Assembly (NCBI GenBank): GCA_030679145.1
Contig: JAUXTU010000116.1
Span: 1 to 64,000 of the forward strand
Reading direction: 5' to 3'
Length of the DNA: 64,000 nt
Origin: Bacteroidota bacterium
GTDB taxonomy: Bacteria; Bacteroidota; Ignavibacteria; UBA10030; UBA8401
Shown here: in pieces, positions 1 to 64,000 of the stretch
How positions within the stretch are numbered: the first letter of the stretch is position 1
How the letters are laid out: each line of letters begins with the position of its first letter
Program-made: the position numbers and the translations under genes
Notes under the pieces: generated by a model
The model's input: only the letters and a program-made list of their open reading frames with translations
Told to the model about the DNA's origin: nothing
Databases searched by the model: none

Positions 1-50
1 CCCATATCCGCAGAAACAACCCACGCTTTTTGAGGTTTTTGTTTAGTCAT
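1..50 (-). CDS. N-terminus of a gene running off the left edge
   Basis: On the minus strand an ATG at position 50 opens a frame reading MTKQKPQKAWVVSADMG to the window edge with no stop. A hydrophobic beta strand followed by SADMG resembles the start of some glycosyltransferase-like proteins that read ADMGYGH, but only 17 residues are visible, so function cannot be assigned. It is too short for the ORF track. Confidence 0.45.
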   Translation of the reverse strand, partial: MTKQKPQKAWVVSADM

Positions 51-130
51 AGAATGCTTGAAATAGAAAATAATTAACTGTGCAAAGATACAAAAAAAAT
101 AATCGGGATGAAGAGCGCGAGTGTTATGAA

Positions 131-163
131 AATAATAAGCCCGAATCATACTGACTTCGGGTT
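131..163 (-). terminator. Probable rho-independent terminator
   Basis: Read on the minus strand, AACCCGAA pairs with TTCGGGCTT across a 10-base loop and is followed by TATTATTTT. It lies about 115 bases past the stop of the hydrolase gene at 281 and would end that transcript. The stem has one bulge and the T-run is imperfect. Confidence 0.45.
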
Positions 164-280
164 ATGCGGAAGGGTAAAATTCAAGTAAGTCAGTTCATTT
201 TTTTTTCTTCCTTGCCATAATAGTTAGCTATCCTGTTCCAAAACTTTTCTGTCTTATTCCGAGTGTCAATATTTTTTTCA

Positions 281-1210
281 TTATTTTTTGTTGATCCATT
301 TTTTTATAATTTCATTTGCTTGTATAACTGTCGATTTCCCGTGCGTGCCGTTCTTCATTAATCTATATTCTTTGTTCTCACATTTCCAATTTTCATAAAT
401 TAAATCACATCCTGTTCTATCAACGACATTATCTTTCTCACCATAAATTAGCAATAGTGGATAATCTGCGGTTTTAGAATAATCAATCATTGAATCCATT
501 ATCTTTTTTGATTCAGACATCATATACATACTGAAATACTTTACGAGGAGTGGATCATTTATTCTTAATTCTGATTCTTTTCTAGCCTCTTCGTTCTCAA
601 TCTTAGCTGGATCACCTGCCATATTAACAATGGGTGTGTGATTTGCAAACAAATAATAGCTTGCATATTCTATGTATTGACTAAAACTTGGCGACATACC
701 CTTAGCTTCTTTTCGCATGTACGGTGGATTAACAAGAATTGCTCCCGCGATATTGTGCAAACTGTCTGCTGCAGCTAATAGAACCGAGGTTGACATGCTG
801 TGACCAAACAGAAATACTTTATGTTGATTCGAACCATAGTCTCTATCATTTCTTATAATTTCTGAATAGTCATTAATGAAATCATTGAAATTGGAAATAT
901 CACCGCGCGTACCATCTGAATATCCTGTTCCGCGAGGATGTACGACAACAATTCTATTTTCATTGTTAGACAACAGTTCAATTATATCCGTTTCACTATT
1001 ATGATTTATTCCAGTAATACCTGAGATGATGAATATTGCGGAGTTGTAATTCTCTATTGGTTTGTAATCGTATATAAACAATTGATTGCCGTCTCTAACT
1101 TCAAAAAAGTAACCATCGCTTTTCTCAAGAAGTGCTGGCTTATCAAAATTCTTCACTGAAGTGCAAGAATAAAATGATGTGAGAATCAATAATGATAATA
1201 TGTATCTCAT
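281..1210 (-). CDS. alpha/beta hydrolase lipoprotein
   Basis: Serine hydrolase of the alpha/beta fold, probably anchored in the envelope. The start at 1210 gives a short lipoprotein signal (MRYILSLLILTSFYSC, lipobox cysteine near residue 16) with an AAGG box before the ATG; an in-frame ATG at 1231 is the alternative. The nucleophile elbow GHSMS, an acid in YGEKDNVVD and a late histidine in NGTHGKS form a plausible catalytic triad. HPRGTGYSDG in the first third is typical of lysophospholipase/serine aminopeptidase-like members. Substrate unknown. It is the last gene of the minus-strand accessory run and is not tightly coupled to its upstream neighbour. Confidence 0.8.
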   Translation of the reverse strand: MRYILSLLILTSFYSCTSVKNFDKPALLEKSDGYFFEVRDGNQLFIYDYKPIENYNSAIFIISGITGINHNSETDIIELLSNNENRIVVVHPRGTGYSDGTRGDISNFNDFINDYSEIIRNDRDYGSNQHKVFLFGHSMSTSVLLAAADSLHNIAGAILVNPPYMRKEAKGMSPSFSQYIEYASYYLFANHTPIVNMAGDPAKIENEEARKESELRINDPLLVKYFSMYMMSESKKIMDSMIDYSKTADYPLLLIYGEKDNVVDRTGCDLIYENWKCENKEYRLMKNGTHGKSTVIQANEIIKKWINKK

Positions 1211-1363
1211 TCCCAACCTTGAAACTGACATTCAACCTAAAAGAGAAATTATACTCTGCCGATGCAAATATACAAAATCAGCATTCGCTTGAATGGCAAA
1301 TTATGTATTGCTTGAATGCCCTACCGTAATTACTACGTTTCCTTTTTTATGTCCACTATCGAC

Positions 1364-2248
1364 CTATCGATGGGCTTCACTTATTTGTTCCATTGGGTAT
1401 CGTTTGTCTATTACTGTGTGTAGTTTTCCTGCTTCGCAGAGTTTTTTGAGAAAGATCAGATCTTCAACCTTTAATATAATGTTGCCTGACAAAGCAAGGG
1501 CGGTTAGATAGATTCCTGACTTCGTCAGTGATTTTTTACGTTTTGACGATGCAATCTTACCTACTGCATCAAAAATTACGTCATAAGCATCACCGCTTTG
1601 TGTAAAATCTTCTTGCGTGTAATCGATAAGCTTATCAGCTCCCAGAGATTTTACCATTTCCAAATTCGCAGTACTGCATACTGCAGTAACTTCTGCCCCA
1701 AAATGCCTGGCAATTTGTATTGCATAAGTTCCAACACTACCGGACGCTCCATAGATTAATACTTTATGACCTTTTTGAATATTTGCTTTTCTAAGACTAA
1801 TTAAAGCAGTTAATCCAGCATTAGAAATCGGTGCGGCTTCTTCGTAGCTCATATTGGTCGGTTTTATTGCAAGAATCCCATCTTCAGGAATACAGCAATA
1901 CTCGGCGTAGGTACCCATTCTAAATTCAGTGGATGCAAATACTGGATCGCCTATTTTAAACAGCGTAACATCTTTGCCGACTGCTTCAATGTCTCCTGCC
2001 AGTTCCATTCCAAGTATTTTATTTCTTGGTCCCTTGAAACCCAGCATCATTCGCATCAAGGGCTTGAAAAAAAAATCTGTGACGGGTCCTAAACCAGGCT
2101 CTAAACGCCGAATCTTCGTATCCCCTATGTGTGCTGTAGTAGCATGTACTTTTATCAATACTTCATTATTTTTTGGAAAAGGTTTTTCAACTTCTTTTAT
2201 CTGGAGGACTTCTGGCGGTCCGTATTTGGTGCAAATAACTGCTTTCAT
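1364..2248 (-). CDS. Zinc-free MDR-family NAD(P)-dependent alcohol dehydrogenase/quinone reductase, interrupted by an amber codon
   Basis: Medium-chain dehydrogenase/reductase: N-terminal GroES-like fold (about residues 1-120) and a Rossmann domain with the nucleotide-binding run [11 protein letters not shown] near residue 165. It would reduce quinones or enals with NAD(P)H. The frame stops at TAG after QISEAHR, yet the same frame continues VDSGHKKGNVVITV and reaches a TAA at 1301-1303. Family members usually read EAHRYV...GHKKGNVVI here, so a tyrosine codon has become TAG. The missing 20 residues include the final strand of the catalytic domain, so the product may be inactive. Full length without the stop would be about 315 residues, normal for the family. 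Confidence 0.8.
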
Positions 2249-2343
2249 TTTTGTTCCTTCTATTCGTTATTTAGTTTGATTGATGTTGTTACTCCCAACA
2301 AATCTTAATCACCCATTATATTTTTCATTTATTAGAATGAATT

Positions 2344-2988
2344 TTATAAATTGACTCCGATATATAAATTGGGTTCAAAGAGGAAATAATTATTCCACTT
2401 GCTTTCCTTCTCTTTAAATCTCTGTGGTACATTGGTATCAATTGGCCAATAATTGCAATGCACCTGTGGTTCGATAAACATTCTATCCTTAAATACGGTG
2501 ATATGATACCCAAAGTGATAAGTAGTATATAATTTGAAACCGCTGCCTATTTTCTTATTATTTTCGTCCAAATATGTCTTCATCAATGGCAATATTTCGA
2601 CAGTGGTGAATAATCCTTTCCACAGTAAACGCTGATAAGTAAAACCTATGCCACTTTCTCTGAGTCTGCCTGGGAAAAATTCACTTTCTTTTAGAAAAAG
2701 TGGATCCCATAATTGTATACCCATAGGTGCAAATAGTTTCCATGTGGCTACTTTGATACCAATTTTGTCTTTGGGAGAAAGTTTATATCCAAAATGAAAC
2801 TCGTAATGGTGTGTATTTGTTTTTTCTGGACCAAAATTGGCGAAAGTCAACCACGTAGTGCTTACTGAAAATTTGTAATTAGGAACTGTGTCTTCGAAAG
2901 TGTCCACAGCTGTTGTGGCGAGGTCTTGACTAAATGCAAGTGTTGTGAACAGGGCAATTGCTGTTAACATTAAGTTCTTCTTTTTCAT
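2344..2988 (-). CDS. Secreted outer-membrane beta-barrel-like protein (paralogue of 8407-9048)
   Basis: Unknown function. The start at 2988 gives a clean signal peptide MKKKNLMLTAIALFTTLAFSQ; the ten residues before it in the ORF track have no signal character. The mature part alternates aromatic/hydrophobic and polar residues and ends in an aromatic-rich strand (YFLFEPNLYIGVNL), as in small outer-membrane barrels. It aligns along its length with the protein at 8407-9048: shared pieces include PKD, YQR, TTVE, DENNKKI/DTDNKKI, FIEP and YWP(I/V)DTN/NTN. About 6 kb separates the two copies. Confidence 0.75.
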   Translation of the reverse strand: MKKKNLMLTAIALFTTLAFSQDLATTAVDTFEDTVPNYKFSVSTTWLTFANFGPEKTNTHHYEFHFGYKLSPKDKIGIKVATWKLFAPMGIQLWDPLFLKESEFFPGRLRESGIGFTYQRLLWKGLFTTVEILPLMKTYLDENNKKIGSGFKLYTTYHFGYHITVFKDRMFIEPQVHCNYWPIDTNVPQRFKEKESKWNNYFLFEPNLYIGVNL

Positions 2989-3119
2989 ATTTTTTTCGAT
3001 GATAGTTAATAAATACATTAATTGGTGTCAAGGAGCATATTCTTATTCATTATTTCCTCAATTTAAAGCACAGTAATTTAGAATGTTAAAAGTTTCTTCA
3101 TTTGTGCTCCTTCTATACT

Positions 3120-3782
3120 TTATTTAGTTTGCTCTGTTTTATTTATTCCGAACATATCGTAAGGTTTTTCACTAAATCTATCATTCATTAAATAAACTGT
3201 AAGAAAGATGAATGCTACAAAGGCAAACAAAATAAGGACCTGACTGACAGATGTTTTTTGAATTTCCTGTTTTTGTTTTACATCGCAAACTTCGCCCGGA
3301 CAGTATTGTACTTTATCTTTAAATAAGAGGGGATAAAATTTACATCCTAAACAAATTCCAAAAGCTGATTCAAAGAATAGGAATATGAGGCAAATAAGAC
3401 AGGTAATACCTGTCATTGGACCATAGGCATTTACAATAATAAAAAAGTAAAACATGGTAGCTGACAATACTACACCAATGATCCATGCAAACTTTTTTTG
3501 AGCAGCTCCAACATATTCGGGTGTTTGATTCCGAACAATTAACCGTGCAAAAATTAGCGTTGGCGAAAATTTCGGATTGATAAAAACCCGTATCATAAAA
3601 TCCGCAAGAAAAAAAGTTATGACATATTTTATCGGAACAAAGTTCCCTTCAAACAGAATGAACATTAATGAAGTGAAGGTAGCTAAAAATAAAATTCCTG
3701 CGGCTGCTCGTATTTCCCGCTCGTTTAAAACAGGAATGTTATATCCTTCAACTTCTTCTCCAAATGTTATTATTTTATTCAT
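3120..3782 (-). CDS. DUF4395 family integral membrane protein
   Basis: Predicted inner-membrane protein with about four hydrophobic segments in the first 150 residues and one more near residue 190. The run FGICLGCKFYPLL, with two close cysteines, is the hallmark of the DUF4395 family, whose role is not established; members often sit near thiol or sulfur redox genes. Two further cysteines (YCPGEVCD) follow. Here the neighbours give no clue. The start codon lies about 70 bases past the end of the attC-like element, which is where the first gene of an integron-type cassette would start. Confidence 0.75.
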   Translation of the reverse strand: MNKIITFGEEVEGYNIPVLNEREIRAAAGILFLATFTSLMFILFEGNFVPIKYVITFFLADFMIRVFINPKFSPTLIFARLIVRNQTPEYVGAAQKKFAWIIGVVLSATMFYFFIIVNAYGPMTGITCLICLIFLFFESAFGICLGCKFYPLLFKDKVQYCPGEVCDVKQKQEIQKTSVSQVLILFAFVAFIFLTVYLMNDRFSEKPYDMFGINKTEQTK

Positions 3783-3852
3783 TTATTCTTTTTTTTTGTA
3801 TGACGTATAGATATTTGCATCAGCTCTATTAAAAGTATTGAATTTGTCAGTA

Positions 3853-3986
3853 GCGGATAACGTTTGGCGGTATGAAAAGTTGCCGATTGCGGGCGACTCC
3901 CTGTCAAGTTACACAAAAGTTGAAGCGAGCTACAACCCTTGAATAACCTACTGTCCCGGCAATTTTTTATACCGCGTGTTAGCGGG
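3853..3986 (-). repeat. attC-like imperfect palindrome
   Basis: A 134-base element whose ends pair: GCTAACACGCGGTAT at one side and ATACCGCCAAACGTTATC at the other (minus-strand reading), with inner arms ATTGCCGG and CCG..GGCAACTTTT extending the stem. The two outer arms differ in spacer length between the AAC/GTT core and CGGTAT, as in the unpaired spacer of integron attC sites. The core sequences do not match RYYYAAC/GTTRRRY perfectly. Similar GTTTGGCGG...CCGC.TGTTAGCGG elements are common between small genes in Bacteroidota. Orientation fits a cassette ending in the SDR remnant at 4005. Confidence 0.5.
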
Positions 3987-4004
3987 TCGTTGTTTGTTAT
4001 TTCA

Positions 4005-4166
4005 TTACATTTTGTCATAAATAAATCTTGGTATCTTCTTTAAAATTAAAGCAATAATCCCCCCTCGCTTGGTAATATAAGCAACCTTCCTTTTGTTTCT
4101 TATCGCCTTGTATATCTGTGCTACTGCTTTATCAACGGGGTTCGTAAACGGAAGCAAGCTGATTTC
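4005..4166 (-). pseudogene. C-terminal remnant of a short-chain dehydrogenase (SDR)
   Basis: In the minus strand a 53-codon open frame ending in TAA at 4005-4007 reads NPVDKAVAQIYKAIRN, then KRKVAYITKR and a hydrophobic tail ending KKIPRFIYDKM. This matches the usual tail of SDR proteins (basic helix, VAYITKR, hydrophobic helix, PRFIY). A TAG at 4167-4169 closes the frame on the 5' side and no start, Rossmann motif or YxxxK is present upstream, so only a fragment of the gene remains. It is not in the ORF track. The remainder of the 3783-4256 gap holds the attC-like element and otherwise unremarkable sequence. Confidence 0.6.
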
Positions 4167-4256
4167 CTATATAATCATTGTCCCAAGAGTTTAATGTCTT
4201 AGAAAGACTTATTTTTATCTTGTTACAAATCCCCCAATCTTGGCGGTGTAAACATG

Positions 4257-4664
4257 TCAATTTGCTTTTTCAATGTTATTTGCCTTCAAATAGCTCATAA
4301 TCATAAACACAAACAATACCGCACATTTAACCAGTATCCATAAATTTTCTGAACTGCCATTCAGATATCCAATCATACTCACAATAAATAATCCGGCAAC
4401 AACTAAGGCCGTTAGCAGGATGACAAATCTCCTTTCAATTGGTTTTTGTACTGCCCATATAAGAAGAATAGTCCAACCTAACATTAAAATTCCGCCAATG
4501 CTCATTACTAACCTGAATTGCAAATTGGGATTGAAATCAGGGGAACCGGTCAATGTTCCAAAAATACGAGGACAAAGAAGCGCTATTGCCCATATTGCAT
4601 CAGCAATGATACCTAGCCAGTACGCAGTTTTAATTAAGCCTAATTTTTCCTTTAAGTCTTTCAT
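4257..4664 (-). CDS. Small four-helix integral membrane protein, unknown function
   Basis: 135 residues with about four hydrophobic stretches (residues 14-32, 53-71, 80-100, 108-127) joined by short loops; the N-terminus is charged and probably cytoplasmic. I do not recognise the family. It is isolated: 90 bases downstream is the SDR remnant and upstream is a repeat-rich gap. It lies between two inward-facing copies of an ACCGCxTGTTAGCGGG end sequence (3971-3986 and 4755-4770), so it may have arrived as part of a small mobile segment. Confidence 0.6.
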   Translation of the reverse strand: MKDLKEKLGLIKTAYWLGIIADAIWAIALLCPRIFGTLTGSPDFNPNLQFRLVMSIGGILMLGWTILLIWAVQKPIERRFVILLTALVVAGLFIVSMIGYLNGSSENLWILVKCAVLFVFMIMSYLKANNIEKAN

Positions 4665-4752
4665 TTTGTTTCCTGTTTTATTTATTTAAATATTTTTCTC
4701 ATTTTTCTGATATCTGCTCAATGCTTGTAGGTGTTATGGGGTCTTCTTACAA

Positions 4753-4771
4753 TGCCCGCTAACAGGCGGTA
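4753..4771 (-). repeat. Isolated end of an attC-like element
   Basis: The minus strand reads ACCGCCTGTTAGCGGGC, matching the 3971-3987 end of the attC-like element (ACCGCGTGTTAGCGGG) at 15 of 16 positions but in the opposite direction. No partner arm is visible to its right, where a different repeat begins at about 4832, so this looks like a truncated copy. Confidence 0.4.
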
Positions 4772-4831
4772 CTACGACTATTTCTCTTGTCTTGTTACAG
4801 AGACAAAGAAGTCTTAAATATTATTTCAAAA

Positions 4832-5097
4832 GGCATCTGAAAAAGTCATTGCGAGGAGCGACTTGTCCGTTCGACGAGTCGAGTCTTCGACCATCTTTTT
4901 GGCGGAAGCGACGAAGTTCCGCATTTATAAATCCCACACCGAGCGGAATCCAAAAGCGGGACAATCCCCTAAAAAAACATACAAAAAAAAGATTGCTCCG
5001 CATTACAGAGTCCCGTACAGCGGGACTTCAACAAAAAACGTCTTGTCACAAAGTGACTCCTTTGGAGCAATGACAATGTTCAAGAGTTTTTCAGAAG
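4832..5097. repeat. MITE-like intergenic repeat, copy 1
   Basis: Non-coding element of about 266 bases with inverted ends: CATCTGAAAAAGTCATTGCG on the left and GCAATGAC...TTTTTCAGAAG on the right. Internally it has several smaller GC-rich inverted runs (GCGACTTGTCCG, GTCCCGTACAGCGGGAC). It has the GTCATTGCGAGGAGC signature of widespread bacterial intergenic repeats and shares its end sequence with the element at 63150. It fills most of the 454-base gap between the membrane protein and the S41 protease; ORFs called here (4792, 4821, 4863) are artefacts of the repeat. Confidence 0.65.
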
Positions 5098-5118
5098 TCT
5101 CTACCATCAACTAAAAGT

Positions 5119-6165
5119 CTATTTTGAATTCTTAATAATTTCAATTCCTTTTTCCAAAATTCTATCAATTCCGTTTGCTGAATCAGCGGATGTTGTTAGT
5201 ACAGGTACATCTGGAAAAACACCGACGCCTTCCATAATGCGACCTTGAGCGTCTGCAGTTATTCCTGTTGATAGCCGATACGTCCATCCGTTTGGTAATT
5301 CTCTGAATATAGGATTGCCGATACCGCCGGCGGTTGTATCGCCAACAATGGTAACCTGCGGAAGATTTTGCATAGCCATCACGAACATTTCCGCTGAACT
5401 CATTGTGGCGCGACTCGTTAGCACAACAACGGGTTTAAGAAATTGATACGATCCTTTAGGTTCAATGGACATACTTTTCCATGAGGAAAAATTATCTTTT
5501 CCGGGTCCATTTTTCTGGCGCTGATACAAATACACTCGCGATTGATCGGCAAAACGGTCTGCTACTGTTTCGGCATTGATGCCGTTGCCGCCGCTATTCC
5601 CGCGAACATCGATAATAATCCCTTTCATATTCTTCCATTGAGAAAGGATATCATCAATTGCTAAATAGCGCGAATCTGTCATTGATAATCCTTCACTCTG
5701 CCCCTCGAATGTGCGAATGATGATATACCCAATGGCGGGATCTTGACACGTTCGATATTCAAGTACGGAATTTTGCGGAGCACCGGTTCGAACATACTTG
5801 CCGGCATTAATAATTCTTCTGCTGGGATACGAAGCAGGAATCAAAGGTTCCCAATACACATCGCCCATTGGGGAGTACAAAGTAACATGCATGTCGTTGA
5901 TACCATAAACAATGTTCGAGAAAATATTAAAGAGCTGACCATCGGAAGTCGTTGGGGTAATCCGCGGACGGTATAAAGTATAGACCGAATCCCAGTTGAT
6001 GTGCCGTAAAGAGAACTGTGCGTAGTACCTGTCAAAATCTTTCCAAAATATCTCGAAGTTGCTTTCCGGCGTGTTTGTTGGATCGGATCCAACGATCATT
6101 TCATCACATCCATAAAAAAACAAAAAGGAAATGAGAATGCTGAACGAACGTTTCATATTGTTCAT
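5119..6165 (-). CDS. S41 family peptidase, lipoprotein
   Basis: Tail-specific/C-terminal-processing type serine protease. The signal ends in a lipobox (FFYGC, Cys20), so it should be lipid-anchored in the periplasm. The S41 core is at about residues 143-330, with the conserved IIIDVRGNSGG near 184-193 and the nucleophile region SRATMSSAE (Ser257 likely). The segment where Ctp proteases have a catalytic lysine reads DTTAGGIG, with no lysine, so it resembles the S41 subgroup that uses a different base. No PDZ domain is obvious. Its start overlaps the stop of the gene at 6162-7019 by four bases (ATGA), so the two are co-transcribed. Confidence 0.82.
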   Translation of the reverse strand: MNNMKRSFSILISFLFFYGCDEMIVGSDPTNTPESNFEIFWKDFDRYYAQFSLRHINWDSVYTLYRPRITPTTSDGQLFNIFSNIVYGINDMHVTLYSPMGDVYWEPLIPASYPSRRIINAGKYVRTGAPQNSVLEYRTCQDPAIGYIIIRTFEGQSEGLSMTDSRYLAIDDILSQWKNMKGIIIDVRGNSGGNGINAETVADRFADQSRVYLYQRQKNGPGKDNFSSWKSMSIEPKGSYQFLKPVVVLTSRATMSSAEMFVMAMQNLPQVTIVGDTTAGGIGNPIFRELPNGWTYRLSTGITADAQGRIMEGVGVFPDVPVLTTSADSANGIDRILEKGIEIIKNSK

Positions 6166-7019
6166 AGTTTCACCGTTAAGCCAATAAGAAATTGATTGTT
6201 CAATACTCGCGCATGAAATAAATCCTGATACTGTGCAAATGAATAATATTGCAAACGATATTGTAGGGCAAAGCCGATATGATTACTTACAAAGAATGAG
6301 TAGGAAACATCTGCCTGCATTTCAAAGAGTTTGTTGAAGGTGACGATGTCGCCATTTTTAAATAGTTGCCACAAAATATTTTTTTCAAGATCGATATCGT
6401 CAAATTTTTCGCTGACGTTTGCATTGTAGCGCTCAGAAAAAAGAACATAGGAAACACAGGGAATATTAATCTCAACACGTAAGAAGTTGTTTGATTCTTG
6501 CTGAATAGTAGTTTCTGTCAGAACGTGAATGCCAAGCCCTGTCATCTGCTCTGCAGACTCATGACTTAAGCCTTGAATAAAATAGTAATTCCTCATGTTA
6601 AGCATACCGGAGAATCTGATACCAAGAAAACAGGCGGTGTTGAAATCCTCAAGTGTTGTAACTTTTTTAGCAAATGAATATTCAAAATTTAAATTAAGGT
6701 TTTTGACATAATGCGATATCGCCTCATCATTGTAAGTTTTAGTGATTGAAGAATTCAGTTCTGTATTATCATAGTAAAGTAAGACAGTATGTCGATTTTC
6801 AATACCACGGAAACGATACATGAACGATAATGGAATCTTTGTGCCTCTATACATAAGGGGTGACATTATTTCATCACGCACAGTGTGCAAACTGATACCG
6901 GAAGAGAGTGTAAATAGATGTTGAGATTCAAATGATGCCCTAGTTGAATCTTCTTGAGAAAAAGAATTACTACTGCCAAAGATAATATTGATAAGTATAA
7001 TGCTTGTTATAATTTTCAT
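6162..7019 (-). CDS. Secreted beta-strand-rich protein, probably outer membrane
   Basis: Unknown function. The start at 7019 gives a signal peptide (MKIITSIILINIIFG...SFSQ); the ORF-track start at 7067 adds 16 residues without signal character. The mature protein is rich in alternating aromatic residues and ends VLNNQFLIGLTVKL, a barrel-type terminal strand. It overlaps the S41 peptidase gene by four bases, so the pair forms a two-gene operon; the protease could act on or beside this surface protein, but nothing direct shows it. Confidence 0.7.
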   Translation of the reverse strand: MKIITSIILINIIFGSSNSFSQEDSTRASFESQHLFTLSSGISLHTVRDEIMSPLMYRGTKIPLSFMYRFRGIENRHTVLLYYDNTELNSSITKTYNDEAISHYVKNLNLNFEYSFAKKVTTLEDFNTACFLGIRFSGMLNMRNYYFIQGLSHESAEQMTGLGIHVLTETTIQQESNNFLRVEINIPCVSYVLFSERYNANVSEKFDDIDLEKNILWQLFKNGDIVTFNKLFEMQADVSYSFFVSNHIGFALQYRLQYYSFAQYQDLFHARVLNNQFLIGLTVKL

Positions 7020-7164
7020 TTTAGTTTGCAGTATTTGTTTTTCCTCTGCCCAACAGGCAGGCTGCAACTGCTGCTGATATTGTCATTGATGTTGCACTAC
7101 AAGCCAAATCAGCAAACACACTTGCTTGAGAAAAAATAAAATAGATGAAGAATATAATCCAACG

Positions 7165-7902
7165 TTAACGGTCTGTAGCTCGACTTTCATAGTTATATAT
7201 CACCGGCATTTTGAATTTCCACTTGTTCCATAATTCATCATTCAACAATAACTCAGCCATAAAACAACTAACATTTATTCTGCTTGTTATTCCCGCAACG
7301 AACACAGGACTTTGTTTAGGTGATTCAATAATTTCATAATCACTTTCTTTCTCATCATCTATCAAAGTATCAGGTCTTACTGCTATCCACTCTATCTTAG
7401 AATTATTTTCACCTATAGTATTTGAAAGATACCTCGCAACTTCTACATTATCTTTTTGAGGAGGCAGTGCAACATTTAAAAAAGAAAGAACTATTCTATC
7501 TTTCAACGAATATTTCTCATTTATTTTTCTATTCCTATTTGCGGTAGTATTCATAAGAATTACTTTTACTTTGTTCTCCTTACTTGCTTCAATAGCTTCA
7601 CAAATGTTTCTTATGCAGCTTGTAACAAGCATCCTAGGTTTTCCAAATATTCCACGGAATGAAATATTGTGTCCAAGACAAGAAATCACAGCATCACAAT
7701 CATTGATCAAATCCAAATATTTACCTCGGTTAAATTCGTAAACACTTCCAACAACACATTTCAGCAGCTTATTATTCAGATAATTTGGTGATACTTTATT
7801 AATATCGCGCACAACTATTTTTGTTTCAACATTTCTGTTAAGAAGTTGTTGAACAACCAATCGTCCAGTTGTCCCAGTAGCACCGAGTACTAAAACTTTC
7901 AT
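7165..7902 (-). CDS. NAD(P)-binding Rossmann-fold protein (NmrA/atypical SDR)
   Basis: The start at 7902 places MKVLVLGATGTTGRLVVQQL at the N-terminus, the atypical SDR dinucleotide-binding motif GATGxxG; the nine residues before it in the ORF track are probably untranslated. ISCLGHN follows the fourth strand. No YxxxK catalytic pair is obvious, as in NmrA-like regulators and NAD-dependent epimerase-like proteins that bind but may not turn over the cofactor. About 246 residues, a usual size. Substrate unknown. It sits 75 bases downstream of a damaged small membrane protein gene. Confidence 0.75.
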   Translation of the reverse strand: MKVLVLGATGTTGRLVVQQLLNRNVETKIVVRDINKVSPNYLNNKLLKCVVGSVYEFNRGKYLDLINDCDAVISCLGHNISFRGIFGKPRMLVTSCIRNICEAIEASKENKVKVILMNTTANRNRKINEKYSLKDRIVLSFLNVALPPQKDNVEVARYLSNTIGENNSKIEWIAVRPDTLIDDEKESDYEIIESPKQSPVFVAGITSRINVSCFMAELLLNDELWNKWKFKMPVIYNYESRATDR

Positions 7903-7975
7903 AAATATTTCCTCAACAAGTTTCTTCAATATGTTTACCAGTGTTGCCGTTGCTGCACTGGTAATACTGATTTTT

Positions 7976-8250
7976 CTAAAGACCTGTAATTTTGTAAGTC
8001 GCTATTACCAAAAGTTGACTCAGAATACTTACTGTAAAAAAATAACCATTATGTTTTAAATCTATCTTGAGTTTATAACTCGCTCTTATAACAATGAGAA
8101 GCAAAATTATAAGGATAAATATTCCTACTGTATATGTGCCAAGTTCCATAATTGAAGATACTCTGGCTTCATCTTGTTGACTAAATCCTCCAAAGACAAA
8201 AGATTTGTTACAGTTGTAATTAATCCCGATATAAGAAATTTTTTGTTCAT
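7976..8250 (-). CDS. Small membrane protein, probably frameshifted near its N-terminus
   Basis: The track ORF (to 8260) needs a TTG start and an unlikely N-terminus. An ATG at 8250 in another frame begins MNKKFLISGLITTVTNLLSL, a convincing signal or membrane segment, but that frame soon stops. The downstream frame continues FSQQDEARVSSIMELGTYT, then two hydrophobic segments (about residues 42-60 and 75-92 of the track ORF). A single-base shift around 8190-8215 would join them into a normal protein of about 90 residues. The alternative is a 57-residue protein from the ATG at 8149. Function not recognised. Confidence 0.45.
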
Positions 8251-8406
8251 AATGGTTCAAATTTAGTTTGTGCTTACTCTATTCGGTTTTCAGCATCCCC
8301 GTTTATTTTAAATTGTAAAAATTAATTTCTTGTTCCATTGTTTCAAGTTGCGATGACGCCAATGTAGTAACCTTTTTTCCATATTTCTCATTCACACACA
8401 ATTCAA

Positions 8407-9048
8407 TCAGAACCTAAAGCCAAAATTTAGACTGGGCTCAAATATGTATTTAGGTGCCCCACTTTCAATAGCCGCAAAGGATGCGGGAAAGTTGGTGTTA
8501 ACAGGCCAATATTTTATGGCATAAGCAGGTTCTATGAACAGACGCTCCTTAAAGAATTCAAAGCGGTAGCCAAGGATAAATTGAAGATACAACTGAAAAC
8601 CCTTCTGGATTTTTTTATTATCGGTGTCATAGAATTGCTGAAGAAAAGGAGTTGCTTCAACTGTCGTATAAAAGTTGTTGCATAGAAATCGCTGATAACC
8701 CAATCCAACACCGTAGGCTCTAACCTTACCCGGATATAATTTCTCGGAAGAACCATATGTACCTAAGGGTTCATAATACGTCCAGGTGATAGCTTCAACT
8801 AAAATGAAATCTTTTGGAGTGAGCTGGTATCCGTAGTTCAATTGATAAAAATAGACAGGATCTCCCGGTGCAAAATTACCCAGAAGGAAAAGGGAACTCC
8901 CAATTGAGTGTTGCCGATGTATATCTTGCCTCTCTATTTGAACTGAAACAGAATCTGTTTGGGTAAAATCTTGACTAAATACCAACGTGGAAGACAAGGC
9001 AAAAATTGCTGTGAATACAATGCTTTTCAATTTCATTGAGTTTTCCAT
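8407..9048 (-). CDS. Secreted outer-membrane beta-barrel-like protein (paralogue of 2344-2988)
   Basis: Signal peptide (MKLKSIVFTAIFALSSTLVFSQ after a short leader), start chosen at 9048 because AAAGG lies about seven bases before it; an ATG at 9036 is possible. The mature protein is barrel-like and ends FEPSLNFGFRF, a C-terminal aromatic strand typical of outer-membrane proteins. It shares PKD, YQRF, TTVEATP, DTDNKKI, FIEPAY and YWPVNTN with the protein at 2344-2988, so they derive from one duplication. No function known. The 239-base gap upstream shows no gene. Confidence 0.75.
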   Translation of the reverse strand: MENSMKLKSIVFTAIFALSSTLVFSQDFTQTDSVSVQIERQDIHRQHSIGSSLFLLGNFAPGDPVYFYQLNYGYQLTPKDFILVEAITWTYYEPLGTYGSSEKLYPGKVRAYGVGLGYQRFLCNNFYTTVEATPFLQQFYDTDNKKIQKGFQLYLQFILGYRFEFFKERLFIEPAYAIKYWPVNTNFPASFAAIESGAPKYIFEPSLNFGFRF

Positions 9049-9287
9049 AATTTACCTTTATGCTTGTTTTATAAATATGTTTGTTTACCATTATTTAAGA
9101 TCATAGAATCAATTAATAAGTGATTGGTTTAGCCCATCTCTATTTGTATAGAAGTGACCTTCATTAGTATTGGTTATTATAGGTCTATCAATATTTTTCA
9201 TTGTTGAACAGGAATTGAACGTCAAAATGATTTAGAAAATTGAAATGTTTCGCATTCTCGTTTTTAAAATTTGCATATCACTTGCGC

Positions 9288-9713
9288 TTAGGATGGTTCA
9301 GTTGCAAGCATTTTTTGCTGTAAACGACGAGCTACGGAAGCAAAGAACCAGTCCGTCTCAAGATTGTATAATGTATTATCTATGACAAACCATTCCGGAT
9401 ACGCACAAATATTTGATGCTAAATATGCTTTGTATTGAAGAGCATAGGAGGAGTTTGTAAATGCTATACTGTCAACGACAGTTTTTACCTCTGTAATGTT
9501 TATTTCAGGAAACCTCATTTTTATTTTTGCGATCAGTATCAGCGATGCTTCCATGAGACCAGTATTGCCGGAACGTAATCCCATTATAATATTTTTCTTT
9601 GCAAAGGCAATTCGTCTTTCGTTTGTTGAAAACTTCTTTAAAGAATCTTGTGCATACAATGATACTGCAAAAGCAAAAGTTACGATCAACAAAATCACTA
9701 TTCTTGTTTTCAT
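9288..9713 (-). CDS. Small secreted protein of unknown function
   Basis: 141 residues with a signal peptide (MKTRIVILLIVTFAFAVSLYAQ). The mature part looks mainly helical and is reminiscent of a repeat-type scaffold: NERRIAFAKKNIIMGLRSGNTGLMEASLILIAKIK then a second helical stretch. I do not recognise a family. It starts 17 bases after the stop of the tandem sugar-binding-fold gene (9731), so it is probably the second gene of that operon. Confidence 0.6.
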   Translation of the reverse strand: MKTRIVILLIVTFAFAVSLYAQDSLKKFSTNERRIAFAKKNIIMGLRSGNTGLMEASLILIAKIKMRFPEINITEVKTVVDSIAFTNSSYALQYKAYLASNICAYPEWFVIDNTLYNLETDWFFASVARRLQQKMLATEPS

Positions 9714-9730
9714 ATCATTCTCCTTAACAG

Positions 9731-10792
9731 TTATTTTAATTTTTTGAAAATATTTTCTAACAGATTGTCAAATTCATTGTCCAAATCTCGTTTTTTCAAG
9801 TCATACCATTTGTAATATTCTTTTTCCGATATTATTCCGACCGGACCTTCATTGAAACCACCAAATTTCATTTTGTCATATACACGAACAGCAAGAACAT
9901 TTTTTTGATTGAATTTAACGACTGAACTTGGAATGCGATAGATTCGCACTTCTTGATATTCCTCTTGAATTTTATCTTTCCATCTGGTCCCGCCGATTGT
10001 TCCGGTATTTCCTATCTTCACACCATTAAGATATGCTTCATCGATATCATCTATTTTTCCGAGCAAGACAAAAAGTTTTTCGTTCTGTGCGTTTTGCGGA
10101 ACGTCGAACTGAACACGATACCATGCAAATCCATCATATTCCTCAAATCCCTGATAATCCCATAATGTTTGAGCAATGATCTGCCGCCACTTACTGTCGT
10201 CCAAACCCGGGTCCGACCATTGTTCATTGTCACCGGTTTTAAATTTCCACAGTTCGGGAAAATGAACAATGAATTTTGCATCATCATGATGTTCGAATAT
10301 TCCTGTTTTACCCCGTGTGATTCCGCCGTATCTGAAATCATCGTACACTCTGACTGATAAAACGTTTTCCCGATTAAAATTCAGAAACTCATTTGGAATT
10401 AAAAATATTTCTTCTTGATCGTATGCTGTTTCAAAATTCGGCGGGAAAAATCCTTTTCCGCCGATTCGATGACCATTGATATAGATAATACACGCATCAT
10501 CTATATATCCTCCATGGAAATACAAGCTCTTGCCTTGCGCTGACGAAGGAATGGTAAATTTTTTCCTGTACCAAGCATATCCATCGTATCCGGGGTATCC
10601 TTCATTTTCCCAAACTTCGGGGACAAAAATTTCTTCCCATTTTGTGTCATCGAAATTCGGGTCAGAATATTTTTTATTGTCGCCGATCTCGAATTTCCAA
10701 TTGCCGCGAAGATCAACAATTTGTTTTGTGTTGACCGATTGTGATTTGATAATTGCAGTGAAGAGGAGAAGAAGTGTTATAATGTGTTTCAT
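9731..10792 (-). CDS. Secreted protein of two tandem galactose-binding-like (GH2 N-domain) modules
   Basis: A signal peptide (to about residue 20) is followed by two similar modules, about residues 25-170 and 180-330. Each runs W(K)F..GDN..(Y/W)SDP..DD(T/S)KW, then YDG(Y/F)AWYR..F.(V/I)P, then a D-x-x-x-(I/Y)-(I/L)NG turn and (V)LSVRVYD/(V)LAVRVYD. That is the jelly-roll domain at the N-terminus of family 2 glycoside hydrolases. No catalytic TIM barrel follows, so it probably binds carbohydrate or is structural rather than hydrolytic. About 20 charged residues end the protein. Confidence 0.7.
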   Translation of the reverse strand: MKHIITLLLLFTAIIKSQSVNTKQIVDLRGNWKFEIGDNKKYSDPNFDDTKWEEIFVPEVWENEGYPGYDGYAWYRKKFTIPSSAQGKSLYFHGGYIDDACIIYINGHRIGGKGFFPPNFETAYDQEEIFLIPNEFLNFNRENVLSVRVYDDFRYGGITRGKTGIFEHHDDAKFIVHFPELWKFKTGDNEQWSDPGLDDSKWRQIIAQTLWDYQGFEEYDGFAWYRVQFDVPQNAQNEKLFVLLGKIDDIDEAYLNGVKIGNTGTIGGTRWKDKIQEEYQEVRIYRIPSSVVKFNQKNVLAVRVYDKMKFGGFNEGPVGIISEKEYYKWYDLKKRDLDNEFDNLLENIFKKLK

Positions 10793-10902
10793 GGCCGGCT
10801 CTTTTTTATTGTAATCTACGCCGGCAAAGAATAAAGCGTGTCTTAATGAGGTCAGAAATTGTAAAAAATTGTCATGATGAAGATTGACCTTACATTGCGG
10901 TA

Positions 10903-11586
10903 TTATGGGATTAATTTGTATCCAACGCTGTGGATAGTAAGAATGTGTTTCGGTCGGGAAGGGTCTGTTTCGATATGTTTGCGAAGCTTTACTATAAAAT
11001 TATCCACCGTTCGTGAACTGATTGATTCATCATATCCCCAAACATGAGTAAGTAGATCGTCGCGACTGATCACCTCTTTTTGATGCTGCCATAGATAACG
11101 GAGAATATCGAACTCCTTTGATGTCATTAAAACGGTTTTTTTCTTTTTCATTGCAGTATAATTTTCAAAATCAATTTCAAGAAGTCCAAGAGAAACTTTT
11201 GTTGCAGTGATTTTTACCCCCGACGGAGCTCTCCGTAAAACAGCTTTTACTCTAGCAAGTAATTCTCGAAGACTGAACGGTTTAGTGATGTAATCATCCG
11301 CTCCGAATTCTAAGCCAAGCACTTTGTCCACCTCTTCACCTTTCGCGGTGAGCATAATGATAGGAGTTGAAATTCCTTCACCGCGGGCTTTTTTACAAAT
11401 ATCAAAACCAGACATTCCCGGAAGCATAACATCAAGCAGTATGAGATCGAATTTTTTATCGATGATCGTCTGTAATCCTTTTTTCCCATCACCGATAACA
11501 ACAACTTCAAATCCTTCAAACTCCAGATTATCGCGCAATCCGCGCTGCATTTCAGGTTCGTCTTCTATTACAAGTATTCGTGCCAT
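10903..11586 (-). CDS. OmpR/PhoB-family response regulator
   Basis: Receiver domain (residues 1-120) with acidic pocket E8/D9, phospho-acceptor D52 in LLDVMLPG, T80 and K102, followed by an OmpR-type winged helix (about 130-225) ending in the SSRTVDNFIVKLRKHIE recognition helix and HSVGYKLIP wing. It should be phosphorylated by the kinase encoded just upstream (stop at 11591, four bases before this start) and regulate unknown promoters. Last gene of a five-gene minus-strand operon. Confidence 0.92.
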   Translation of the reverse strand: MARILVIEDEPEMQRGLRDNLEFEGFEVVVIGDGKKGLQTIIDKKFDLILLDVMLPGMSGFDICKKARGEGISTPIIMLTAKGEEVDKVLGLEFGADDYITKPFSLRELLARVKAVLRRAPSGVKITATKVSLGLLEIDFENYTAMKKKKTVLMTSKEFDILRYLWQHQKEVISRDDLLTHVWGYDESISSRTVDNFIVKLRKHIETDPSRPKHILTIHSVGYKLIP

Positions 11587-11590
11587 AACA

Positions 11591-13090
11591 TTATTTCGAT
11601 TGAATGAGAGGAAGTGTAATAATGAATTTGCTCCCGTGGTGAGGTTCGCTGATTATAGAGATTGTTCCATTGTGTGAATGAACAATGTGTTGCACAATCG
11701 CCAGTCCTAAGCCGCTTCCTTTTGCAGTATGAACAAGTCCGTGAGAAACGCGATAGAATTTTTCAAAAATCTTTGAGTGATGCTCAATGCTGATACCGAT
11801 CCCATGATCCTCAACTTCAACGATAATACTGTTCTGAATCACCGAAGTTGCAATCCGTAGATATTTATTTTCTCCGCTATATTTGATCGCGTTATCGATA
11901 AGATTGTGAAGTGCTTCTGCAATTGCTTCCTCATCGACCGAAATTTCAGGAAGATGGTCAGAAAGTTCCGTTTGAAGTGTAAACGATAATTTTTCCAATT
12001 GGTACGAGTAGATCGTTAATACCGATGAGATGAGTTTGTTCAGAAGCACAGGCCTAAAATTATACCGCCTTGTATTTGATTCCATTCGAGAAAAATTCAG
12101 AATGTTGTTGATCAATCGAGTGAGTCGGTCTGTTTCGTGAACAATGGTAGTATAGTATTCCTTTTTTTTCTTTTCAGTTTTTACTCTTCCCATTTCCAAT
12201 GTTTCCGCGAACATCCGAATAAGGGAGAGAGGAGTTCGCAGTTCGTGCGATACGTTGGACACAAAATCCGATTTCATTGCGATCAATTCCATCTCACGCG
12301 AGATTGTTCGAAAAACGAACCACGCACCTAAAATAAGAACAATATCCATTCCAATAATGAGAAGAACATTTCTGTTGAATCGTTCTTGTGCCGCATCTTG
12401 AATGGTAGTTCCCTTTAAACGGATTTTGATAATATGGTCGGGAAATATCCACAACTGCCGTTGTTGCGAAAAGGTTTTATTCTGTTCGGGCGAAGTTGTA
12501 AAAAGTGTAAATCCGTTTGATTGTCGGTCAACGGCAACAACAAAATCATTTTGTGCTATATCAATAAGTTTTTTGGAGATGATGCTGTTGATGAAAAACT
12601 CATTATTAATGACAATTCCCACGACTTTCACCGGTGCCGAAGTAACGAAAAAAATGATTGTCGTTGAATCTGATTCGATCACAGGTTCAAGTTTTCGATA
12701 TGATGCGGCTTGATATCGAATAAGTCTGTCAATCATCTCTTTTTGTGATGAGATTGATTTATGATTTGCAAATTGCTGTGACGGAAAAACCGATAGAGCT
12801 GATAATGTTGTATCTGCGGTGATGATCGAAATGATCGATGGATTTGCTTTAATGATCTGCACAAATTTTGAGTGTGTAGTTTCATTCTCTAGCTGTGTCG
12901 CCCAGCCGGAAGCTACATCCAGAACATATTGATTAACGGAAAAGAGGATGGCATCAAGCTGACGTTGGTAGATCTGCGAGATCATCTCTTCAGATTCATT
13001 GAGTGCTGAGATTTCGTACACGGAATAGAAGAGTGCAGGGAGCACCACAATCAGAAAAAGAGCAATAAATATTTTTCGAGTATTATTCAT
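11591..13090 (-). CDS. Membrane sensor histidine kinase
   Basis: 499 residues. TM1 at about 8-25, a periplasmic sensor region of some 210 residues (26-240), TM2 at about 241-260, then HisKA with phospho-acceptor H282 in SNVSHELRTPLSL, and an HATPase domain with N-box HNLIDNAIKYS, G1 box VEDHGIGIS and G2 box GSGLGLAIV. No HAMP domain separates TM2 from the kinase core. The periplasmic domain has no recognised ligand-binding fold. It is co-transcribed with the response regulator downstream and overlaps the Nudix gene upstream by four bases. Confidence 0.92.
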   Translation of the reverse strand: MNNTRKIFIALFLIVVLPALFYSVYEISALNESEEMISQIYQRQLDAILFSVNQYVLDVASGWATQLENETTHSKFVQIIKANPSIISIITADTTLSALSVFPSQQFANHKSISSQKEMIDRLIRYQAASYRKLEPVIESDSTTIIFFVTSAPVKVVGIVINNEFFINSIISKKLIDIAQNDFVVAVDRQSNGFTLFTTSPEQNKTFSQQRQLWIFPDHIIKIRLKGTTIQDAAQERFNRNVLLIIGMDIVLILGAWFVFRTISREMELIAMKSDFVSNVSHELRTPLSLIRMFAETLEMGRVKTEKKKKEYYTTIVHETDRLTRLINNILNFSRMESNTRRYNFRPVLLNKLISSVLTIYSYQLEKLSFTLQTELSDHLPEISVDEEAIAEALHNLIDNAIKYSGENKYLRIATSVIQNSIIVEVEDHGIGISIEHHSKIFEKFYRVSHGLVHTAKGSGLGLAIVQHIVHSHNGTISIISEPHHGSKFIITLPLIQSK

Positions 13091-13626
13091 CGAAGTAATA
13101 TTTTTCGCACCATTCTCATCACTGATTCCTCTGTGGTATATTCTTCCATATGTTCAAGCGGAATCCATTGAAGATCGTTTGATTCATTCGTCAGAATTAA
13201 ATCTTCAGTATTGTCAGCTTCGAATAAAAAGCGAATATCGTAATGGTAATGCGCCGGTTCATTTTTCCGTGCAGGAATTTCATGAACATCAACATCAAAA
13301 ATATTTTCTGAAATTGGCTTTATAGTTTTCAATCCAGATTCTTCTAACGCTTCGCGCAACGCAACATTAAACGTATTCGTATCTCCATCAGAATGTCCGC
13401 CAAGCTGTAGCCACTTGTCTAGTTTTTGATGATGTGTCATCAATGTGTGAGTTCTCTGTTTGTTGACGATCAATGCCGATGCCGTAATATGTCCGATGAG
13501 CAGGGTTCGTTCAAAACAATCGGAATTCTCCTCAACAAAACGGATGATGCGGGTACGCATTTCTGCTTCATGGACATCAATGCCGTTATGCTGATGTAAT
13601 TTTTCAAGGAGAAAATTTCTATCCAC
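13087..13626 (-). CDS. Nudix hydrolase
   Basis: 179 residues with the Nudix box region LGGHSDGDTN...ALREALEESGL at about 75-98. The REALEESG core is intact, but the conserved first glutamate (GX5E) is a threonine, which also occurs in a GGHSDGDT-type subgroup. It would hydrolyse a nucleoside diphosphate linked to some other group; the exact substrate cannot be told. Its stop overlaps the start of the histidine kinase gene (ATGA), and its start lies three bases from the stop of the preceding gene, so it is part of the same operon. Confidence 0.85.
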   Translation of the reverse strand: MDRNFLLEKLHQHNGIDVHEAEMRTRIIRFVEENSDCFERTLLIGHITASALIVNKQRTHTLMTHHQKLDKWLQLGGHSDGDTNTFNVALREALEESGLKTIKPISENIFDVDVHEIPARKNEPAHYHYDIRFLFEADNTEDLILTNESNDLQWIPLEHMEEYTTEESVMRMVRKILLR

Positions 13627-13628
13627 GA

Positions 13629-14057
13629 TTACTCTCCTAAGTATAGAGAGAAAAGATTGTAGACGCTGATAGTTGCGCTTACCGTTTGATACATTCCATT
13701 GACGGAGTTGTATTCTGAAAAATAGTTGGTTTGTCTATGGCTTCTATCTTCTTCTTCAAACCGTTGATTGTAAGAATAATTGAAAGTCAATGTCAAGAAT
13801 GAAGTCGTTGGGATTTTAATTTGTGTGTGAATACCAAATGCCAACGGATACTTAAGCAGCCCATAATTTACCGAAGTGACATGGTAACTATAAGAATCAA
13901 TCTGTGTATACACATCATACTGAACACGGGTTGTCCGTTCAAAATCAGATTTTCCCCACTCCCAGACCGGTGTTACATGAAGGGAAATATTTTTCCCATC
14001 CGGATTTTGTGCAACAAGAATTGAAGAGAACAGCAACATCAGACATATTTTTTTCAT
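13629..14057 (-). CDS. Small secreted barrel-like protein, unknown function
   Basis: The start at 14057 gives the signal peptide MKKICLMLLFSSILVAQ; the ORF track start is 24 codons further upstream, overlaps the previous gene, and lacks signal features. The mature 120 residues alternate aromatic and polar residues and end LFSLYLGE. Probably a surface or outer-membrane protein. Packed between the hydroxyacid dehydrogenase (stop at 14071) and the Nudix gene (start 13626), so it belongs to the five-gene operon that ends in the two-component system. Confidence 0.6.
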   Translation of the reverse strand: MKKICLMLLFSSILVAQNPDGKNISLHVTPVWEWGKSDFERTTRVQYDVYTQIDSYSYHVTSVNYGLLKYPLAFGIHTQIKIPTTSFLTLTFNYSYNQRFEEEDRSHRQTNYFSEYNSVNGMYQTVSATISVYNLFSLYLGE

Positions 14058-14070
14058 ACACATCTCCAGT

Positions 14071-15042
14071 TTATGAAACGACATTGATCGGTTTATTATT
14101 GATAAAACAACGGACATTCTCAACAACACTGTTCATTAAACGCTGCCGCGCGGCAATGGTTGCCCACGCAATGTGCGGTGTAATGATACAATTGTTTGCA
14201 GTGAGCAAAGGATTGTTAGCAGAAGGAGGTTCTGTAGAAAGAACATCTAATCCAGCACCTGCGAGCAAACCATTGTTAAGGGCATTTGCTAATGCTTGTT
14301 CATCAACTAATTGACCTCGCGCTGTGTTGATAAGAAATGCTGACGGCTTCATCAGCGCAAGAGCTCGAGCATCAACCAGATGTTTCGTTTCAGCGGTCAA
14401 TGCGTAATGAAGAGAAATAACATCGCTTGTTTTAAATAACGTATCAGTGTCAACAAAAGAAACCTGCCAAGTCTTTGAGGCTTGAAATGTTTTGTAATTT
14501 TCTGGCGTACGTGTTGAAACAAGAATTTCCATTCCCAACGCAACGGCAATTGCTGCAACGGCTTTTCCGATATTTCCATAACCAATAATACCGAACTTTT
14601 TTTCTGCAAGTTCGACCAATGGAAAATCCCAAAAAGAAAAATCATTATGGGATGACCATCGTCCTTTTTTTACTTCATCGGAATGATTACCAACGTGATG
14701 CGTCAATTCAAACAACAATGCGAAGACTAATTGTGCGACCGACATTGTGCTGTACGTCGGAACATTTGTAACAATGACTCCTAATGTTTTTGCTGCAACA
14801 ATATCAACTACATTATATCCGGTTGCGAGCACGCCAATATATTTTAATTGAGGAAGTTGTTCAAGAATTTCCCTTGTCAGAACAGTTTTATTAGTAAGAA
14901 GTATTTGTGCGTTGTGAGCCCGTTCGATAATTTTATCGCTCTGAGTTCGGTCATGAATAGTACATCTGCCCAGCGATTGAAGTTCGGCCCAATTCAAATC
15001 GCCTGGATTGAGAGTATAACCGTCGAGGACAACGATATTCAT
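14071..15042 (-). CDS. D-2-hydroxyacid dehydrogenase (glycerate dehydrogenase-like)
   Basis: NAD-dependent reduction of 2-ketoacids such as hydroxypyruvate is the family reaction. The start at 15042 is supported by AGAAGG eight bases upstream; the track start at 15117 is not. The catalytic and cofactor domains are standard: VLATGYNVVD and YSTMSVAQ in the first part, GIIGYGNIGKAVA (NAD-binding, about 145-157), active-site Arg in INTARGQLVDE, Glu in VLSTEPP, His in ITPHIAWAT. 323 residues, usual length. It is the first gene of an operon with a small surface protein, Nudix hydrolase, kinase and response regulator. Confidence 0.88.
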   Translation of the reverse strand: MNIVVLDGYTLNPGDLNWAELQSLGRCTIHDRTQSDKIIERAHNAQILLTNKTVLTREILEQLPQLKYIGVLATGYNVVDIVAAKTLGVIVTNVPTYSTMSVAQLVFALLFELTHHVGNHSDEVKKGRWSSHNDFSFWDFPLVELAEKKFGIIGYGNIGKAVAAIAVALGMEILVSTRTPENYKTFQASKTWQVSFVDTDTLFKTSDVISLHYALTAETKHLVDARALALMKPSAFLINTARGQLVDEQALANALNNGLLAGAGLDVLSTEPPSANNPLLTANNCIITPHIAWATIAARQRLMNSVVENVRCFINNKPINVVS

Positions 15043-15358
15043 GGACATCCTTCTATCAAGTGTATGAAGCAAAATATCTACTCCTTGGTGAAAATCCAAA
15101 TTTGAAGTTACACTCAAAAAACATATTGATTAGAAGATTGCTCTTCGTCCGACGATCTATTATTATGCCGTTATTATTGATTAGTGTTGATGAATCCGAA
15201 ACGTATCCCTGTTCATCAAGGCATCATGAAGAGGAAAAATAATTGTTCCAAAAATATCATATTTTCTCTGAGTATAAATTTTCTTATTATAGTATAATTA
15301 CATTTCCAATAGATCCTCAATATGATCTTCTGCAAAGGTCGATGAACGCATTTTCAGT
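15043..15358. other. Divergent intergenic region, 316 bases
   Basis: Lies between the hydroxyacid dehydrogenase (minus) and the single-domain response regulator (plus). It must hold both promoters. A TATAAT sits at about 15293 on the plus strand without a convincing -35 box. No repeat, hairpin or further gene was found; short ORFs called here have no codon or start support. Confidence 0.5.
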
Positions 15359-15757
15359 ATGGCTCAAAAATTATATAAAATATTAATTGTTGATGATGAT
15401 AAAGCATTCTTAATCATGATCACAGCTTTATTAACGTCGATACACAATCATTTATCGATCGAAGTGGCAAGGTCCGGCAAGGAATGTCTACAAAAAGTGA
15501 AAAGTTTTTCACCAAATCTTGTTCTTTTGGATATCGGAATGGACGGGATGAATGGTTTGGTGACACTGCGATTCATCAAATCGATGGACAAAACAGCACT
15601 TGTCTTTTTTCTCTCCGGTCATTCAGTGGAATATATCAAGGAAGTAGTCGGAATGGTCCATGTCGACGGATATTATACTAAAATGCAATTTCTCGATGTT
15701 CTAAAAAACAAACAATCCTTAGACGATATTTTGAATGAAGGGAAGGTAAACACATGA
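15359..15757 (+). CDS. Single-domain (CheY-like) response regulator
   Basis: 132 residues, a receiver domain only. Acidic pocket VDDD (12-14), phospho-acceptor D58 in LLDIGMDGMNG, S86 in FLSGH and K108 in GYYTKMQ are all present, so it should be phosphorylatable. There is no output domain and no adjacent kinase, so it probably relays a signal to a partner encoded elsewhere or acts by protein-protein contact. A flexible tail (about 112-132) follows the last helix. Confidence 0.82.
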   Translation: MAQKLYKILIVDDDKAFLIMITALLTSIHNHLSIEVARSGKECLQKVKSFSPNLVLLDIGMDGMNGLVTLRFIKSMDKTALVFFLSGHSVEYIKEVVGMVHVDGYYTKMQFLDVLKNKQSLDDILNEGKVNT

Positions 15758-15822
15758 TGCCCTTTGAATACTTTCCATTCTTGATCCAATGGTAAAGTTG
15801 TTGGGATGAATGCCATTGTCGA

Positions 15823-17034
15823 TCACGAAATCTCTCTGTCTCTCACTCCGATAAGATAAAGAATACCATCCAATCCAAGAGTAGAAATTGCCTGCTTCGC
15901 AGTTTGTCGCACAATTGGTTTTGCGTTGAACGCAATTCCGAGTCCGGCAAGATTTAACATAGGAAGATCGTTTGCGCCGTCCCCGACAGCGATCACTTGT
16001 TCAAGCGAGATCCGTTCTTTTGCAGCGATCTCTTTTAATAACTCTGCCTTACGTTTTCCGTCAACAATGTTTCCTTTTACTTTTCCGGTAACAATGCCGT
16101 TTGTAATTTCCAATTCATTTGCAAACACGTAATCGATCCCGAGTTTTTGTTTGAGAATATTTCCAAAATATGTAAACCCGCCCGAAACGATCGCAGTTTT
16201 GTATCCTAGTTTTTTCAGTGTGGAAATTAAACGTTCTGCGCCGTCGGTCAAAGGGAGAGTCTCGCCAATCGCTTTTACTTTTGATTCGTTCAAACCTTCG
16301 AGCAGCGACAAACGTTTTGTGAAACTTTGATTGAAGTCTATTTCTCCATGCATAGCGGACTCAGTGATCTTCACTACTTCATTTCCAACTCCTCGTGCTT
16401 TCGCAAGTTCGTCAATTACTTCCATCTGAATGAGTGTTGAATCCATATCAAACACGACTAAGCGGCGATTACGTCGATACATTGAATCTGCTTGAAACGC
16501 TATATCAATATCAAATTCGTGCGTGATATTCATGAATGCTGCACGAAGTCCGAAAGAATCTTCCAACTCGCCGCTCACAGAAAATTCTACACAAGCGCGC
16601 GGGTCTTCATTTTTCTGATTCAACGAAGCCCGTCCTGACAAACGTTCGATAACATCAATATTCAATCGATGATGTTCGATCGCTCCGGAAACTTTTGCAA
16701 TGTGCATTGCAGTGATCGTTCGCCCGAGCAGTGTGACAATGTAGCGTGTTTTTCCCTGCTCATTTACCCACGCACCATATTCATCTTCGGTGATCGGAGT
16801 AAAGCGGATCGTCAGACCAAGATGCTGCGCTTTCAAGAAAACTTCTTTGATCATTTCATACGAGGCGGATTTTGACGGCACATCAAGCAGTAAACCAAGT
16901 GAAAGTTGATTATGGATCACCGCTTGTCCAATGTCGAGAATGCGGATATCGTATCGAGCTAAAAGATTTGTGATTTTACTGGTTAGACCGGGTTTATCGA
17001 TTCCGGAAATGCTTGCGAGGATGAGTTCGTTCAT
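15823..17034 (-). CDS. serB: Phosphoserine phosphatase SerB with tandem ACT domains
   Basis: Last step of serine synthesis: dephosphorylation of O-phospho-L-serine. Two ACT-like regulatory domains occupy about residues 1-180 (LILASISGIDKPGLTS at the start of the first), followed by the HAD phosphatase core: VVFDMDSTLI (D196 nucleophile, D198), SGGFTYF (motif II), and VGDGANDLPM (motif IV). 403 residues matches the double-ACT SerB form. ACT domains suggest feedback by serine. Monocistronic; terminator at 17109-17137 separates it from the peptidase gene upstream. Confidence 0.93.
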   Translation of the reverse strand: MNELILASISGIDKPGLTSKITNLLARYDIRILDIGQAVIHNQLSLGLLLDVPSKSASYEMIKEVFLKAQHLGLTIRFTPITEDEYGAWVNEQGKTRYIVTLLGRTITAMHIAKVSGAIEHHRLNIDVIERLSGRASLNQKNEDPRACVEFSVSGELEDSFGLRAAFMNITHEFDIDIAFQADSMYRRNRRLVVFDMDSTLIQMEVIDELAKARGVGNEVVKITESAMHGEIDFNQSFTKRLSLLEGLNESKVKAIGETLPLTDGAERLISTLKKLGYKTAIVSGGFTYFGNILKQKLGIDYVFANELEITNGIVTGKVKGNIVDGKRKAELLKEIAAKERISLEQVIAVGDGANDLPMLNLAGLGIAFNAKPIVRQTAKQAISTLGLDGILYLIGVRDREIS

Positions 17035-17108
17035 TGCTCAGATTATTAGATGTTAGATATGAGATTATTGGACAGAACAAAATACGGAGAAGTGTAGAGA
17101 AAGAGAAA

Positions 17109-17137
17109 TAAAAAAGGCGCAGTTACCTGCGCCTTTG
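17109..17137 (-). terminator. Rho-independent terminator
   Basis: Minus strand reads AAAGGCGCAG, loop GTAA, CTGCGCCTTTTTTATTT: a ten-base GC-rich stem with a six-T run. It lies 30 bases after the M3 peptidase stop and isolates serB from it. Confidence 0.9.
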
Positions 17138-17166
17138 ATTATCCATTTTCAATTATTCAATAGCAG

Positions 17167-19149
17167 TTAGTTCTCCAGCCATTTTTTCCAACCCTCAAAT
17201 TCGAAATCTCTACCGAGAAACTCTTTCACTAATGTTGCAGCAGGTTTTGATCCGCCGGCAGCGAGAATTGTTGAACGGTATTTTGTGGCGATGTCTGCTT
17301 TCATCATATTCTTTTGATCGAATTTTGTGAAAAGATCTTTCGCAATGACGAGCGACCACATATATGTATAATAGATAGCAGAGTACCCATCCAGATGACC
17401 AAATGATGTTTGGAAATGTGTTCCTTCAACATATGTATATGGCGTATATTTTTCCCGTAAGGATTTTACCAATTTATCTGTGTTGACTTTACTTGGATCA
17501 CGATCGTAGCAGGAGAGAGAGAGTTTTGCATACATCATTTGTGTGCGAACCTGTAATCCCTTTCCGAATTCTTCTGCACGGCGCATTTGCTGCACTAATG
17601 CCGTTGGAATTGCTTCACCTGTTTGATAATGTTTCGCAAATGTTTGCAGAGTAGAAGCATCCCACGCCCATTCTTCCAATAATTGCGATGGTGCTTCAAC
17701 AAAGTCCCATTCAGTGGAAATTCCTGCTATTCCCATCCACAGCTGACGCCCTGCAAATAAGTGGTGCAGCAGATGGCCGAATTCATGGAAGAATGTTTCA
17801 ACATCACCATGTTCCATCAGTCCTGGATCGCCGGCAATACCGCCAGGAAAATTACAAACGAGAGCAGCTTCCGGAATCTGTTTTCCTGCAACGCCATTTC
17901 GCACACCAAACTGTGCCGCATGATTATATTTATTTTCGCGGGGATGCATGTCAAGATAGAAACGTCCGACAAGTTTTCCTTTTTCAAACATTTCCCAACA
18001 TTCAACGAGCGAATCCCACACCGGAGCAGTTGTGTTGCGTTTGAAATCAACACCAAACAATTTGCTTGTTACATCAAGCACTCCTTGTTTTACATTGTCA
18101 TATTGCAGATATGGACGAACTTTTTGTGCATCAAAATCATATTCGCTTTTACGAAGCAGTTCAGAATAATATCCGGTTTCCCATAAATTCAACATTGTTG
18201 CATTCGGAATATCTTTTTGTTTTCTCAGCAACAATTGTTTGTAATCCTGGATCGCCTTTTCATTTGATGCGGCGGCGATCTTTTCGATGAAATCGGATGC
18301 ATTCTTTTCGCTGCCAACCATCTTATCTGCAGTAACACATGCCGCCCAATTCGGGAAACCGAGCAGCTGTGCAAGTTCATTCCGTTTTGCGATCAACTTG
18401 TTCAACACATCCATATTTTTTGGATACGCGCGGTTATTATATTCCATGTACATCCGTTTGCGCAGGTCTTCACTTTTTGCATAGGTAAACACCGGAATAG
18501 CATCCGGATAATTGATCGTTAATGTAATCACTCCGTTTGAATCAGGTTTGTGACGGTCAATATAATCCTGCGGAAGTCCGTCGAGTTCCTTCACATTACT
18601 TACTGTTACGGTTCGTACATCTTCGCGAATGTTCCGCGCAAAATCCTGTCCGATCAACACCAGTTCATCGCGCAATGCTTTGATCTTGTTTCGGGTTGCT
18701 TCATCTTTATCAACACCGGCAAGACGGAAATCGCGAAGGGTTTTTTCCACATAAAATTTTGTCTTTGTGTCTGCTTTAGAAATATCCATCGCGGTCAGCG
18801 CATCATAGACACCTCTGTTCAACGACAGCTCACTTCCAAATGCAGAAACTTTTTGGCTGAATTGTTCTGATGTTGTCCGCATTTTTTCGTCAGGGTGAAC
18901 ATTTTCCATTAAACTCGCCTGAGCACCGGCAGCATCAAGCTCAACAAGAATTTCATCGTACGGTTTCAATGTATTATCAGTCGTTCGCTTGCCTTTGGCA
19001 GACAACATTCGTTCCATTGCTTTTTTTGCATTGGCAAGGTGTTCATCAAGTTTTTTTGAAAAATCTTCCGATGAAGAAATTCCTGTGAGGAAAGGTCTTT
19101 CATCGGGTGACGCGATAAGCAGTGTTCCAAGAACAAGAGTCATAAGCAT
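17167..19149 (-). CDS. M3 family metallopeptidase (thimet oligopeptidase/Dcp-like)
   Basis: Zinc oligopeptidase with the HEFGH motif (about residues 455-459 from this start) followed by a conserved helix (LLHHLF) and the third ligand about 25 residues on in TEWDFVEAPSQ. The M3 core spans about 200-655. A start at 19149 is preferred because GGAG precedes that ATG; it yields a hydrophobic N-terminus (MLMTLVLGTLLIA) that may be a signal sequence, placing the enzyme in the periplasm. About 660 residues, normal for M3A. It digests short peptides. Followed by a strong terminator. Confidence 0.9.
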   Translation of the reverse strand: MLMTLVLGTLLIASPDERPFLTGISSSEDFSKKLDEHLANAKKAMERMLSAKGKRTTDNTLKPYDEILVELDAAGAQASLMENVHPDEKMRTTSEQFSQKVSAFGSELSLNRGVYDALTAMDISKADTKTKFYVEKTLRDFRLAGVDKDEATRNKIKALRDELVLIGQDFARNIREDVRTVTVSNVKELDGLPQDYIDRHKPDSNGVITLTINYPDAIPVFTYAKSEDLRKRMYMEYNNRAYPKNMDVLNKLIAKRNELAQLLGFPNWAACVTADKMVGSEKNASDFIEKIAAASNEKAIQDYKQLLLRKQKDIPNATMLNLWETGYYSELLRKSEYDFDAQKVRPYLQYDNVKQGVLDVTSKLFGVDFKRNTTAPVWDSLVECWEMFEKGKLVGRFYLDMHPRENKYNHAAQFGVRNGVAGKQIPEAALVCNFPGGIAGDPGLMEHGDVETFFHEFGHLLHHLFAGRQLWMGIAGISTEWDFVEAPSQLLEEWAWDASTLQTFAKHYQTGEAIPTALVQQMRRAEEFGKGLQVRTQMMYAKLSLSCYDRDPSKVNTDKLVKSLREKYTPYTYVEGTHFQTSFGHLDGYSAIYYTYMWSLVIAKDLFTKFDQKNMMKADIATKYRSTILAAGGSKPAATLVKEFLGRDFEFEGWKKWLEN

Positions 19150-19273
19150 TTGATACTCCGAGTTGAACATTAATGAAGAAAAAACCCCTCTTCACCTTTC
19201 TATCATAAAAAGGGTAAGTGGGGTTGATTAAAATATGAAAAAAAAGTATCCAAATAAAGAAAACTTTTCTGTA

Positions 19274-19302
19274 TTGACTGAAGTTTGTGTTTTCTCTACA
19301 TT
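19274..19302 (+). promoter_or_regulatory. Candidate promoter of the lipoprotein gene
   Basis: TTGACT, 17 bases, TACATTCG, about 45 bases upstream of the lipoprotein ATG at 19351. The same TTGACT box and a similar TAnnTT element occur in front of mraZ, so both probably use the main sigma factor. Confidence 0.5.
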
Positions 19303-19350
19303 CGTAAAGGAATAGAACAAATTTCTTACTGTAAATAGTTCAAGGCACTA

Positions 19351-20229
19351 ATGAAAAAACTCGTTCATGTATTGTTCGTTATAAGCATATCCGTATTAAC
19401 TGTTGGCTGTGATAACAGTAAAAATTCTCTTGTTACTCCCACCGTTTTAGGGCTTTCAGCATCTGCAACTACAGTGATTCTTTTAACTAACGACAGCACG
19501 GAAATTGTCGTCAGCAGTGGAATCGAACCCTATACAATCACCGAACAAGCAGATGGAGCAATTGTTGCAGTAACACTAAGCGGTCGGGTGCTTGCGATAA
19601 ACAGTAACACAATTGGGACAACAGCTGTAAAAATAAAAGATTCGTCAATACCTGCTAAAACAATTACAATAACCATCAACGTCGTTGCTGCATACACAAC
19701 ATCCACATCTGGTTCACTGTCGTTCAATTCTGACAGAGGAAATTTCTCTTCCAACGGTATTGGAATGCAGACAAATACATTACCAATATCTGGAGCCGGA
19801 GTGATTGCTCTCAGTGAATTTGATGGCACGTTGATTTATGCATACAAAGTAAATTCTGTCACAAGTATTGATATTGTTACAATGTTCTTTCAAAGTAAAA
19901 CCAATCTTGCCACAGGAACGTATGAATATCCGTCGTCGGATAAATCGGTTGAAATTACATATTCACCGAATGTAAATCCTGCGGATACATTGACATTAGA
20001 TCGCGGATATATTCTTGCAGCATCAGCAAATGCAAATATTGAAACACTTTCGTCAACAGTAATCAAGGGGGTGTTCAGCGGAAACGGATATTATGCTGAT
20101 AATGGAAACTATGTGCAGTCGCAAACAATTGCCATTTCCAACGGAACATTTAATGTTCCAATATTAAAGATCGGCAAGCGGCAGGAAAGTGTGATTGAAC
20201 AATTAGTTTTGAAAATGATAAAGCGGTAA
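19351..20229 (+). CDS. Lipoprotein of unknown function
   Basis: 292 residues beginning with a signal and lipobox (VLTVGC, Cys20). Residues about 30-115 look like a bacterial Ig-like/Big_2-type beta sandwich (short strands, T/V/I-rich, ending KTITITINVVAA); the second half (about 120-275) is a beta-rich module with no recognised family. Most likely a surface or periplasmic lipoprotein. It stands alone between its own candidate promoter and a bidirectional terminator. Confidence 0.6.
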   Translation: MKKLVHVLFVISISVLTVGCDNSKNSLVTPTVLGLSASATTVILLTNDSTEIVVSSGIEPYTITEQADGAIVAVTLSGRVLAINSNTIGTTAVKIKDSSIPAKTITITINVVAAYTTSTSGSLSFNSDRGNFSSNGIGMQTNTLPISGAGVIALSEFDGTLIYAYKVNSVTSIDIVTMFFQSKTNLATGTYEYPSSDKSVEITYSPNVNPADTLTLDRGYILAASANANIETLSSTVIKGVFSGNGYYADNGNYVQSQTIAISNGTFNVPILKIGKRQESVIEQLVLKMIKR

Positions 20230-20254
20230 AATAAAACCGTACCAACGTTATAAC

Positions 20255-20293
20255 AAAAACGCTATTCATTTTAGAATAGCGTTTTTATTTTTC
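20255..20293. terminator. Bidirectional rho-independent terminator
   Basis: AAAAACGCTATTC, loop of six, GAATAGCGTTTTT followed by ATTTTT; A- and T-runs on both flanks. It separates the convergent lipoprotein gene and the Ig-repeat protein gene and serves both. Confidence 0.92.
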
Positions 20294-20314
20294 AATCAAT
20301 GTACAAAAATAACC

Positions 20315-22315
20315 CTATGATCCTGTTTTGAAAGTGGAAGTTTGTCCAACCAGCAACGTGTCGCCGTTGGTTGATTTTAATTTTGTTGATACGGTAAACG
20401 AATATGACGTATTTGCAGATAGCTGATTCTGCGGAGTGAAATAAAAACCATTACCGCTTGTATATAAATTTCCGACAGCGGCGGGTGAAATGGAAAAAGC
20501 TGCCGATATAGAAGTTTGATCGACAGTATAGTTGGTATTTACATAAATGCTGGAATATCGTGAAACGTCTGTGCTTCCATTGTAAGGCGAGATGTTGGTT
20601 ATTTGAAATGCCTGTGTTGTAAACGAAAACGAATACGGTGACTGCAGCGATGAGCCATCTTTTCCCTTTATTCCTGTTGATAGCGTAACGGAATAATTTT
20701 GCCCCGCTAAGAATGGTTTTGACGGTACAAAAGAGAATTGATTTGAGTAAAAAGAAAAACTTCCCGCAGTTGCCGGAGTGATACTGAATGAATTTCGCAC
20801 TGTTCCCGTATCCAAATCGCCGGTAAACCAAACCGAAATATAGTTTGCAGTTGAATAATTATCGTTGTTTGAAGGGGTCGTACTTGTTACCTGAAATGGT
20901 GTTGTGGTGAATTGCAGTTCGTATGGTTCTTTTAATGCTGAACCTCCGGTAGATTTCATTGAAGTAGAAAGAGTAACCGTGTAACGGGTCCCATATTTAA
21001 ATGGCTGCGTAGGAGTATATGTAAAAGTTCGGTTATCATAATTTACGAATGAAAAGTTACCAGTCACAGCTGGTTCAATGGAAAATGCAGAGACCGCACT
21101 TGCCTGATTGATCGGTGCATTGAAAGAGAATCTAATCTGAGAATAAGGAGATACACCGGAATACCCTTGATATGGTTCAGTGTTGTTTACCCGAAATTCT
21201 TCCGTTGTAAACGAGAACATATAAGGTTCAGATAATGGAGTCCCATTTTTTGATTTGAGAGTGGTCCCAAGGATAACGGTGTATTTTGTACCAGGCGTTA
21301 ATTGTTCCGTGGTGTTAAAGTACAATTGGCTTCCGCTTGCATAAACATTTCCTTGAATAGATGGCGTTATTGTAAAAGCTGAAGCAACGGACGTAGGATC
21401 AACAGACCCACTGAACGTGATATAAATTGAATTTCCGGAGGATATATAAACATTCTCTGCTCCATCACTTGGTGAAGTTGTAACCACCTTAAATTTACCG
21501 GTCGTAAAAGTTGATATGAATGGCTGTGATAACTTATTCCCATATTTGTCGGTCAAATTCTGGTCAGCGGAAATTTGATATTGTGTTGAAAAATTGAAAC
21601 CAATTGTCGGTATAAAATATGTCGTTGAGGGATTGTATTGATCGATAGTCCATTTTCCGCTCACCGTTGGACTGATATGCAATGATGAAAGACTAGCGAA
21701 TGTTAATGCACTATTGAATGAAAGATAAACATTGGTCGAATAATAATAATCGCTGAATGTTACACTGTCTCCATTCGCCGGGTTTACGTATCGTACTCGC
21801 AAAGAAGGTTCGGGTGTAAATGTAAAAGTATGTTTTCTCAACAGTCGTTTTCCGTGAATATCTTCAACCGTAGAATCAATCTCAACAGTGTAAGTTTTTC
21901 CAATCTCAAAATTTATATAGTTTCCGTTCGTTGCGTCACGGATATAGAATTTTATCACATTCTGAAATTGTTGTGTCGAATAGCCCCCATCATAAATTGA
22001 AAAATTAATTTTAGTATTGAAACCCGTTATCTTTATTGTGCTAGTGTTGAACGTATTAAGGTTCATCAACTTGTTGAATTGCACTATAAAATGATAAGAA
22101 TTTGTGTTGAATGTAGAAAATGGTCCGGTGCTGTTATTGGATGGGAATGTCCATATCACTTCGGGTGTTACATTCGGATCAGTTAATTCATCACGGGTGG
22201 AAATAATGGAACCGTTCGTTTGCTCAACATTCTCCTTACAACCTGAAAAAAAAACAATGATCGCAAGAAATGAAAAAATAAAAATCTTTATCAATGAATG
22301 AAGATAATGTTTCAT
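20315..22315 (-). CDS. Lipoprotein with about six SbsA-type Ig-like (Big_5) repeats
   Basis: 666 residues. A lipobox (FFSGC) follows the N-terminal hydrophobic segment. From about residue 45 to the end, about six repeats of 95-105 residues each carry a PS(N/D)..(G)....S...YI.F...(L/V)D..(S/T).....F.I(T/S)P...G pattern and end FTF..FT or SFTT, as in SbsA Ig-like (Big_5) domains. Such chains form surface or adhesion stalks. There is no catalytic domain and no type IX sorting tail. Probably outer-surface and structural. Confidence 0.8.
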   Translation of the reverse strand: MKHYLHSLIKIFIFSFLAIIVFFSGCKENVEQTNGSIISTRDELTDPNVTPEVIWTFPSNNSTGPFSTFNTNSYHFIVQFNKLMNLNTFNTSTIKITGFNTKINFSIYDGGYSTQQFQNVIKFYIRDATNGNYINFEIGKTYTVEIDSTVEDIHGKRLLRKHTFTFTPEPSLRVRYVNPANGDSVTFSDYYYSTNVYLSFNSALTFASLSSLHISPTVSGKWTIDQYNPSTTYFIPTIGFNFSTQYQISADQNLTDKYGNKLSQPFISTFTTGKFKVVTTSPSDGAENVYISSGNSIYITFSGSVDPTSVASAFTITPSIQGNVYASGSQLYFNTTEQLTPGTKYTVILGTTLKSKNGTPLSEPYMFSFTTEEFRVNNTEPYQGYSGVSPYSQIRFSFNAPINQASAVSAFSIEPAVTGNFSFVNYDNRTFTYTPTQPFKYGTRYTVTLSTSMKSTGGSALKEPYELQFTTTPFQVTSTTPSNNDNYSTANYISVWFTGDLDTGTVRNSFSITPATAGSFSFYSNQFSFVPSKPFLAGQNYSVTLSTGIKGKDGSSLQSPYSFSFTTQAFQITNISPYNGSTDVSRYSSIYVNTNYTVDQTSISAAFSISPAAVGNLYTSGNGFYFTPQNQLSANTSYSFTVSTKLKSTNGDTLLVGQTSTFKTGS

Positions 22316-22462
22316 AATGATTCCTTTATGTTGAGTTCCTGAAGGGAAAAGTATAACAAAATTACGAACTCAAAGCGTGGATAGCAACGGAAGATTTTTT
22401 ACAACAAGATGATTTGCTCTGATTTTGATTACAAAAATGGTTTAACAATAAAAAAATGTAAA

Positions 22463-23839
22463 CTACCATTTCTCAAGTAATAACCGAAGAATCTTTAATT
22501 TCCATTCTTTATAAGGAGGGGTTTTTAAGAACCAAAATTCCAACCACGTTGCTTTCTCCATTATTGATTTATAATGAGAGAACGTTTTGAATCCTTCCGC
22601 GCCATGATATGATCCCATTCCGCTCGAACCAACACCGCCAAGAGGGAGATGATCGTTGGCAAAATACATGACCGTATCATTATATGAGCCGCCGCCAAAT
22701 GATAATTCATGGAATATTTTTTCTTTAATGTCATCAGAAGAGCCAAAAAGATACAGTGATAATGGTTTTGGGAATTGTTTTATTTTTGAAATTGCTTCAT
22801 CCAAATTTTCATATTGTATAACAGGAAGAAGGGGTCCGAAAATTTCTTCTTTCATTATCGCATCATCAAACGTTGAATGATGAATGATAGTAGGACTGAT
22901 GAATAATCGTTGTTTATCAAACACGCCGCCATAAAATATTTTTTTCTTATCAACAAGAGAAATGATCCTGTCAAAATGCTTTTCATTTACAATGGCCATG
23001 TAATTCTCGCCAAAGCCATTCTTTGGAAAATGTTGGTCGAGTATTTTTTTCATCGCATCAAGAAGCTGGTGTTCAATGGAGGCATGAACCAAGATATAAT
23101 CCGGCGCTACGCAGGTTTGTCCTGCATTCAAGAACTTTCCCCAAACAAGGCGCTTTGCGCTGGTTTCAATGTCGCAATCAGGCAGAACAATGGCCGGATT
23201 TTTCCCGCCGAGCTCAAGAGTAACCGGCGTAAGATGTTTTGCGGCAGCTTCATAAACTTTTTTCCCGATCGAAGTTCCGCCGGTAAAAAAAATGTAATCA
23301 AACCGATGCTCCAAAAGCTCCTTTGCTGTTTCAGCACCGCCTTCAACTACGCGACAATATTCTGCAGGAAATGCTGTATTAATAATGAATGCCATTGCAG
23401 CCGAAGTATTTGGTGCAACCTCACTTGGTTTTACAATAGCAGTGTTTCCCGCTGCTAACGCATCAATAAGCGGTATAAGGGTAAGTTGATACGGATAATT
23501 CCAGGCTCCGGCGATATACGTAACACCAAACGGCTCCGCCAATTTGTAACTTCGGGAAGGAAAATTAACAAGATTTGTTTTTACTCGTTGTTTTTTGCTC
23601 CAGGAACGAATATTTTTTAAGCAATATGATATTTCTCGATACACCAATGAAAGTTCTGAAGTGAACGTATCGAAGCGCGATTTTTTTAGATCGACGTAGA
23701 TTGCATCAAGCATCAGTTGTTCATTCGCCCGCAATACTTGGTCAAGCTTTTTTAACTGAGCAATTCTGAAACCGATGTTGCGTGTCGTACCTGATTCAAA
23801 GAATATTCTTTGTGCAGAGATTAATTCGGCTGTGTTCAT
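22463..23839 (-). CDS. Aldehyde dehydrogenase (class 3/fatty aldehyde type)
   Basis: NAD(P)-dependent oxidation of aldehydes to acids. ALDH superfamily, catalytic C243 in NAGQTCVAPD and general base E209 in LELGGKNP; the cofactor motif FFTGGTSIGKKV is at about 184-196, and NYP and KPSE motifs are present. At 458 residues it fits the short class 3/fatty aldehyde group; the C-terminal tail has hydrophobic and basic residues (LEFWFLKTPPYKEWKL) that could associate with the membrane. Third gene of an operon after an ATP-grasp protein and an SDR (21 bases from the SDR stop). Confidence 0.9.
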   Translation of the reverse strand: MNTAELISAQRIFFESGTTRNIGFRIAQLKKLDQVLRANEQLMLDAIYVDLKKSRFDTFTSELSLVYREISYCLKNIRSWSKKQRVKTNLVNFPSRSYKLAEPFGVTYIAGAWNYPYQLTLIPLIDALAAGNTAIVKPSEVAPNTSAAMAFIINTAFPAEYCRVVEGGAETAKELLEHRFDYIFFTGGTSIGKKVYEAAAKHLTPVTLELGGKNPAIVLPDCDIETSAKRLVWGKFLNAGQTCVAPDYILVHASIEHQLLDAMKKILDQHFPKNGFGENYMAIVNEKHFDRIISLVDKKKIFYGGVFDKQRLFISPTIIHHSTFDDAIMKEEIFGPLLPVIQYENLDEAISKIKQFPKPLSLYLFGSSDDIKEKIFHELSFGGGSYNDTVMYFANDHLPLGGVGSSGMGSYHGAEGFKTFSHYKSIMEKATWLEFWFLKTPPYKEWKLKILRLLLEKW

Positions 23840-23859
23840 AGAAATCTTTCAAGAAAATA

Positions 23860-24684
23860 TTATTTTCGTCCGGTGAATTCATCCATTGTTTTATACACCT
23901 TTAGATAATCTCCAACAATCAAATCAAACACTCGAGTGGGCAAAATACCTTTGAAGAATTGTAATGTATAGACGATCAATGGCATCCGTACATGGAGTTT
24001 GTTCTTTTCAATCCCACGAATGATCTTTCGAACCGTCGGCTCAGGCTTATTGATCGGAACAAATATGGAGGACTTTACGCCATCGAACATTCCCGTGCTG
24101 ATGAAATACGGTGTAGCGCATGTAACTTTGACATTTTTTCCAAGCTTTTCCATCTCAAGTCTTATGGAATCAGACCACCCGATCACCGCCCATTTGCTTG
24201 CGGCGTAAACAGACATCTTGGGATTGCCAACCAATCCTGCCGCTGATGCGATATTCACGATGTGTCCGCTGTTGCGTTGAATCATATCAGGTAGAAATTC
24301 GAGGGTAATATGCATCAGCGCATCGGTATTGATTGACATCGTTCTGTCGATATCTGCATGAGTATGCTCGTGAAAATATTTTCCGATGACAATGCCGGCA
24401 TTATTGATTAAAATGTCAATCGCGCCGACATCGGTTTTACTTTTCTGAGCAGTAGTTAAGATATGTTCTTTGTCGGAGACATCAATAACATATCCCTGAA
24501 CATTTGGAAAGTGTAAAGAAAATTCTTGAACTGTTTCATCAAGCATTTTTTTGTTGATGTCCCAAATGATGAGATGCTTGATTCCTTTTTTGATTGCTGC
24601 TTTCCCCATCAATTTTCCAATTCCGGAAGCGCCGCCTGTAATTAAAACTATTTTATTTTGAAATGAACTCATAATATAAGCCAT
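23860..24684 (-). CDS. Short-chain dehydrogenase/reductase (SDR)
   Basis: Classical SDR: cofactor motif TGGASGIG (17-23), NNAG (94-97), and the catalytic S147, Y160 and K164 in the spacing YxxxK. The Rossmann half and the C-terminal segment (about 230-274) with a long hydrophobic helix resemble the SDRs often linked to fatty acid or lipid metabolism, which fits the aldehyde dehydrogenase next door. A start at 24672 is an equally possible ATG. It begins four bases after the ATP-grasp stop, so the three genes form one transcript. Confidence 0.88.
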   Translation of the reverse strand: MAYIMSSFQNKIVLITGGASGIGKLMGKAAIKKGIKHLIIWDINKKMLDETVQEFSLHFPNVQGYVIDVSDKEHILTTAQKSKTDVGAIDILINNAGIVIGKYFHEHTHADIDRTMSINTDALMHITLEFLPDMIQRNSGHIVNIASAAGLVGNPKMSVYAASKWAVIGWSDSIRLEMEKLGKNVKVTCATPYFISTGMFDGVKSSIFVPINKPEPTVRKIIRGIEKNKLHVRMPLIVYTLQFFKGILPTRVFDLIVGDYLKVYKTMDEFTGRK

Positions 24685-24687
24685 TCT

Positions 24688-25593
24688 TTATAAGTGATAC
24701 TTCAGTAATTGATGTACGTTTTCTGCCAACGAATTCGCGGCAGTTGGTTCAAACCGAAACCAAAGTTCCGGCTCGATTAATTCTAATTCTGAAACTGCAA
24801 GATTTCCATCATTATCAGCGATCATATCAACGCGAGCATAAGAAGGGATTGGAGAACATACCGAAACGACATGCTCAGCAAAAGAAATTTCCTCTTGTGA
24901 AGGATCATATGAAACAACCGTACCGCCAAAGTCATCTTGCACGCGGAAATCTCCCGCTTTTGCTTTTTTCAAGATAGCGTGCGTATATTTTCCACCGATG
25001 ACAATAAGAGTGATTTCTCCGCGAACTATTATAGAATGAAGAAAAGGCTGAAGCATCATTGCTTCATTCGCAATCAATTCTTGAAAAATAGGTTCGTGTT
25101 CTGCTAAATTATCACTGTTTAATCGATATGTATGTCGCGCGCCAGCAGATATTACAGGTTTTAAGATCGTTTCGGTTAAATTCTGATCTTTATGAAGGTT
25201 GAGGAGTGTTGTCGCATCTCCTTTTTCAATATAGTTCGTCTGTGGAATATTGATTCCACGATTTTGCAGATCGCGTAGATAATGTTTATCAAGATTCCAC
25301 AGAATTGTTTCTAAGGAATTAATCAATAATGTTTTTGTTGAAACGAAATCCAGAAATTTCAAAAAACCTTCAAATCGTTGAGTATAATCCCAGACAGCAC
25401 GAAATAGAATAGATTTGGTTGTTGACCAATCGAATTCTTTATTCGTCCAATCGATTCTATGTACTCGCAACCCTTTTTTTTCTAAGGCAGAACGGAACAG
25501 TTCATCTTCTGTAAGTATTTGTTGAACGTACCAATCCGGATTTTTTGGATTAAGATATTCTGAAGCAGTGAGAAGTGTTATATCGTATTTCAT
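24688..25593 (-). CDS. ATP-grasp family ligase-like protein
   Basis: 301 residues from the ATG at 25593; the 34 residues before it in the track lack start features and are hydrophobic noise. The layout matches the DcsG/RimK-like ATP-grasp group: N-terminal half with SILFRAVWDYTQR, a lysine in ILKPVISAGARHTYR (nucleotide-binding), an acidic metal-binding stretch, and the ending ELELIEPELWFRF typical of the metal-binding E-x-E-x-x-P-E segment. It should couple ATP to formation of a peptide or amide bond; the substrates are unknown. Confidence 0.78.
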   Translation of the reverse strand: MKYDITLLTASEYLNPKNPDWYVQQILTEDELFRSALEKKGLRVHRIDWTNKEFDWSTTKSILFRAVWDYTQRFEGFLKFLDFVSTKTLLINSLETILWNLDKHYLRDLQNRGINIPQTNYIEKGDATTLLNLHKDQNLTETILKPVISAGARHTYRLNSDNLAEHEPIFQELIANEAMMLQPFLHSIIVRGEITLIVIGGKYTHAILKKAKAGDFRVQDDFGGTVVSYDPSQEEISFAEHVVSVCSPIPSYARVDMIADNDGNLAVSELELIEPELWFRFEPTAANSLAENVHQLLKYHL

Positions 25594-25793
25594 AATGCAA
25601 TAGAATTGTAGGTGAATTTCATGATATAATAGATTGAAAACAAGAATAATTACTTGAAGAAATATATTCCATTCAACAGTCCCTTTTTCTTTCAAAGATT
25701 AATACCTACATTTCTTCTACCCCGTGCTAACGACCGTATCATCCGTCGTCGGCAGGGGTAAGTACGTTTTAAATTGACCTATACGTAAAAACA

Positions 25794-28700
25794 ATGTCTG
25801 ACAACACTTCAAAAATATTCGATTCTGTCCATTTCCAGAAACTCGATGCTCTTAATGTTTCCGCGGAACATCCGAAAATCATCCATGGAATTTCCGGTTC
25901 GCTTTGGGCATTTGTCGCCGTTGCTCTCTTTCGTCAGGCAAACGGACAGGTATTGGTTGTTGTTGATGAAGCTGAACGTGCGGAAAAACTTCGTGATGAT
26001 TGTACTGTTATTATTGGTGAAGCGAATGTAAAACTATTCATCAGTGAACCGCAGCATGCATCCCAAGTGATTGATATGTCTGCACCACTTTCTCAGATTG
26101 AGACATTAAAAGCTTTGCAGGCAAACACTCCGGCAATTTACATCACGCATTCAACCGCGCTGGGGTATTCCGTTCCCGAACAGAAGAAGTTCTTGAAATC
26201 CATTATTGAACTTTCAACTAACAGCGAACATAATTTTGAACAATTGCTCGTTAAACTCTCTGAAAATGGATTTGAACGAAAACAATTTGTCGAGTCGTAC
26301 GGTGACATTGCTGTGCGCGGCGGCATTCTTGATATTTTTCCGTTTATTGGTGAACATCCTGTTCGGATTGAATTCTGGGGGGATACGATTGAATCAATCC
26401 GTGAGTTTGAAGTACTATCGCAGCGTTCAATTCGTGAGTTACAAAAAGTGAGTATCGTTCCGGATGTTCTGAAACGGGAATCTGTTGACGGAGAAGCGTC
26501 AGAGATGCAGACCAATAAAGAGCATCTGTTGTCATATTTTTCAAATGAAACGATGATTCTCTTGGAAGATGAATCTCTTCGTAAAAAAGAATTTGATGAG
26601 CTTGAATCTGAAGGAGTTGTAACAGATTTTTCATTTGATGATGTTGAAAAAAGAATCGAAAACTTTTCACGTATTATTCATTCCTCTTTCCAATCATCAA
26701 AGGCAGATATCGATTTTCAATCCACGGCTCAACCAAGTGTTAACGGAAGCATTAAGATATTAAAAGAAAAGATTGTAGAATTTTCTGAAAAAGGATTTGA
26801 TGTAGTTATCACATCTGATAGAAAAGAAGAGCTGGAAAGAATACAAGATTTGATCGAGAGTTTTGACAATAACGAGTCTATTTCAAGTTTTGAGATTCGA
26901 GATGAAGATTTTGAAGAAGAAATAAATCTCGAAACACAAAACGCAGAACGTGAACCTCTAATTCACTATTCTTCAGAGGCTTTCCACTCTGGTTTCGTAT
27001 TCGAATCTGCAAAAATTGTCATCTTTACAGAGCATGAGATATTCAACCGTATTAAAGCGCGCGCGCAGAGAAAGCAAAAACGATTTAAAGGAATTTCTGC
27101 AAAAGAACTTCATGCGTTGCGTCGAGGTGATTATGTTACGCACGTTGATCACGGCATCGGAAAATTTCTCGGTCTCGAAAAAATTAGTGTCGGTGGTACT
27201 GAGCAAGAAGTTGCAAAGCTGGAGTATGCGGAAAAAGGAATGCTCTTTGTCAATCTCAATTATATCACGCGGATACAAAAATATTCTTCCGCCGAAGGAC
27301 ATGAACCAAAACTCAATAAACTAGGAACTCCTGACTGGGAAAGATTAAAAGCACGAACAAAGAAAAAGATTAAAGATATTGCTCGTGATCTGATAAAACT
27401 CTATGCCAAACGAAAAATGGAATCGGGCTTTGCGTTTCAACCGGATGCACATTGGCAAAAGGAGATGGAAGCGTCATTCATGTATGATGATACTCCGGAC
27501 CAGGCACGGACAACAATTGAAGTGAAAGCCGATATGGAATCCCCGCATCCAATGGATCGGCTGGTTTGCGGCGATGTTGGATTTGGAAAAACGGAAATTG
27601 CAATTCGTGCAGCATTCAAATCAGTGATGAATGGAAAACAGGTCGGCGTTCTTGTTCCCACAACTATTCTTGCACAACAGCATTTTAATACATTTTCAGA
27701 TCGTCTTAATCGTTACCCGATTCGCATTGCATTACTATCCCGATTCAAATCATCAAAAGAGATCAAGGAATCATTGAAAAAACTTGCTGATGGAAACGTC
27801 GATATTGTTATTGGAACACATCGGTTGCTATCAAAAGATGTGCAATTCAAAGATCTCGGATTGCTTGTTATAGATGAAGAACAGCGATTCGGTGTAGCAG
27901 CAAAAGAAAAACTCCGCGCGATGAAAGTCTCCGTTGATACCCTGACATTAACTGCAACACCAATCCCGAGAACATTGCATTTTTCATTGATGGGAGCACG
28001 CGATCTTTCTGTGATTAATACCCCGCCACGCAACCGTCTTCCCGTCCACACGGAAATTGTGAGTTATGATAAAAAGCTCATTCGTGAAGCAGTGATTCAT
28101 GAGATTCATCGCGGCGGTCAGGTATTTATTGTGAATGACCGTGTGAACAATATTGAAACAATAACTGCGACACTTCAGGAACATATTCCTGAAGCGCGAT
28201 TCCGTATTGCACACGGACAGATGGAAGGACATGAATTAGAGCAAGTAATGATCGATTTTCTTGAACGAAAATTTGATGTTCTTGTTACCACTAAGATAGT
28301 TGAATCAGGTGTTGATATTCCAAGTGTCAATACGATTATCATCAATCGCGCAGATAAATTCGGCCTTGCGGAATTGTATCAATTGCGAGGACGTGTAGGT
28401 CGCGCAAATCTTCAGGCCTACGCATATCTCCTTGTTCCACCGATCAATCTTCTTCCGAAGCAAACACTTCGCCGTCTTCAGGCGATCGAAGAGTTTACTG
28501 AGCTTGGTTCCGGTTTTAATCTCGCAATGCGCGATCTTGAAATCCGCGGTGCGGGAAATATGCTGGGAGGGGAACAGAGCGGGTTTATCATGGAAATGGG
28601 TTTTGAGATGTATACAAAAATTCTTGAGGATGCAGTTACTGAATTGAAAGAGCAGGAATTTGCAGAAGTATTTGCTTCCGACACACGAGAAGCAAAACTG

Positions 28701-29177
28701 CGCGCTATTGAAACACAGGTTGATGCTGATATCGAAGCATATATTCCTGAATTCTATATTGAAAGTGATACTGAACGTCTTGATATTTATCGGCGCTTGT
28801 ATAAAACATCTACACAAAAAGAGGTTGATGAATTAAAAGCAGAACTGAACGATCGTTTCGGTACTGCTATGGAAGAAGTTGATAATCTTTTTGCTTTGGC
28901 ATCGTTGCGTGTATTTGGTTCGCATTCCAATATTCGTAAAGCAGAGCTGAACAAACGGACGCTCAGATTATTTTTACCACTGGAAGATGATAAACAATTC
29001 TATGAAAGCGGATTGTTCCAGCAACTCATGGCTTCAGTTTCGACAATCAAAGAGCCTGCAATACAATTGAAACAAGAAGGAAAAAATTTATTTTTTCAAA
29101 CATTCTTAAAACAATCCGAAGGTGTTGAACGCGTGACTGAAGCAATAACGATTCTTGAAAAAATAAATTATGAATAA
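25794..29177 (+). CDS. mfd: Transcription-repair coupling factor Mfd
   Basis: 1127 residues. It removes RNA polymerase stalled at DNA lesions and recruits UvrA. N-terminal UvrB-like region (about 20-300), a CarD-type RNA polymerase interaction domain at about 440-495 (LRRGDYVTHVDHGIGKF), then the RecG-like motor: Walker A GDVGFGKTE near 592, DEEQ near 693, SATPIP-like ATPIPRTL, motif VI QLRGRVGRA near 863, and the C-terminal TRCF domain. Length and order are standard. It starts the plus-strand run and its tail overlaps the following HAD gene by eight bases. Confidence 0.96.
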   Translation: MSDNTSKIFDSVHFQKLDALNVSAEHPKIIHGISGSLWAFVAVALFRQANGQVLVVVDEAERAEKLRDDCTVIIGEANVKLFISEPQHASQVIDMSAPLSQIETLKALQANTPAIYITHSTALGYSVPEQKKFLKSIIELSTNSEHNFEQLLVKLSENGFERKQFVESYGDIAVRGGILDIFPFIGEHPVRIEFWGDTIESIREFEVLSQRSIRELQKVSIVPDVLKRESVDGEASEMQTNKEHLLSYFSNETMILLEDESLRKKEFDELESEGVVTDFSFDDVEKRIENFSRIIHSSFQSSKADIDFQSTAQPSVNGSIKILKEKIVEFSEKGFDVVITSDRKEELERIQDLIESFDNNESISSFEIRDEDFEEEINLETQNAEREPLIHYSSEAFHSGFVFESAKIVIFTEHEIFNRIKARAQRKQKRFKGISAKELHALRRGDYVTHVDHGIGKFLGLEKISVGGTEQEVAKLEYAEKGMLFVNLNYITRIQKYSSAEGHEPKLNKLGTPDWERLKARTKKKIKDIARDLIKLYAKRKMESGFAFQPDAHWQKEMEASFMYDDTPDQARTTIEVKADMESPHPMDRLVCGDVGFGKTEIAIRAAFKSVMNGKQVGVLVPTTILAQQHFNTFSDRLNRYPIRIALLSRFKSSKEIKESLKKLADGNVDIVIGTHRLLSKDVQFKDLGLLVIDEEQRFGVAAKEKLRAMKVSVDTLTLTATPIPRTLHFSLMGARDLSVINTPPRNRLPVHTEIVSYDKKLIREAVIHEIHRGGQVFIVNDRVNNIETITATLQEHIPEARFRIAHGQMEGHELEQVMIDFLERKFDVLVTTKIVESGVDIPSVNTIIINRADKFGLAELYQLRGRVGRANLQAYAYLLVPPINLLPKQTLRRLQAIEEFTELGSGFNLAMRDLEIRGAGNMLGGEQSGFIMEMGFEMYTKILEDAVTELKEQEFAEVFASDTREAKLRAIETQVDADIEAYIPEFYIESDTERLDIYRRLYKTSTQKEVDELKAELNDRFGTAMEEVDNLFALASLRVFGSHSNIRKAELNKRTLRLFLPLEDDKQFYESGLFQQLMASVSTIKEPAIQLKQEGKNLFFQTFLKQSEGVERVTEAITILEKINYE

Positions 29178-29766
29178 TGACATTAAAATAATTCTTTTTG
29201 ATCTCGGCCGCGTGTTGATGCATATTGACTTCGACGCATTTCCTAATGGACTTGGATTGATAACGAAAGAGCACCGATCTCAATACAATCAAGCGAAGAT
29301 TCAACAATCTGTGAGGGGTTATGAAACGGGAGAGATGTCAACAAATGAATTTATTGATTCCCTCTATGAAATATTCCATCAAAATTTTTCCAAAGAAAAA
29401 ATATTGAGTGCATTCAACGGTATTATCGTCAAAGACAACCAGGAAATTATTCCGGTTGTTGAAAACGTTCGTCGTCATTACCGCATTGCAGTGCTCAGCA
29501 ATACCTGCGCAAGTCATTGGGAAAAAGTTCTGCGTATTTCGTCACTGATAAAATTATTTCCTGATGTGTTTACATCATTTCAACTTGGAGCAATGAAACC
29601 ATCTTCAATCGTCTATAAAAAAGTTTGCGAAATGATGAATGTTGAACCGTATGAAGTTTTATTCATTGATGATTTAAAAGAAAACATTGACGGTGCAATC
29701 ACTGCCGGGATGAGTGGAATTGTATTTCAGAACATTGATTCCGTAAAATATTTGATGAAAAAGTAA
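29170..29766 (+). CDS. HAD-superfamily hydrolase
   Basis: Class IA HAD fold. Motif I is FDLGRVL (nucleophile Asp, with the second Asp replaced by Gly, as in a common subgroup of YihX/epoxide hydrolase-like members), then SNTCASHW (motif II), K in MKPSSIVYKKV (motif III) and FIDDLKENI (motif IV). 198 residues, normal. Probably a sugar phosphatase, with actual substrate unknown. Translationally coupled to mfd by an eight-base overlap. Its transcription probably ends in the AT-rich palindromic stretch before mraZ. Confidence 0.85.
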   Translation: MNNDIKIILFDLGRVLMHIDFDAFPNGLGLITKEHRSQYNQAKIQQSVRGYETGEMSTNEFIDSLYEIFHQNFSKEKILSAFNGIIVKDNQEIIPVVENVRRHYRIAVLSNTCASHWEKVLRISSLIKLFPDVFTSFQLGAMKPSSIVYKKVCEMMNVEPYEVLFIDDLKENIDGAITAGMSGIVFQNIDSVKYLMKK

Positions 29767-29864
29767 AATCAAGCAAAAAACACTTAAAGTAACTATTTAA
29801 GTCCCTCTCGTAATAGTTTGTCCTCAAATACCAAAAATCCAATTTTTGCAAAAAATCAAAAATC

Positions 29865-29891
29865 TTCAATAAAATCAATGATTTTATTGAA
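29865..29891. repeat. Perfect 27-base palindrome upstream of the dcw promoter
   Basis: TTCAATAAAATCA, one base, and its exact reverse complement. It ends six bases before the -35 box of the mraZ promoter. It could be an operator or the terminator of the HAD gene; lack of a T-run after it favours the former. A further inverted repeat CAAAAAT-CCA-ATTTTTG lies just upstream. Confidence 0.6.
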
Positions 29892-29897
29892 AATTAC

Positions 29898-29927
29898 TTG
29901 ACTTTCGATTGAAATTCCGTAACTTTG
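29898..29927 (+). promoter_or_regulatory. dcw cluster promoter
   Basis: TTGACT, 16 bases, TAACTTTG. The -7 element matches TAnnTTTG, the consensus known for Bacteroidota-type housekeeping sigma factor. It lies 61 bases upstream of the mraZ start codon. Confidence 0.75.
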
Positions 29928-29951
29928 TGTCCAGTTGTGGGTTAAAGTGGG
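29927..29951 (+). promoter_or_regulatory. Three MraZ-type operator boxes
   Basis: GTGTC, GTGGG and GTGGG begin at 29927, 29937 and 29947, exactly 10 bases apart, overlapping and directly following the -7 element. MraZ proteins bind tandem GTGGG-like repeats with five-base spacers in front of their own operon, so MraZ probably represses this promoter. Confidence 0.78.
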
Positions 29952-29987
29952 TAAAAAATATTCAACAAAATAAGGCAATTAAGTACA

Positions 29988-30437
29988 GTGTCATCATTTA
30001 AAGGTTCATTCAATTATACGGTTGATAATAAGGGGCGCATTAATATTCCGGCAAAGATGCGGAAGAATCTTGCACCCGAAGCGAACAACTCGTTTGTCGT
30101 TACACGAGGATTCGAGAACTGTATTTTTGTGTACCCGAATGATGAGTGGGCAAAACGCGAAGCTGAACTTGGAAAATTGCAGCAAACAAATAAAGATGAC
30201 CGATTGTTTACACGACTGCTGCTCCAATATGCAACCGATGTTGAATTGGACGGACAGTATCGAATTGTTCTTCCGAAAGAATTGATACAGTACGCAAACA
30301 TTGAAAATGAAGTTTTCATTCTTGGTGCATTTGACCGCATCGAAGTATGGAATCCAAATGAGTACAAAAAATATCTCGATAGTCAACAGGAAGATTATTT
30401 GACTGTTGCATCAAAAATATTTGAAAAGAAAGATTAA
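29988..30437 (+). CDS. mraZ: MraZ, dcw cluster transcription regulator
   Basis: 149 residues, GTG start with AAGG about 10 bases upstream; the sequence begins SSFKGSFNYTVDNKGRINIP, the conserved first SpoVT-AbrB-type half with its D-x-K-G-R motif. The second half repeats the motif (VELDGQYRIVLPKEL). The protein forms a ring that binds tandem repeats at its own promoter, and such repeats are visible at 29927-29951. First gene of the division/cell wall cluster. Confidence 0.95.
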   Translation: MSSFKGSFNYTVDNKGRINIPAKMRKNLAPEANNSFVVTRGFENCIFVYPNDEWAKREAELGKLQQTNKDDRLFTRLLLQYATDVELDGQYRIVLPKELIQYANIENEVFILGAFDRIEVWNPNEYKKYLDSQQEDYLTVASKIFEKKD

Positions 30438-30440
30438 TGG

Positions 30441-30522
30441 TTCACCGCAGAGCGAGCAGGGATCGCGGAGGACGTGAAAACAAAATTTATTCAGTAGCTC
30501 TCTGCATCTGTGGTGGTACCTA
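30441..30522. repeat. TTCACCGCAGAG-type intergenic inverted repeat
   Basis: GGTTCACCGCAGAGCGAGCAGG at the left pairs imperfectly with CTCTGCATCTGTGGTGGTACC at the right. It is the CACAGAG/GCAGAG repeat type found between genes in many bacteria, and sits between mraZ and rsmH inside the operon. A related copy is at 61603-61658. Confidence 0.55.
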
Positions 30523-30525
30523 AGA

Positions 30526-31458
30526 ATGTCTGATTCATCATATCATATTCCGGTGATGCTCAATGAAACACTGGAACATCTCGTTACAACAACGAATGGA
30601 ATATATGTTGACGGCACGCTGGGGGGCGGAGGACACGCAGAGAAAATTTGTGAACGACTGCACACAGACGGAAAACTCATCGGCATTGATGCTGATACAG
30701 ACGCAATTCAAGAAGCGAGGAAACGTCTGCAACGATTTCAATCAAAGATTGAACTGGTGAACGAAAATACCGCACACATCGCAAACATACTTCGCTCGCG
30801 AAACATTTCAACAATTAACGGATTGTTGCTTGACCTTGGTGTCTCTTCATTTCAACTGGATGAAGCGAGCAAGGGATTTTCATTTCGCGGAAATGAACGA
30901 TTAGATATGCGGATGGATCGGAGACAATCGCTTGATGCTCACATAGTTGTGAACTCATACAGCGAAGAAGAACTTGCAGATGTTATCTTCCACTATGGTG
31001 AAGAACGGTTGTCGCGTAGAATTGCGCGAAGGATTGTCAATCAGCGAGCTGTGGCTGTGATTCAAACAACGGGAGAGCTCGCTTCAATTGTTGAAAGTGT
31101 TGTCGGCGGAAAGTTTAAAATGAAATCGCTTGCAAGAGTTTTTCAGGCAATACGAATAGAAGTAAACGATGAATTGCATCGATTACGTACAATATTGAAT
31201 GATTCACTGCAATTTATTGCAAGTGGTGGAAGAATTGTTGTGATCTCGTATCATTCATTGGAAGATAGAATTGTAAAGATATTTTTTAATGAGTGCGCGG
31301 CGAAATTCATTCCTTCGGGAAATAAATTTCAACCAGATACACCACGTATTCCGGAATTAATGGTAATTACAAAAAAACCATTGGAAGCGACCGAAGTAGA
31401 GCAACATAATAATCCCCGGTCACGAAGTGCGAAGATGAGAGTTGCAGAACGAACGTAA
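30526..31458 (+). CDS. rsmH: 16S rRNA (cytosine(1402)-N4)-methyltransferase RsmH
   Basis: 310 residues, usual size. It methylates N4 of C1402 in 16S rRNA using S-adenosylmethionine. VDGTLGGGGHAEKI is the signature SAM-binding motif; GVSSFQLDEASKGFSFRGNERLDMRMD and the late SYHSLEDRIVK and NPRSRSAKMRVAE segments are all standard. Start chosen from the homologous opening SYHIPVML (HxPVML). Conserved dcw position between mraZ and ftsL. Confidence 0.96.
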   Translation: MSDSSYHIPVMLNETLEHLVTTTNGIYVDGTLGGGGHAEKICERLHTDGKLIGIDADTDAIQEARKRLQRFQSKIELVNENTAHIANILRSRNISTINGLLLDLGVSSFQLDEASKGFSFRGNERLDMRMDRRQSLDAHIVVNSYSEEELADVIFHYGEERLSRRIARRIVNQRAVAVIQTTGELASIVESVVGGKFKMKSLARVFQAIRIEVNDELHRLRTILNDSLQFIASGGRIVVISYHSLEDRIVKIFFNECAAKFIPSGNKFQPDTPRIPELMVITKKPLEATEVEQHNNPRSRSAKMRVAERT

Positions 31459-31461
31459 TCT

Positions 31462-31929
31462 ATGGCAAAAAATTTTCAAAATAACCCTTTAGATGTTGTC
31501 GATATGCCGAAGTTCAACGACAGGCAAATCTATAATAATGCAATTTCGATTCCGCTTGAAACGCAGCCGAATGTTTCTGGTTATGCTGTTCCGAGGCAAA
31601 ATGTCCGCCGTGTCAACACCAAGAAACGGACAAAAACTTCAAATATAGTCGGCATTCTATTCATTATTGCAACGGTAGCTCTATTATACGTGGGAAATGT
31701 TATTGCGGTGAACAATCTTGCAAAAGAAGTGAACGATTTGAATGCTAAACACAATCAGATCATCAGTACCAACGAAGTGATCAAAGCGGAGATCAATCGC
31801 AAGGCCAGTTTGGAGCGCATCAGTTTAATGGCGCAGGAAAAACTTGGAATGACAAATCCCAAAGAAGCACCGGTATGGTTTGAGGTTGATCCTGAAAAAG
31901 AAATTGAATTACAAGAAAAACTGAAATAG
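31462..31929 (+). CDS. ftsL: Cell division protein FtsL-like
   Basis: 155 residues: a long disordered basic N-terminus (about 1-65), one transmembrane helix (about 66-85, GILFIIATVALLYVGNVI), then a periplasmic coiled coil (about 88-125). It forms the FtsQ-FtsL-FtsB divisome complex in known organisms. Sequence identity in this family is weak, so the call rests on topology and the fixed position between rsmH and ftsI. Starts four bases after the rsmH stop. Confidence 0.82.
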   Translation: MAKNFQNNPLDVVDMPKFNDRQIYNNAISIPLETQPNVSGYAVPRQNVRRVNTKKRTKTSNIVGILFIIATVALLYVGNVIAVNNLAKEVNDLNAKHNQIISTNEVIKAEINRKASLERISLMAQEKLGMTNPKEAPVWFEVDPEKEIELQEKLK

Positions 31930-31952
31930 TAAGTATTGCTGAAACAATCATT

Positions 31953-34139
31953 ATGTGGAATCCATTCAAGAAGAAAAAAGAAGCGCTACAGGAGACTCCC
32001 CAGCAAAGGGATTATAAACATCGTTTGCTGATGGTGAAGATCGTTTTTCTTCTTGCATTTGTAGCAGCCGGCGAGCGATTGGTTCAGATTCAATTGATCG
32101 AATCAGGAAAATATCAGGATATCGCGAAACGGCAGTATGAAGCAAGAGTTCCACTAGTTGCAGAACGCGGAAATATCTTTGACCGAAACGGGAATGTGCT
32201 TGCCGCTAATTCGCAATTTGTTTCGTTTGCTGCAGATCCAAAAATAGCTGGTGAAGATGCAAAATTCATCGCAAAAGAATTTTCAAAGGTTACCGGAAAA
32301 TCTGAACGAGAATATATTGCGAAACTTCAAAGTGATAGACGATTTGTGTGGATTGAGCGACATCTTCGTCCCGATGTTGCCGATCTGATCCCATTGAAAA
32401 AAATGGGCGGAATCGTGAAGATGAATGAGGCGATGCGTCTCTATCATTATGATGAACTTGCAGGCCAAGTACTTGGTGCAACGAACATTGACAATGTTGG
32501 TGTGAGCGGGATTGAACAGCAATTCAATGGAATACTTCGCGGACGAGATGGTTATGTGATCATGCAAAAGGATGGACTAGGAAGAAAACGTCCTTCAGTT
32601 GATTATCCACGCGAAGAAGCAGTGAATGGGCATTCGATTGAGTTGACGATCGATCTTCAATATCAATCTATCGCGGATGAAGAATTAAAAAAAGGAATTG
32701 CACGCACACAAGCCGAAGCCGGACTTGTTGTAATGATTCGCCCGCAAACGGGAGAAATCCTTGCGATGGCAAATTTTCCACAGGTGAATTTGAACAAAGT
32801 GCAGGATGCAGATGCACTGAAGAACCGGATCATTTCCGATATGTATGAACCGGGTTCTGTGTTCAAGATCGTTACAGCATCAGCGGCATTACAAAATGAA
32901 CTTGTGGCACTGGATAAAGTTTTTTACGGAGAGAACGGAAAATATACAATTGAATATCCCGGAAAGAAGTTCCGCTTGATCAATGATTCTCACCCTTTGA
33001 AAAATGTTACCTTCATTGATGCGATGGCGCAATCATCCAATATTGTTATGGCAAAAGTGAGCGATTTGATCGGGCAAGAGAAATTATATAAGCAGTCCCG
33101 CGATTTTGGTTTTGGAATGATGACGGGAATAGAACTCCCTTCAGAAAGCAACGGGCAGTTGAAAAAAACTTCAGAATGGTCAATGGCATCTCTTAATTCG
33201 ATCGCGTACGGATATGAAGTTGGCGTTACTCCGTTGCAAATGGTTTCTGCATATTCAGCGATAGCGAATGATGGAATGTTGATGAAACCATATATCGTTC
33301 AACGTGAAAAAGATGAACTAGGACAGGAAGTTTATGCAGGACAACCGCAAATGATCCGACGGGTTATTTCAAAGAATGTGAATGAACAGGTGAAACAAAT
33401 GCTTGAAGCCGTTGTGGAATATGGCACCGGGATGGTTGTAAAAATTCCGGGAATTCGCATAGCAGGAAAAACCGGAACATCACGAAAACATGTGGATGGA
33501 AAGTATGAAGAAGGAAGTTACAACGCTTCGTTCATCGGATTTTTCCCGGTTGAAAAACCGGAGGTCGTTTGCTTGGTGATGATCGAAAAACCGAAAGCCG
33601 GAGGATATTACGGAGCAACTGCAAGCGCACCGATCTTTAAAGCAATAGCGGAACGAATCATTAATAACAACGGATTGATTGCAAAAACAATGATCGCTGA
33701 ACAGAATCCACCGACACAGGTTTTGCAAAGCGGTGAATCAACGGTCATTGTTCCAGATGTAATAAACAAAGACATGGACGATGCTACCGCATCATTGAGA
33801 CAATTTAATCTTGCGGCAAAAGTTATCGGGACAGGAGAAGAAGTTGTGCGCCAATATCCGCCGGCAGGAAAGAAGGTTGAGCGCGGTTCGATCGTTCAAT
33901 TGATGATGAATGAAACCGAACAAGCAGCAGTTTCCGGGGCGGCAAAAGTTCCGGAAGTTCGAGGAATGAGTGTTCGTCGGGCAGTGAATAAATTAGCAGC
34001 TGAACAATTTGGTGTTTCAATTGTCGGTTCGGGTATCGTAGTCAACCAATTTCCGACTCCTGGAACGCCGTTGAAACAAGGAGTGAAAGTTACAATCATG
34101 TGCGAACCGAGAGCAATTTCGACCGCACAGCTCTACTAG
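31953..34139 (+). CDS. ftsI: Class B penicillin-binding protein FtsI with two PASTA domains
   Basis: Septal peptidoglycan transpeptidase, 728 residues. One N-terminal transmembrane segment (about 27-45), the pedestal dimerization region (ERGNIFDRNG near 70), the transpeptidase with SVFK (catalytic Ser near 300), SSN and KTGTS (near 505), and after about residue 599 two PASTA modules (VPDVINKDMDDATASL and VPEVRGMSVRRAVNKL). PASTA tails are usual in SpoVD-type and many FCB-group FtsI proteins rather than in E. coli. It binds FtsW encoded downstream. Confidence 0.95.
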   Translation: MWNPFKKKKEALQETPQQRDYKHRLLMVKIVFLLAFVAAGERLVQIQLIESGKYQDIAKRQYEARVPLVAERGNIFDRNGNVLAANSQFVSFAADPKIAGEDAKFIAKEFSKVTGKSEREYIAKLQSDRRFVWIERHLRPDVADLIPLKKMGGIVKMNEAMRLYHYDELAGQVLGATNIDNVGVSGIEQQFNGILRGRDGYVIMQKDGLGRKRPSVDYPREEAVNGHSIELTIDLQYQSIADEELKKGIARTQAEAGLVVMIRPQTGEILAMANFPQVNLNKVQDADALKNRIISDMYEPGSVFKIVTASAALQNELVALDKVFYGENGKYTIEYPGKKFRLINDSHPLKNVTFIDAMAQSSNIVMAKVSDLIGQEKLYKQSRDFGFGMMTGIELPSESNGQLKKTSEWSMASLNSIAYGYEVGVTPLQMVSAYSAIANDGMLMKPYIVQREKDELGQEVYAGQPQMIRRVISKNVNEQVKQMLEAVVEYGTGMVVKIPGIRIAGKTGTSRKHVDGKYEEGSYNASFIGFFPVEKPEVVCLVMIEKPKAGGYYGATASAPIFKAIAERIINNNGLIAKTMIAEQNPPTQVLQSGESTVIVPDVINKDMDDATASLRQFNLAAKVIGTGEEVVRQYPPAGKKVERGSIVQLMMNETEQAAVSGAAKVPEVRGMSVRRAVNKLAAEQFGVSIVGSGIVVNQFPTPGTPLKQGVKVTIMCEPRAISTAQLY

Positions 34140-34147
34140 AAAGCATC

Positions 34148-35632
34148 ATGACGTTATCTCAATTATTAAACGGCGTTACGGTTTCCAAAATGTTCCAGAC
34201 GATGTATGGGAAAATGGTGACGACCCATGATGTCGAAATCAGTGGTGTACAATATGATTCACGAAAAGTTCAACGGGAAAATCTGTTTGTAGCTTTAAAA
34301 GGTGTTGGTGTTGACGGACATAAATTTCTTTCGTCAGCGATTGCAAACGGCGCAAAAGTAATTGTCATTGAAGATGATAATGCAATTCCCGATTCAATGT
34401 GTATGCATACAAGTACCGTGAAAGTTGTTGTTAGTAACACTCGAAAAGTGTTAGCACAGATCTCTGCGAATTATTATGAACACCCGTCAGCAAAAATGAC
34501 GATGATTGGTGTAACAGGAACCAATGGGAAAACGACAACAACATTCTTGATCAAACAGATGATTGAATCGACGGCGAATACAAAAGTAGGATTGATCGGC
34601 ACAGTGGAATATGCTATCGGGAATGAAAAATTCCCTGCGACGCACACAACACCTGAGTCACTGGAAATGCAACAGTTATTCCATCAAATGGTGAAGAACG
34701 GTTGTACGCATTGTGTCATGGAAGTTTCATCGCACGCTCTTCATCAATTTCGTGTATTTGGGGTTCCGTTTAAAGCGGCAGTCTTTTCAAATCTGACACA
34801 AGACCACCTGGATTATCATGGAACGATGAAGGAATATTTCAATGCTAAGAAAATTCTGTTTGATGGATTGAGCAACGATGCAATAGCAGTCACAAATTTT
34901 GATTCAGCATACGGTGAAAAAATTGTTGAAGGATGTAAAGCGAAAGTGATTTCATATAGTGTCAACAATTCTTCCATGATAAAAGCAGAAAATGTGACAG
35001 TGAGTGTGAACGGATTTTCTGCAATGATCAATAATGAGACAGTGACAACTATATTGGTCGGAAGATTCAATGTGTATAATTTTCTTGCCGCGTACAGTAT
35101 TGTGAAAGGTTTAGGATTACACATATCAGCGTCCGTGTATTCAAATTTGATTCCAGCTCCGGGAAGATTTGAGCAGATTCAATCATCAAAAGGATGGACG
35201 GCAATTGTTGATTATGCGCATACTCCAGATGCGCTCGAAAATTGTCTTCAAACAATTCACGATGTGCTCCCGCAAAATCGGACGAATACAATTATTACAA
35301 TCTTTGGTGCCGGCGGAGATCGCGACACGACAAAACGTCCAAAGATGGGTGCAATTGCTGAACGATTAAGTGATGCAATCATCGTTACATCCGATAATCC
35401 GCGTACGGAAGATCCAATGAAAATTATTAATGATGTTCTTGAAGGAATTTCGAATAAGAAAAAAGCGATGGTCGAAGCGGATAGAAGAAAAGCGATCGCA
35501 AAAGGGATTTCCATTGCACAATCGGGTGACATTATTTTGATCGCCGGAAAAGGGCATGAAGATTATCAAGTATTAGGAAAAGAAAAAATTCATTTCAACG
35601 ACAAAGAAGAAATTTTGAAATTTATCAACTAA
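34148..35632 (+). CDS. murE: UDP-N-acetylmuramoyl-tripeptide synthetase MurE (meso-diaminopimelate type)
   Basis: Adds the third amino acid to UDP-MurNAc-dipeptide. The start at 34148 is eight bases after the ftsI stop; the track start at 34100 overlaps ftsI. ATP-binding GVTGTNGKTTTTFL is at about 120-133, and DNPRTEDP near 415 is the diaminopimelate-specific motif (lysine-adding enzymes have a different sequence), so the organism should make meso-DAP-type peptidoglycan. 494 residues, normal. The stop shares a base with the murF start. Confidence 0.95.
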   Translation: MTLSQLLNGVTVSKMFQTMYGKMVTTHDVEISGVQYDSRKVQRENLFVALKGVGVDGHKFLSSAIANGAKVIVIEDDNAIPDSMCMHTSTVKVVVSNTRKVLAQISANYYEHPSAKMTMIGVTGTNGKTTTTFLIKQMIESTANTKVGLIGTVEYAIGNEKFPATHTTPESLEMQQLFHQMVKNGCTHCVMEVSSHALHQFRVFGVPFKAAVFSNLTQDHLDYHGTMKEYFNAKKILFDGLSNDAIAVTNFDSAYGEKIVEGCKAKVISYSVNNSSMIKAENVTVSVNGFSAMINNETVTTILVGRFNVYNFLAAYSIVKGLGLHISASVYSNLIPAPGRFEQIQSSKGWTAIVDYAHTPDALENCLQTIHDVLPQNRTNTIITIFGAGGDRDTTKRPKMGAIAERLSDAIIVTSDNPRTEDPMKIINDVLEGISNKKKAMVEADRRKAIAKGISIAQSGDIILIAGKGHEDYQVLGKEKIHFNDKEEILKFIN

Positions 35633-37053
35633 TGAAAAAAATCACCGCATCGGATCTAAAAAAAATGACCGGCGTTGAGCTTGTCAATCAAGAACTATTG
35701 AAGCGAAGAGTGATCTCCGGCGTTTCAACCGATTCCCGCGCAGTGAAAAAGAATGATCTCTTTTTTGCATTGAAAGGGGAGAAATTCGACGCGCATGAGT
35801 TTATCGATTCGGTTGTAAAAGCAGAAGCCGTCGCGATTGTTGTTCATCGCGAGTGGGCACGGAAAAACGATAAGTATTTTCGAACATTCCCATGCGTATT
35901 TGCTATTGTGAATGACACAACCGTTGCATTTGGTGAACTTGCCCGAATCTATCGCCGGAAATTTGATATTCCCGTTATAGCAATTGGCGGAAGCAATGGA
36001 AAAACGACAACGAAAGAAATGGTTAACGCAGTTCTGCGGACAACATATAATGTGTTGAGCACGGAAGGAAATCTGAACAATCACATTGGTGTCCCGCAGA
36101 CATTGTTTCGTTTGACATCAAAGCATGATGTTGCCGTTGTTGAAATAGGAACGAATCATTTCGGTGAAGTGAAATATTTATGTGAAATCGCCGAACCGAC
36201 ACACGGTTTAATTACTAACATCGGTAAAGAGCATTTGGAATTTTTTGGCGATGAAGATGGTGTTGCCAAAGAAGAATTGGAATTGTTCAATTATTTGAAC
36301 AGTCATCACGGGATTGCATTTGTCAACTGCGACGATCGGTATGTTGAAACCGGTTCAAAGAAATTGAAGAAGCAAGTCAGCTATGGAATGATGTCAAAAG
36401 CAGACATTCGTGCAAAGAAAATTCATACAAATGAACTCGGTCAATCCAAATTCGAGATCGTGTGGCAGAAAAAAAATATTTTGTACAGTGTCTCTCTTGA
36501 GGTTCCTGGATTGCATAATGTAATGAATGCGCTTGCAGCAAGCGCTGTAGGATTAACATTGCGAGTGAAGGCAAAAAAAATCACCGAAGCTTTGGAGCAT
36601 TTTTCTTCAACGTCGAAACGAATGGAAGTGCTGCCGAAAAACGGAATCACTATTCTGAATGATACGTACAATTCGAATCCCGATTCCGTGATTGTTGCGT
36701 TAAAGACGTTGACATTGTTCAACACAAATGCAAAAAAGATCGTTGTCCTTGGCGATATGCGGGAACTTGGCGAAGCATCGAAACGAGAGCATACGAATAT
36801 CGGGGTTATTGTGGCAGAAATGAAATTCAATCATTTGTTTACTGTCGGACCATTTTCGAAATATACCAGCGAAGCTTTTGGTTCGACTGCAAAACATTTT
36901 GAATCAAAAGACGAACTTTCAAATGAATTGAGAAAAATATTGAAACCGGGTGATGTTGTGTTGGTAAAAGGCTCACGCGGAATGAAGATGGAAGATATTG
37001 TTTATCAATTGACTCAAAGTAACGGACAATTGAACGTAAAGGATGCGCATTAA
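35632..37053 (+). CDS. murF: UDP-N-acetylmuramoyl-tripeptide-D-alanyl-D-alanine ligase MurF
   Basis: Adds D-Ala-D-Ala to complete the UDP-MurNAc-pentapeptide. ATP-binding site GGSNGKTTTKEMV at about 121-133, NDTYNSNPDSV in the last third, and LGDMRELGE and VKGSRGMKME are characteristic. 473 residues. TAATG overlap with murE and a one-base overlap with mraY show translational coupling. The D-Ala-D-Ala ligase (ddl) that makes its substrate is not in the cluster. Confidence 0.95.
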   Translation: MKKITASDLKKMTGVELVNQELLKRRVISGVSTDSRAVKKNDLFFALKGEKFDAHEFIDSVVKAEAVAIVVHREWARKNDKYFRTFPCVFAIVNDTTVAFGELARIYRRKFDIPVIAIGGSNGKTTTKEMVNAVLRTTYNVLSTEGNLNNHIGVPQTLFRLTSKHDVAVVEIGTNHFGEVKYLCEIAEPTHGLITNIGKEHLEFFGDEDGVAKEELELFNYLNSHHGIAFVNCDDRYVETGSKKLKKQVSYGMMSKADIRAKKIHTNELGQSKFEIVWQKKNILYSVSLEVPGLHNVMNALAASAVGLTLRVKAKKITEALEHFSSTSKRMEVLPKNGITILNDTYNSNPDSVIVALKTLTLFNTNAKKIVVLGDMRELGEASKREHTNIGVIVAEMKFNHLFTVGPFSKYTSEAFGSTAKHFESKDELSNELRKILKPGDVVLVKGSRGMKMEDIVYQLTQSNGQLNVKDAH

Positions 37054-38168
37054 TGCTTTATCATCTGTTGTATTGGGTCGAACAAATGTATCATCCGCCG
37101 GGATTTGGCGTTGTGAAGTATCTAACATTTCGTGCGGCAATGGCAGCAATAACTGCGCTCTTCATCAGTTTTATCATCGGTGGCAAAGTGATAAAATTGT
37201 TAAAGGAAAAAGGAATTGTTACAACATATCGCGAAGGTTCTCCGGAAAAACATAAGTTAAAAGCGGGAACACCGATGATGGGAGGAATTATTGTTATTGC
37301 CTCTGTTCTGATCCCTGTTTTGTTGTGGGGAGATTTGACGAACACGTATGTACAGTTAATTCTTTTTGTTACAACGGGTCTTGGAGTTGTTGGGTTTATG
37401 GATGATTACCTTAAGATCGTAAAGAAGAAAAAAGAAGGGCTTATTGGTTGGTACAAAATTGTCGGACAGGTTACTATTGGATTGGTGCTGGGGTACGTAC
37501 TGTATTCGATGCCGGAATTAAAAGCGATCAACGCAAATACTGTAACAACGGTTCCGTTCTTAAAAAATTATGAATTTAATTTCGGAATATTTTATATCCC
37601 GCTCGTCATTTTTATCATCACGGCAACATCCAATGCGGTGAATCTTACTGATGGACTGGATGGTCTTGCCATTGGAACTTCCGGTATTGTTGCGTTCACA
37701 CTTGGTATTATCGTATACATTTCCGGCAATATAGAATTCAGTAATTATCTCAACATTATTTATCTACGCGGGAATGGAGAGCTGATTGTTTTTTGTATTG
37801 CTCTCGTTGGTGCATCGCTTGGGTTTTTGTGGTATAACTCATATCCGGCACAAATATTTATGGGCGATACCGGTTCGCTGGCACTCGGCGGTGCGATTGG
37901 AGCATTAACAGTGATGGCAAAGAAAGAATTGATTCTGCCAATCCTTGGCGGAGTATTTTTTCTTGAAACTGTTTCGGTAATCTCACAGCGTTTGTATTTC
38001 AAATACACAAAGAAAAAATATGGTGAAGGGCGGCGGATCTTTAAAATGGCACCGATCCATCACCATTTTGAATTACTTGGATGGCAGGAACCAAAGATTG
38101 TTACACGGTTCTATATCATTGCAATTCTTTTAATGATCTTAAGTTTAACAACATTCAAAGTGCGGTAA
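37053..38168 (+). CDS. mraY: Phospho-N-acetylmuramoyl-pentapeptide transferase MraY
   Basis: Integral membrane enzyme (371 residues, about ten helices) that makes lipid I from UDP-MurNAc-pentapeptide and undecaprenyl phosphate. Conserved cytoplasmic motifs: HKLKAGTPMMGG, FMDDYLKIVKKKKEGL (aspartate pair), NAVNLTDGLDGLA, MGDTGSLALGG and PIHHHFE. Start codon overlaps the murF stop. Confidence 0.96.
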   Translation: MLYHLLYWVEQMYHPPGFGVVKYLTFRAAMAAITALFISFIIGGKVIKLLKEKGIVTTYREGSPEKHKLKAGTPMMGGIIVIASVLIPVLLWGDLTNTYVQLILFVTTGLGVVGFMDDYLKIVKKKKEGLIGWYKIVGQVTIGLVLGYVLYSMPELKAINANTVTTVPFLKNYEFNFGIFYIPLVIFIITATSNAVNLTDGLDGLAIGTSGIVAFTLGIIVYISGNIEFSNYLNIIYLRGNGELIVFCIALVGASLGFLWYNSYPAQIFMGDTGSLALGGAIGALTVMAKKELILPILGGVFFLETVSVISQRLYFKYTKKKYGEGRRIFKMAPIHHHFELLGWQEPKIVTRFYIIAILLMILSLTTFKVR

Positions 38169-38176
38169 AAAGAAAC

Positions 38177-39562
38177 GTGAACATTGAAGAGCTACGGAAT
38201 AAAAAAATAAGTGTAATTGGTGCAGAGCGAAGCGGGGTTGCAGTTGCATTGTTGTTACATTCAAAAAATGCAAATGTGTTCGTCAGTGATTTTGGTAAGA
38301 GTGAAAGTACGCAGCAGCATATCACTGAACTTCGCAGATCGAATATCGAATGCGAATTCGGCGGACATAGTGAACGTGTATATAATTGTTCGTTGATGGT
38401 GATCAGTCCGGGTGTTCCGATGAACGCGCCGGTGGTAGTAGAAGCACAAAAGCGTGGAATAAAAGTCGTTGCAGAGATAGAGGTTGCAAGTTGGTTTTGT
38501 AAAGGTTCAATTATTGCGATAACAGGCAGTAACGGAAAAACAACCACCACCACATTACTCGGGAGGATTTTTAGCGATGCAAAGAAAAAACACGTTGTTG
38601 CGGGTAACATTGGAACGGCATTCTCATCACTCGTTCTGGACGTTGATCAAGAAACTGTTGTCGTTCTGGAAGTGAGCAGTTTTCAATTGGATTTTATTGA
38701 TACGTTTCGTCCGAACATTGCAGTTATTTTGAACATCACGCAGAATCATCTTGATCGATATGACAATTCGATGGAAAAATATGCTGAGTCCAAGATGCGG
38801 ATTGTGATGAATCAAACAGCAGATGATATTTTAATTTGCAATGCGACTGATGAGTGGACAAAAAGAAAAGTTCAAAATGCAAAGTCAAAAGTTTATCAGT
38901 TTAATATCACGCGAAACATTGAAAATAGTGCTTTTGCGGAAGATGGTATCCTAAAGACAAAAATTGCAAACGATGTTCAACCAATAATCGCTATTGATGA
39001 TATTTCCATTAAAGGGGAACATAATCTTCAAAATGCAATGGCGGCAACGCTTGCGGCTCAATTGGTGGGAGTAAAACCGGCATACATCAAATCAACGCTA
39101 AGAAATTTCAAAGGAGTTGAGCATCGCCAGGAATTTGTGCGAGAAGTGAATGGAATAAAATATGTCAACAATTCCAAAGCGACGACCGTTGAGGCAGTTG
39201 AAATGTCATTAAAAAGCTACGATGAACCGATCGTGCTGGTTATGGGTGGAAAAGATAAAGGGAATGATTACTCAACGATCTATGATCTGGTAAAACAAAA
39301 AGTGAAAGCAATTGTTGCGACAGGGGATTCGGCAGACATCATTGTTAAAAATTTTGAAAATAAGGTTGCCGTGAGAAAAGTAGAAACAATCGGTGAAATG
39401 AAACCAAATGTAGAATCAATGCAAAAAACAATTGATATGGCGACATCATTAGCTGCAAAAGGAGATGTTGTTCTTTTATCTCCGGCATGCACATCGTTTG
39501 ATTGGTTCAAAGATTATGAAGAGCGCGGAATAATTTTTAAACAATTGGTAAATCGTTTATAA
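38177..39562 (+). CDS. murD: UDP-N-acetylmuramoylalanine-D-glutamate ligase MurD
   Basis: Adds D-glutamate to UDP-MurNAc-L-Ala. The GTG at 38177 gives the usual opening of this family (VNIEELRNKKISVIGAERSG) and lies eight bases after mraY; the track start at 38081 would overlap mraY by 88 bases. GSNGKTTTTTLL is the ATP loop, NITQNHLDRY the next conserved segment, and NNSKATTVEAVEMSL and LLSPACTSFDWF end the protein. About 461 residues. Confidence 0.94.
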   Translation: MNIEELRNKKISVIGAERSGVAVALLLHSKNANVFVSDFGKSESTQQHITELRRSNIECEFGGHSERVYNCSLMVISPGVPMNAPVVVEAQKRGIKVVAEIEVASWFCKGSIIAITGSNGKTTTTTLLGRIFSDAKKKHVVAGNIGTAFSSLVLDVDQETVVVLEVSSFQLDFIDTFRPNIAVILNITQNHLDRYDNSMEKYAESKMRIVMNQTADDILICNATDEWTKRKVQNAKSKVYQFNITRNIENSAFAEDGILKTKIANDVQPIIAIDDISIKGEHNLQNAMAATLAAQLVGVKPAYIKSTLRNFKGVEHRQEFVREVNGIKYVNNSKATTVEAVEMSLKSYDEPIVLVMGGKDKGNDYSTIYDLVKQKVKAIVATGDSADIIVKNFENKVAVRKVETIGEMKPNVESMQKTIDMATSLAAKGDVVLLSPACTSFDWFKDYEERGIIFKQLVNRL

Positions 39563-40735
39563 ATGGCATCAGATAGAAATCATATTGACCGAATCACTTT
39601 GTTCGTTGTCCTCGTTTTGATGGTAGCGAGTACAGTGGTTGTTTATAGTGCATCATCAACGTGGGCAATGCAGAAAATGCAGTCCGCCAGCGGCTTAGTG
39701 AACAAACACATTGCAAAAATCCTTATCGGATTAGTTGTGATGTTTTTCGCAATCAATATGGATTACAAAAAATATAAACCGTTGACAAAATGGGTGCTGA
39801 TCGGATCAATTCTTTTATTGGTGGCAACACGAGTGTTGGGTGGTGAAGTAAAAGGAGCAGCGCGCTGGTTATCGATCGGCGGGTTCAGTCTGCAGCCGTC
39901 CGAGATAGCAAAATTTGCTCTGCTGTTTCATCTGGCATATTTACTTTCAAACAAACGTGAGAAACTTGCAGACTTCAAGACCGGATTCATGCCGTTAATG
40001 GTCTGGATCGGTTTAGTTGTTGTGTTAGTGATGGTTCAGCCGAATTTTAGCACTGGTTCGATCATCTTTGTTTTAGGAATGATCTTAGTGTTTGTCGGCG
40101 GAGCGAGAATAAAACATGTATTTCTTTCGTTATGCGCATTGATACCGGCGCTGCTTGTTTATATGGTGAGTGCTCCGTACAGAATGAAACGAATCCTATC
40201 GTATGTTGGATTTGGAAATGATGAAACGGTGACATCGACCGCAAACTATCAATTGCTTCAAGGAATCATCGGTTTTGGCAACGGAGGGATTTTTGGTGTC
40301 GGAATGGGACAAAGTAAACAGCGTGATTTGTTCCTTCCTGAATCGTACGGTGATTTTATTTTCTCTATCGTTGGTGAAGAATACGGATTGATCGGAACAA
40401 TAATTTTTATGGGTTTATTCTTGATGATCCTTTTGCGCGGATTGAAAATTGCCAAGTATGCTCCGGATGATTTTGGGAAATATCTCGCAATCGGAATTAC
40501 GTCAACAGTTGTCTTGTATGCAATTGCAAACGCATTAGTGACGCTCGGTCTTGCGCCGACAACAGGTGTTCCAATGCCGTTCGTCAGTTACGGAGGAACA
40601 GCAATTATATTTTCTTCATTTGCAGTCGGAGTGCTATTGAATATTTCGTCGCAGACCGATCTTCACCCGCGTGAACGGGTATTTGTTGAACAATCGAGCG
40701 TAAATATTGAACCGGCGGTTGGAAAAATTTATTAA
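39563..40735 (+). CDS. ftsW: Peptidoglycan glycosyltransferase FtsW
   Basis: SEDS-family polymerase that makes glycan strands at the septum with FtsI. 390 residues, about ten transmembrane helices. LGGEVKGAARWLSIGGFSLQPSEIAKF and the late GVPMPFVSYGGTAIIFSSFAVG are the family signatures. Starts directly after murD. RodA would be the alternative, but location in the dcw cluster between murD and murG supports FtsW. Confidence 0.93.
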   Translation: MASDRNHIDRITLFVVLVLMVASTVVVYSASSTWAMQKMQSASGLVNKHIAKILIGLVVMFFAINMDYKKYKPLTKWVLIGSILLLVATRVLGGEVKGAARWLSIGGFSLQPSEIAKFALLFHLAYLLSNKREKLADFKTGFMPLMVWIGLVVVLVMVQPNFSTGSIIFVLGMILVFVGGARIKHVFLSLCALIPALLVYMVSAPYRMKRILSYVGFGNDETVTSTANYQLLQGIIGFGNGGIFGVGMGQSKQRDLFLPESYGDFIFSIVGEEYGLIGTIIFMGLFLMILLRGLKIAKYAPDDFGKYLAIGITSTVVLYAIANALVTLGLAPTTGVPMPFVSYGGTAIIFSSFAVGVLLNISSQTDLHPRERVFVEQSSVNIEPAVGKIY

Positions 40736-40739
40736 GATT

Positions 40740-41822
40740 ATGACAGTCCTTTTTGCTGGCGGCGGAACTGGTGGACATTTGTATCCTGCAATTGCAATTG
40801 CAGAAGAGATATTAAAGCAAGATTCAAACGCAAAGATCGTTTTTGTTGGAACAAAAAGTAAAATTGAAGCGCGCGTTGTTCCGCAAAAAGGATTTGAGTT
40901 CCATACAATATGGATCAGCGGGTTTAGCAGAAGATTGAAGATTGACAATATTATTTTTCCTTTAAAAGTTTTTATTTCTTTGATTCAATCGTTCCTTGTC
41001 ATAAAAAAAATAAAACCAAATGTTGTTGTAGGAACCGGCGGATATGTATGCGGGCCGATATTGTTTGTTGCATCGTTACTTGGCATCCCGACAGTTGTTC
41101 ATGAAAGCAACAGTTACCCGGGTGCAACCACAAGAATGCTGGCAAAACGAGTTTCAAAAGTAATTGTCCAATTCGATGTGACGAAACGATGGCTTTCAAC
41201 TAAAGCGTCGGTTGAGGTTCTTGGAAATCCGACTCGTGAAGAATTATCGTTGATTACCCGAAGAGAAGGATGTGAATTCTTCAAACTCGATTCGAACAAA
41301 AAAACAATATTTGTGTTTGGGGGAAGCCTCGGAGCGTCATCGATCAACAAAGTAATGCCGGAAATTGTGAACGATGCAATTGCACATGATTATCAAATTA
41401 TTTGGCAGACAGGTGAAACGGATTGGCAGTCGGCGGAAAAAATTCAACAGCATAAAAATATTAAAGTGATGAAGTATGTTGATAGAATGGATTGCGGATA
41501 CGCAGCATCAGATATCGTGGTGAGTCGTTCGGGAGCAACAACGCTTGCTGAATTAACGCGCATTGGCAAACCGGCAATTCTTGTTCCGTATCCGTTTGCA
41601 GCAGCGAATCATCAGGTAATGAATGCCGAAACATTGGTGGATGCGGGTGCAGCGGTAATGATCAAGGATTCTGAATTACAGCAAAAACTTCTTCCATCAA
41701 TTCGTGAATTGTTGTTTGATGATGTAAAACAGAAGGTTATGCAGGAAAGAAGTTTGAAACTTGGGAAACCAAATGCAGGAAAAGAGATCGCTCAAAGAAT
41801 AATTTCACTCTTAAAGCAGTAG
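40740..41822 (+). CDS. murG: UDP-N-acetylglucosamine-lipid I transferase MurG
   Basis: Converts lipid I to lipid II on the inner membrane face. The ATG at 40740 is four bases after ftsW and opens with TVLFAGGGTGGHLYPA, the N-terminal glycine-rich loop expected at residues 7-15. Other motifs: GGYVCGP, HESNSYPG, and the donor site SRSGATTLAE with PYPFAAANHQ. 360 residues. Start upstream (40707) would overlap ftsW. Confidence 0.95.
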   Translation: MTVLFAGGGTGGHLYPAIAIAEEILKQDSNAKIVFVGTKSKIEARVVPQKGFEFHTIWISGFSRRLKIDNIIFPLKVFISLIQSFLVIKKIKPNVVVGTGGYVCGPILFVASLLGIPTVVHESNSYPGATTRMLAKRVSKVIVQFDVTKRWLSTKASVEVLGNPTREELSLITRREGCEFFKLDSNKKTIFVFGGSLGASSINKVMPEIVNDAIAHDYQIIWQTGETDWQSAEKIQQHKNIKVMKYVDRMDCGYAASDIVVSRSGATTLAELTRIGKPAILVPYPFAAANHQVMNAETLVDAGAAVMIKDSELQQKLLPSIRELLFDDVKQKVMQERSLKLGKPNAGKEIAQRIISLLKQ

Positions 41823-41856
41823 CACAGATTAGTATAAAAAATATAATAATTAGGTA

Positions 41857-42342
41857 ATGCAGAACGAATTCAAATACAAATTAGATTTTTACTATCAGCA
41901 GGCATTGATCTATCTGCTGACATTGATCATTTATGCGGGGGTTAGAGGAACATTTTTTGCGAATAACTTCACTCTGGTTTTCAGTGACCCAATTTTATAT
42001 GTGATTGTATTTTTTGTTGGTATCGCATTCATCACACTATTCTTAAACAGGATCCGTGATAAAAAATTGATCGTGACCGAAAAGGAGATTGTATTTCAAC
42101 ACCGATTCAACAAACGTGCTATTTCTATCAGCGATATTGAATGGATCCATATTGGAAAAGAGCGTTCCGTACAAACAGCAGGGCGATTCCAGATCATAAA
42201 CATCAAAACAAAACACCGTCTTAGAGTTTATCGCATTCGTTTGGGACGATATGAACGGGAAAAGGAATTGTTGCAATTGATCGAACAGATTGGTGAGCAA
42301 GTTCCAAAAAGAAGTAAGCGGTTTCAATTCAGGAAAAAATAA
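41857..42342 (+). CDS. Unknown two-helix membrane protein with a PH-like domain, inserted between murG and murC
   Basis: 161 residues: two hydrophobic segments (about 16-35 and 45-63) then a basic, beta-rich C-terminal part (DKKLIVTEKEIVFQHRFNKRAISISDIEWIHIGKE...) that looks like a bacterial PH domain (the strand-turn-strand before a long helix, ELLQLIEQIGEQV). It is in the same direction with 34 and 28 base gaps, so it is in the operon. Most dcw clusters have no gene here, or murC/murB follows directly. A role in the cell wall is possible only by position. Confidence 0.6.
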   Translation: MQNEFKYKLDFYYQQALIYLLTLIIYAGVRGTFFANNFTLVFSDPILYVIVFFVGIAFITLFLNRIRDKKLIVTEKEIVFQHRFNKRAISISDIEWIHIGKERSVQTAGRFQIINIKTKHRLRVYRIRLGRYEREKELLQLIEQIGEQVPKRSKRFQFRKK

Positions 42343-42370
42343 TCTGTCACAAATTATATGAAGAGAGCAA

Positions 42371-43750
42371 ATGTTTTCATCAATTAAAAAATTACACTTC
42401 GTTGGCATCGGTGGAATTGGAATGAGCGGGATCGCAGAGATTCTTCTCGATCAAGGATTTAAAGTCAGCGGTTCTGACCGCGCAATGAGCGATGTAACAG
42501 AACGATTACAATCTCTCGGCGCAACGATCTTCGAAGGACACAAGGCGGAAAATTTAGCTTCGGATGTTGATACGCTTGTGTACTCTTCAGCTGTTATTAA
42601 CGATAATCCCGAAGTTCAAGAAGCGATCCGGAGAAAAATCCCTATCGTTCGCCGCGCTGAAATGCTTGCAGAAGTGATGCGATTGAAATACGGAGTGGGG
42701 ATTGCGGGAACACATGGAAAAACAACCACAACATCAATGACAAGTTTGGTATTGATGGAAGGCGGACTAGATCCGACCGTGATTGTGGGTGGAAAACTGA
42801 GCGGACTTGGCGGCACCAATGCCCGTCTTGGAAAAGGAGAATTTATTGTTGTTGAAGCTGATGAGTTTGACCGTTCATTTTTATCGTTGACGCCAGCTAT
42901 CGCTGTCATGACAACACTTGAAACCGATCATCTTGATTGTTATCGCGATCTGGAAGATATCAAAGGAGCATTCATTCAATTTGCAAACAAAGTTCCTTTC
43001 TATGGATTTATTGTATTGAATCTTGACGAACCTGCACTCCAAGATATTCTGCCGCAGTTAAGCAAGAAAAAAATTATCACGTACGGATTACAATCGCCGC
43101 AGGCCGATGTGCAAGCGGTTGATATTCACCACAAAGAAAATAAAACCGTCTTTACCGTGCTTCAAGGACATACCGAATTAGGACAAGTAACATTGCAGAT
43201 TCCCGGAAAGCATAATGTGCAAAATGCTTTGGCTGCTATTACCGTCGGTTTGCATCTTGGTGTTTCATTTGAGCATGTAAAAGCAGGAATTGAAAAGTTT
43301 ACCGGAGTATATCGCCGTTGGGAAAAGAAAGGCGAAGCGAAAGGGATTGTTGTGTATGATGATTATGCTCATCACCCGACAGAGTGTAAAGTAACATTAA
43401 GCGGAGTAAAGTCCGGGTGGAGAAATAGAGTGGTTTGTGTATTCCAGCCGCATTTATTTTCACGCACACGCGATTTTTATGAAGATTTCGGCAAAGCATT
43501 CTTGTTCGCTGATGTCTTAGTGGTAACAGATGTATATCCTGCGCGCGAAGAACCGATACAAGGAATTACCGGCGAGTTGATCGTGAATGCAGCAAAACAA
43601 TACGGACATAAAGAAGCACATTATATTCAGGACAAAAAAAATGTTCCCGCATATTTGAAACAAATCACTAAAAGCGGTGATATCGTTATTACGATGGGTG
43701 CCGGTGATATCTGGAAATTCGGAGAACAGTTCCTAAAAGAGTTGAAATAA
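42371..43750 (+). CDS. murC: UDP-N-acetylmuramate-L-alanine ligase MurC
   Basis: First amino acid addition to UDP-MurNAc. Opens with HFVGIGGIGMSGIAEIL, the family N-terminal motif; GIAGTHGKTTTTSM is the ATP loop, LETDHLDCY and DDYAHHPTE (histidine pair) follow, and PHLFSRTRDF is in the last domain. 459 residues. MurB, which makes its substrate and often follows, is not found in the cluster. Confidence 0.95.
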   Translation: MFSSIKKLHFVGIGGIGMSGIAEILLDQGFKVSGSDRAMSDVTERLQSLGATIFEGHKAENLASDVDTLVYSSAVINDNPEVQEAIRRKIPIVRRAEMLAEVMRLKYGVGIAGTHGKTTTTSMTSLVLMEGGLDPTVIVGGKLSGLGGTNARLGKGEFIVVEADEFDRSFLSLTPAIAVMTTLETDHLDCYRDLEDIKGAFIQFANKVPFYGFIVLNLDEPALQDILPQLSKKKIITYGLQSPQADVQAVDIHHKENKTVFTVLQGHTELGQVTLQIPGKHNVQNALAAITVGLHLGVSFEHVKAGIEKFTGVYRRWEKKGEAKGIVVYDDYAHHPTECKVTLSGVKSGWRNRVVCVFQPHLFSRTRDFYEDFGKAFLFADVLVVTDVYPAREEPIQGITGELIVNAAKQYGHKEAHYIQDKKNVPAYLKQITKSGDIVITMGAGDIWKFGEQFLKELK

Positions 43751-43764
43751 TTTATAACTGAATA

Positions 43765-44544
43765 ATGGACAACAATCAACTTATTGGTGAAAAAGACGAA
43801 CAGCAGCCGACCCATGGAAGGCGTGTGTACGTTTATTTCATATTGTTATCAGTTCTTATTATTGCTGTATTTGGTGTAAAAGCAAAATGGCAAAAACATG
43901 TTTCCGTGAGACAAATATCGGTTGAAGGTGTCAGCGTTGTGTCAAAAGAAGAAGTGGTGCGATTGATAAATCTTCCGCCAAACGTTCCGATGTACCAGCT
44001 TGACCTGACGACGATTCAAAAAAATCTTTTGGCCAATAGTTTTATTGAAAATGTGATCGTGCAGCGTGATGCTCCTTCAACATTACGGATTATTATTCAA
44101 GAACGGAAACCATCGGCGATCTTGGTAGCGAATGAACTCTATTATATCGCGGGTGACGGGACAGTGCTTCCGTATATCGCTTCGTCCGAAACATACGATA
44201 TTCCGGTGATTAGCGGAGTTGATTCGTTGAATAAAATAAAAACAGGACAAAAATTGATCAATGCGGATGTTCAGGAAGCGTTAGAGATTATTACAGCATC
44301 AAGGATGACGAGTGAAAATTTATTTCACGCAATTTCGGAGATTCGACTGCGTAAAGGACACGATTTGATTCTCTATTCATTTGAAACCGGAGCACCGATT
44401 ATTTTTGGAAAAGGTGATGCGGTTAAAAAGATGGTGAAACTGGAAGCGTTTTGGCAGAAGTTTTTGCAGAACAATGATACAAAAGATATTCAATACATCG
44501 ACATTCGATTCGACGACCAAGTTGTCGTTTCAAGAAAGTCGTAA
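43765..44544 (+). CDS. ftsQ: Cell division protein FtsQ
   Basis: 259 residues: short cytoplasmic N-terminus, one transmembrane helix (about 22-42), a POTRA domain (about 50-115, VRQISVEGVSVVSKEEVVRLINL) and a beta domain (KPSAILVANELYYIAGDGTVLPY...). Identity in this family is low, but topology and position before ftsA identify it. It recruits the late divisome proteins FtsL, FtsB, FtsW and FtsI. Starts 14 bases after murC. Confidence 0.88.
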   Translation: MDNNQLIGEKDEQQPTHGRRVYVYFILLSVLIIAVFGVKAKWQKHVSVRQISVEGVSVVSKEEVVRLINLPPNVPMYQLDLTTIQKNLLANSFIENVIVQRDAPSTLRIIIQERKPSAILVANELYYIAGDGTVLPYIASSETYDIPVISGVDSLNKIKTGQKLINADVQEALEIITASRMTSENLFHAISEIRLRKGHDLILYSFETGAPIIFGKGDAVKKMVKLEAFWQKFLQNNDTKDIQYIDIRFDDQVVVSRKS

Positions 44545-44605
44545 ATAACATTGTACCGGACACTCCATGATGTGTCTGATACAAGAACTCTCGAAAAGGA
44601 AAACA

Positions 44606-45847
44606 ATGAACGAAAATATTTATGTAGGATTAGATATTGGAACGACAAAGATCTGTGCGATCGTAGCTTCTGTCAGTCCAAATAATGAGATCAACATTCT
44701 TGGCATCGGAAGAAGTAAATCGGAAGGTTTGACGCGCGGAGTGATCACACATATTGAACGCACGGTCGAATCGATCAAAGCTGCCATTCACGAAGCGGAA
44801 GCACAATCCGGTGTGAAAATACAATCCGTTGTTGCCGGAATTGCCGGTGATCATATCCAAAGCTTACAAAGCCGCGGTGTTGTTGCAATCAGCGGAGTGG
44901 ATCAAGAGATCACACAGGCTGATGTGAATCGGTTGATCGAGGATACAAAAAAGATCTCGCTTCCTTCCGACAGAAAAATCCTGCATGTCGTTCCGCAAGA
45001 ATTTATTGTTGACGGTCAAGACGGTGTTTATGAACCGGTGGGAATGGCGGGAGTGAGAATGGAAGCATCAGTCCATATCATTACCGGATTGGTAACGGCA
45101 ACACAAAATATTATTCGATGCGTTCAACGTGCCGGCGTGAGTGTGAGCGATATTGTGCTTGAACCGTTTGCATCGAGTGATGCTGTTCTCGACGGCGAAG
45201 AAAAAGAAGTTGGTGTGGTGTTGATCGATATTGGCGGTGGAACGACCGATATGGCAGTCTTTGCGGACAGAACCATTCGTTACACGGCAGTGATCGGAAT
45301 TGCAGGAAGCAATGTAACGAATGATATCCGCCGCGGCCTCGGAATTTTAACAACGCAGGCAGAAGAAATAAAATTGAAATACGGCCACACGCATATTTCA
45401 TCGATTGCAGAGAATCATTCGTTCACGATTCCGGGGATCGGCGGACGTGACCCGATGACCGTCGATACACAGATGTTGTGTCAGATCGTTCAGCCGCGCA
45501 TGGAAGAGATTCTTGAGATCGCTGCGCTTGAAATAAAACGGTCAGGATATCAAAGACATTTGTCCGCCGGTGTTGTGCTAACTGGAGGCGGAGCGTTAGT
45601 ACAAGGAACAACCGACCTCGCGCGCGAAATACTTGGAATGCCGGTAAAATTAGGAATCCCGCGCGGATTCCGCGGCGGCTTTGTTCGTGAAATTGAAAAT
45701 CCGATGTATGCAACCGGTGTTGGACTTGTACTTCATGCAATTAAAAATCGTGCACGCGGTATTGCCTCCAATGTTGCACAACCAAAAGTTCGCGGCGACA
45801 AACGAAATATTCTTGATAGAATGAAAGGTTGGTTTGATGAACTGTGA
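44606..45847 (+). CDS. ftsA: Cell division protein FtsA
   Basis: Actin-like protein that tethers FtsZ to the membrane. The ATG at 44606 is chosen over the track start (44567): it follows AAAAGGAAAAC and opens with NENIYVGLDIGTTKICAIV, the first phosphate-binding loop. GIDIGGGTTDMAVF-type segment (VVLIDIGGGTTDMA) and VVLTGGGALVQG complete the nucleotide site. The end ILDRMKGWFDEL is the amphipathic C-terminal membrane-binding helix. 413 residues. Confidence 0.95.
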   Translation: MNENIYVGLDIGTTKICAIVASVSPNNEINILGIGRSKSEGLTRGVITHIERTVESIKAAIHEAEAQSGVKIQSVVAGIAGDHIQSLQSRGVVAISGVDQEITQADVNRLIEDTKKISLPSDRKILHVVPQEFIVDGQDGVYEPVGMAGVRMEASVHIITGLVTATQNIIRCVQRAGVSVSDIVLEPFASSDAVLDGEEKEVGVVLIDIGGGTTDMAVFADRTIRYTAVIGIAGSNVTNDIRRGLGILTTQAEEIKLKYGHTHISSIAENHSFTIPGIGGRDPMTVDTQMLCQIVQPRMEEILEIAALEIKRSGYQRHLSAGVVLTGGGALVQGTTDLAREILGMPVKLGIPRGFRGGFVREIENPMYATGVGLVLHAIKNRARGIASNVAQPKVRGDKRNILDRMKGWFDEL

Positions 45848-45939
45848 GTTCAGATGCCGTTGCGATTTTCATATTTTAAAAAATAGAAATTTTATAAATA
45901 ATCATACACTAACATTCACTAACCCAAAAAGGAGTCATT

Positions 45940-47136
45940 ATGCCAATTGAATTCGACAGCCCAGCAGAAAATGGTGCAAAGATCCGTATCGTCGGAGTCG
46001 GAGGTGGCGGAACCAATGCAGTTCACAGTATGATCACGCGGGGATTAAGCGGCGTTGATTTTGTTGCGATCAATACCGATGTGCAGGCATTAGAACGAAA
46101 TTCATCAACGCAAAAAATTCGAATCGGAAAAAATCTTACACGCGGTCTTGGCGCAGGTGCAGATCCGACTGTTGGTCAACGGGCTGCGGAAGAAGATAAA
46201 GAAGAGATTGCACGTGCACTTGCCAACAGCGATATGGTTTTTGTAACAGCAGGCATGGGGGGAGGAACAGGAACAGGCGCGGCTCCCGTGATTGCTAATG
46301 TAGCAAAAAGCCTGGGTGCGTTGGTTGTTGGTATTGTTACGAAACCATTCACACACGAAGGCAAAAAAAGGATGGCGCAGGCAGAATACGGAATTGAAGA
46401 ATTGCGTAAACATGTTGACACATTGATCGTTATTCCAAATCAACGATTATTGACGCTTGTTGACAAAGCAACACCAATCACGCAGGCTTTCGAAGTTGCC
46501 AACAGCGTTCTCTATAATGCAACACGCGGAATCTCGGATATTATTACTGTTCCGGGACTTGTCAATCGCGATTTTGCTGATGTAAGACGAGTGATGCGGG
46601 ATATGGGTGATGCATTGATGGGGACTGGAATTGCGACAGGCGAAAATCGCGCAACCGAAGCTGCGAATATCGCGATCTCAAGTCCGCTGCTTGAAGGTGT
46701 TGATATCAAAGGTGCACAGAAATTGCTCGTCAATATCACCGGCGGTCAGAATCTTTCCATTCAGGAATATGACGAAGCGATCGCAATCATCTCTGAAGCT
46801 GCAGGCAACGATGCTGAAGTTCTTGCAGGAGTTGTTATTGACAATAATCTTACTGAAGAAATTATGGTCACGGTTATTGCAACAGGGTTTAATAAGAGTA
46901 CGTTAAAGCCGCAACAGCAGCAAGATCGGTTTGCAGCAGCACGACCGCGCGGAATTCAAGTGGATCATATTCCGACCGGAGTTCGTGATCTGCAAAAATT
47001 CGATACACCGACATACATGCGCCGTGGTGTAGCGATCAATCCGTTGCTTGCACAGGACGACACAAAAGTTCATCCGATCGAATCAACACAACAAGATCTG
47101 GATAAGCCGGCGTTCTTACGTCGCATCATGGATTAA
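45940..47136 (+). CDS. ftsZ: Cell division protein FtsZ
   Basis: Tubulin-like GTPase that forms the division ring. The GTP loop is GMGGGTGTGAAP near 106-115, preceded by GVGGGGTNAV and followed by VPGLVNRDFADVRRVM. The C-terminal peptide DLDKPAFLRRIMD is the conserved FtsA-binding tail of the FCB group. 398 residues. AAAAAGGAG precedes the ATG. Last gene of the cluster; a strong terminator lies 38 bases after it. Confidence 0.97.
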   Translation: MPIEFDSPAENGAKIRIVGVGGGGTNAVHSMITRGLSGVDFVAINTDVQALERNSSTQKIRIGKNLTRGLGAGADPTVGQRAAEEDKEEIARALANSDMVFVTAGMGGGTGTGAAPVIANVAKSLGALVVGIVTKPFTHEGKKRMAQAEYGIEELRKHVDTLIVIPNQRLLTLVDKATPITQAFEVANSVLYNATRGISDIITVPGLVNRDFADVRRVMRDMGDALMGTGIATGENRATEAANIAISSPLLEGVDIKGAQKLLVNITGGQNLSIQEYDEAIAIISEAAGNDAEVLAGVVIDNNLTEEIMVTVIATGFNKSTLKPQQQQDRFAAARPRGIQVDHIPTGVRDLQKFDTPTYMRRGVAINPLLAQDDTKVHPIESTQQDLDKPAFLRRIMD

Positions 47137-47174
47137 GAATCAGATATCGGATAATAGATTACTGATGTCAGGTG

Positions 47175-47206
47175 AAAAACCCGCGTGATGAGCGCGGGTT
47201 TTTTGT
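47175..47206 (+). terminator. Rho-independent terminator of the dcw cluster
   Basis: AAAACCCGCG, loop TGATGAG, CGCGGGTTTTTTG: six GC pairs flanked by an A-run and T-run. It shows that the long track ORF starting at 47185 must really begin downstream. Confidence 0.92.
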
Positions 47207-47268
47207 TTGTCTTCCATATTGCTTCTCGAACAATCACTCTCTATCTTCAACGTGCCTTCGGGAAATTT

Positions 47269-48294
47269 ATGGAATTTCACTCCTCACATATTCCGCCGTT
47301 ACTTCGAAAAATTCTTTTAGAGAATGCATCTCTTTCAGAAACAAATCTACTCGTTCGTCATGCACACCATTTCGCTCTTATTCGATTAAAACAATTGCTT
47401 GCGTCCGGAAAATTACATCTGCAATCGTTTCCCATTACGTTTGAATCCACTGCGATTGACTGCATTGCTGAATTGTTTGAACGAGATAGTGACGGAGTGT
47501 TTATTGAATTGGAACATTTTTTTTCTGTTGAACATGATTTGAGCGTATTGACCGATGATGACATCATTGCACATTTTCGATCACTTGTTTTTACAAAACT
47601 TCATGACGGAATCTTTCGATTGTACCGGGAAAACGATCCGGTACTGAGTAAAATTATTCGTAACGTGAAAAGTGGCATAGAACTGCATCCGATGTTCACA
47701 ATCCAGCACATTTTGGGAATCTCAGTCTTGAAATACAATTCTAATGATGATCGAACAAATTTTCCGGAATTGTCTGTGGAAGCAGTTGAGGTTCAGTTTG
47801 CGGAAAATATCCACAATGGCAATCATATCAGAGAGTTTATTGCATCATTCGAGCAATTATTGTCAAAATCTCCCGATGCAGGAGATACATTTTCGCTGAT
47901 TGATTTTTGTGTATGCATCAAACGGCATTTCATGCGTCATCAAGTGCCGCTGAATATTGTTCTTTCATCGGATAACCTTCTATTCAATAATGATGCAAAC
48001 TCACTTATTGACAGTACGCTCCAAGAAATCAGGAAAAATCTTTACAATCGTTACGTTTGCAGGCACAGAATTGAAGAAAAACATTTTGCAGCATATATGA
48101 ACGCTATCAGCCACATGGTGCGTGATACGTTCTTACAAAGTGACGGAAGCGAAAAAAAATATGGTGAGTATTTACAGCAGTATTTGCCGGATATATCGTA
48201 TGATGAATATCGGGAACATCACAGAAAACAATTTGAATATATGGCAAAACTGTCCAAAAAAGCAGTCCGTGAACGGTTGAAAGAATTACTGTAA
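47269..48294 (+). CDS. Unknown protein following ftsZ, predicted cytoplasmic
   Basis: The ATG at 47269 follows the terminator; the track start at 47185 lies inside it. 341 residues, no signal peptide or membrane segment. The N-terminal 120 residues have helices and mixed strands (RKILLENASLSETN...); the last 70 are strongly helical and basic (RHRIEEKHFAAYMNAISHMVRDTF...FEYMAKLSKKAVRERLKELL). I do not recognise the family. 53 bases separate it from the next gene, a zinc-finger/transmembrane protein, so they may form one operon. Confidence 0.55.
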   Translation: MEFHSSHIPPLLRKILLENASLSETNLLVRHAHHFALIRLKQLLASGKLHLQSFPITFESTAIDCIAELFERDSDGVFIELEHFFSVEHDLSVLTDDDIIAHFRSLVFTKLHDGIFRLYRENDPVLSKIIRNVKSGIELHPMFTIQHILGISVLKYNSNDDRTNFPELSVEAVEVQFAENIHNGNHIREFIASFEQLLSKSPDAGDTFSLIDFCVCIKRHFMRHQVPLNIVLSSDNLLFNNDANSLIDSTLQEIRKNLYNRYVCRHRIEEKHFAAYMNAISHMVRDTFLQSDGSEKKYGEYLQQYLPDISYDEYREHHRKQFEYMAKLSKKAVRERLKELL

Positions 48295-48347
48295 CGATAG
48301 TTTCTGCAATGAAATTTGACTGGAAGGATTAACAATATAACTATTAG

Positions 48348-49721
48348 ATGAAACATTACTCCGAACATATTTTAGATCTTTACGTTCGCAATAGCAATCA
48401 GATTGCAGACAAGCGTATAGCTATAGAACAACATTTGTTGCAGTGTTCCGGATGCCGAACTATTGCCGGCGATCTCCGTGAATTTTATTTACTGGAAGAA
48501 GAGAATAAAAAATTGCTCACCGCACACGATGAACACGATGAAGCATTGATTGTTCAACCGGGATATATCCGTTCGTGGCCGTTGGCAAAAGTACAGATCC
48601 CTAATTCGCTTCCTGCAAGGGTATGGCATTTTGCAAAACGACGACCATTTGCCAGCGCCATTTCGTTATTTGGTCTTGCGGCATTGATGATCTTCAGTAT
48701 CAAGCAATTCAACACAAAATCCGATACAAATCCGCAATACTTTGATTATTACATAGAGAAGAAACAAATAGCGGTGTTCAACAGTCAGCAGCAATTGTTG
48801 TGGACTCTTCCGTTGAAAGATATTGGAAAAGGAGACGAAAGGGATATATTATTGCAACGAGCAAAGAAAGAAATGCTCTTAGATATTGACGACGATGGTA
48901 AGAATGAATTGTTGACAACTCGCTTTTTACTTACTCAGTCTGTGAACGGCGTACGGATATTACACATTATCAATAGTGATGGTACATTGAAAAGAGATAT
49001 TGAACTATCTGACAAAGAGATCCAATTTCGCTCGCTGAAATATAACAAACAATTTGAACCGACGTTCTTGTATTTTGATTCATTATCACAATCGTTATTC
49101 GTTGCCGCTACAAATAATCGTTCGCCGTGGCTTCTTATTCGTTATGACAGGGATATTATCATAGTTGGAAAATATTGGCACTACGGCGGAATACAATTTG
49201 TATCGGTCGATGTGGACAATGATGGTAAAAAAGAAATTGCGACCTATGGAAAGAACGATGTTGATGATATTATGGCAAAAGATTTTGCCTTTTTAACATT
49301 CCTTGATCCTGCAAAAATTACCGGAGAAACAGAGGCAACAACAACTCGCGGATTTGGTCTTGCTCCATCTAATGCAGAACTGTTGAGTATAAAATTCCCT
49401 TCAACAGATGTGAACAAAGCAACCGGAGCGAATTCGTTTGTGCAGCAAATAGTTAATGAGACTCCACAGGGTTTTAGCATTTCTGTGTGCAGCATTGTAT
49501 CTGGGAGTGAGATTTATTTGGAATATTATTTTTCCAAAATTGAACGTCGCATCACCGATGTAAAATGGAACACCGGATATGAGAGTTTGCATAAAAGGCT
49601 TAAAGACGAGAGAAAGATTACCAGCATCTTTAATGAGCAATATTTGAGGGATTTGGCAACAAAGGTTGAGTATTGGGATGTGAACGAGTGGCGAACTAAG
49701 CCAAAAACCATCAATAATTAG
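48348..49721 (+). CDS. Membrane protein with anti-sigma-like zinc-finger N-terminus and FG-GAP-like C-terminus
   Basis: 457 residues. Residues 1-45 (HILDLYV...HLLQCSGCRTIA) have the H-x-x-x-C/CxxC pattern of zf-HC2 anti-sigma domains; one transmembrane segment follows at about 107-125 (FASAISLFGLAALMIFS). The periplasmic part has EF-hand-like/FG-GAP calcium-type repeats (DIDDDGKNELLTT, DVDNDGKKEIATYG) suggesting a beta-propeller. Such a layout could couple an outside signal to a cytoplasmic factor. No sigma factor gene is visible next to it; the preceding unknown gene is the only candidate partner. Confidence 0.6.
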   Translation: MKHYSEHILDLYVRNSNQIADKRIAIEQHLLQCSGCRTIAGDLREFYLLEEENKKLLTAHDEHDEALIVQPGYIRSWPLAKVQIPNSLPARVWHFAKRRPFASAISLFGLAALMIFSIKQFNTKSDTNPQYFDYYIEKKQIAVFNSQQQLLWTLPLKDIGKGDERDILLQRAKKEMLLDIDDDGKNELLTTRFLLTQSVNGVRILHIINSDGTLKRDIELSDKEIQFRSLKYNKQFEPTFLYFDSLSQSLFVAATNNRSPWLLIRYDRDIIIVGKYWHYGGIQFVSVDVDNDGKKEIATYGKNDVDDIMAKDFAFLTFLDPAKITGETEATTTRGFGLAPSNAELLSIKFPSTDVNKATGANSFVQQIVNETPQGFSISVCSIVSGSEIYLEYYFSKIERRITDVKWNTGYESLHKRLKDERKITSIFNEQYLRDLATKVEYWDVNEWRTKPKTINN

Positions 49722-49741
49722 TTCTGTTTTTACAATTGCTT

Positions 49742-49771
49742 AAAAAATCCGCCAATGGCGGATTTTTTATT
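49742..49771. terminator. Rho-independent terminator, usable in both directions
   Basis: AAAAAATCCGCCA, one base, TGGCGGATTTTTTA. It lies 20 bases after the stop of the zinc-finger/FG-GAP protein gene. Confidence 0.92.
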
Positions 49772-49874
49772 TTTAAATAGTTTTCTGCAGGAAGCGCTGA
49801 ACGCAAGGGTACTATGGTTGAGTTGCGAAACTCAAAATCAATTTCATACTTTCAAATAACATAGAGGAGTTGTT

Positions 49875-50648
49875 ATGAAACAGTTAAACTTTTTTGTTTT
49901 TGTTACGCTTTTAGTTCAAGGAACTGTGTTTGGTCAGACACCAGGCCAATCAAAAAACTATTTTTATGAAAAAATAGTAAATATTAATCTAACTCAACCA
50001 TGGACTGCAACTGGGGTAAACTGTAAAGTTGGAGATACAGTTTATGTGTGGGTTCGTGGTGTTTTTTCAAGCACAACAAATGATCCTGGTGCATGGGTTG
50101 GACCTGATGGAAATGGTTGGTCAGGTGATAATCAATTCCCAGTTCCTACTGCATCATCAATGTCTGTAATTGGAAAAATTGGTTCAAGCGGAACTGGATT
50201 TCCAATTGGGTCAGGACGGATAATTCCAGTTACTGTAGCTGGAGAATTAAATCTTGGTGTGAACGATATCGTAAATTTTGCGGACAATGGCGGAGCTTTG
50301 GTAGCAACCATACTAAAACAACAAAATAGTGTAATAAATACACGAGTAACTGGTAGAAATGTGATTCCTTTAGAATTAAATTTAGACCAAAATTATCCTA
50401 ATCCTTTTAATCCCAGCACTACAATTGAATATGAAATTCCAACTCGCTCTGCTGTAGAAATTTTAATTTATAATTCAGTAGGTCAAATAGTTCGTAAGTT
50501 ACAATCCGAACAACAAGAATCCGGAAGACATTCGATAATGTGGGATGGAAAAGATGAAAAGGGGGAAATAGTTTCCACGGGGAATTATTTTTACCAAATG
50601 AAAGCAGGTGAGTATTTACAAACAAAAAAGATGCTGCTCTTAAAGTAG
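49875..50648 (+). CDS. Secreted protein with type IX secretion (PorSS) C-terminal sorting domain
   Basis: 257 residues. Signal peptide (MKQLNFFVFVTLLVQGTVFGQ), then a beta-sandwich-like region of about 130 residues (VNINLTQPWTATGVNCKVGD...; LecA/PA-IL-like carbohydrate-binding is possible but not proven), then a C-terminal domain from about residue 168 beginning LDQNYPNPFNPSTTIEYEIP and ending with lysine-rich KMLLLK. That is the type A sorting signal recognised by the type IX secretion system, so it should be exported to the cell surface or outside. A GAGGAG ribosome site precedes the ATG. Confidence 0.85.
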   Translation: MKQLNFFVFVTLLVQGTVFGQTPGQSKNYFYEKIVNINLTQPWTATGVNCKVGDTVYVWVRGVFSSTTNDPGAWVGPDGNGWSGDNQFPVPTASSMSVIGKIGSSGTGFPIGSGRIIPVTVAGELNLGVNDIVNFADNGGALVATILKQQNSVINTRVTGRNVIPLELNLDQNYPNPFNPSTTIEYEIPTRSAVEILIYNSVGQIVRKLQSEQQESGRHSIMWDGKDEKGEIVSTGNYFYQMKAGEYLQTKKMLLLK

Positions 50649-50690
50649 CGGAGAATAGATTTATAGATATTAGATTACTAGGTGTAAGAC

Positions 50691-50726
50691 AAAAGCCCAC
50701 GCAAACATTGCTTGGGCTTCTTTATT
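50691..50726 (+). terminator. Rho-independent terminator
   Basis: AAGCCCA-GCAA, loop ACA, TTGC-TGGGCTT followed by CTTTATT; it lies about 45 bases after the sorting-domain gene. Confidence 0.88.
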
Positions 50727-50875
50727 AAGAGTTGTACGAGAGTAGCTACATCGTTAGAATATTTTTTAATGCGAATAAAAAATTCAGCAAGACTCACTAA
50801 ATGCAAGGATTATAATGTATTGGTCAATAAACGTAACAACATATTATAAAAAAGATAATCCGGGAAATGCATCGT

Positions 50876-51271
50876 ATGAACTATTCGTTGAATATTGATA
50901 ACAAAGGAGAATACTTACATGTTATTGCACGTGGAGAGAATACGCTGGCAAATATCCTTTCTTATTTTGAGGAGGTGTATGAAGCTTGTATTCTAAACCA
51001 CTGTTTTAATGTATTGATTGAGCATCATTTGAACGGTAAGAGCATTGATACATTTGACATCTTTGTTGTTATTACAAAGAATTATGCACGCGCTAAAACT
51101 ATCGGACTCCGTATTGCGTTTATAAGTTTGAACTCGGAACGTGATACACAAGGACTAAAATTTGGCGAAAATCTTGCTCATATACGTGGAATGAATGTCC
51201 GATTATTCCATACTTACAACAAAGAAGAAATGGTTGTTTGGCTGTTAGGTAAAGATGAAAGAACAGGTTAA
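50876..51271 (+). CDS. Small unknown protein, possible STAS/SpoIIAA-like fold
   Basis: 131 residues, no signal or membrane segment. The pattern of strands and helices (SLNIDNKGEYLHVIARGE... NVLIEHHLNGKSIDTFDIF... IGLRIAFISLNSE... NVRLFHTYNKEEMVVWLLG) resembles the alternating alpha/beta fold of STAS or SpoIIAA-like proteins, but I cannot confirm it. A start at 50867 is also possible. Convergent with the next gene on the minus strand. The 227-base gap before it holds only the terminator. Confidence 0.55.
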   Translation: MNYSLNIDNKGEYLHVIARGENTLANILSYFEEVYEACILNHCFNVLIEHHLNGKSIDTFDIFVVITKNYARAKTIGLRIAFISLNSERDTQGLKFGENLAHIRGMNVRLFHTYNKEEMVVWLLGKDERTG

Positions 51272-51318
51272 TCTGAAATCAATAATTATCTACAAATCCA
51301 GGGTCCTAACGAACGTTG

Positions 51319-52968
51319 TTATTTTGTTTGTATCGCGGAAATTTGATCCACAATATTGTGGGTTGTAATGTCTTGGGAATTCCAAATTGCAATCGGTGTC
51401 AAGGCAAATTTCTTGATAATCTCATTAATGTGAGAATTGCGGATAACGATAATGATTGTGCCTGAATAGTTTTGAAGGATATCGTCCAAAGGATCAGCCC
51501 AGCCGCTTCCGCTAAGTTCGAGCGGACCGATTTCATCCATGATTGCTACATCACATTTACCGATTGTTGAAATCGACAAAGCATTTCTGCCAAATTGGAT
51601 CGCTTCAGGAAAAAACTTAAATGGTCCAGTAGAAATTCCCGTATCAGGAGCATCAATGCGGCAAAGTGGAATGATGGATCCGGATTCGATACTGAGTAGA
51701 TCATATCCATATCGCACATTATTCTTCCACAACCCTATCTGTAAAATACCGCAGGTCGCGATCTTTTTCATCTTTAACTCAGGAAGAAGATCTTGAAGAA
51801 TCGTTGTTTTCCCGCTTCCTTTTTCTCCACTCAAAACAAAAACTTTTGATGTTGGTATTTGAATCTCATTTGTGCGAGCGAGGATTCTTGACAACGAATC
51901 TACCGGATGTCTAAAAAAAGTTTTTTCTTGTTGTAAGGAGTCAATAATGGATGGTAAAGCGCCGAACGCAAGGTCTAATGCCAGTGAAAAGTTCTTCATC
52001 CGTTGTTTGAACAAAAAATTTACGACCACCGGATTTCGCAGCTCAACGCTAACAGCAGTAAATATAGAAATGACAAAGATTGCACGAAAGAACATCTGCA
52101 GTCCAATGATAATACCTGATGTTCGATCGACGAGTGTTAATTCTCCAAGAACGAATCCGGCAAAAATTGATACGATTCCTATCTCACCCCAAAACATCCA
52201 TCGTTGGAATTTTTGTCGTACCTTTTGATATCGATAAAAACAAAAAGGGATATAGAGTAAAAGATAGAATGATTGAACAATAAGTCCGCCTACGAGAACG
52301 AAAAAATGCGTGGCTAACAATAGTGCAGAAAAATGAAATCCGGCAACTTCACGTTTGTTAAATTGGTGGGAGAGTTTCGAGATGTTGTTTGGTCTCGTTT
52401 CTGCGTATATCGCAGCCCTTATGCCAACCCTCATGCCGGTAATTGCGGCAATACTTCCTCCAAAAAGATTTATCACAATGATACCAACAATGACATCGAC
52501 CGAGCTCAAAGTCGAGATCTGTAAACTTTTCGATGCAAACTCTACTAATTTTTCAAATAGCACAGCGATGTTCATACCGTAAGTAAAAAGATACGATATC
52601 GTTTTCTGAATGAGCGGTGTTGTGCAGGCAACAGCACCTCCAACGATGTAACCAAAAGCGTTACCGCCTAGCAATCTGATCGCTGTCTCAACAATGAATG
52701 CTTCAGCTGCTATTCCGATCATAGGACCAAGTATGACAGAACTCGGTGAAACTGATTTCATCACCGCGCAGATGAGACCGGCTCTCCATACAATACCTTT
52801 CTCTTTCCATAAAGAATGTCCTGCAATCAGTAAAGAGATCCCTACTGCTGAGAGGATGGTGCCTGTTAATGGAAATTTTAGATTATGCAGAAAACTACCA
52901 ACTACGATCTCGAGCGAAGCCCACACGCTTCCGAGTAGTGCAGCTTTCTGCCAGCGTTGATTTATCAT
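51319..52968 (-). CDS. Multispanning membrane protein fused to a THEP1-type NTPase domain
   Basis: 549 residues from the ATG at 52968 (the track start is a TTG five codons earlier). Residues 1-340 are integral membrane with about eight helices: the first 120 resemble an ECF-type substrate-binding (S) component, and about 290-345 (GIIIGLQMFFRAIFVISIFT...ALDLAFGALPSIIDSL) looks like the end of an EcfT/CbiQ-type T component. The C-terminal 175 residues are a P-loop NTPase: Walker A GEKGSGKTT near 378 and Walker B DEIGPLEL near 476, the NTPase_1/THEP1 signature. Divergently transcribed from the purine-type operon; function not established. Confidence 0.75.
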   Translation of the reverse strand: MINQRWQKAALLGSVWASLEIVVGSFLHNLKFPLTGTILSAVGISLLIAGHSLWKEKGIVWRAGLICAVMKSVSPSSVILGPMIGIAAEAFIVETAIRLLGGNAFGYIVGGAVACTTPLIQKTISYLFTYGMNIAVLFEKLVEFASKSLQISTLSSVDVIVGIIVINLFGGSIAAITGMRVGIRAAIYAETRPNNISKLSHQFNKREVAGFHFSALLLATHFFVLVGGLIVQSFYLLLYIPFCFYRYQKVRQKFQRWMFWGEIGIVSIFAGFVLGELTLVDRTSGIIIGLQMFFRAIFVISIFTAVSVELRNPVVVNFLFKQRMKNFSLALDLAFGALPSIIDSLQQEKTFFRHPVDSLSRILARTNEIQIPTSKVFVLSGEKGSGKTTILQDLLPELKMKKIATCGILQIGLWKNNVRYGYDLLSIESGSIIPLCRIDAPDTGISTGPFKFFPEAIQFGRNALSISTIGKCDVAIMDEIGPLELSGSGWADPLDDILQNYSGTIIIVIRNSHINEIIKKFALTPIAIWNSQDITTHNIVDQISAIQTK

Positions 52969-53029
52969 TGGTCTTTTGTTCAAAGGTATTTATAATTATG
53001 TTATTATTACATTTAGGTATCAATATAAA

Positions 53030-53046
53030 ATATCTTACAAAGATAT
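53030..53046. promoter_or_regulatory. Perfect inverted repeat between divergent operons
   Basis: ATATCTT, three bases, AAGATAT: a 17-base dyad of operator size. It lies 62 bases upstream of the NTPase-fusion gene and 69 bases upstream of the PLP-enzyme gene, a position that could regulate both. Confidence 0.5.
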
Positions 53047-53080
53047 AAATTCCTAATGCATCTCGTAGAAATTTATCGCG

Positions 53081-53109
53081 TTGAACCATAGGGTGAATAT
53101 GCTTACATT
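53081..53109 (+). promoter_or_regulatory. Weak candidate promoter of the molybdenum hydroxylase operon
   Basis: TTGAAC, 17 bases, TACATT, resembling the TTGACT/TACATT pair at 19274. Transcription would start at or next to the ATG at 53115, which would make the message leaderless or require a start a little downstream. Confidence 0.35.
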
Positions 53110-53114
53110 ATTTA

Positions 53115-54395
53115 ATGAAAAAAGTGTCGCTGGAAAACGAAGATAATAAATTCACACCGCCTCGTTTTGTTACGGGACTACAATGCTTCATCTGCGGATC
53201 GAAGTACGACTATGACAATGTTCAGACCTGTCCGAAATGCGGCATTGAAGGAATCCTTGATGTTCTATACGATTACGATGAGATAAGACCAAATCTCAAA
53301 TCTCAAATCTCAAATCGCTCTTTTGATCACTGGCGCTACAAAGAATTGCTTCCTATATCGGATGACATTCAACTTCCGCATTTACACATCGGCTGGTCTC
53401 CGGTGTATGATGTTCCGCGCTTTGCATCGCATTTTGGAATAAAGAAAGTATTTATAAAAGATGACGGTCGAAACCCGACTAGTTCATTTAAAGATCGCGC
53501 GAGTTCCGTTGGAGTTTTGAAAGCCATAGAATTTGGTTTTGACACCATTGCATGTGCTTCAACAGGAAACGCCGCTTCATCACTCGCCGGACTTTCTGCC
53601 GCTGTTGGGTTGAAAAGTTATATTTTCGTTCCGCAGCGTGCGCCCGAACCGAAAGTAACGCAGCTTCTTGTGTTTGGCGCAACAGTTTTAAAAGTGCAGG
53701 GGACATATGAAAATGCTTTTGATCTTTGCCGCGAAGCGTGTGTAAAGTTTGGCTGGTACAATCGAAACAGCGGAACAAATCCATTTTTAGTTGAAGGGAA
53801 GAAAACTGCAGGGTTAGAAATTGCTGAACAATGTGCACATGATCTTCCGGATTGGGTAGTTGTTTCTGTCGGTGACGGATGCACGATCGGTGGAATTGGA
53901 AAAGGGTTACAGGAGATGAAACGTCTTGGATTCATTGACCGCGTTCCACGATTATTAGGAGTGCAAGCAGAAGGTGCAAGGGCAATGGTTAATGCATTTA
54001 TTTCCGGGAAGGATCTTGTTCCTACGGATACAAACACAATTGCAGACAGTATTGCTGTCGGCACTCCGCGCAATTGGCGCAGGGCAATTCAGCAGATCAA
54101 ACAATCACACGGTGAAATGATCACTGTTTCCGATGAAGAAATTCTTGAAGCAATGAAAACCACGGCGCGTCTTAGCGGTGTTTTTGGCGAACCCGCCGGT
54201 GTTACTGCTTCTGCTGGATTAAAAAGTGCGTTAGAAAAACAAATTATTAAACCAAACGAATCAGCACTTGTTATTGTTACAGGGAACGGATTAAAAGATA
54301 TTCAATCTGCAAAACAAGCTGTTGGAGATCCGATCAGTTTACCACCTACACTTGAAGCATTAACAGCGGCTCTTTCATTCCAGAATATTAAATAA
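53115..54395 (+). CDS. Threonine synthase-like PLP enzyme with N-terminal zinc-ribbon-like region
   Basis: 426 residues of fold type II PLP enzyme. N-terminal CFICG...CPKCG (about 25-45) is a two-CxxC module typical of one threonine synthase branch. The PLP lysine is in TSSFKDRASS and the phosphate-binding loop is CASTGNAASSLAG; TGNGLKD is near the end. The family converts O-phosphohomoserine to threonine, but its place as first gene of a purine/molybdenum hydroxylase operon suggests another amino acid substrate. Four copies of a seven-base repeat (53290-53317) lie in the linker after the CxxC module. It is followed by ssnA after four bases. Confidence 0.82.
   Translation: MKKVSLENEDNKFTPPRFVTGLQCFICGSKYDYDNVQTCPKCGIEGILDVLYDYDEIRPNLKSQISNRSFDHWRYKELLPISDDIQLPHLHIGWSPVYDVPRFASHFGIKKVFIKDDGRNPTSSFKDRASSVGVLKAIEFGFDTIACASTGNAASSLAGLSAAVGLKSYIFVPQRAPEPKVTQLLVFGATVLKVQGTYENAFDLCREACVKFGWYNRNSGTNPFLVEGKKTAGLEIAEQCAHDLPDWVVVSVGDGCTIGGIGKGLQEMKRLGFIDRVPRLLGVQAEGARAMVNAFISGKDLVPTDTNTIADSIAVGTPRNWRRAIQQIKQSHGEMITVSDEEILEAMKTTARLSGVFGEPAGVTASAGLKSALEKQIIKPNESALVIVTGNGLKDIQSAKQAVGDPISLPPTLEALTAALSFQNIK
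53290..53317 (+). repeat. Heptanucleotide repeat inside the threonine synthase-like gene
   Basis: CAAATCT repeated three times exactly and a fourth time as CAAATCG. Seven is not a multiple of three, so gain or loss of one unit would shift the frame just after the zinc-ribbon-like region (coding NLKSQISN). Confidence 0.75.
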
Positions 54396-54399
54396 TTTT

Positions 54400-55704
54400 T
54401 TGAAAACACTCCTAAAAAATAGCGTTGCTATTACTCTCTTTCCAAGTTCGATAGAAACTGTTGACTTGCGAATCAGTAATAGTCTTATTGTCGAGCGGGG
54501 AAAAAATCTTTTGCCACAAGCGGGAGAAAAAATTTTTGATCTCAAGGGAAAAATTGTTTTACCCGGAATGGTGAATGCTCATACGCATTTGTATTCTACT
54601 CTTTCCCGCGGAATGCCAATGCCGAAAACACCACCGAGAAATTTTATTGAGATATTGAAAAAGATCTGGTGGAAATTGGATCGTGCGCTTGATGAAGAAA
54701 CGATCTATTATAGTGCACTGGTCGGAGCAATTGAAGCTGTTCAAAATGGCACAACAACAATCATCGATCATCATGCATCGCCGAATGCAATCAACGGTTC
54801 GCTTGAAATTATTAAAGAAGCAATGGCAAAGATTGGACTTCGCGGCGTATTATGCTATGAAGTGACAGATCGCGGTGGAAAGAAACAACGTGACGAGGGA
54901 ATTGCTGAGAACGAAAATTTTATCCTCAAAAACTATAATAATTCATTTTTTCGCGGGCTTGTTGGCGCGCATGCATCTTTCACATTAAGTGAAGAATCGC
55001 TTTCACTGTGCGGTGAATTAGCTTCCGCATATAATACCGGCGTTCATATTCATGTTGCGGAAGATTTGTGCGATGTTGTTGATGCTGAAAGAAAATATCA
55101 CTGCGGCATTGTTGATCGTCTTTCTCGCAATAATATTCTTACAAACAAATCAATTCTTGGACACTGTATCCATCTTTCACAAAAAGATTATTCTCGACTC
55201 AATAAAACTCAAACGTGGTTTGCGCACAATCCGCGTTCGAATATGAATAATAAGGTTGGGTATTCCCCAATCCATCAATTCAAAAATCGGGGAATGATCG
55301 GGACGGATGGTTTTCCTTCGGACATGATCGAAGAAGCAAAGATCGCATTTTTCAAACGCCAAGATTCTCAACAAAAACAAAAAATTGATTTTTCCCGTAT
55401 CATTTCCGGTGGACAGCAATACGTTTCAGATATGTTCGGTTCGCAGTTTGGAACTCTGGCAAAAAATTCTGTTGCCGATCTAGTTGTATCGGATTATGTC
55501 GCCCCAACTCCAATGACGAAAGAAAATATCCTCGGACATTATTTATATGGAATGCGTTCGGCAAATATTGAATCTGTAATAGTAGGCGGGAAATGGGTAA
55601 TGAAAGATCGCAAAGTGTTGGGAATTGATGTTGAGCGAATCTATTCCGAAGCAGATAAGAAATCGAAAAAAATGTGGATCAAAATGATGGAGACGGTCCC
55701 ATGA
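54400..55704 (+). CDS. ssnA: SsnA-type amidohydrolase
   Basis: 434 residues, close to the E. coli SsnA length of about 440. It uses a TTG start five bases after the preceding stop; no better start lies before the conserved N-terminus. Amidohydrolase/cytosine deaminase-like metal site: NAHTHLYS (HxH near 60), HIHVAED, GHCIHLS and GTDGFPSDM. GTLAKNSVADLVV is the usual C-terminal beta sandwich motif. SsnA always accompanies YgfK, YgeW, YgeY and a molybdenum hydroxylase in clusters of this type and probably deaminates or opens a purine-derived ring; the exact reaction is unproven. Confidence 0.88.
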   Translation: MKTLLKNSVAITLFPSSIETVDLRISNSLIVERGKNLLPQAGEKIFDLKGKIVLPGMVNAHTHLYSTLSRGMPMPKTPPRNFIEILKKIWWKLDRALDEETIYYSALVGAIEAVQNGTTTIIDHHASPNAINGSLEIIKEAMAKIGLRGVLCYEVTDRGGKKQRDEGIAENENFILKNYNNSFFRGLVGAHASFTLSEESLSLCGELASAYNTGVHIHVAEDLCDVVDAERKYHCGIVDRLSRNNILTNKSILGHCIHLSQKDYSRLNKTQTWFAHNPRSNMNNKVGYSPIHQFKNRGMIGTDGFPSDMIEEAKIAFFKRQDSQQKQKIDFSRIISGGQQYVSDMFGSQFGTLAKNSVADLVVSDYVAPTPMTKENILGHYLYGMRSANIESVIVGGKWVMKDRKVLGIDVERIYSEADKKSKKMWIKMMETVP

Positions 55705-55769
55705 ACAATTATTTCAGCATAGCGAACCCATCGCTTTAAGTGATAGGTTCGCTTCTAAACTTAAAAAAA

Positions 55770-57770
55770 ATGGCAGAACTCGTACCAATATCATTCAACA
55801 CTCTTTTACGAAGAATGTATTACGAATACTCGAAGACACATGCGATCTTCGATCTGCCGTCGCGGAAATTCTACTCTCCATCTGCTGAAGAAAATCTTGC
55901 TGTTACTTCCTGCGGAAATCCAGCCGCAAATCCCGTCGGTCCAGCTGCCGGACCTCACACACAACTCGCACAAAATATCGCACTCTCGTGGCTTGCCGGT
56001 TCACGAATTATCGAATTAAAAACCGTTCAGATCAAAGACCAGCTTGAACTTTCACGTCCATGCATTGACATGGCGACGATCGGTTATAACACGGAATGGT
56101 CACAGGAACTGCGTCTTGAAGAATCTGCTAAAGAATACGTAAAAGCAAGTATGATCGTAGAAATTTTGAAACATTGGCTATTTCTTGATGTTCCAAATTC
56201 AAAATTCAAATCATCACAATTCAATACAATCTTTGATGTAAGTGTTGGATACGATCTTGCCGGAATTCAATCATCGCAAATCAGGTCGTGGTTGAAAACG
56301 ATGAAGGATGCATCTGTTCTTATTGAAGAATTGCGAAAAGAAATTCCGGAAGAGTTCAAACAGTTCCGCACTTTTCCATTTAATACAAAAATATCGGACA
56401 GCATTACGCTTTCAACATTTCACGGAACTCCTGCAGATGAAATTGAACGGATCAGTGAATTCCTGTTGAGTGAAATGGGATTTCATGTTGTTGTGAAAAT
56501 GAATCCGCCGATGCTCGGCAAATCGCGTCTTGATCATTTGCTGTATGAAAAACTTGGCTACACGAATATTGTTGTGAATCCGAAAGCGTACGAAGTCAAT
56601 ATTCTGTTTGATGATGCCGTTGCCATGGTGAAACGGCTGCAAAATATCGCTTTGAAAAATAAAAAAATGATCGGTGTGAAATTTGGCAACACGCTTGAAG
56701 TGGTAAACAGTGGAAAATTTCTGAAAGACAAGGTTCAATATCTTTCCGGTCAGCCGCTTCACATTCTTCATCTCTCACTTGTTGATGATTGGCGTAAAGT
56801 TTTCGGCGGAGATTTCCCGGTCTCTTTTTCCGCCGGCGTTGATGCAAATAATTTTGCTGATTGTGTTTCCATCGGACTTGTACCCGTTACAACATGCACC
56901 GATCTTCTTCGTCCTGGCGGCTATGGAAGATTGCCGCAGTATCTTTTGAATTTAGAAAGACGGATGAAAGATGTTGGCGCAACGACGATTAATGAGTTTA
57001 TTGTTAAAACGGGTTCAGGGTTCATGGTTCAGGATTCAAATGAACCAATAACCATGAACCGTGAAACTGCTATTTTGAAAAACACTCAATTGCTATTTGA
57101 TAAATCTATTTCAAATCCGCGCTATCATGCAGCAAATAATGCAAAGCCTCTAAGAAAAATCGGCAGCCATTTGCAATTATTCGACTGCATCAACTGTGAT
57201 AAATGTATTCCAGTCTGCCCGAACGATGCAAATTTCTATTTTGAAATTGAGCCGATGGAAATTGATTATGAAAATGTTGAACTATCAGCGCAAGGATGGA
57301 AGAAAATCGTTGGCGGACATTTATTAATTAAAGAAAAACATCAGATCGGTAATTACGCCGATGCGTGCAATGATTGTGGCAATTGCGACATCTTCTGTCC
57401 TGAAGATGGCGGACCATATATTGAAAAGCCGAGGTTTTTTGGTTCGATAGAATCTTACAAAAAATGGAGTACTTTAAGCGGATTTGTTTTGCAATCCGAT
57501 AAAAACAACGTTATTCTCTTCGGACGATTTAAAGATCAAGAATATGAATTACATCGTGATCAACAAAGCAATATGACAGTTTTCAAAAGCAATTCGGCGC
57601 AGGTGATAATACATTCAGAAACCAACGACATAATTGATGCAACAGGAGCAGTTTCTTCGGTTATAGATATGCGATATTATTTCGTGATGTCCACATTGTT
57701 GAACGGAATCATGAATACACAAAAAGTCCATTTTGTAAATACAGAATTAATAAAAAATAACGCTCGTTAA
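55770..57770 (+). CDS. ygfK: YgfK-type Fe-S oxidoreductase, short form lacking the FAD/NAD(P) module
   Basis: 666 residues from the ATG at 55770; the GTG at 55740 is less likely because E. coli YgfK aligns from (M)..LVPISFNTLL. The N-terminal dihydroorotate dehydrogenase-like barrel is shown by NPVGPAAGPHTQLAQNIA. Two 4Fe-4S motifs follow: CINCDKCIPVCPND near 471 and CNDCGNCDIFCPED near 531. E. coli YgfK is about 1030 residues and has a glutamate synthase-like FAD/NAD(P)H domain between these parts; no GxGxxG segment is seen here. It probably carries electrons for the molybdenum hydroxylase encoded next. Confidence 0.87.
   Translation: MAELVPISFNTLLRRMYYEYSKTHAIFDLPSRKFYSPSAEENLAVTSCGNPAANPVGPAAGPHTQLAQNIALSWLAGSRIIELKTVQIKDQLELSRPCIDMATIGYNTEWSQELRLEESAKEYVKASMIVEILKHWLFLDVPNSKFKSSQFNTIFDVSVGYDLAGIQSSQIRSWLKTMKDASVLIEELRKEIPEEFKQFRTFPFNTKISDSITLSTFHGTPADEIERISEFLLSEMGFHVVVKMNPPMLGKSRLDHLLYEKLGYTNIVVNPKAYEVNILFDDAVAMVKRLQNIALKNKKMIGVKFGNTLEVVNSGKFLKDKVQYLSGQPLHILHLSLVDDWRKVFGGDFPVSFSAGVDANNFADCVSIGLVPVTTCTDLLRPGGYGRLPQYLLNLERRMKDVGATTINEFIVKTGSGFMVQDSNEPITMNRETAILKNTQLLFDKSISNPRYHAANNAKPLRKIGSHLQLFDCINCDKCIPVCPNDANFYFEIEPMEIDYENVELSAQGWKKIVGGHLLIKEKHQIGNYADACNDCGNCDIFCPEDGGPYIEKPRFFGSIESYKKWSTLSGFVLQSDKNNVILFGRFKDQEYELHRDQQSNMTVFKSNSAQVIIHSETNDIIDATGAVSSVIDMRYYFVMSTLLNGIMNTQKVHFVNTELIKNNAR
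57019..57060 (+). repeat. Perfect 11-base inverted repeat inside ygfK
   Basis: GGTTCATGGTT and AACCATGAACC, 20 bases apart, in the codons for FMVQDSNEPITMN between the barrel and Fe-S parts of YgfK. The stem would be strong in mRNA. It looks like a piece of intergenic repeat accommodated in frame. Confidence 0.6.
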
Positions 57771-57793
57771 ACGAACGGTATTCTTAGAAGAGT

Positions 57794-60376
57794 ATGAATA
57801 CTATCCAATTTACATTGAATGGAAAGGAATTCGAAGCAGCAATCGATGAGAATATCTCATTGATGGATGTTCTGCGCGAACAAGCTGGGTTGATCTCGCC
57901 AAAGAATGGATGCGCACCTCAGGGTTCGTGCGGTTGCTGCGTCGTTATTGTAGATGGCAAAGCAGTTTCATCGTGCGCAGTTCCGGCAAAGAATGTTCAG
58001 GGGAAGAATGTTATTACTCTTGAAGGATTAGATGAAAACGAACGCAATATTTTTGCAAAAGCATTTGTACTTGCTGCCGGCACACAATGCGGATTTTGCA
58101 CTCCGGGAATTGTAATGCGTGCAAAAAGTCTTATTCAAAAGAATCCGAATCCAAGCAGAGAAGAAATAGCTCTTTCATTGAACAATCACATTTGCCGCTG
58201 TACCGGTTACGTAAAGATTGTTGATGCGATCGATCTTGCGGCAAAAGCATTTAATGGCGTGCCGCTTCCGAAACCGGACTATTCAGGAAAAATCGGTTCG
58301 AGTCTTCCAAAAATGGATGGCGAAAAATTTGCGATGGGTGAACGTCCGTATATTGATGATATTACAATGCCTGAGATGTTGTATTCAGCATTTCTTTTTT
58401 CCCCACATCCAAGAATTAAAATTAAAAAGATCGATACTACAGAAGCAGAAAAAATTCCTGGTGTCGCACGTGTTGTAAAGGCAGGCGATGTTCCGGGTGC
58501 ACGAAAGCAGGGTCTTATCTATAAAGATTGGCCGCTGCTACATGCAGAAGGAGAGATAACTCATTGCATCGGAGATATTCTTGCAATGGTCGTTGCAAAA
58601 GATAATCGTACGGCTCGCAAAGCCGTAGAGAAAATTAAATTGGAATATGATATCCTTTCTGGTGTATTTGATCCAGAAGAAGCATTGAAACCAAATTCGC
58701 CGCAGGTGCATGCAGATCACGTAAATCTCTTGTCTAATTCAATCATTAAACGCGGTGATGTTGATACGGCATTGGCAGAATCTGCATTTGTTGAAACACG
58801 AACTTTTGAAACACAGATGATTGAGCATGCGTTTCTTGAACCAGAAAGTGCAATAGCATTCCCGAAGGATGGAGTTATTGAAGTGCTGAGTCAGGGTCAA
58901 GGTGTGTTTGATGATCGAAAACAGATTGCATCATTTCTGAATTTGCCGGAAGAAAAAGTGAAAGTAACTCTTATTACCAATGGTGGAGCTTTTGGCGGAA
59001 AAGAAGATCTCAGTATCCAAGCACACGTTGCACTTGCATCAATGCTGATAGGCAAACCCGTGAAAGCAACATTAACGCGTGAAGAAAGTATTCGCCTTCA
59101 TCCGAAACGTCATCCGATAAAAATGACATACACTGTTGGATGTGATGCGAATGGAAAACTGACGGGGGTTCGTGCGCGAATGATCGGAGATAAAGGGGCA
59201 TACGCTTCTGTTGGCACAAAAGTATTGGAACGAGCCGCGGGACATGCGTGTGGTCCCTACAATATTTTAAATTCAGATGTTGAAGCAAAAGCTGTGTATA
59301 CAAACAATCTTCCCTGTGGAGCGATGCGCGGTTTCGGTGCAAACCAAGCGTCGTTTGCAATAGAAGGAATGATGGACATTCTTGCGGAAAAAGTTGGAAT
59401 CGACGGATGGGAAATTCGATGGAGAAATGTTGTGGATGTCGGTGATACATTTTGTACCGGACAAGTTTTTGAACGAGCGGTCGGAATCAAAAAAACATTG
59501 CTGGCAGTAAAAGATATTTATTATTCATCGAAATATGTCGGCATTGGGTGTGGAATAAAAAATGTCGGTATTGGAAACGGTATGCCGGAATACGGACAAG
59601 CGATCGTATCAATTCATCCGGACGAAACAATCACGATCAACACCGGCTTTACAGATATGGGACAAGGGTTTTGTACGGTGATGATCCAATTCTTCAGCGA
59701 TGTTACGGGAATAGATCCGAGAACAATTCGTGTAGATATTGATACGACACAGCCAACACCTTGCGGAATGACAACAGCATCAAGAGCAACAGTGCTTGGG
59801 GGCCGCGCCGTGATCAAAGCAGCACAGGAAATGAAAAAAGATCTTGATGCAGGGAAGAAAATATCTGATTTGGCCGGCAAAAAATATTTTGGCGAAGTTG
59901 TTATTGATTACACAACGGCTCTTGAAGCAAAGACAAATAAACCGATCACGCATATGACGTTTGGTTTTGCAACGCAAGTATGTATTCTTGATGAGACAGG
60001 GAAAGTGAAAAAAATCGTTGCTGCTCACGATGTAGGAAGGATCATTAATAGAAAACTTCTTGAAGGTCAAATGGAAGGTTCTATTCACATGGGTCTTGGA
60101 TATGCGTTGACAGAAGAATTGAAATTGAAAGAAGGCGTTCCTGAATCATTTAAATTCCGTTCACTTGGAATATTACGGGCGAAGGATATGCCCGAAACGG
60201 AAGTTATTTTTATTGAAGAACATGAATCCGAAGGACCGTTTGGCGCAAAAGGTGTTGGCGAAATAGGACTTGTGCCGACAGCCGGAGCAGTAGCAGGTGC
60301 ATTATATAAATATGACGGTATTCGCCGTTTCAAACTGCCGATGAAAGATTCGCCCGCAGCAAAACAGATTTTATAA
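57794..60376 (+). CDS. xdh: Fused 2Fe-2S/molybdenum-binding xanthine dehydrogenase (selenium-dependent type)
   Basis: 860 residues, the size of the Se-dependent XDH/XdhD fused type. Residues 1-160 carry both 2Fe-2S clusters: C40, C46, C49, C61 (NGCAPQGSCGCC) and C99, C102, C134, C136 (CGFC...CRC). The molybdopterin domains follow, with GGAFGGKED near 397, MRGFGANQ and GVGEIGLVP (catalytic Glu near 821); PCGMTTASRAT also occurs in the Se-linked group. No FAD subunit gene is adjacent. Likely hydroxylates a purine such as hypoxanthine or xanthine, or reduces urate, with selenium as a labile ligand; selD is not in the window. Confidence 0.9.
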   Translation: MNTIQFTLNGKEFEAAIDENISLMDVLREQAGLISPKNGCAPQGSCGCCVVIVDGKAVSSCAVPAKNVQGKNVITLEGLDENERNIFAKAFVLAAGTQCGFCTPGIVMRAKSLIQKNPNPSREEIALSLNNHICRCTGYVKIVDAIDLAAKAFNGVPLPKPDYSGKIGSSLPKMDGEKFAMGERPYIDDITMPEMLYSAFLFSPHPRIKIKKIDTTEAEKIPGVARVVKAGDVPGARKQGLIYKDWPLLHAEGEITHCIGDILAMVVAKDNRTARKAVEKIKLEYDILSGVFDPEEALKPNSPQVHADHVNLLSNSIIKRGDVDTALAESAFVETRTFETQMIEHAFLEPESAIAFPKDGVIEVLSQGQGVFDDRKQIASFLNLPEEKVKVTLITNGGAFGGKEDLSIQAHVALASMLIGKPVKATLTREESIRLHPKRHPIKMTYTVGCDANGKLTGVRARMIGDKGAYASVGTKVLERAAGHACGPYNILNSDVEAKAVYTNNLPCGAMRGFGANQASFAIEGMMDILAEKVGIDGWEIRWRNVVDVGDTFCTGQVFERAVGIKKTLLAVKDIYYSSKYVGIGCGIKNVGIGNGMPEYGQAIVSIHPDETITINTGFTDMGQGFCTVMIQFFSDVTGIDPRTIRVDIDTTQPTPCGMTTASRATVLGGRAVIKAAQEMKKDLDAGKKISDLAGKKYFGEVVIDYTTALEAKTNKPITHMTFGFATQVCILDETGKVKKIVAAHDVGRIINRKLLEGQMEGSIHMGLGYALTEELKLKEGVPESFKFRSLGILRAKDMPETEVIFIEEHESEGPFGAKGVGEIGLVPTAGAVAGALYKYDGIRRFKLPMKDSPAAKQIL

Positions 60377-60410
60377 GTAAAAATGAATTATTAAAAACGA
60401 AAGGATTACA

Positions 60411-61598
60411 ATGCAACAAGTATTTCAACCACAGTTCAACACACTGAGCAGTTTAAAAACAAATATGTTTAACAAAGATTTTCTTCTGACATGGGATCGA
60501 TCAGATGATGAATTGAAAGCAGTTCTTACCGTAGCACAATTATTGAAAGATATGCACAAAGCGGGGAAGTCGATTCGTACATTTGATACTGGGCTTGCAA
60601 TTTCAATTTTTCGCGACAATTCTACGCGTACACGTTTCAGTTATGCATCGGCAGCGAACGCGCTCGGTCTTGGTCTTTCCGAACTTGATGAAGAAAAATC
60701 ACAGATAGCCCATGGTGAAACTGTTCGTGAAACAGCAAATATGATCTCGTTTCTTGCAGAAGTAATCGGAATTCGTGACGATATGTTTCTTGGTGAAGGT
60801 CATACATATATGCGTGAATTTGGCGCATCCATTCAAGAAGGATATGATAACGGAATCCTTCATCAACGACCAACCGTTGTGAACTTGCAATGCGATATCG
60901 ATCATCCGACGCAGGCTCTTGCTGATCTTATGCAATTGAAAAACACATTCGGTTCGGTTGAAAATCTCCGTGGTAAAAAAATTGCGATGACATGGGCATA
61001 TTCACCAAGTTACGGTAAGCCGCTTTCTGTTCCACAAGGAGTTATCGGATTGATGTCGCGTTATGGAATGGATGTTTCCCTTGCGTATCCGGAAGGATAT
61101 GGATTGATTCCTGAAGTGATTGAGCAAGCAAAGAAACAATCTGCACAAACCGGCGGAAAATTTGAGGTCGTCAATAATATGGAAGATGCATTTAAAAATG
61201 CAGACATTGTTTATCCAAAATCGTGGGCGCCGTTCAACGTTATGCAGCGCAGGACTGTTCTATTGAACAGCAATGACAAACCGGGATTGAAAGAACTTGA
61301 AAAAGAATGTCTTGCAAATAATGCGAAGTTTAAAAATTGGGAATGTGATGAGAAGAAAATGAAATTGACGAAGAAAGGCGAAGCGTTGTATATGCATTGC
61401 CTGCCCGCGGATATTTCCGGAGTAAGCTGCGCTGAAGGTGAAGTATCAAAAGATGTTTTTGATAAATACCGTCTTGCAACATATGCGGAAGCGGGTTACA
61501 AACCGTTTGTGATCGCTGCGTTGATGTTCTTAACACGAATGGAAAATCCAACTGAAAAAATGAAACAGATGTTGGAACAGAATACAAGCAGAAGATAA
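60411..61598 (+). CDS. ygeW: YgeW-type carbamoyltransferase
   Basis: 395 residues, the same as E. coli YgeW (396), to which it is clearly similar (FLLTW..SDDELK; DEEKSQIAHGETVRETANMIS; TWAYSPSYGKPLSVPQG; WAPFNVMQRR). Carbamoyl phosphate site STRTR near 71, HPTQ near 164, HCLP near 329. The family is thought to carry out a reversible carbamoyl transfer in purine breakdown (releasing carbamoyl phosphate from a ureido compound); the acceptor is not proven. AAAGG lies before the ATG. Confidence 0.93.
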   Translation: MQQVFQPQFNTLSSLKTNMFNKDFLLTWDRSDDELKAVLTVAQLLKDMHKAGKSIRTFDTGLAISIFRDNSTRTRFSYASAANALGLGLSELDEEKSQIAHGETVRETANMISFLAEVIGIRDDMFLGEGHTYMREFGASIQEGYDNGILHQRPTVVNLQCDIDHPTQALADLMQLKNTFGSVENLRGKKIAMTWAYSPSYGKPLSVPQGVIGLMSRYGMDVSLAYPEGYGLIPEVIEQAKKQSAQTGGKFEVVNNMEDAFKNADIVYPKSWAPFNVMQRRTVLLNSNDKPGLKELEKECLANNAKFKNWECDEKKMKLTKKGEALYMHCLPADISGVSCAEGEVSKDVFDKYRLATYAEAGYKPFVIAALMFLTRMENPTEKMKQMLEQNTSRR

Positions 61599-61602
61599 AA
61601 AT

Positions 61603-61658
61603 ATTACTACAAAGACGCAGAGATGTTAAATTTTATTCTTTGTGTCTTTGCGGTTAAT
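61603..61658. repeat. CAAAGACGCAGAG-type intergenic inverted repeat
   Basis: ATTACTACAAAGACGCAGAG pairs imperfectly with TTCTTTGTGTCTTTGCGGTTAA. It is the same type as the repeat at 30441 and lies between ygeW and the next PLP gene; it contains the false upstream GTG start of the latter. Confidence 0.55.
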
Positions 61659-61674
61659 TAAAAATGGAGTATTG

Positions 61675-63123
61675 ATGTCAAAAATAATTAAAAAAATAAA
61701 TCGTGAAGTAGTAAAAAAGACAGCGGCGCGATGCAAAGCGCAGGGTATTACTATTCCAACATTCGCCCAAATGCGCAATCCGAATTTGATTCCGGATTCA
61801 GTAAAACAAAAACTTCCTTCAATTGGATTATGGGATGTAAATCCGCTGAATTTATATCGGATCACTTGGAAAAATGATGTCAAAACCGGCGGATTTGGCG
61901 GAGTGAATTATTTCGAAATCCCTAAAGCAATCACTGGCGTTAATGCCCGAATCATCGGCATTGTCGGAAAATATTTTCCAACCGGCGCGCACAAAGTTGG
62001 TGCTGCGTTCGGATGTTTGGTTCCGCGTTTGGTGAGCGGAGAATTTGATCCCGAAAAACATAAAGCGATTTGGCCTTCAACCGGTAATTATTGCCGCGGT
62101 GGAGCGTTCGATTGCCGTTTATTGGATTGCACGCCAATAGCAATTCTTCCCGAAGGAATGTCGAAGGAACGTTTTGTTTGGCTGAAGGGAATTGGTGCAG
62201 AAGTAATTGCAACACCAGGAACAGAATCGAACGTGAAAGAAATTTACGACAAATGCTGGGAACTGAAAAAAGATCCGCTCAATATCATCTTCAATCAGTT
62301 TGAAGAATTTGGCAATCCAATCTGGCATTACAATGTCACCGGTCCGGCGCTGGAAGAAGCATTTCAAGCACTTGGAGTAAAAAATGGAAATGCAGCCGCA
62401 TATATTTCTGCTACCGGTTCTGCGGGAACAATTGGTGCGGGAGATTTCCTAAAAAAACTTCATCCGAATCTCAAGATCGTTGCAAGCGAGGCGCTGCAAT
62501 GCCCGACATTGTTGATGAACGGATTTGGCGAACATCGCATTGAAGGTATTGGCGATAAGCATATTCCGTGGGTTCATAATGTGCGGAATACTGACACAGT
62601 TTCCGCAATTGATGATGAGGATTGTATGCGCGTGCTTCGCTTGTTCAATGAAGTTGAAGGACAAAAATATTTGAAATCGCAGGGGGTGACCGACGTTGAA
62701 TTGGAAAATTTGAAGTTGATGGGAATTTCCAGTATTTCGAATATGCTTTCATCAATTAAAACGGCGAAATATTTTGAATATGGTGCGAATGATGTTGTGC
62801 TGACAATTTTTACGGACGGCGCTGATATGTATCACTCTCGTGTTGAAGAATTGCGAGATGAACGAGGTGCTTATACAACAATCGAAGCTGCAAAAGATCA
62901 TGCCGCTCCGTTGATGCATCAAAGTATCGATTACTATAGGGAACTTTCATACTACGATAAAAAAGCAATTCACAATCTGAAATATTTTACGTGGGTTGAA
63001 CAGCAAGGAAAATCATCCGATGAATTGCGCGAACAATGGAATCCGGAATACTGGCGTTCACTGTTTGAAGATGAAGTTGCACAGTTTGATAAATTGATTA
63101 CAGAGTTTAATGCAATGATGTAG
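61675..63123 (+). CDS. PLP-dependent enzyme of the cysteine synthase/threonine synthase superfamily
   Basis: 482 residues, start at 61675 because GGAG is just before it; the track start (GTG at 61642) lies in a repeat. Fold type II: PLP lysine in TGAHKVGAAFG near 105, phosphate loop in WPSTGNYCRGG, and TGSAGTIGAGDF. It is longer than the E. coli YgeX ammonia-lyase (about 400 residues) and not similar to its KDES-type motif. Such long PLP enzymes do occur beside YgeW and YgeY. Likely reaction: ammonia elimination from a diamino acid, or transfer of a beta substituent. Uncertain. Confidence 0.82.
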   Translation: MSKIIKKINREVVKKTAARCKAQGITIPTFAQMRNPNLIPDSVKQKLPSIGLWDVNPLNLYRITWKNDVKTGGFGGVNYFEIPKAITGVNARIIGIVGKYFPTGAHKVGAAFGCLVPRLVSGEFDPEKHKAIWPSTGNYCRGGAFDCRLLDCTPIAILPEGMSKERFVWLKGIGAEVIATPGTESNVKEIYDKCWELKKDPLNIIFNQFEEFGNPIWHYNVTGPALEEAFQALGVKNGNAAAYISATGSAGTIGAGDFLKKLHPNLKIVASEALQCPTLLMNGFGEHRIEGIGDKHIPWVHNVRNTDTVSAIDDEDCMRVLRLFNEVEGQKYLKSQGVTDVELENLKLMGISSISNMLSSIKTAKYFEYGANDVVLTIFTDGADMYHSRVEELRDERGAYTTIEAAKDHAAPLMHQSIDYYRELSYYDKKAIHNLKYFTWVEQQGKSSDELREQWNPEYWRSLFEDEVAQFDKLITEFNAMM

Positions 63124-63149
63124 ATAAAATGTTAATCACAAATTCCTAG

Positions 63150-63291
63150 AAACCATCTTAAAAATGAATTTTATTGTCATTCCGAACGAAGTGAGGAATC
63201 TCGTTTTAATAATTGAAGTCAAAACCGAGATTTCTCCCCGCCTTCGGCGGATCGAAATGACAATGATTCGGTATTTTTGAGATGGCTTCTT
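63150..63291. repeat. MITE-like intergenic repeat, copy 2
   Basis: Outer inverted ends GAAACCATCTTAAAAAT and ATTTTTGAGATGGCTTC (15 of 17 matched); within them GTCATTCCGAACGAAGTGAG pairs with the far arm ending CGAAATGAC. It shares the CATCT.AAAAA..GTCATT start with the element at 4832. It fills the gap before ygeY. Confidence 0.65.
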
Positions 63292-63316
63292 GTAAAAAAT
63301 AAAAAAGGATAAAATC

Positions 63317-64000
63317 ATGTTACAAAAAATCTATGCAGAAGCAAAAAAAAATGAACGTGCTGTTGCGGAATTTCTTCGTGAACTGATCGCAATTAAGTCG
63401 CTCAGTTCACAAGAAGGAAATGTTATTGCGCGTGTAAAGCAGGAAATGGAAAAATGCAAATTCGATGAAATTACGATTGACCCGATGGGAAACATTATTG
63501 GTCGTATCGGTCACGGAAAGCATGTAATTGCATTCGATGCTCATGTTGATACAGTTGATGTCGGCAATCCTGAAAATTGGAAAGTTGATCCGTTCAAAGG
63601 CGATGAAAAAGGTGGTATCATTTATGGACGAGGCGCATGCGATATGAAAGGGGCACTTGCATCGATCATTTATGGCGGAAAAATTATCAAAGACCTCGGC
63701 CTTGAAGGTGATTATACATTGTATGTTGTCGGAAGTGTTCAGGAAGAAGATTGCGATGGTTTGTGCTGGCAATATATTATCAAAGAAGATAAAATTCGCC
63801 CTGAAGTTGTTGTGATCACCGAACCGACAAATCTTGCAGTGTATCGCGGCCACCGCGGACGGATGGAAATTGAAGTTCGCACCAAAGGAATTTCGTGTCA
63901 CGGTTCTGCACCGGAGCGGGGCGTGAATGCAGTGTATAAAATGGCTCCAATCGTTCAAGATATTGAGAAATTAAATGAACGCCTTGGCGGTGAACCATTC
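63317..64000 (+). CDS. ygeY: YgeY-type M20 metallohydrolase, N-terminal part (cut by window end)
   Basis: 228 codons from the ATG at 63317 to the window edge without a stop; the ORF track shows only antisense ORFs because the gene is incomplete. M20 metallopeptidase: DAHVDTVD (His ligand and catalytic Asp) near 75, GACDMKGALAS (bridging Asp) near 112, QEEDCDG (catalytic Glu and metal Glu) near 144, TEPT near 174 and HGSAPERG near 197. The sequence matches the YgeY selenium metabolism-linked hydrolase group rather than ArgE or DapE. Probably deacylates or deformylates the amino acid product of the pathway. AAAAGG lies before the ATG. Confidence 0.9.
   Translation, partial: MLQKIYAEAKKNERAVAEFLRELIAIKSLSSQEGNVIARVKQEMEKCKFDEITIDPMGNIIGRIGHGKHVIAFDAHVDTVDVGNPENWKVDPFKGDEKGGIIYGRGACDMKGALASIIYGGKIIKDLGLEGDYTLYVVGSVQEEDCDGLCWQYIIKEDKIRPEVVVITEPTNLAVYRGHRGRMEIEVRTKGISCHGSAPERGVNAVYKMAPIVQDIEKLNERLGGEPF

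Follow-up and report, generated by a model that had tools for sequence, protein, structure and literature searches.

Reductive urate degradation, a pathway worked out biochemically in 2025, involves XdhD, YgfK, SsnA, HyuA, YgeW, YgeY and YgeX, and the phyla listed for SsnA are Pseudomonadota, Bacillota, Chloroflexota, Actinomycetota, Spirochaetota and Elusimicrobiota (Li et al. 2025, PMC12507026). The E. coli genes are clustered in the order xdhD-ygfM-ygfK-ssnA-hyuA-ygeW-yqeA-ygeY-ygeX (PMC12507026). The urate cluster of C. difficile (UacX, XdhD without YgfM, UacY; PMC12507026, PMC11448449) has two reductases without NAD(P)H-input modules, and depends on selD and yqeB. As for the molybdenum cofactor (Moco) itself, the Moco riboswitch motif (RF01055) precedes moa operons and Mo-metabolism genes, including modABC in some bacteria, and its P3-less form has been linked to the tungsten cofactor (Regulski et al. 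2008, PMC2408646); the text of that study has no mention of Bacteroid- or TonB.

The window analysed here, a stretch of 64,000 nucleotides, comes from an Ignavibacteria-related bacterium (genome G000), in line with the FCB-group affiliation proposed in the initial annotation. Gene calls and family scores confirmed the seven plus-strand genes that it had reported, in the same order, from position 53115 to the window end. They encode a threonine-synthase-like PLP enzyme (PLP1, 53115–54395, 426 aa, TIGR00260 223 bits), the aminohydrolase SsnA (54400–55704, 434 aa, TIGR03314 479 bits, cut-off 455.5), a short YgfK (55740–57770, 676 aa), a fused Fe-S/Mo hydroxylase of the TIGR03311 type (57794–60376, 860 aa, 978 bits, cut-off 830), the carbamoyltransferase YgeW (60411–61598, 395 aa, TIGR03316 639 bits, cut-off 500), a second PLP enzyme of CysK/CBS fold with N- and C-terminal extensions (PLP2, 61642–63123, 493 aa, assigned by PALP and an AlphaFold model) and the first 228 aa of the hydrolase YgeY (63317–64000). 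These seven genes are part of a 14-gene cluster that ends at position 72243 of a 151,785 bp contig (C71). Past 64 kb, the contig carries the remainder of YgeY (399 aa in all, ending at 64516; TIGR03526 576 bits, cut-off 321.5), a carbamate kinase, an aspartate-carbamoyltransferase-like gene and MocA, and, up to 72243, a second xanthine dehydrogenase (XDH; Fe-S+FAD and Mo subunits, 67069–70793), a small membrane protein and XdhC. Comparison of gene order with related genomes showed the same cluster genes at high identity in another genome of this genus (G093) and in a sister genus, which excludes chance. Misassembly or contamination is unlikely, given those shared genes and the mra/mur/fts division cluster borne by the same contig.

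As in E. coli (PMC12507026), SsnA, YgeW, YgeY, carbamate kinase, a Mo/Fe-S hydroxylase and a YgfK-family reductase are clustered, and SsnA, YgeW and YgeY are respectively 40%, 62% and 55% identical to their E. coli counterparts. The two reductases differ more. The short YgfK was correctly labelled as such: it aligns to residues 7–406 and 905–1000 of E. coli YgfK (1032 residues), and the skipped stretch of about 500 residues is the FAD/NAD(P)H part, so that a catalytic N-terminal part and a C-terminal Fe-S part are left. Its family score, 408 bits, lies under the 835-bit equivalog cut-off; the same form was found in G093, G256, G140 and G152 (open frames of 654–693 aa). The hydroxylase contains Fer2, Fer2_2, Ald_Xan_dh_C and MoCoBD_1/2 domains and no FAD domain, is only 25% identical to E. 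coli XdhD, and has no YgfM partner. Further differences from E. coli are that YgeX is replaced by two other PLP enzymes, that the HyuA homolog (a D-hydantoinase, 608 bits) is encoded outside the cluster on contig C15, where it adjoins a PreA-like gene and an NCS1-type permease, and that the genome has neither selD nor Moco synthesis. Both PLP enzymes are of PALP fold and neither is a YgeX ortholog: PLP1 shares 21% identity with YgeX over 196 aa, PLP2 gave no match to E. coli YgeX, and a YgeX above 40% identity was found at none of 80 YgeW loci. The lack of NAD(P)H-input modules on both reductases is shared with C. difficile, whose ring reductase is the PydA-like UacX instead of a shortened YgfK and whose cluster, unlike this one, does not keep YgeW.

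From this gene content, which gives good support to a predicted reductive urate-degradation operon of variant type, we infer the following steps. The second XDH would produce urate, which the 57794 hydroxylase would reduce to yanthine; the short YgfK would then reduce the ring and SsnA would open it. The hydantoin would be opened by the HyuA homolog. One ureido group may be phosphorolysed by YgeW to carbamoyl phosphate, from which ArcC would make ATP, and the other may be removed by YgeY, leaving diaminopropionate to be cleaved by PLP1, PLP2 or both. Because both reductases are without an NAD(P)H-input module, their electrons probably come from ferredoxin, as proposed for C. difficile. The initial annotation's reading, purine or urate breakdown with replacement parts according to E. 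coli and clostridial logic, is thus upheld in its main lines; its link to selenium-dependent hydroxylases is rejected, since selD was not found in the genome (best match 32.8 bits, cut-off 125). Its pointer to further genes beyond 64 kb held for carbamate kinase and MocA, and failed for HyuA, which lies on another contig, and for selD. The claim that the pathway extends to a further lineage also stood, since the Ignavibacteria-related lineage is absent from the SsnA phyla of Li et al. 2025 (PMC12507026).

The molybdenum enzymes of this operon pose a question of cofactor supply. Searches of the contigs of G000 found none of moaA, moaC and moeA, and moaC and moeA were also absent from G093 (within this genus, moaA was searched for in G000 alone). 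Both genomes have an estimated completeness of 100%, and the same moa/moe searches gave strong scores in relatives. A single-contig genome (G124) also has no moaC or moeA and yet carries NapA, PhsA-like and XDH genes. More generally, moeA was present in all ten moaC+ genomes and absent from 19 of the 21 moaC− genomes. MocA and XdhC are retained in the cluster, and purifying selection on the hydroxylase is strong: relative to G093, dN/dS is 0.033, synonymous sites being saturated, and the protein is 92% identical across the genus. The initial annotation had held that a genome with no Mo cofactor or selD genes would speak against the pathway; moaA, moaC, moeA and selD are all missing, but the pathway still stands because of this selection, which in the absence of Moco synthesis genes points to cofactor uptake.

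A candidate for this uptake lies next to the operon. The divergent gene at 51319–52983 (minus strand) encodes a 554 aa fusion of an S-type membrane domain (residues 1–195), a T-type membrane domain (about 196–370) and a P-loop NTPase_1 domain (about 380–526; Pfam 1.4e-17), a candidate Moco or molybdopterin importer by homology and conserved position. It is a conserved divergent neighbour in G093 (70% identity). In the sister-genus genome G244, moaA-E-C-B-moeA lies directly upstream of PLP1, at the place where G000 and G093 have the fusion gene. In relatives, these components are split over individual genes for S, T, a TonB receptor and the NTPase, for the most part next to molybdoenzymes; NapA, DMSOR with TorD, PhsA-like proteins, XDH and MobA are among the neighbours of such modules. 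Homologs of the fusion itself adjoin MocA/XDH at one locus (L057) and a PhsA-like molybdoenzyme at another (L188), and the genes that could be recognised around a related NTPase-S fusion (L194, L195, L198, L199) include no molybdoenzyme. All eight split modules have RF01055 (53–97 bits) ahead of the S gene or, where a CMD gene leads it, ahead of that gene. The motif was also detected before moa operons of three relatives, and at no further site in about 900 kb scanned. As in the known regulon (PMC2408646), it precedes moa operons and Mo-metabolism genes, but here it is also found ahead of a membrane/TonB module where the genome lacks Moco synthesis. The window's own fused gene has no RF01055 upstream, and neither RF01055 nor a TonB receptor was found beside the fusion in its lineage. 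Its S domain is homologous to a riboswitch-controlled S gene (L193, 6.8e-11) and shares all invariant S residues, at about 25% identity only to the riboswitch-controlled S proteins.

These modules resemble ECF vitamin transporters (S component, EcfT, EcfA) in their small separate S and T membrane proteins, their fused or split forms, their control by a cofactor riboswitch and their weak Pfam matches. In the S family, 6 of 17 members matched PF09819 and 5 of 17 PF09605 (best 2e-4 to 5e-4, below Pfam cut-offs), the window's own S domain matching neither, and 5 of 9 T proteins matched CbiQ (best 0.038, weak and below the cut-off). They differ from ECF transporters in the operonic TonB receptor, in the proposed ligand, Moco or molybdopterin, and in the P-loop partner, which belongs to the NTPase_1 family, no EcfA ABC ATPase being found among the module ORFs. 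Among YgfK+ genomes, the S-type protein was present in 11 of 15 moaC− versus 3 of 10 moaC+ genomes (p = 0.049, uncorrected for kinship). The NTPase alone was found in 4 of the 15 moaC− genomes, and counting such matches as present gave 15/15 versus 4/10 (Fisher p = 0.0012). We take this profile as supporting evidence only. The S-type protein does not strictly stand in for Moco synthesis, given that it also occurs in three moaC+ genomes.

The gene losses, the synteny swap and the riboswitches of relatives are most simply, and probably correctly, read as salvage of molybdopterin or Moco, from which we infer the substrate, the direction of transport and its energising. The fusion would act as an inner-membrane importer, and MocA would convert the imported compound to the cytosine dinucleotide form. 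We consider it rather likely overall that a reductive urate operon is combined here with molybdenum enzymes run on imported cofactor, the genus having lost Moco synthesis as part of that joint reading. It is unlikely instead that the operon is an ordinary one, with Moco genes missed through an assembly gap or divergence and an unrelated ECF-like protein nearby. The 123 contigs of G000 and the fast first look used for the moa/moe searches would allow it, but both G093 and the single-contig relative show the same absence, moeA tracks moaC, and a different gene sits at the assembled site where synteny would place the moa operon. Nor is the genome's hydroxylase likely to be an apo enzyme or decaying relic; the loss of Moco synthesis genes would fit, but the low dN/dS, the conservation across the genus and the retained MocA and XdhC make this very improbable.

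The imported compound could also be something else. Moco riboswitches control molybdate transporters (modABC) in other bacteria, and every RF01055 copy here is without P3, the form tied to the tungsten cofactor (PMC2408646), as would suit a molybdate or tungstate importer. Against this, P3-less copies precede moa operons in the same class too, molybdate would be unusable without MoaA, MoaC and MoeA, and a TonB receptor would be better suited to a ligand that is large and rare than to a small anion. Moreover, two genomes (G354, G051) keep CMD-moeA-mobA without moaA and moaC, so that the missing item would be the pterin rather than molybdate. Transport of these anions is accordingly a doubtful explanation. 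A purine (urate/xanthine) transporter is more doubtful still. In its favour, the cluster has no UacT/XanQ-like permease, XanQ and UacT are encoded in the corresponding region of E. coli, and in G000, G093 and L057 the fusion lies next to the urate operon; but homologs controlled by Moco riboswitches adjoin nitrate reductases and reductases of the thiosulfate and DMSO types, at loci free of purine genes.

To our knowledge, Moco is regarded as a cofactor that every cell must make itself. In the literature found, no bacterial Moco importer is described, a passing suggestion on T11SS outer-membrane proteins aside, and Moco uptake reactions have been cited as an example of unrealistic gap-filling in a genome-scale model paper (PMC3423039). 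The riboswitch-controlled system of TonB receptor (in relatives), ECF-like S/T pair and unusual NTPase is somewhat more likely than not to be the first bacterial uptake system for Moco or its pterin. If so, whole lineages would run molybdoenzymes for nitrate, sulfur and purine conversion on a cofactor that they do not make, and predictions of these metabolisms from moa genes alone would be wrong for them. Moco would then be a shared good like vitamin B12, with Moco auxotrophs in anaerobic communities, and the module might offer a ready system to deliver Moco into cells. The urate pathway, for its part, has reached phyla outside the 2025 description, in a form with exchanged redox modules and PLP enzymes.

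Several cluster proteins were also compared with housekeeping enzymes and structural models. PLP1-type genes recur in SsnA/YgeW clusters across many phyla, and PLP1 was rejected as the genome's only ThrC, another on contig C18 scoring higher (278 versus 223 bits, TIGR00260). The AlphaFold model of PLP2 has a pLDDT of 89, with cysteine synthase, beta-cyanoalanine synthase and CBS as best PDB folds; for the fusion, modelled with two sequences, the membrane part is under 50. The aspartate-carbamoyltransferase-like cluster gene is less likely to be the genome's pyrB, as an ATCase with a higher score lies on contig C110, where it adjoins a dihydroorotase/hydantoinase-family gene.

The seven genes that the initial annotation had assigned to a purine/urate operon were confirmed in order and strand, with SsnA, XDH, YgeW and YgeY beyond doubt by family scores. 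Reading the contig (151,785 bp, of which the window covers positions 1-64000) past 64 kb revealed a cluster at 53115-72243 that encodes, in order, PLP1 (threonine-synthase-like, 53115-54395, +), SsnA, a short YgfK, a fused Fe-S/Mo hydroxylase (57794-60376, +), YgeW, PLP2 (61642-63123, +), YgeY, carbamate kinase, an ATCase-like protein, MocA, a second XDH with FAD (two subunits), a small membrane protein and XdhC. The hydantoinase step is absent from the cluster. The contig also carries mra/mur/fts division genes and is therefore chromosomal, not a contaminant; the closest named relatives of its YgeW come from Ignavibacteriae MAGs (81% and 78% identity). In the ATCase-like gene (contig 65485-66408, L005:3485-4408) the carbamoyl-phosphate motif STRT is replaced by GLLT, and another, higher-scoring ATCase is encoded on contig C110; the cluster's protein is possibly a carbamoyltransferase-fold protein with a different job in the pathway.

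The operon is a new variant of an already known pathway, the reductive urate pathway resolved in 2025 (PMC12507026; commentary PMC12990295). Identities to the E. coli K-12 proteins are 62% for YgeW, 55% for YgeY, 46% for carbamate kinase, 40% for SsnA and 37% for YgfK. The short YgfK covers only residues 7-406 and 905-1000 of E. coli YgfK and misses the intervening FAD/NAD(P)H module; the first hydroxylase has no FAD domain and no adjoining YgfM. By the reasoning that the authors of PMC12507026 applied to C. difficile, ferredoxin would be the electron donor for both. The second, FAD-bearing XDH belongs with the ordinary xanthine dehydrogenases and would supply urate. A strong D-hydantoinase match on contig C15 adjoins a PreA-like gene, whose product has no FAD domain, and an NCS1-type permease (L096:360-5276). 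This is probably a reductive pyrimidine cluster whose hydantoinase may also serve the urate pathway. SsnA- and/or YgeW-PLP clusters also occur in Verrucomicrobia, Acidobacteria (Holophagaceae), Bdellovibrionales and Neomarinimicrobiota (L010, L011, L013, L014, L020, L022, L025, L040 and others), which are not among the SsnA phyla given in the 2025 paper (PMC12507026).

No YgeX ortholog was found at any of 80 YgeW loci examined; 23 of these loci have both PLP1 and PLP2, 11 have only PLP2 and 6 only PLP1. PLP2 has a predicted CysK/CBS fold (pLDDT 89), and PLP1 and/or PLP2 are candidates for diaminopropionate cleavage. The ring reductase differs between close relatives: PreT/PreA-like reductases stand for YgfK in otherwise similar SsnA-YgeW-PLP clusters, as separate GltD-like and PreA-like proteins in the nearest Ignavibacteriae (L007:7471-9976, L009) or fused in an Opitutae MAG (L010:906-3392). 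Other relatives have full-length YgfK. The short form recurs in a second genome of the genus (G093) and in G256, G140 and G152. The fifth homolog, that of G244, is intermediate between the short and full lengths, with an open frame of 756 aa.

The suggested selenium link did not hold: selD was not found in the genome, and the hydroxylase family's name as "selenium-dependent" should therefore not be transferred here. More surprisingly, genes of molybdenum cofactor (Moco) synthesis are missing as well. In this genome, MoaA reached a best score of just 23 bits; both genomes of the genus, this one and G093, were negative for MoaC and MoeA, with six relatives positive in the same search. Among 31 selected genomes, moeA was present in 10/10 moaC+ and absent from 19/21 moaC- genomes; one genome lacking both (G124) is a single 3.74-Mb contig. 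The first hydroxylase is nonetheless under constraint (dN/dS 0.033 against G093), and this genome retains MocA and XdhC. The Mo enzymes are in use, and their cofactor must therefore have a source.

We propose, as a new and testable claim, that these enzymes rely on uptake of Moco or molybdopterin and that the importer is a family composed of two membrane protein types, S and T, and a P-loop NTPase. Divergent to PLP1, a gene at 51319-52983 encodes a 554 aa fusion in which an S-type and a further membrane domain are combined with an NTPase_1 domain. The fusion occupies the same position in G093 (70% identity), and G244, from another genus of the family, has moaA-moaE-moaC-moaB-moeA at exactly that position, reading into PLP1. 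Homologs of the fusion occur in a Bacteroidetes MAG (L057), next to MocA and XDH, and in L188, next to a PhsA-like molybdoenzyme with a MobA-like gene.

In relatives, the split form consists of separate genes for S (about 200 aa), T (about 185 aa), a TonB receptor (about 640 aa) and the NTPase (about 180 aa). Its neighbours are NapA-G-H (L191, L196), NapA (L192, L201, L207) or DMSO-reductase-family enzymes with TorD (L190, L193), with MobA directly after in L190; the L189 module adjoins no molybdoenzyme. The Moco riboswitch RF01055 (53-97 bits) was found upstream of 8/8 split modules, directly before S in seven and, in L190, before a gene leading S for a small carboxymuconolactone-decarboxylase-like (CMD) protein. 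It also precedes the (CMD-)moaA-moaC-moeA operon in three Moco-making relatives, and occurs at no further site in about 900 kb scanned. G354 and G051 keep CMD-moeA-mobA, have lost moaA and moaC, and possess the riboswitch-controlled module. The same Moco-sensing switch thus governs synthesis where it is present and the module where synthesis was lost, and this pattern of loss points to import of a pterin rather than of molybdate. Helix P3 is missing from every RF01055 copy seen here; elsewhere this form has been linked to the tungsten cofactor (PMC2408646), so that the cofactor could carry W instead of Mo.

Nine residues are invariant across 17 S proteins, and the S domain of the window's fusion is 25% identical to S of L193 (E = 6.8e-11). 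A weak point is that neither riboswitch nor TonB receptor lies beside the window's own fusion gene, whose putative role as importer is based on this homology, the synteny swap and the missing synthesis genes. The comparison with ECF transporters draws on weak but recurrent Pfam matches, and an EcfA was not observed. The presence/absence statistic becomes modest when restricted to S-type proteins, which among YgfK+ genomes occur in 11/15 moaC- versus 3/10 moaC+ (p = 0.049, uncorrected for relatedness). In the literature searched, bacterial Moco uptake was either suggested in passing or used to illustrate reactions that are unrealistic in a model, and did not appear otherwise.

A third form, comprising a membrane protein of 320-365 aa, the NTPase and a CMD protein, adjoins PhsA-like enzymes (L213, L230, L248, L249), and its membrane family is also found within purine clusters (L202, L211, L225, L197). 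The CMD gene recurs in first position in Moco-riboswitch moa operons and beside transporter modules (L190:11161-11490, L200, L204, L213, L230, L231-L234, L238). NTPase-S fusions in reverse domain order (L194:8089-9513, L195, L198, L199), with no molybdoenzyme or riboswitch seen nearby, perhaps belong to the same family with a different ligand. Lone NTPases were observed in G176 (L203:8816-9319) and G323 (L205:8118-8588); in G047 and G082, of the same genus, a membrane gene accompanies the NTPase. Finally, positions 8271-8303 (-) of the window match the DUF805b RNA of Rfam with 37.9 bits (gathering threshold 35.6).

Follow-up and report, generated by a model that had tools for sequence, protein, structure and literature searches.

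How does a YgfK protein that lacks its FAD/NAD(P) part obtain electrons? The question is raised by a ygfK gene of a member of the Ignavibacteria (Bacteroidota), found within a stretch of 64,000 nucleotides (contig JAUXTU010000116.1, positions 1 to 64,000; here referred to as the window). The reductive uric-acid pathway was solved in 2025. In E. coli, YgfK reduces yanthine (2,8-dioxopurine) with NAD(P)H, a step which breaks the aromaticity of the purine in anaerobic uric-acid breakdown (PMC12507026).

The open reading frame of the window gene begins with a GTG at 55740 and ends at 57770. An in-frame ATG at 55770 is the probable start and was preferred since the homologues in the alignment start with MAEL or MSEL. 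Counted from this ATG the protein comprises 666 aa, compared with 1032 aa in E. coli YgfK. The difference of 366 residues agrees with the roughly 365 given in an earlier note on this DNA. The protein is composed as follows:

55770..57770, plus strand: short ygfK, 666 aa, without the Fer4_20/FAD/NAD(P) module (BLASTP, Pfam, AlphaFold)
55770..56939, plus strand: N-terminal barrel of the YgfK type, predicted to bind FMN, residues 1 to ~390 (best Foldseek match the DPD/DHODH fold)
56940..57185, plus strand: variable, partly disordered linker at the site where full-length YgfK carries Fer4_20, FAD and NAD(P) domains
57186..57221, plus strand: first [4Fe-4S] motif CINCDKCIPVCP, residues 473-484
57366..57401, plus strand: second [4Fe-4S] motif CNDCGNCDIFCP, residues 533-544
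57465..57767, plus strand: C-terminal beta domain, residues ~566-666 (AlphaFold secondary structure; BLAST match to Ec 965-1000)

Two blocks were aligned with E. coli YgfK by BLASTP (query numbered from the GTG). Residues 14-406 matched Ec 5-406 with 37% identity (E=1e-79) and residues 486-610 matched Ec 905-1000 (E=4e-11), so that at least the start of the beta domain is common to both proteins. For Ec ~407-904, which comprise the Fer4_20, FAD and NAD(P) domains, BLASTP found no counterpart in the window protein. Pfam assigned PF14691 (Fer4_20) and PF07992 (Pyr_redox_2) to E. coli YgfK and to one full-length relative of the same phylum; neither family was assigned to the window protein or to any of six short relatives of other groups, for which Pfam reported Fer4 families only. 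A motif scan of the window protein found no GxGxxG/A. This motif is present at least once in each of 38 full-length relatives, and in E. coli YgfK it lies at Ec 557 and 685, within the part absent from the short form.

Both cluster motifs of the window protein are canonical CxxCxxCxxxCP, and all eight Fe-S cysteines, four in each motif, were invariant in the alignment of 58 short homologues. The invariant residues of the barrel were kept across the family as well. Between the GGY and the first cysteine motif the linker varied from 67 to 132 aa among the short forms. An AlphaFold model built with these 58 homologues as input (mean pLDDT 87.3, pTM 0.90; pLDDT below 50 at residues 463-484) predicts a barrel, the region of the clusters and, at the C-terminus, a beta domain, with no Rossmann module visible. 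Its best PDB matches were dihydropyrimidine dehydrogenase and dihydroorotate dehydrogenase, with E-values down to 2.6e-10 and low TM-scores of about 0.35 normalised to the query (Foldseek). The window gene is thus a shortened YgfK which has lost the part for electron input from NAD(P)H. The earlier note had read the protein in the same way, with barrel and both 4Fe-4S motifs present and without a nucleotide-binding part or its glycine motif, and named a predicted structure with a complete flavin/NAD-binding fold as what would refute it; alignment, Pfam, motif scan and model concur with its reading.

The short form is not peculiar to one genome. GTDB species genomes were scanned with an alignment spanning the junction of the short form, yielding 189 relatives of which 80 loci were kept. 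None of these encoded a full-length YgfK, and complete ORFs were mostly 640-753 aa in size. They belonged to Ignavibacteria, KSB1, Acidobacteria, Planctomycetes, Marinimicrobia, Myxococcales, SAR324, Verrucomicrobia, Eisenbacteria, Krumholzibacteria, Gemmatimonadetes, BRC1 and alphaproteobacteria such as Rhodovulum and Rhodoplanes, in total more than 10 bacterial phyla. Since the identical junction recurred in at least 75 other loci, a frameshift or a truncation in the assembly was rejected, and the window protein is a member of a widespread short family. Within its own phylum, YgfK proteins were found in 25 of 396 genomes. Six of these were short, four of them in the order of the window genome, and 19 were full-length, counting two which end at contig ends yet contain the start of the module. 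Candidates from the genomes G362 and G082 were rejected as short forms, as their sequences stop at contig ends. Estimated from the open frames and from how the matches were spaced, there were about 21 short forms and 5 full forms among 392 genomes of Planctomycetota, about 19 and 23 among 396 of Acidobacteriota, and one of each among 399 of Pseudomonadota. A possible selenocysteine encoded by TGA in three homologues (G140, G152, G148) was dismissed, the TGA being located upstream of the start codon.

In trees calculated from the shared parts only, the short forms occupied one side of a single branch (SH-aLRT 89-90). The label short or full required one change on the tree, compared with 17-25 changes when labels were shuffled. 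The nearest full-length kin were two Planctomycete proteins, joined to the short forms by a branch with a support of 100. The trees are unrooted and come from a quick search; since full forms flank both sides, a single loss of the module is the simplest reading, and the short form apparently had a single origin. Long open frames of the Planctomycetes G856 and G831 were rejected as short forms and are genuine full-length YgfKs. These proteins (L199 and L195) can serve as intermediates in tracing how the module was lost.

The gene is part of a co-directional run which starts at 53115, crosses the end of the window and continues as far as contig position 72243. The order is PALP426, ssnA, ygfK, xdh (860 aa), ygeW, PALP493, ygeY, yqeA (carbamate kinase), an ATCase-like gene, mocA, xdhA (482 aa), xdhB (759 aa), a gene for a membrane protein and xdhC. 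The following members are needed here:

53115..54395, plus strand: PALP426, PLP-dependent threonine-synthase-like lyase, first gene of the run (PF00291, TIGR00260)
54400..55704, plus strand: ssnA, amidohydrolase (TIGR03314, 478.8 bits, cut-off 455.5)
57794..60376, plus strand: molybdenum hydroxylase XDH, 860 aa, 2Fe-2S and Mo domains, predicted urate reductase (TIGR03311, 978 bits)
60411..61598, plus strand: ygeW, knotted carbamoyltransferase (TIGR03316, 639 bits)
61642..63123, plus strand: PALP493, PLP-dependent lyase, 493 aa (PF00291)
63317..64000, continuing to contig position 64516, plus strand: ygeY, M20 hydrolase (profile match)
67069..68517 of the contig (C71), outside the window, co-directional: xdhA, 482 aa, FAD_binding_5 and CO_deh_flav_C (Pfam)

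This run is a cluster for reductive uric-acid degradation as in E. coli and C. difficile (PMC12507026). SsnA carries out the ring opening of dihydro-yanthine in E. coli. Among the 56 short-ygfK loci longer than 12 kb, ssnA was located within 10 kb in 33, xdh in 32, ygeW in 21 and ygeY in 19. In many loci ygfK and xdh were spaced within about 100 bp. A hydantoinase was near ygfK in only 2 of the 56; it is absent from the run of the window genome, which carries one elsewhere (C15) next to PreA.

Several features of the run deserve mention in their own right. Both PLP lyases (PALP426, 426 aa; PALP493, 493 aa) recur near the short ygfK, homologues being located within 10 kb in 17 and 27 of the 56 loci, respectively. 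They may take the place of YgeX, and PALP426 would be labelled a threonine synthase by automatic annotation. A second, aspartate carbamoyltransferase-like carbamoyltransferase follows the carbamate kinase (L009:5486-6409; contig C71 65485-66408), in addition to ygeW. The XDH at 57794-60376 is named 'selenium-dependent' by NCBIfam (TIGR03311, above cut-off). As no SelD match above cut-off was found in the genome, estimated to be 100% complete (best 32.8 bits, cut-off 125), a dependence on selenium looks unlikely. Directly upstream of the run, on the minus strand at 51319-52983, lies a gene for an unusual protein of 554 aa, whose N-terminal part looks like a membrane-spanning region and is fused to a C-terminal THEP1-type NTPase domain (PF03266).

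Judged by the features of the family represented by E. coli YgfK (TIGR03315/IPR017701), the window protein has the N-terminal barrel, the C-terminal twin [4Fe-4S] domain and the neighbourhood of ssnA, xdh, ygeW and ygeY, but not the Fer4_20 and FAD/NAD(P) module. Its TIGR03315 score of 407.9 bits is below the equivalog cut-off of 835.3. The earlier note assumed that electrons leave this protein. The direction has to be reversed, since YgfK is known to reduce yanthine (PMC12507026); electrons must enter. The note was right that a carrier other than the missing domains is needed. Of the two routes it proposed, our analysis favours ferredoxin and speaks against a separate flavoprotein as a general rule.

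Three known systems are informative in this respect. UacX of C. difficile is FAD-less, active with reduced methyl viologen and was proposed to use ferredoxin, and the XDH alongside also has no FAD subunit (PMC12507026). The short YgfK resembles it as a FAD-less reductase in a uricolytic cluster with such an XDH. UacX, however, is a PydA homologue (PF01180), whereas the short YgfK belongs to the YgfK line; PF01180 did not match the window protein at E<=0.01, nor was the protein among the PF01180 matches of the genome. PydAc of Clostridium chromiireducens, a ferredoxin-dependent dihydropyrimidine dehydrogenase, reduces uracil with reduced ferredoxin (PMC7332683). It shares with the short YgfK an FMN barrel fed by Fe-S clusters (predicted in the latter) and the absence of FAD/NAD(P) domains. 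It differs in having two ferredoxin domains, the second of which (Fdx1) is absent from the short YgfK with its only two 4Fe-4S motifs and eight ligand cysteines. PreA of PreAT likewise consists of a barrel and one C-terminal twin 4Fe-4S domain, but its partner PreT is encoded alongside, and across 85 short-ygfK loci no dedicated PreT partner was conserved beside the gene.

Taken together, we consider it probable that the short YgfK is an FMN/Fe-S yanthine reductase which receives electrons from outside at its C-terminal clusters, with ferredoxin as the most probable donor. FMN, the substrate and the donor are inferred here by homology. A low-potential diffusible carrier, likeliest ferredoxin, would be reduced by 2-oxoacid:ferredoxin oxidoreductases. 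The two C-terminal clusters would take up single electrons and pass them to FMN, from which the pyrimidine ring of the purine would be reduced, and the product would then be hydrolysed by the neighbouring SsnA. The adjoining FAD-less XDH probably draws on the same carrier for the conversion of urate to yanthine. Such oxidoreductases (POR/KOR) were encoded in all 18 short-form genomes tested; they are necessary for this reading but weak evidence for it, as they were common in controls (10/14). Against it stands that no ferredoxin gene is conserved in the cluster; outside YgfK, the motif was hit in only 5 of the 85 loci, always within long proteins. The loss of the second ferredoxin domain, which PydAc retains, speaks against it as well.

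Alternatively, an unlinked flavoprotein of the PreT/GltD type might stand in for the missing module in trans, making the enzyme an NAD(P)H-dependent split YgfK comparable to PreA with PreT. The earlier note suggested a search for a stand-alone protein of this kind, and the window genome does encode a PreT at a contig edge as well as further strong or partial GltD-type matches. This PreT could serve YgfK there; its place appears to be in a pyrimidine operon, together with a PreA of its own and a dihydropyrimidinase. Within 10 kb, a GltD/PreT-type FAD module was convincing in only two of the 85 loci (83 distinct), with a weak partial match in a third. Both are Verrucomicrobia (L126:6093-8573 and L137:4290-6782), in which a DPD-like protein of 826-830 aa with the order Fer4_20-FAD-NAD-barrel-Fer4, and therefore with a barrel of its own, adjoins the short ygfK; in L126 its gene also adjoins an amidohydrolase-like gene. 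None of 12 whole short-form genomes searched carried a second, full-length YgfK, and two of them, G398 (Phycisphaerales) and G403 (Myxococcales), had no strong GltD/PreT-type match in their assembled part, outside of which a module may lie. We therefore regard supply in trans as unlikely.

Still less probable is that an XDH-type FAD subunit further down the run passes electrons from NADH to YgfK and the FAD-less XDH. The statement of the earlier note that no FAD subunit is located next to xdh holds for the window, where the adjoining XDH of 860 aa showed no FAD_binding_5 in Pfam; further along the same run, XdhA carries this domain. The note would have counted a separate FAD/NAD protein downstream in the operon against itself, and XdhA answers to this in part. 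It is, however, an XDH-type flavoprotein without Fer4_20 and Pyr_redox_2 and not the absent GltD-type module. As it adjoins its own Mo subunit (xdhB, 759 aa, TIGR02965-like) it looks like an ordinary XDH part, which counts against a role in feeding YgfK. XDH-type FAD modules were found within 10 kb in about 13 of the 85 loci and are absent near most short ygfK genes, and the same XdhA/XdhB pair also adjoins a full-length YgfK (L066).

A PduS-like NADH flavoprotein was rejected as a general donor, being present in two clusters only and without a close homologue in the window genome. In these two loci (L059:7527-9564 and L086:690-2595), from a genome of the order Ignavibacteriales (G256) and a Terriglobia MAG, the PduS/RnfC-like flavoprotein (Complex1_51K, SLBB, RnfC_N) is accompanied by a PduT-like double BMC shell protein, which hints at a link between microcompartments and the purine pathway. 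BMC genes were not found in the genus of the window genome.

A further point concerns residue 220 (56427-56429), where the window protein has Thr instead of the Cys of the HGCP motif present in most YgfKs. Thr was found in all 11 short forms of the Ignavibacteria clade that grouped with the window protein in the alignment. Activity and substrate could therefore differ in this clade, which also weighs against the ferredoxin-fed yanthine reductase. An equivalence of this Cys with Cys671 of DPD was not adopted, as profile alignment gave no clear support. Together with the close spacing of ygfK and xdh and the rarity of hydantoinase genes, the exchange would fit a changed role of the short YgfK, either with another substrate or in direct electron exchange with XDH. 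The cluster retains ssnA, ygeW and ygeY and the barrel invariants are kept family-wide, and we rate this as the least probable reading. Very unlikely, too, is that the short YgfK and the FAD-less XDH form a single redox unit linked by Fe-S clusters. Electrons released when the second XDH oxidises hypoxanthine or xanthine to urate would then reach purine reduction via ferredoxin or direct contact, in a pathway without NAD(P)H.

With regard to the ferredoxin-fed enzyme, the best explanation in our analysis is that the short YgfK is the counterpart, within the YgfK line, of UacX and clostridial PydAc, reached independently; it probably works like these proteins, and it descends from YgfK. The donor of FAD-less XDH has been listed as an open question in a review (PMC12990295). 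Because the short YgfK and the adjoining XDH are both without a flavin domain, the hypothesis of a common donor is directly testable.

A previous survey defined yanthine reductase by IPR017701 (full YgfK), PF01180 (UacX) or PF00296 (F420 enzyme) and named six phyla (PMC12507026). The short YgfK would escape these definitions, since it scores 408 bits at a cut-off of 835 and has no PF01180 match, and our literature search, which covered open-licence papers, found no description of it. The short form adds a variant of yanthine reductase, probably with a different electron donor, and widens the range of the pathway to many environmental phyla, including Acidobacteriota, Planctomycetota, Myxococcota, Ignavibacteria and others, marine lineages among them.
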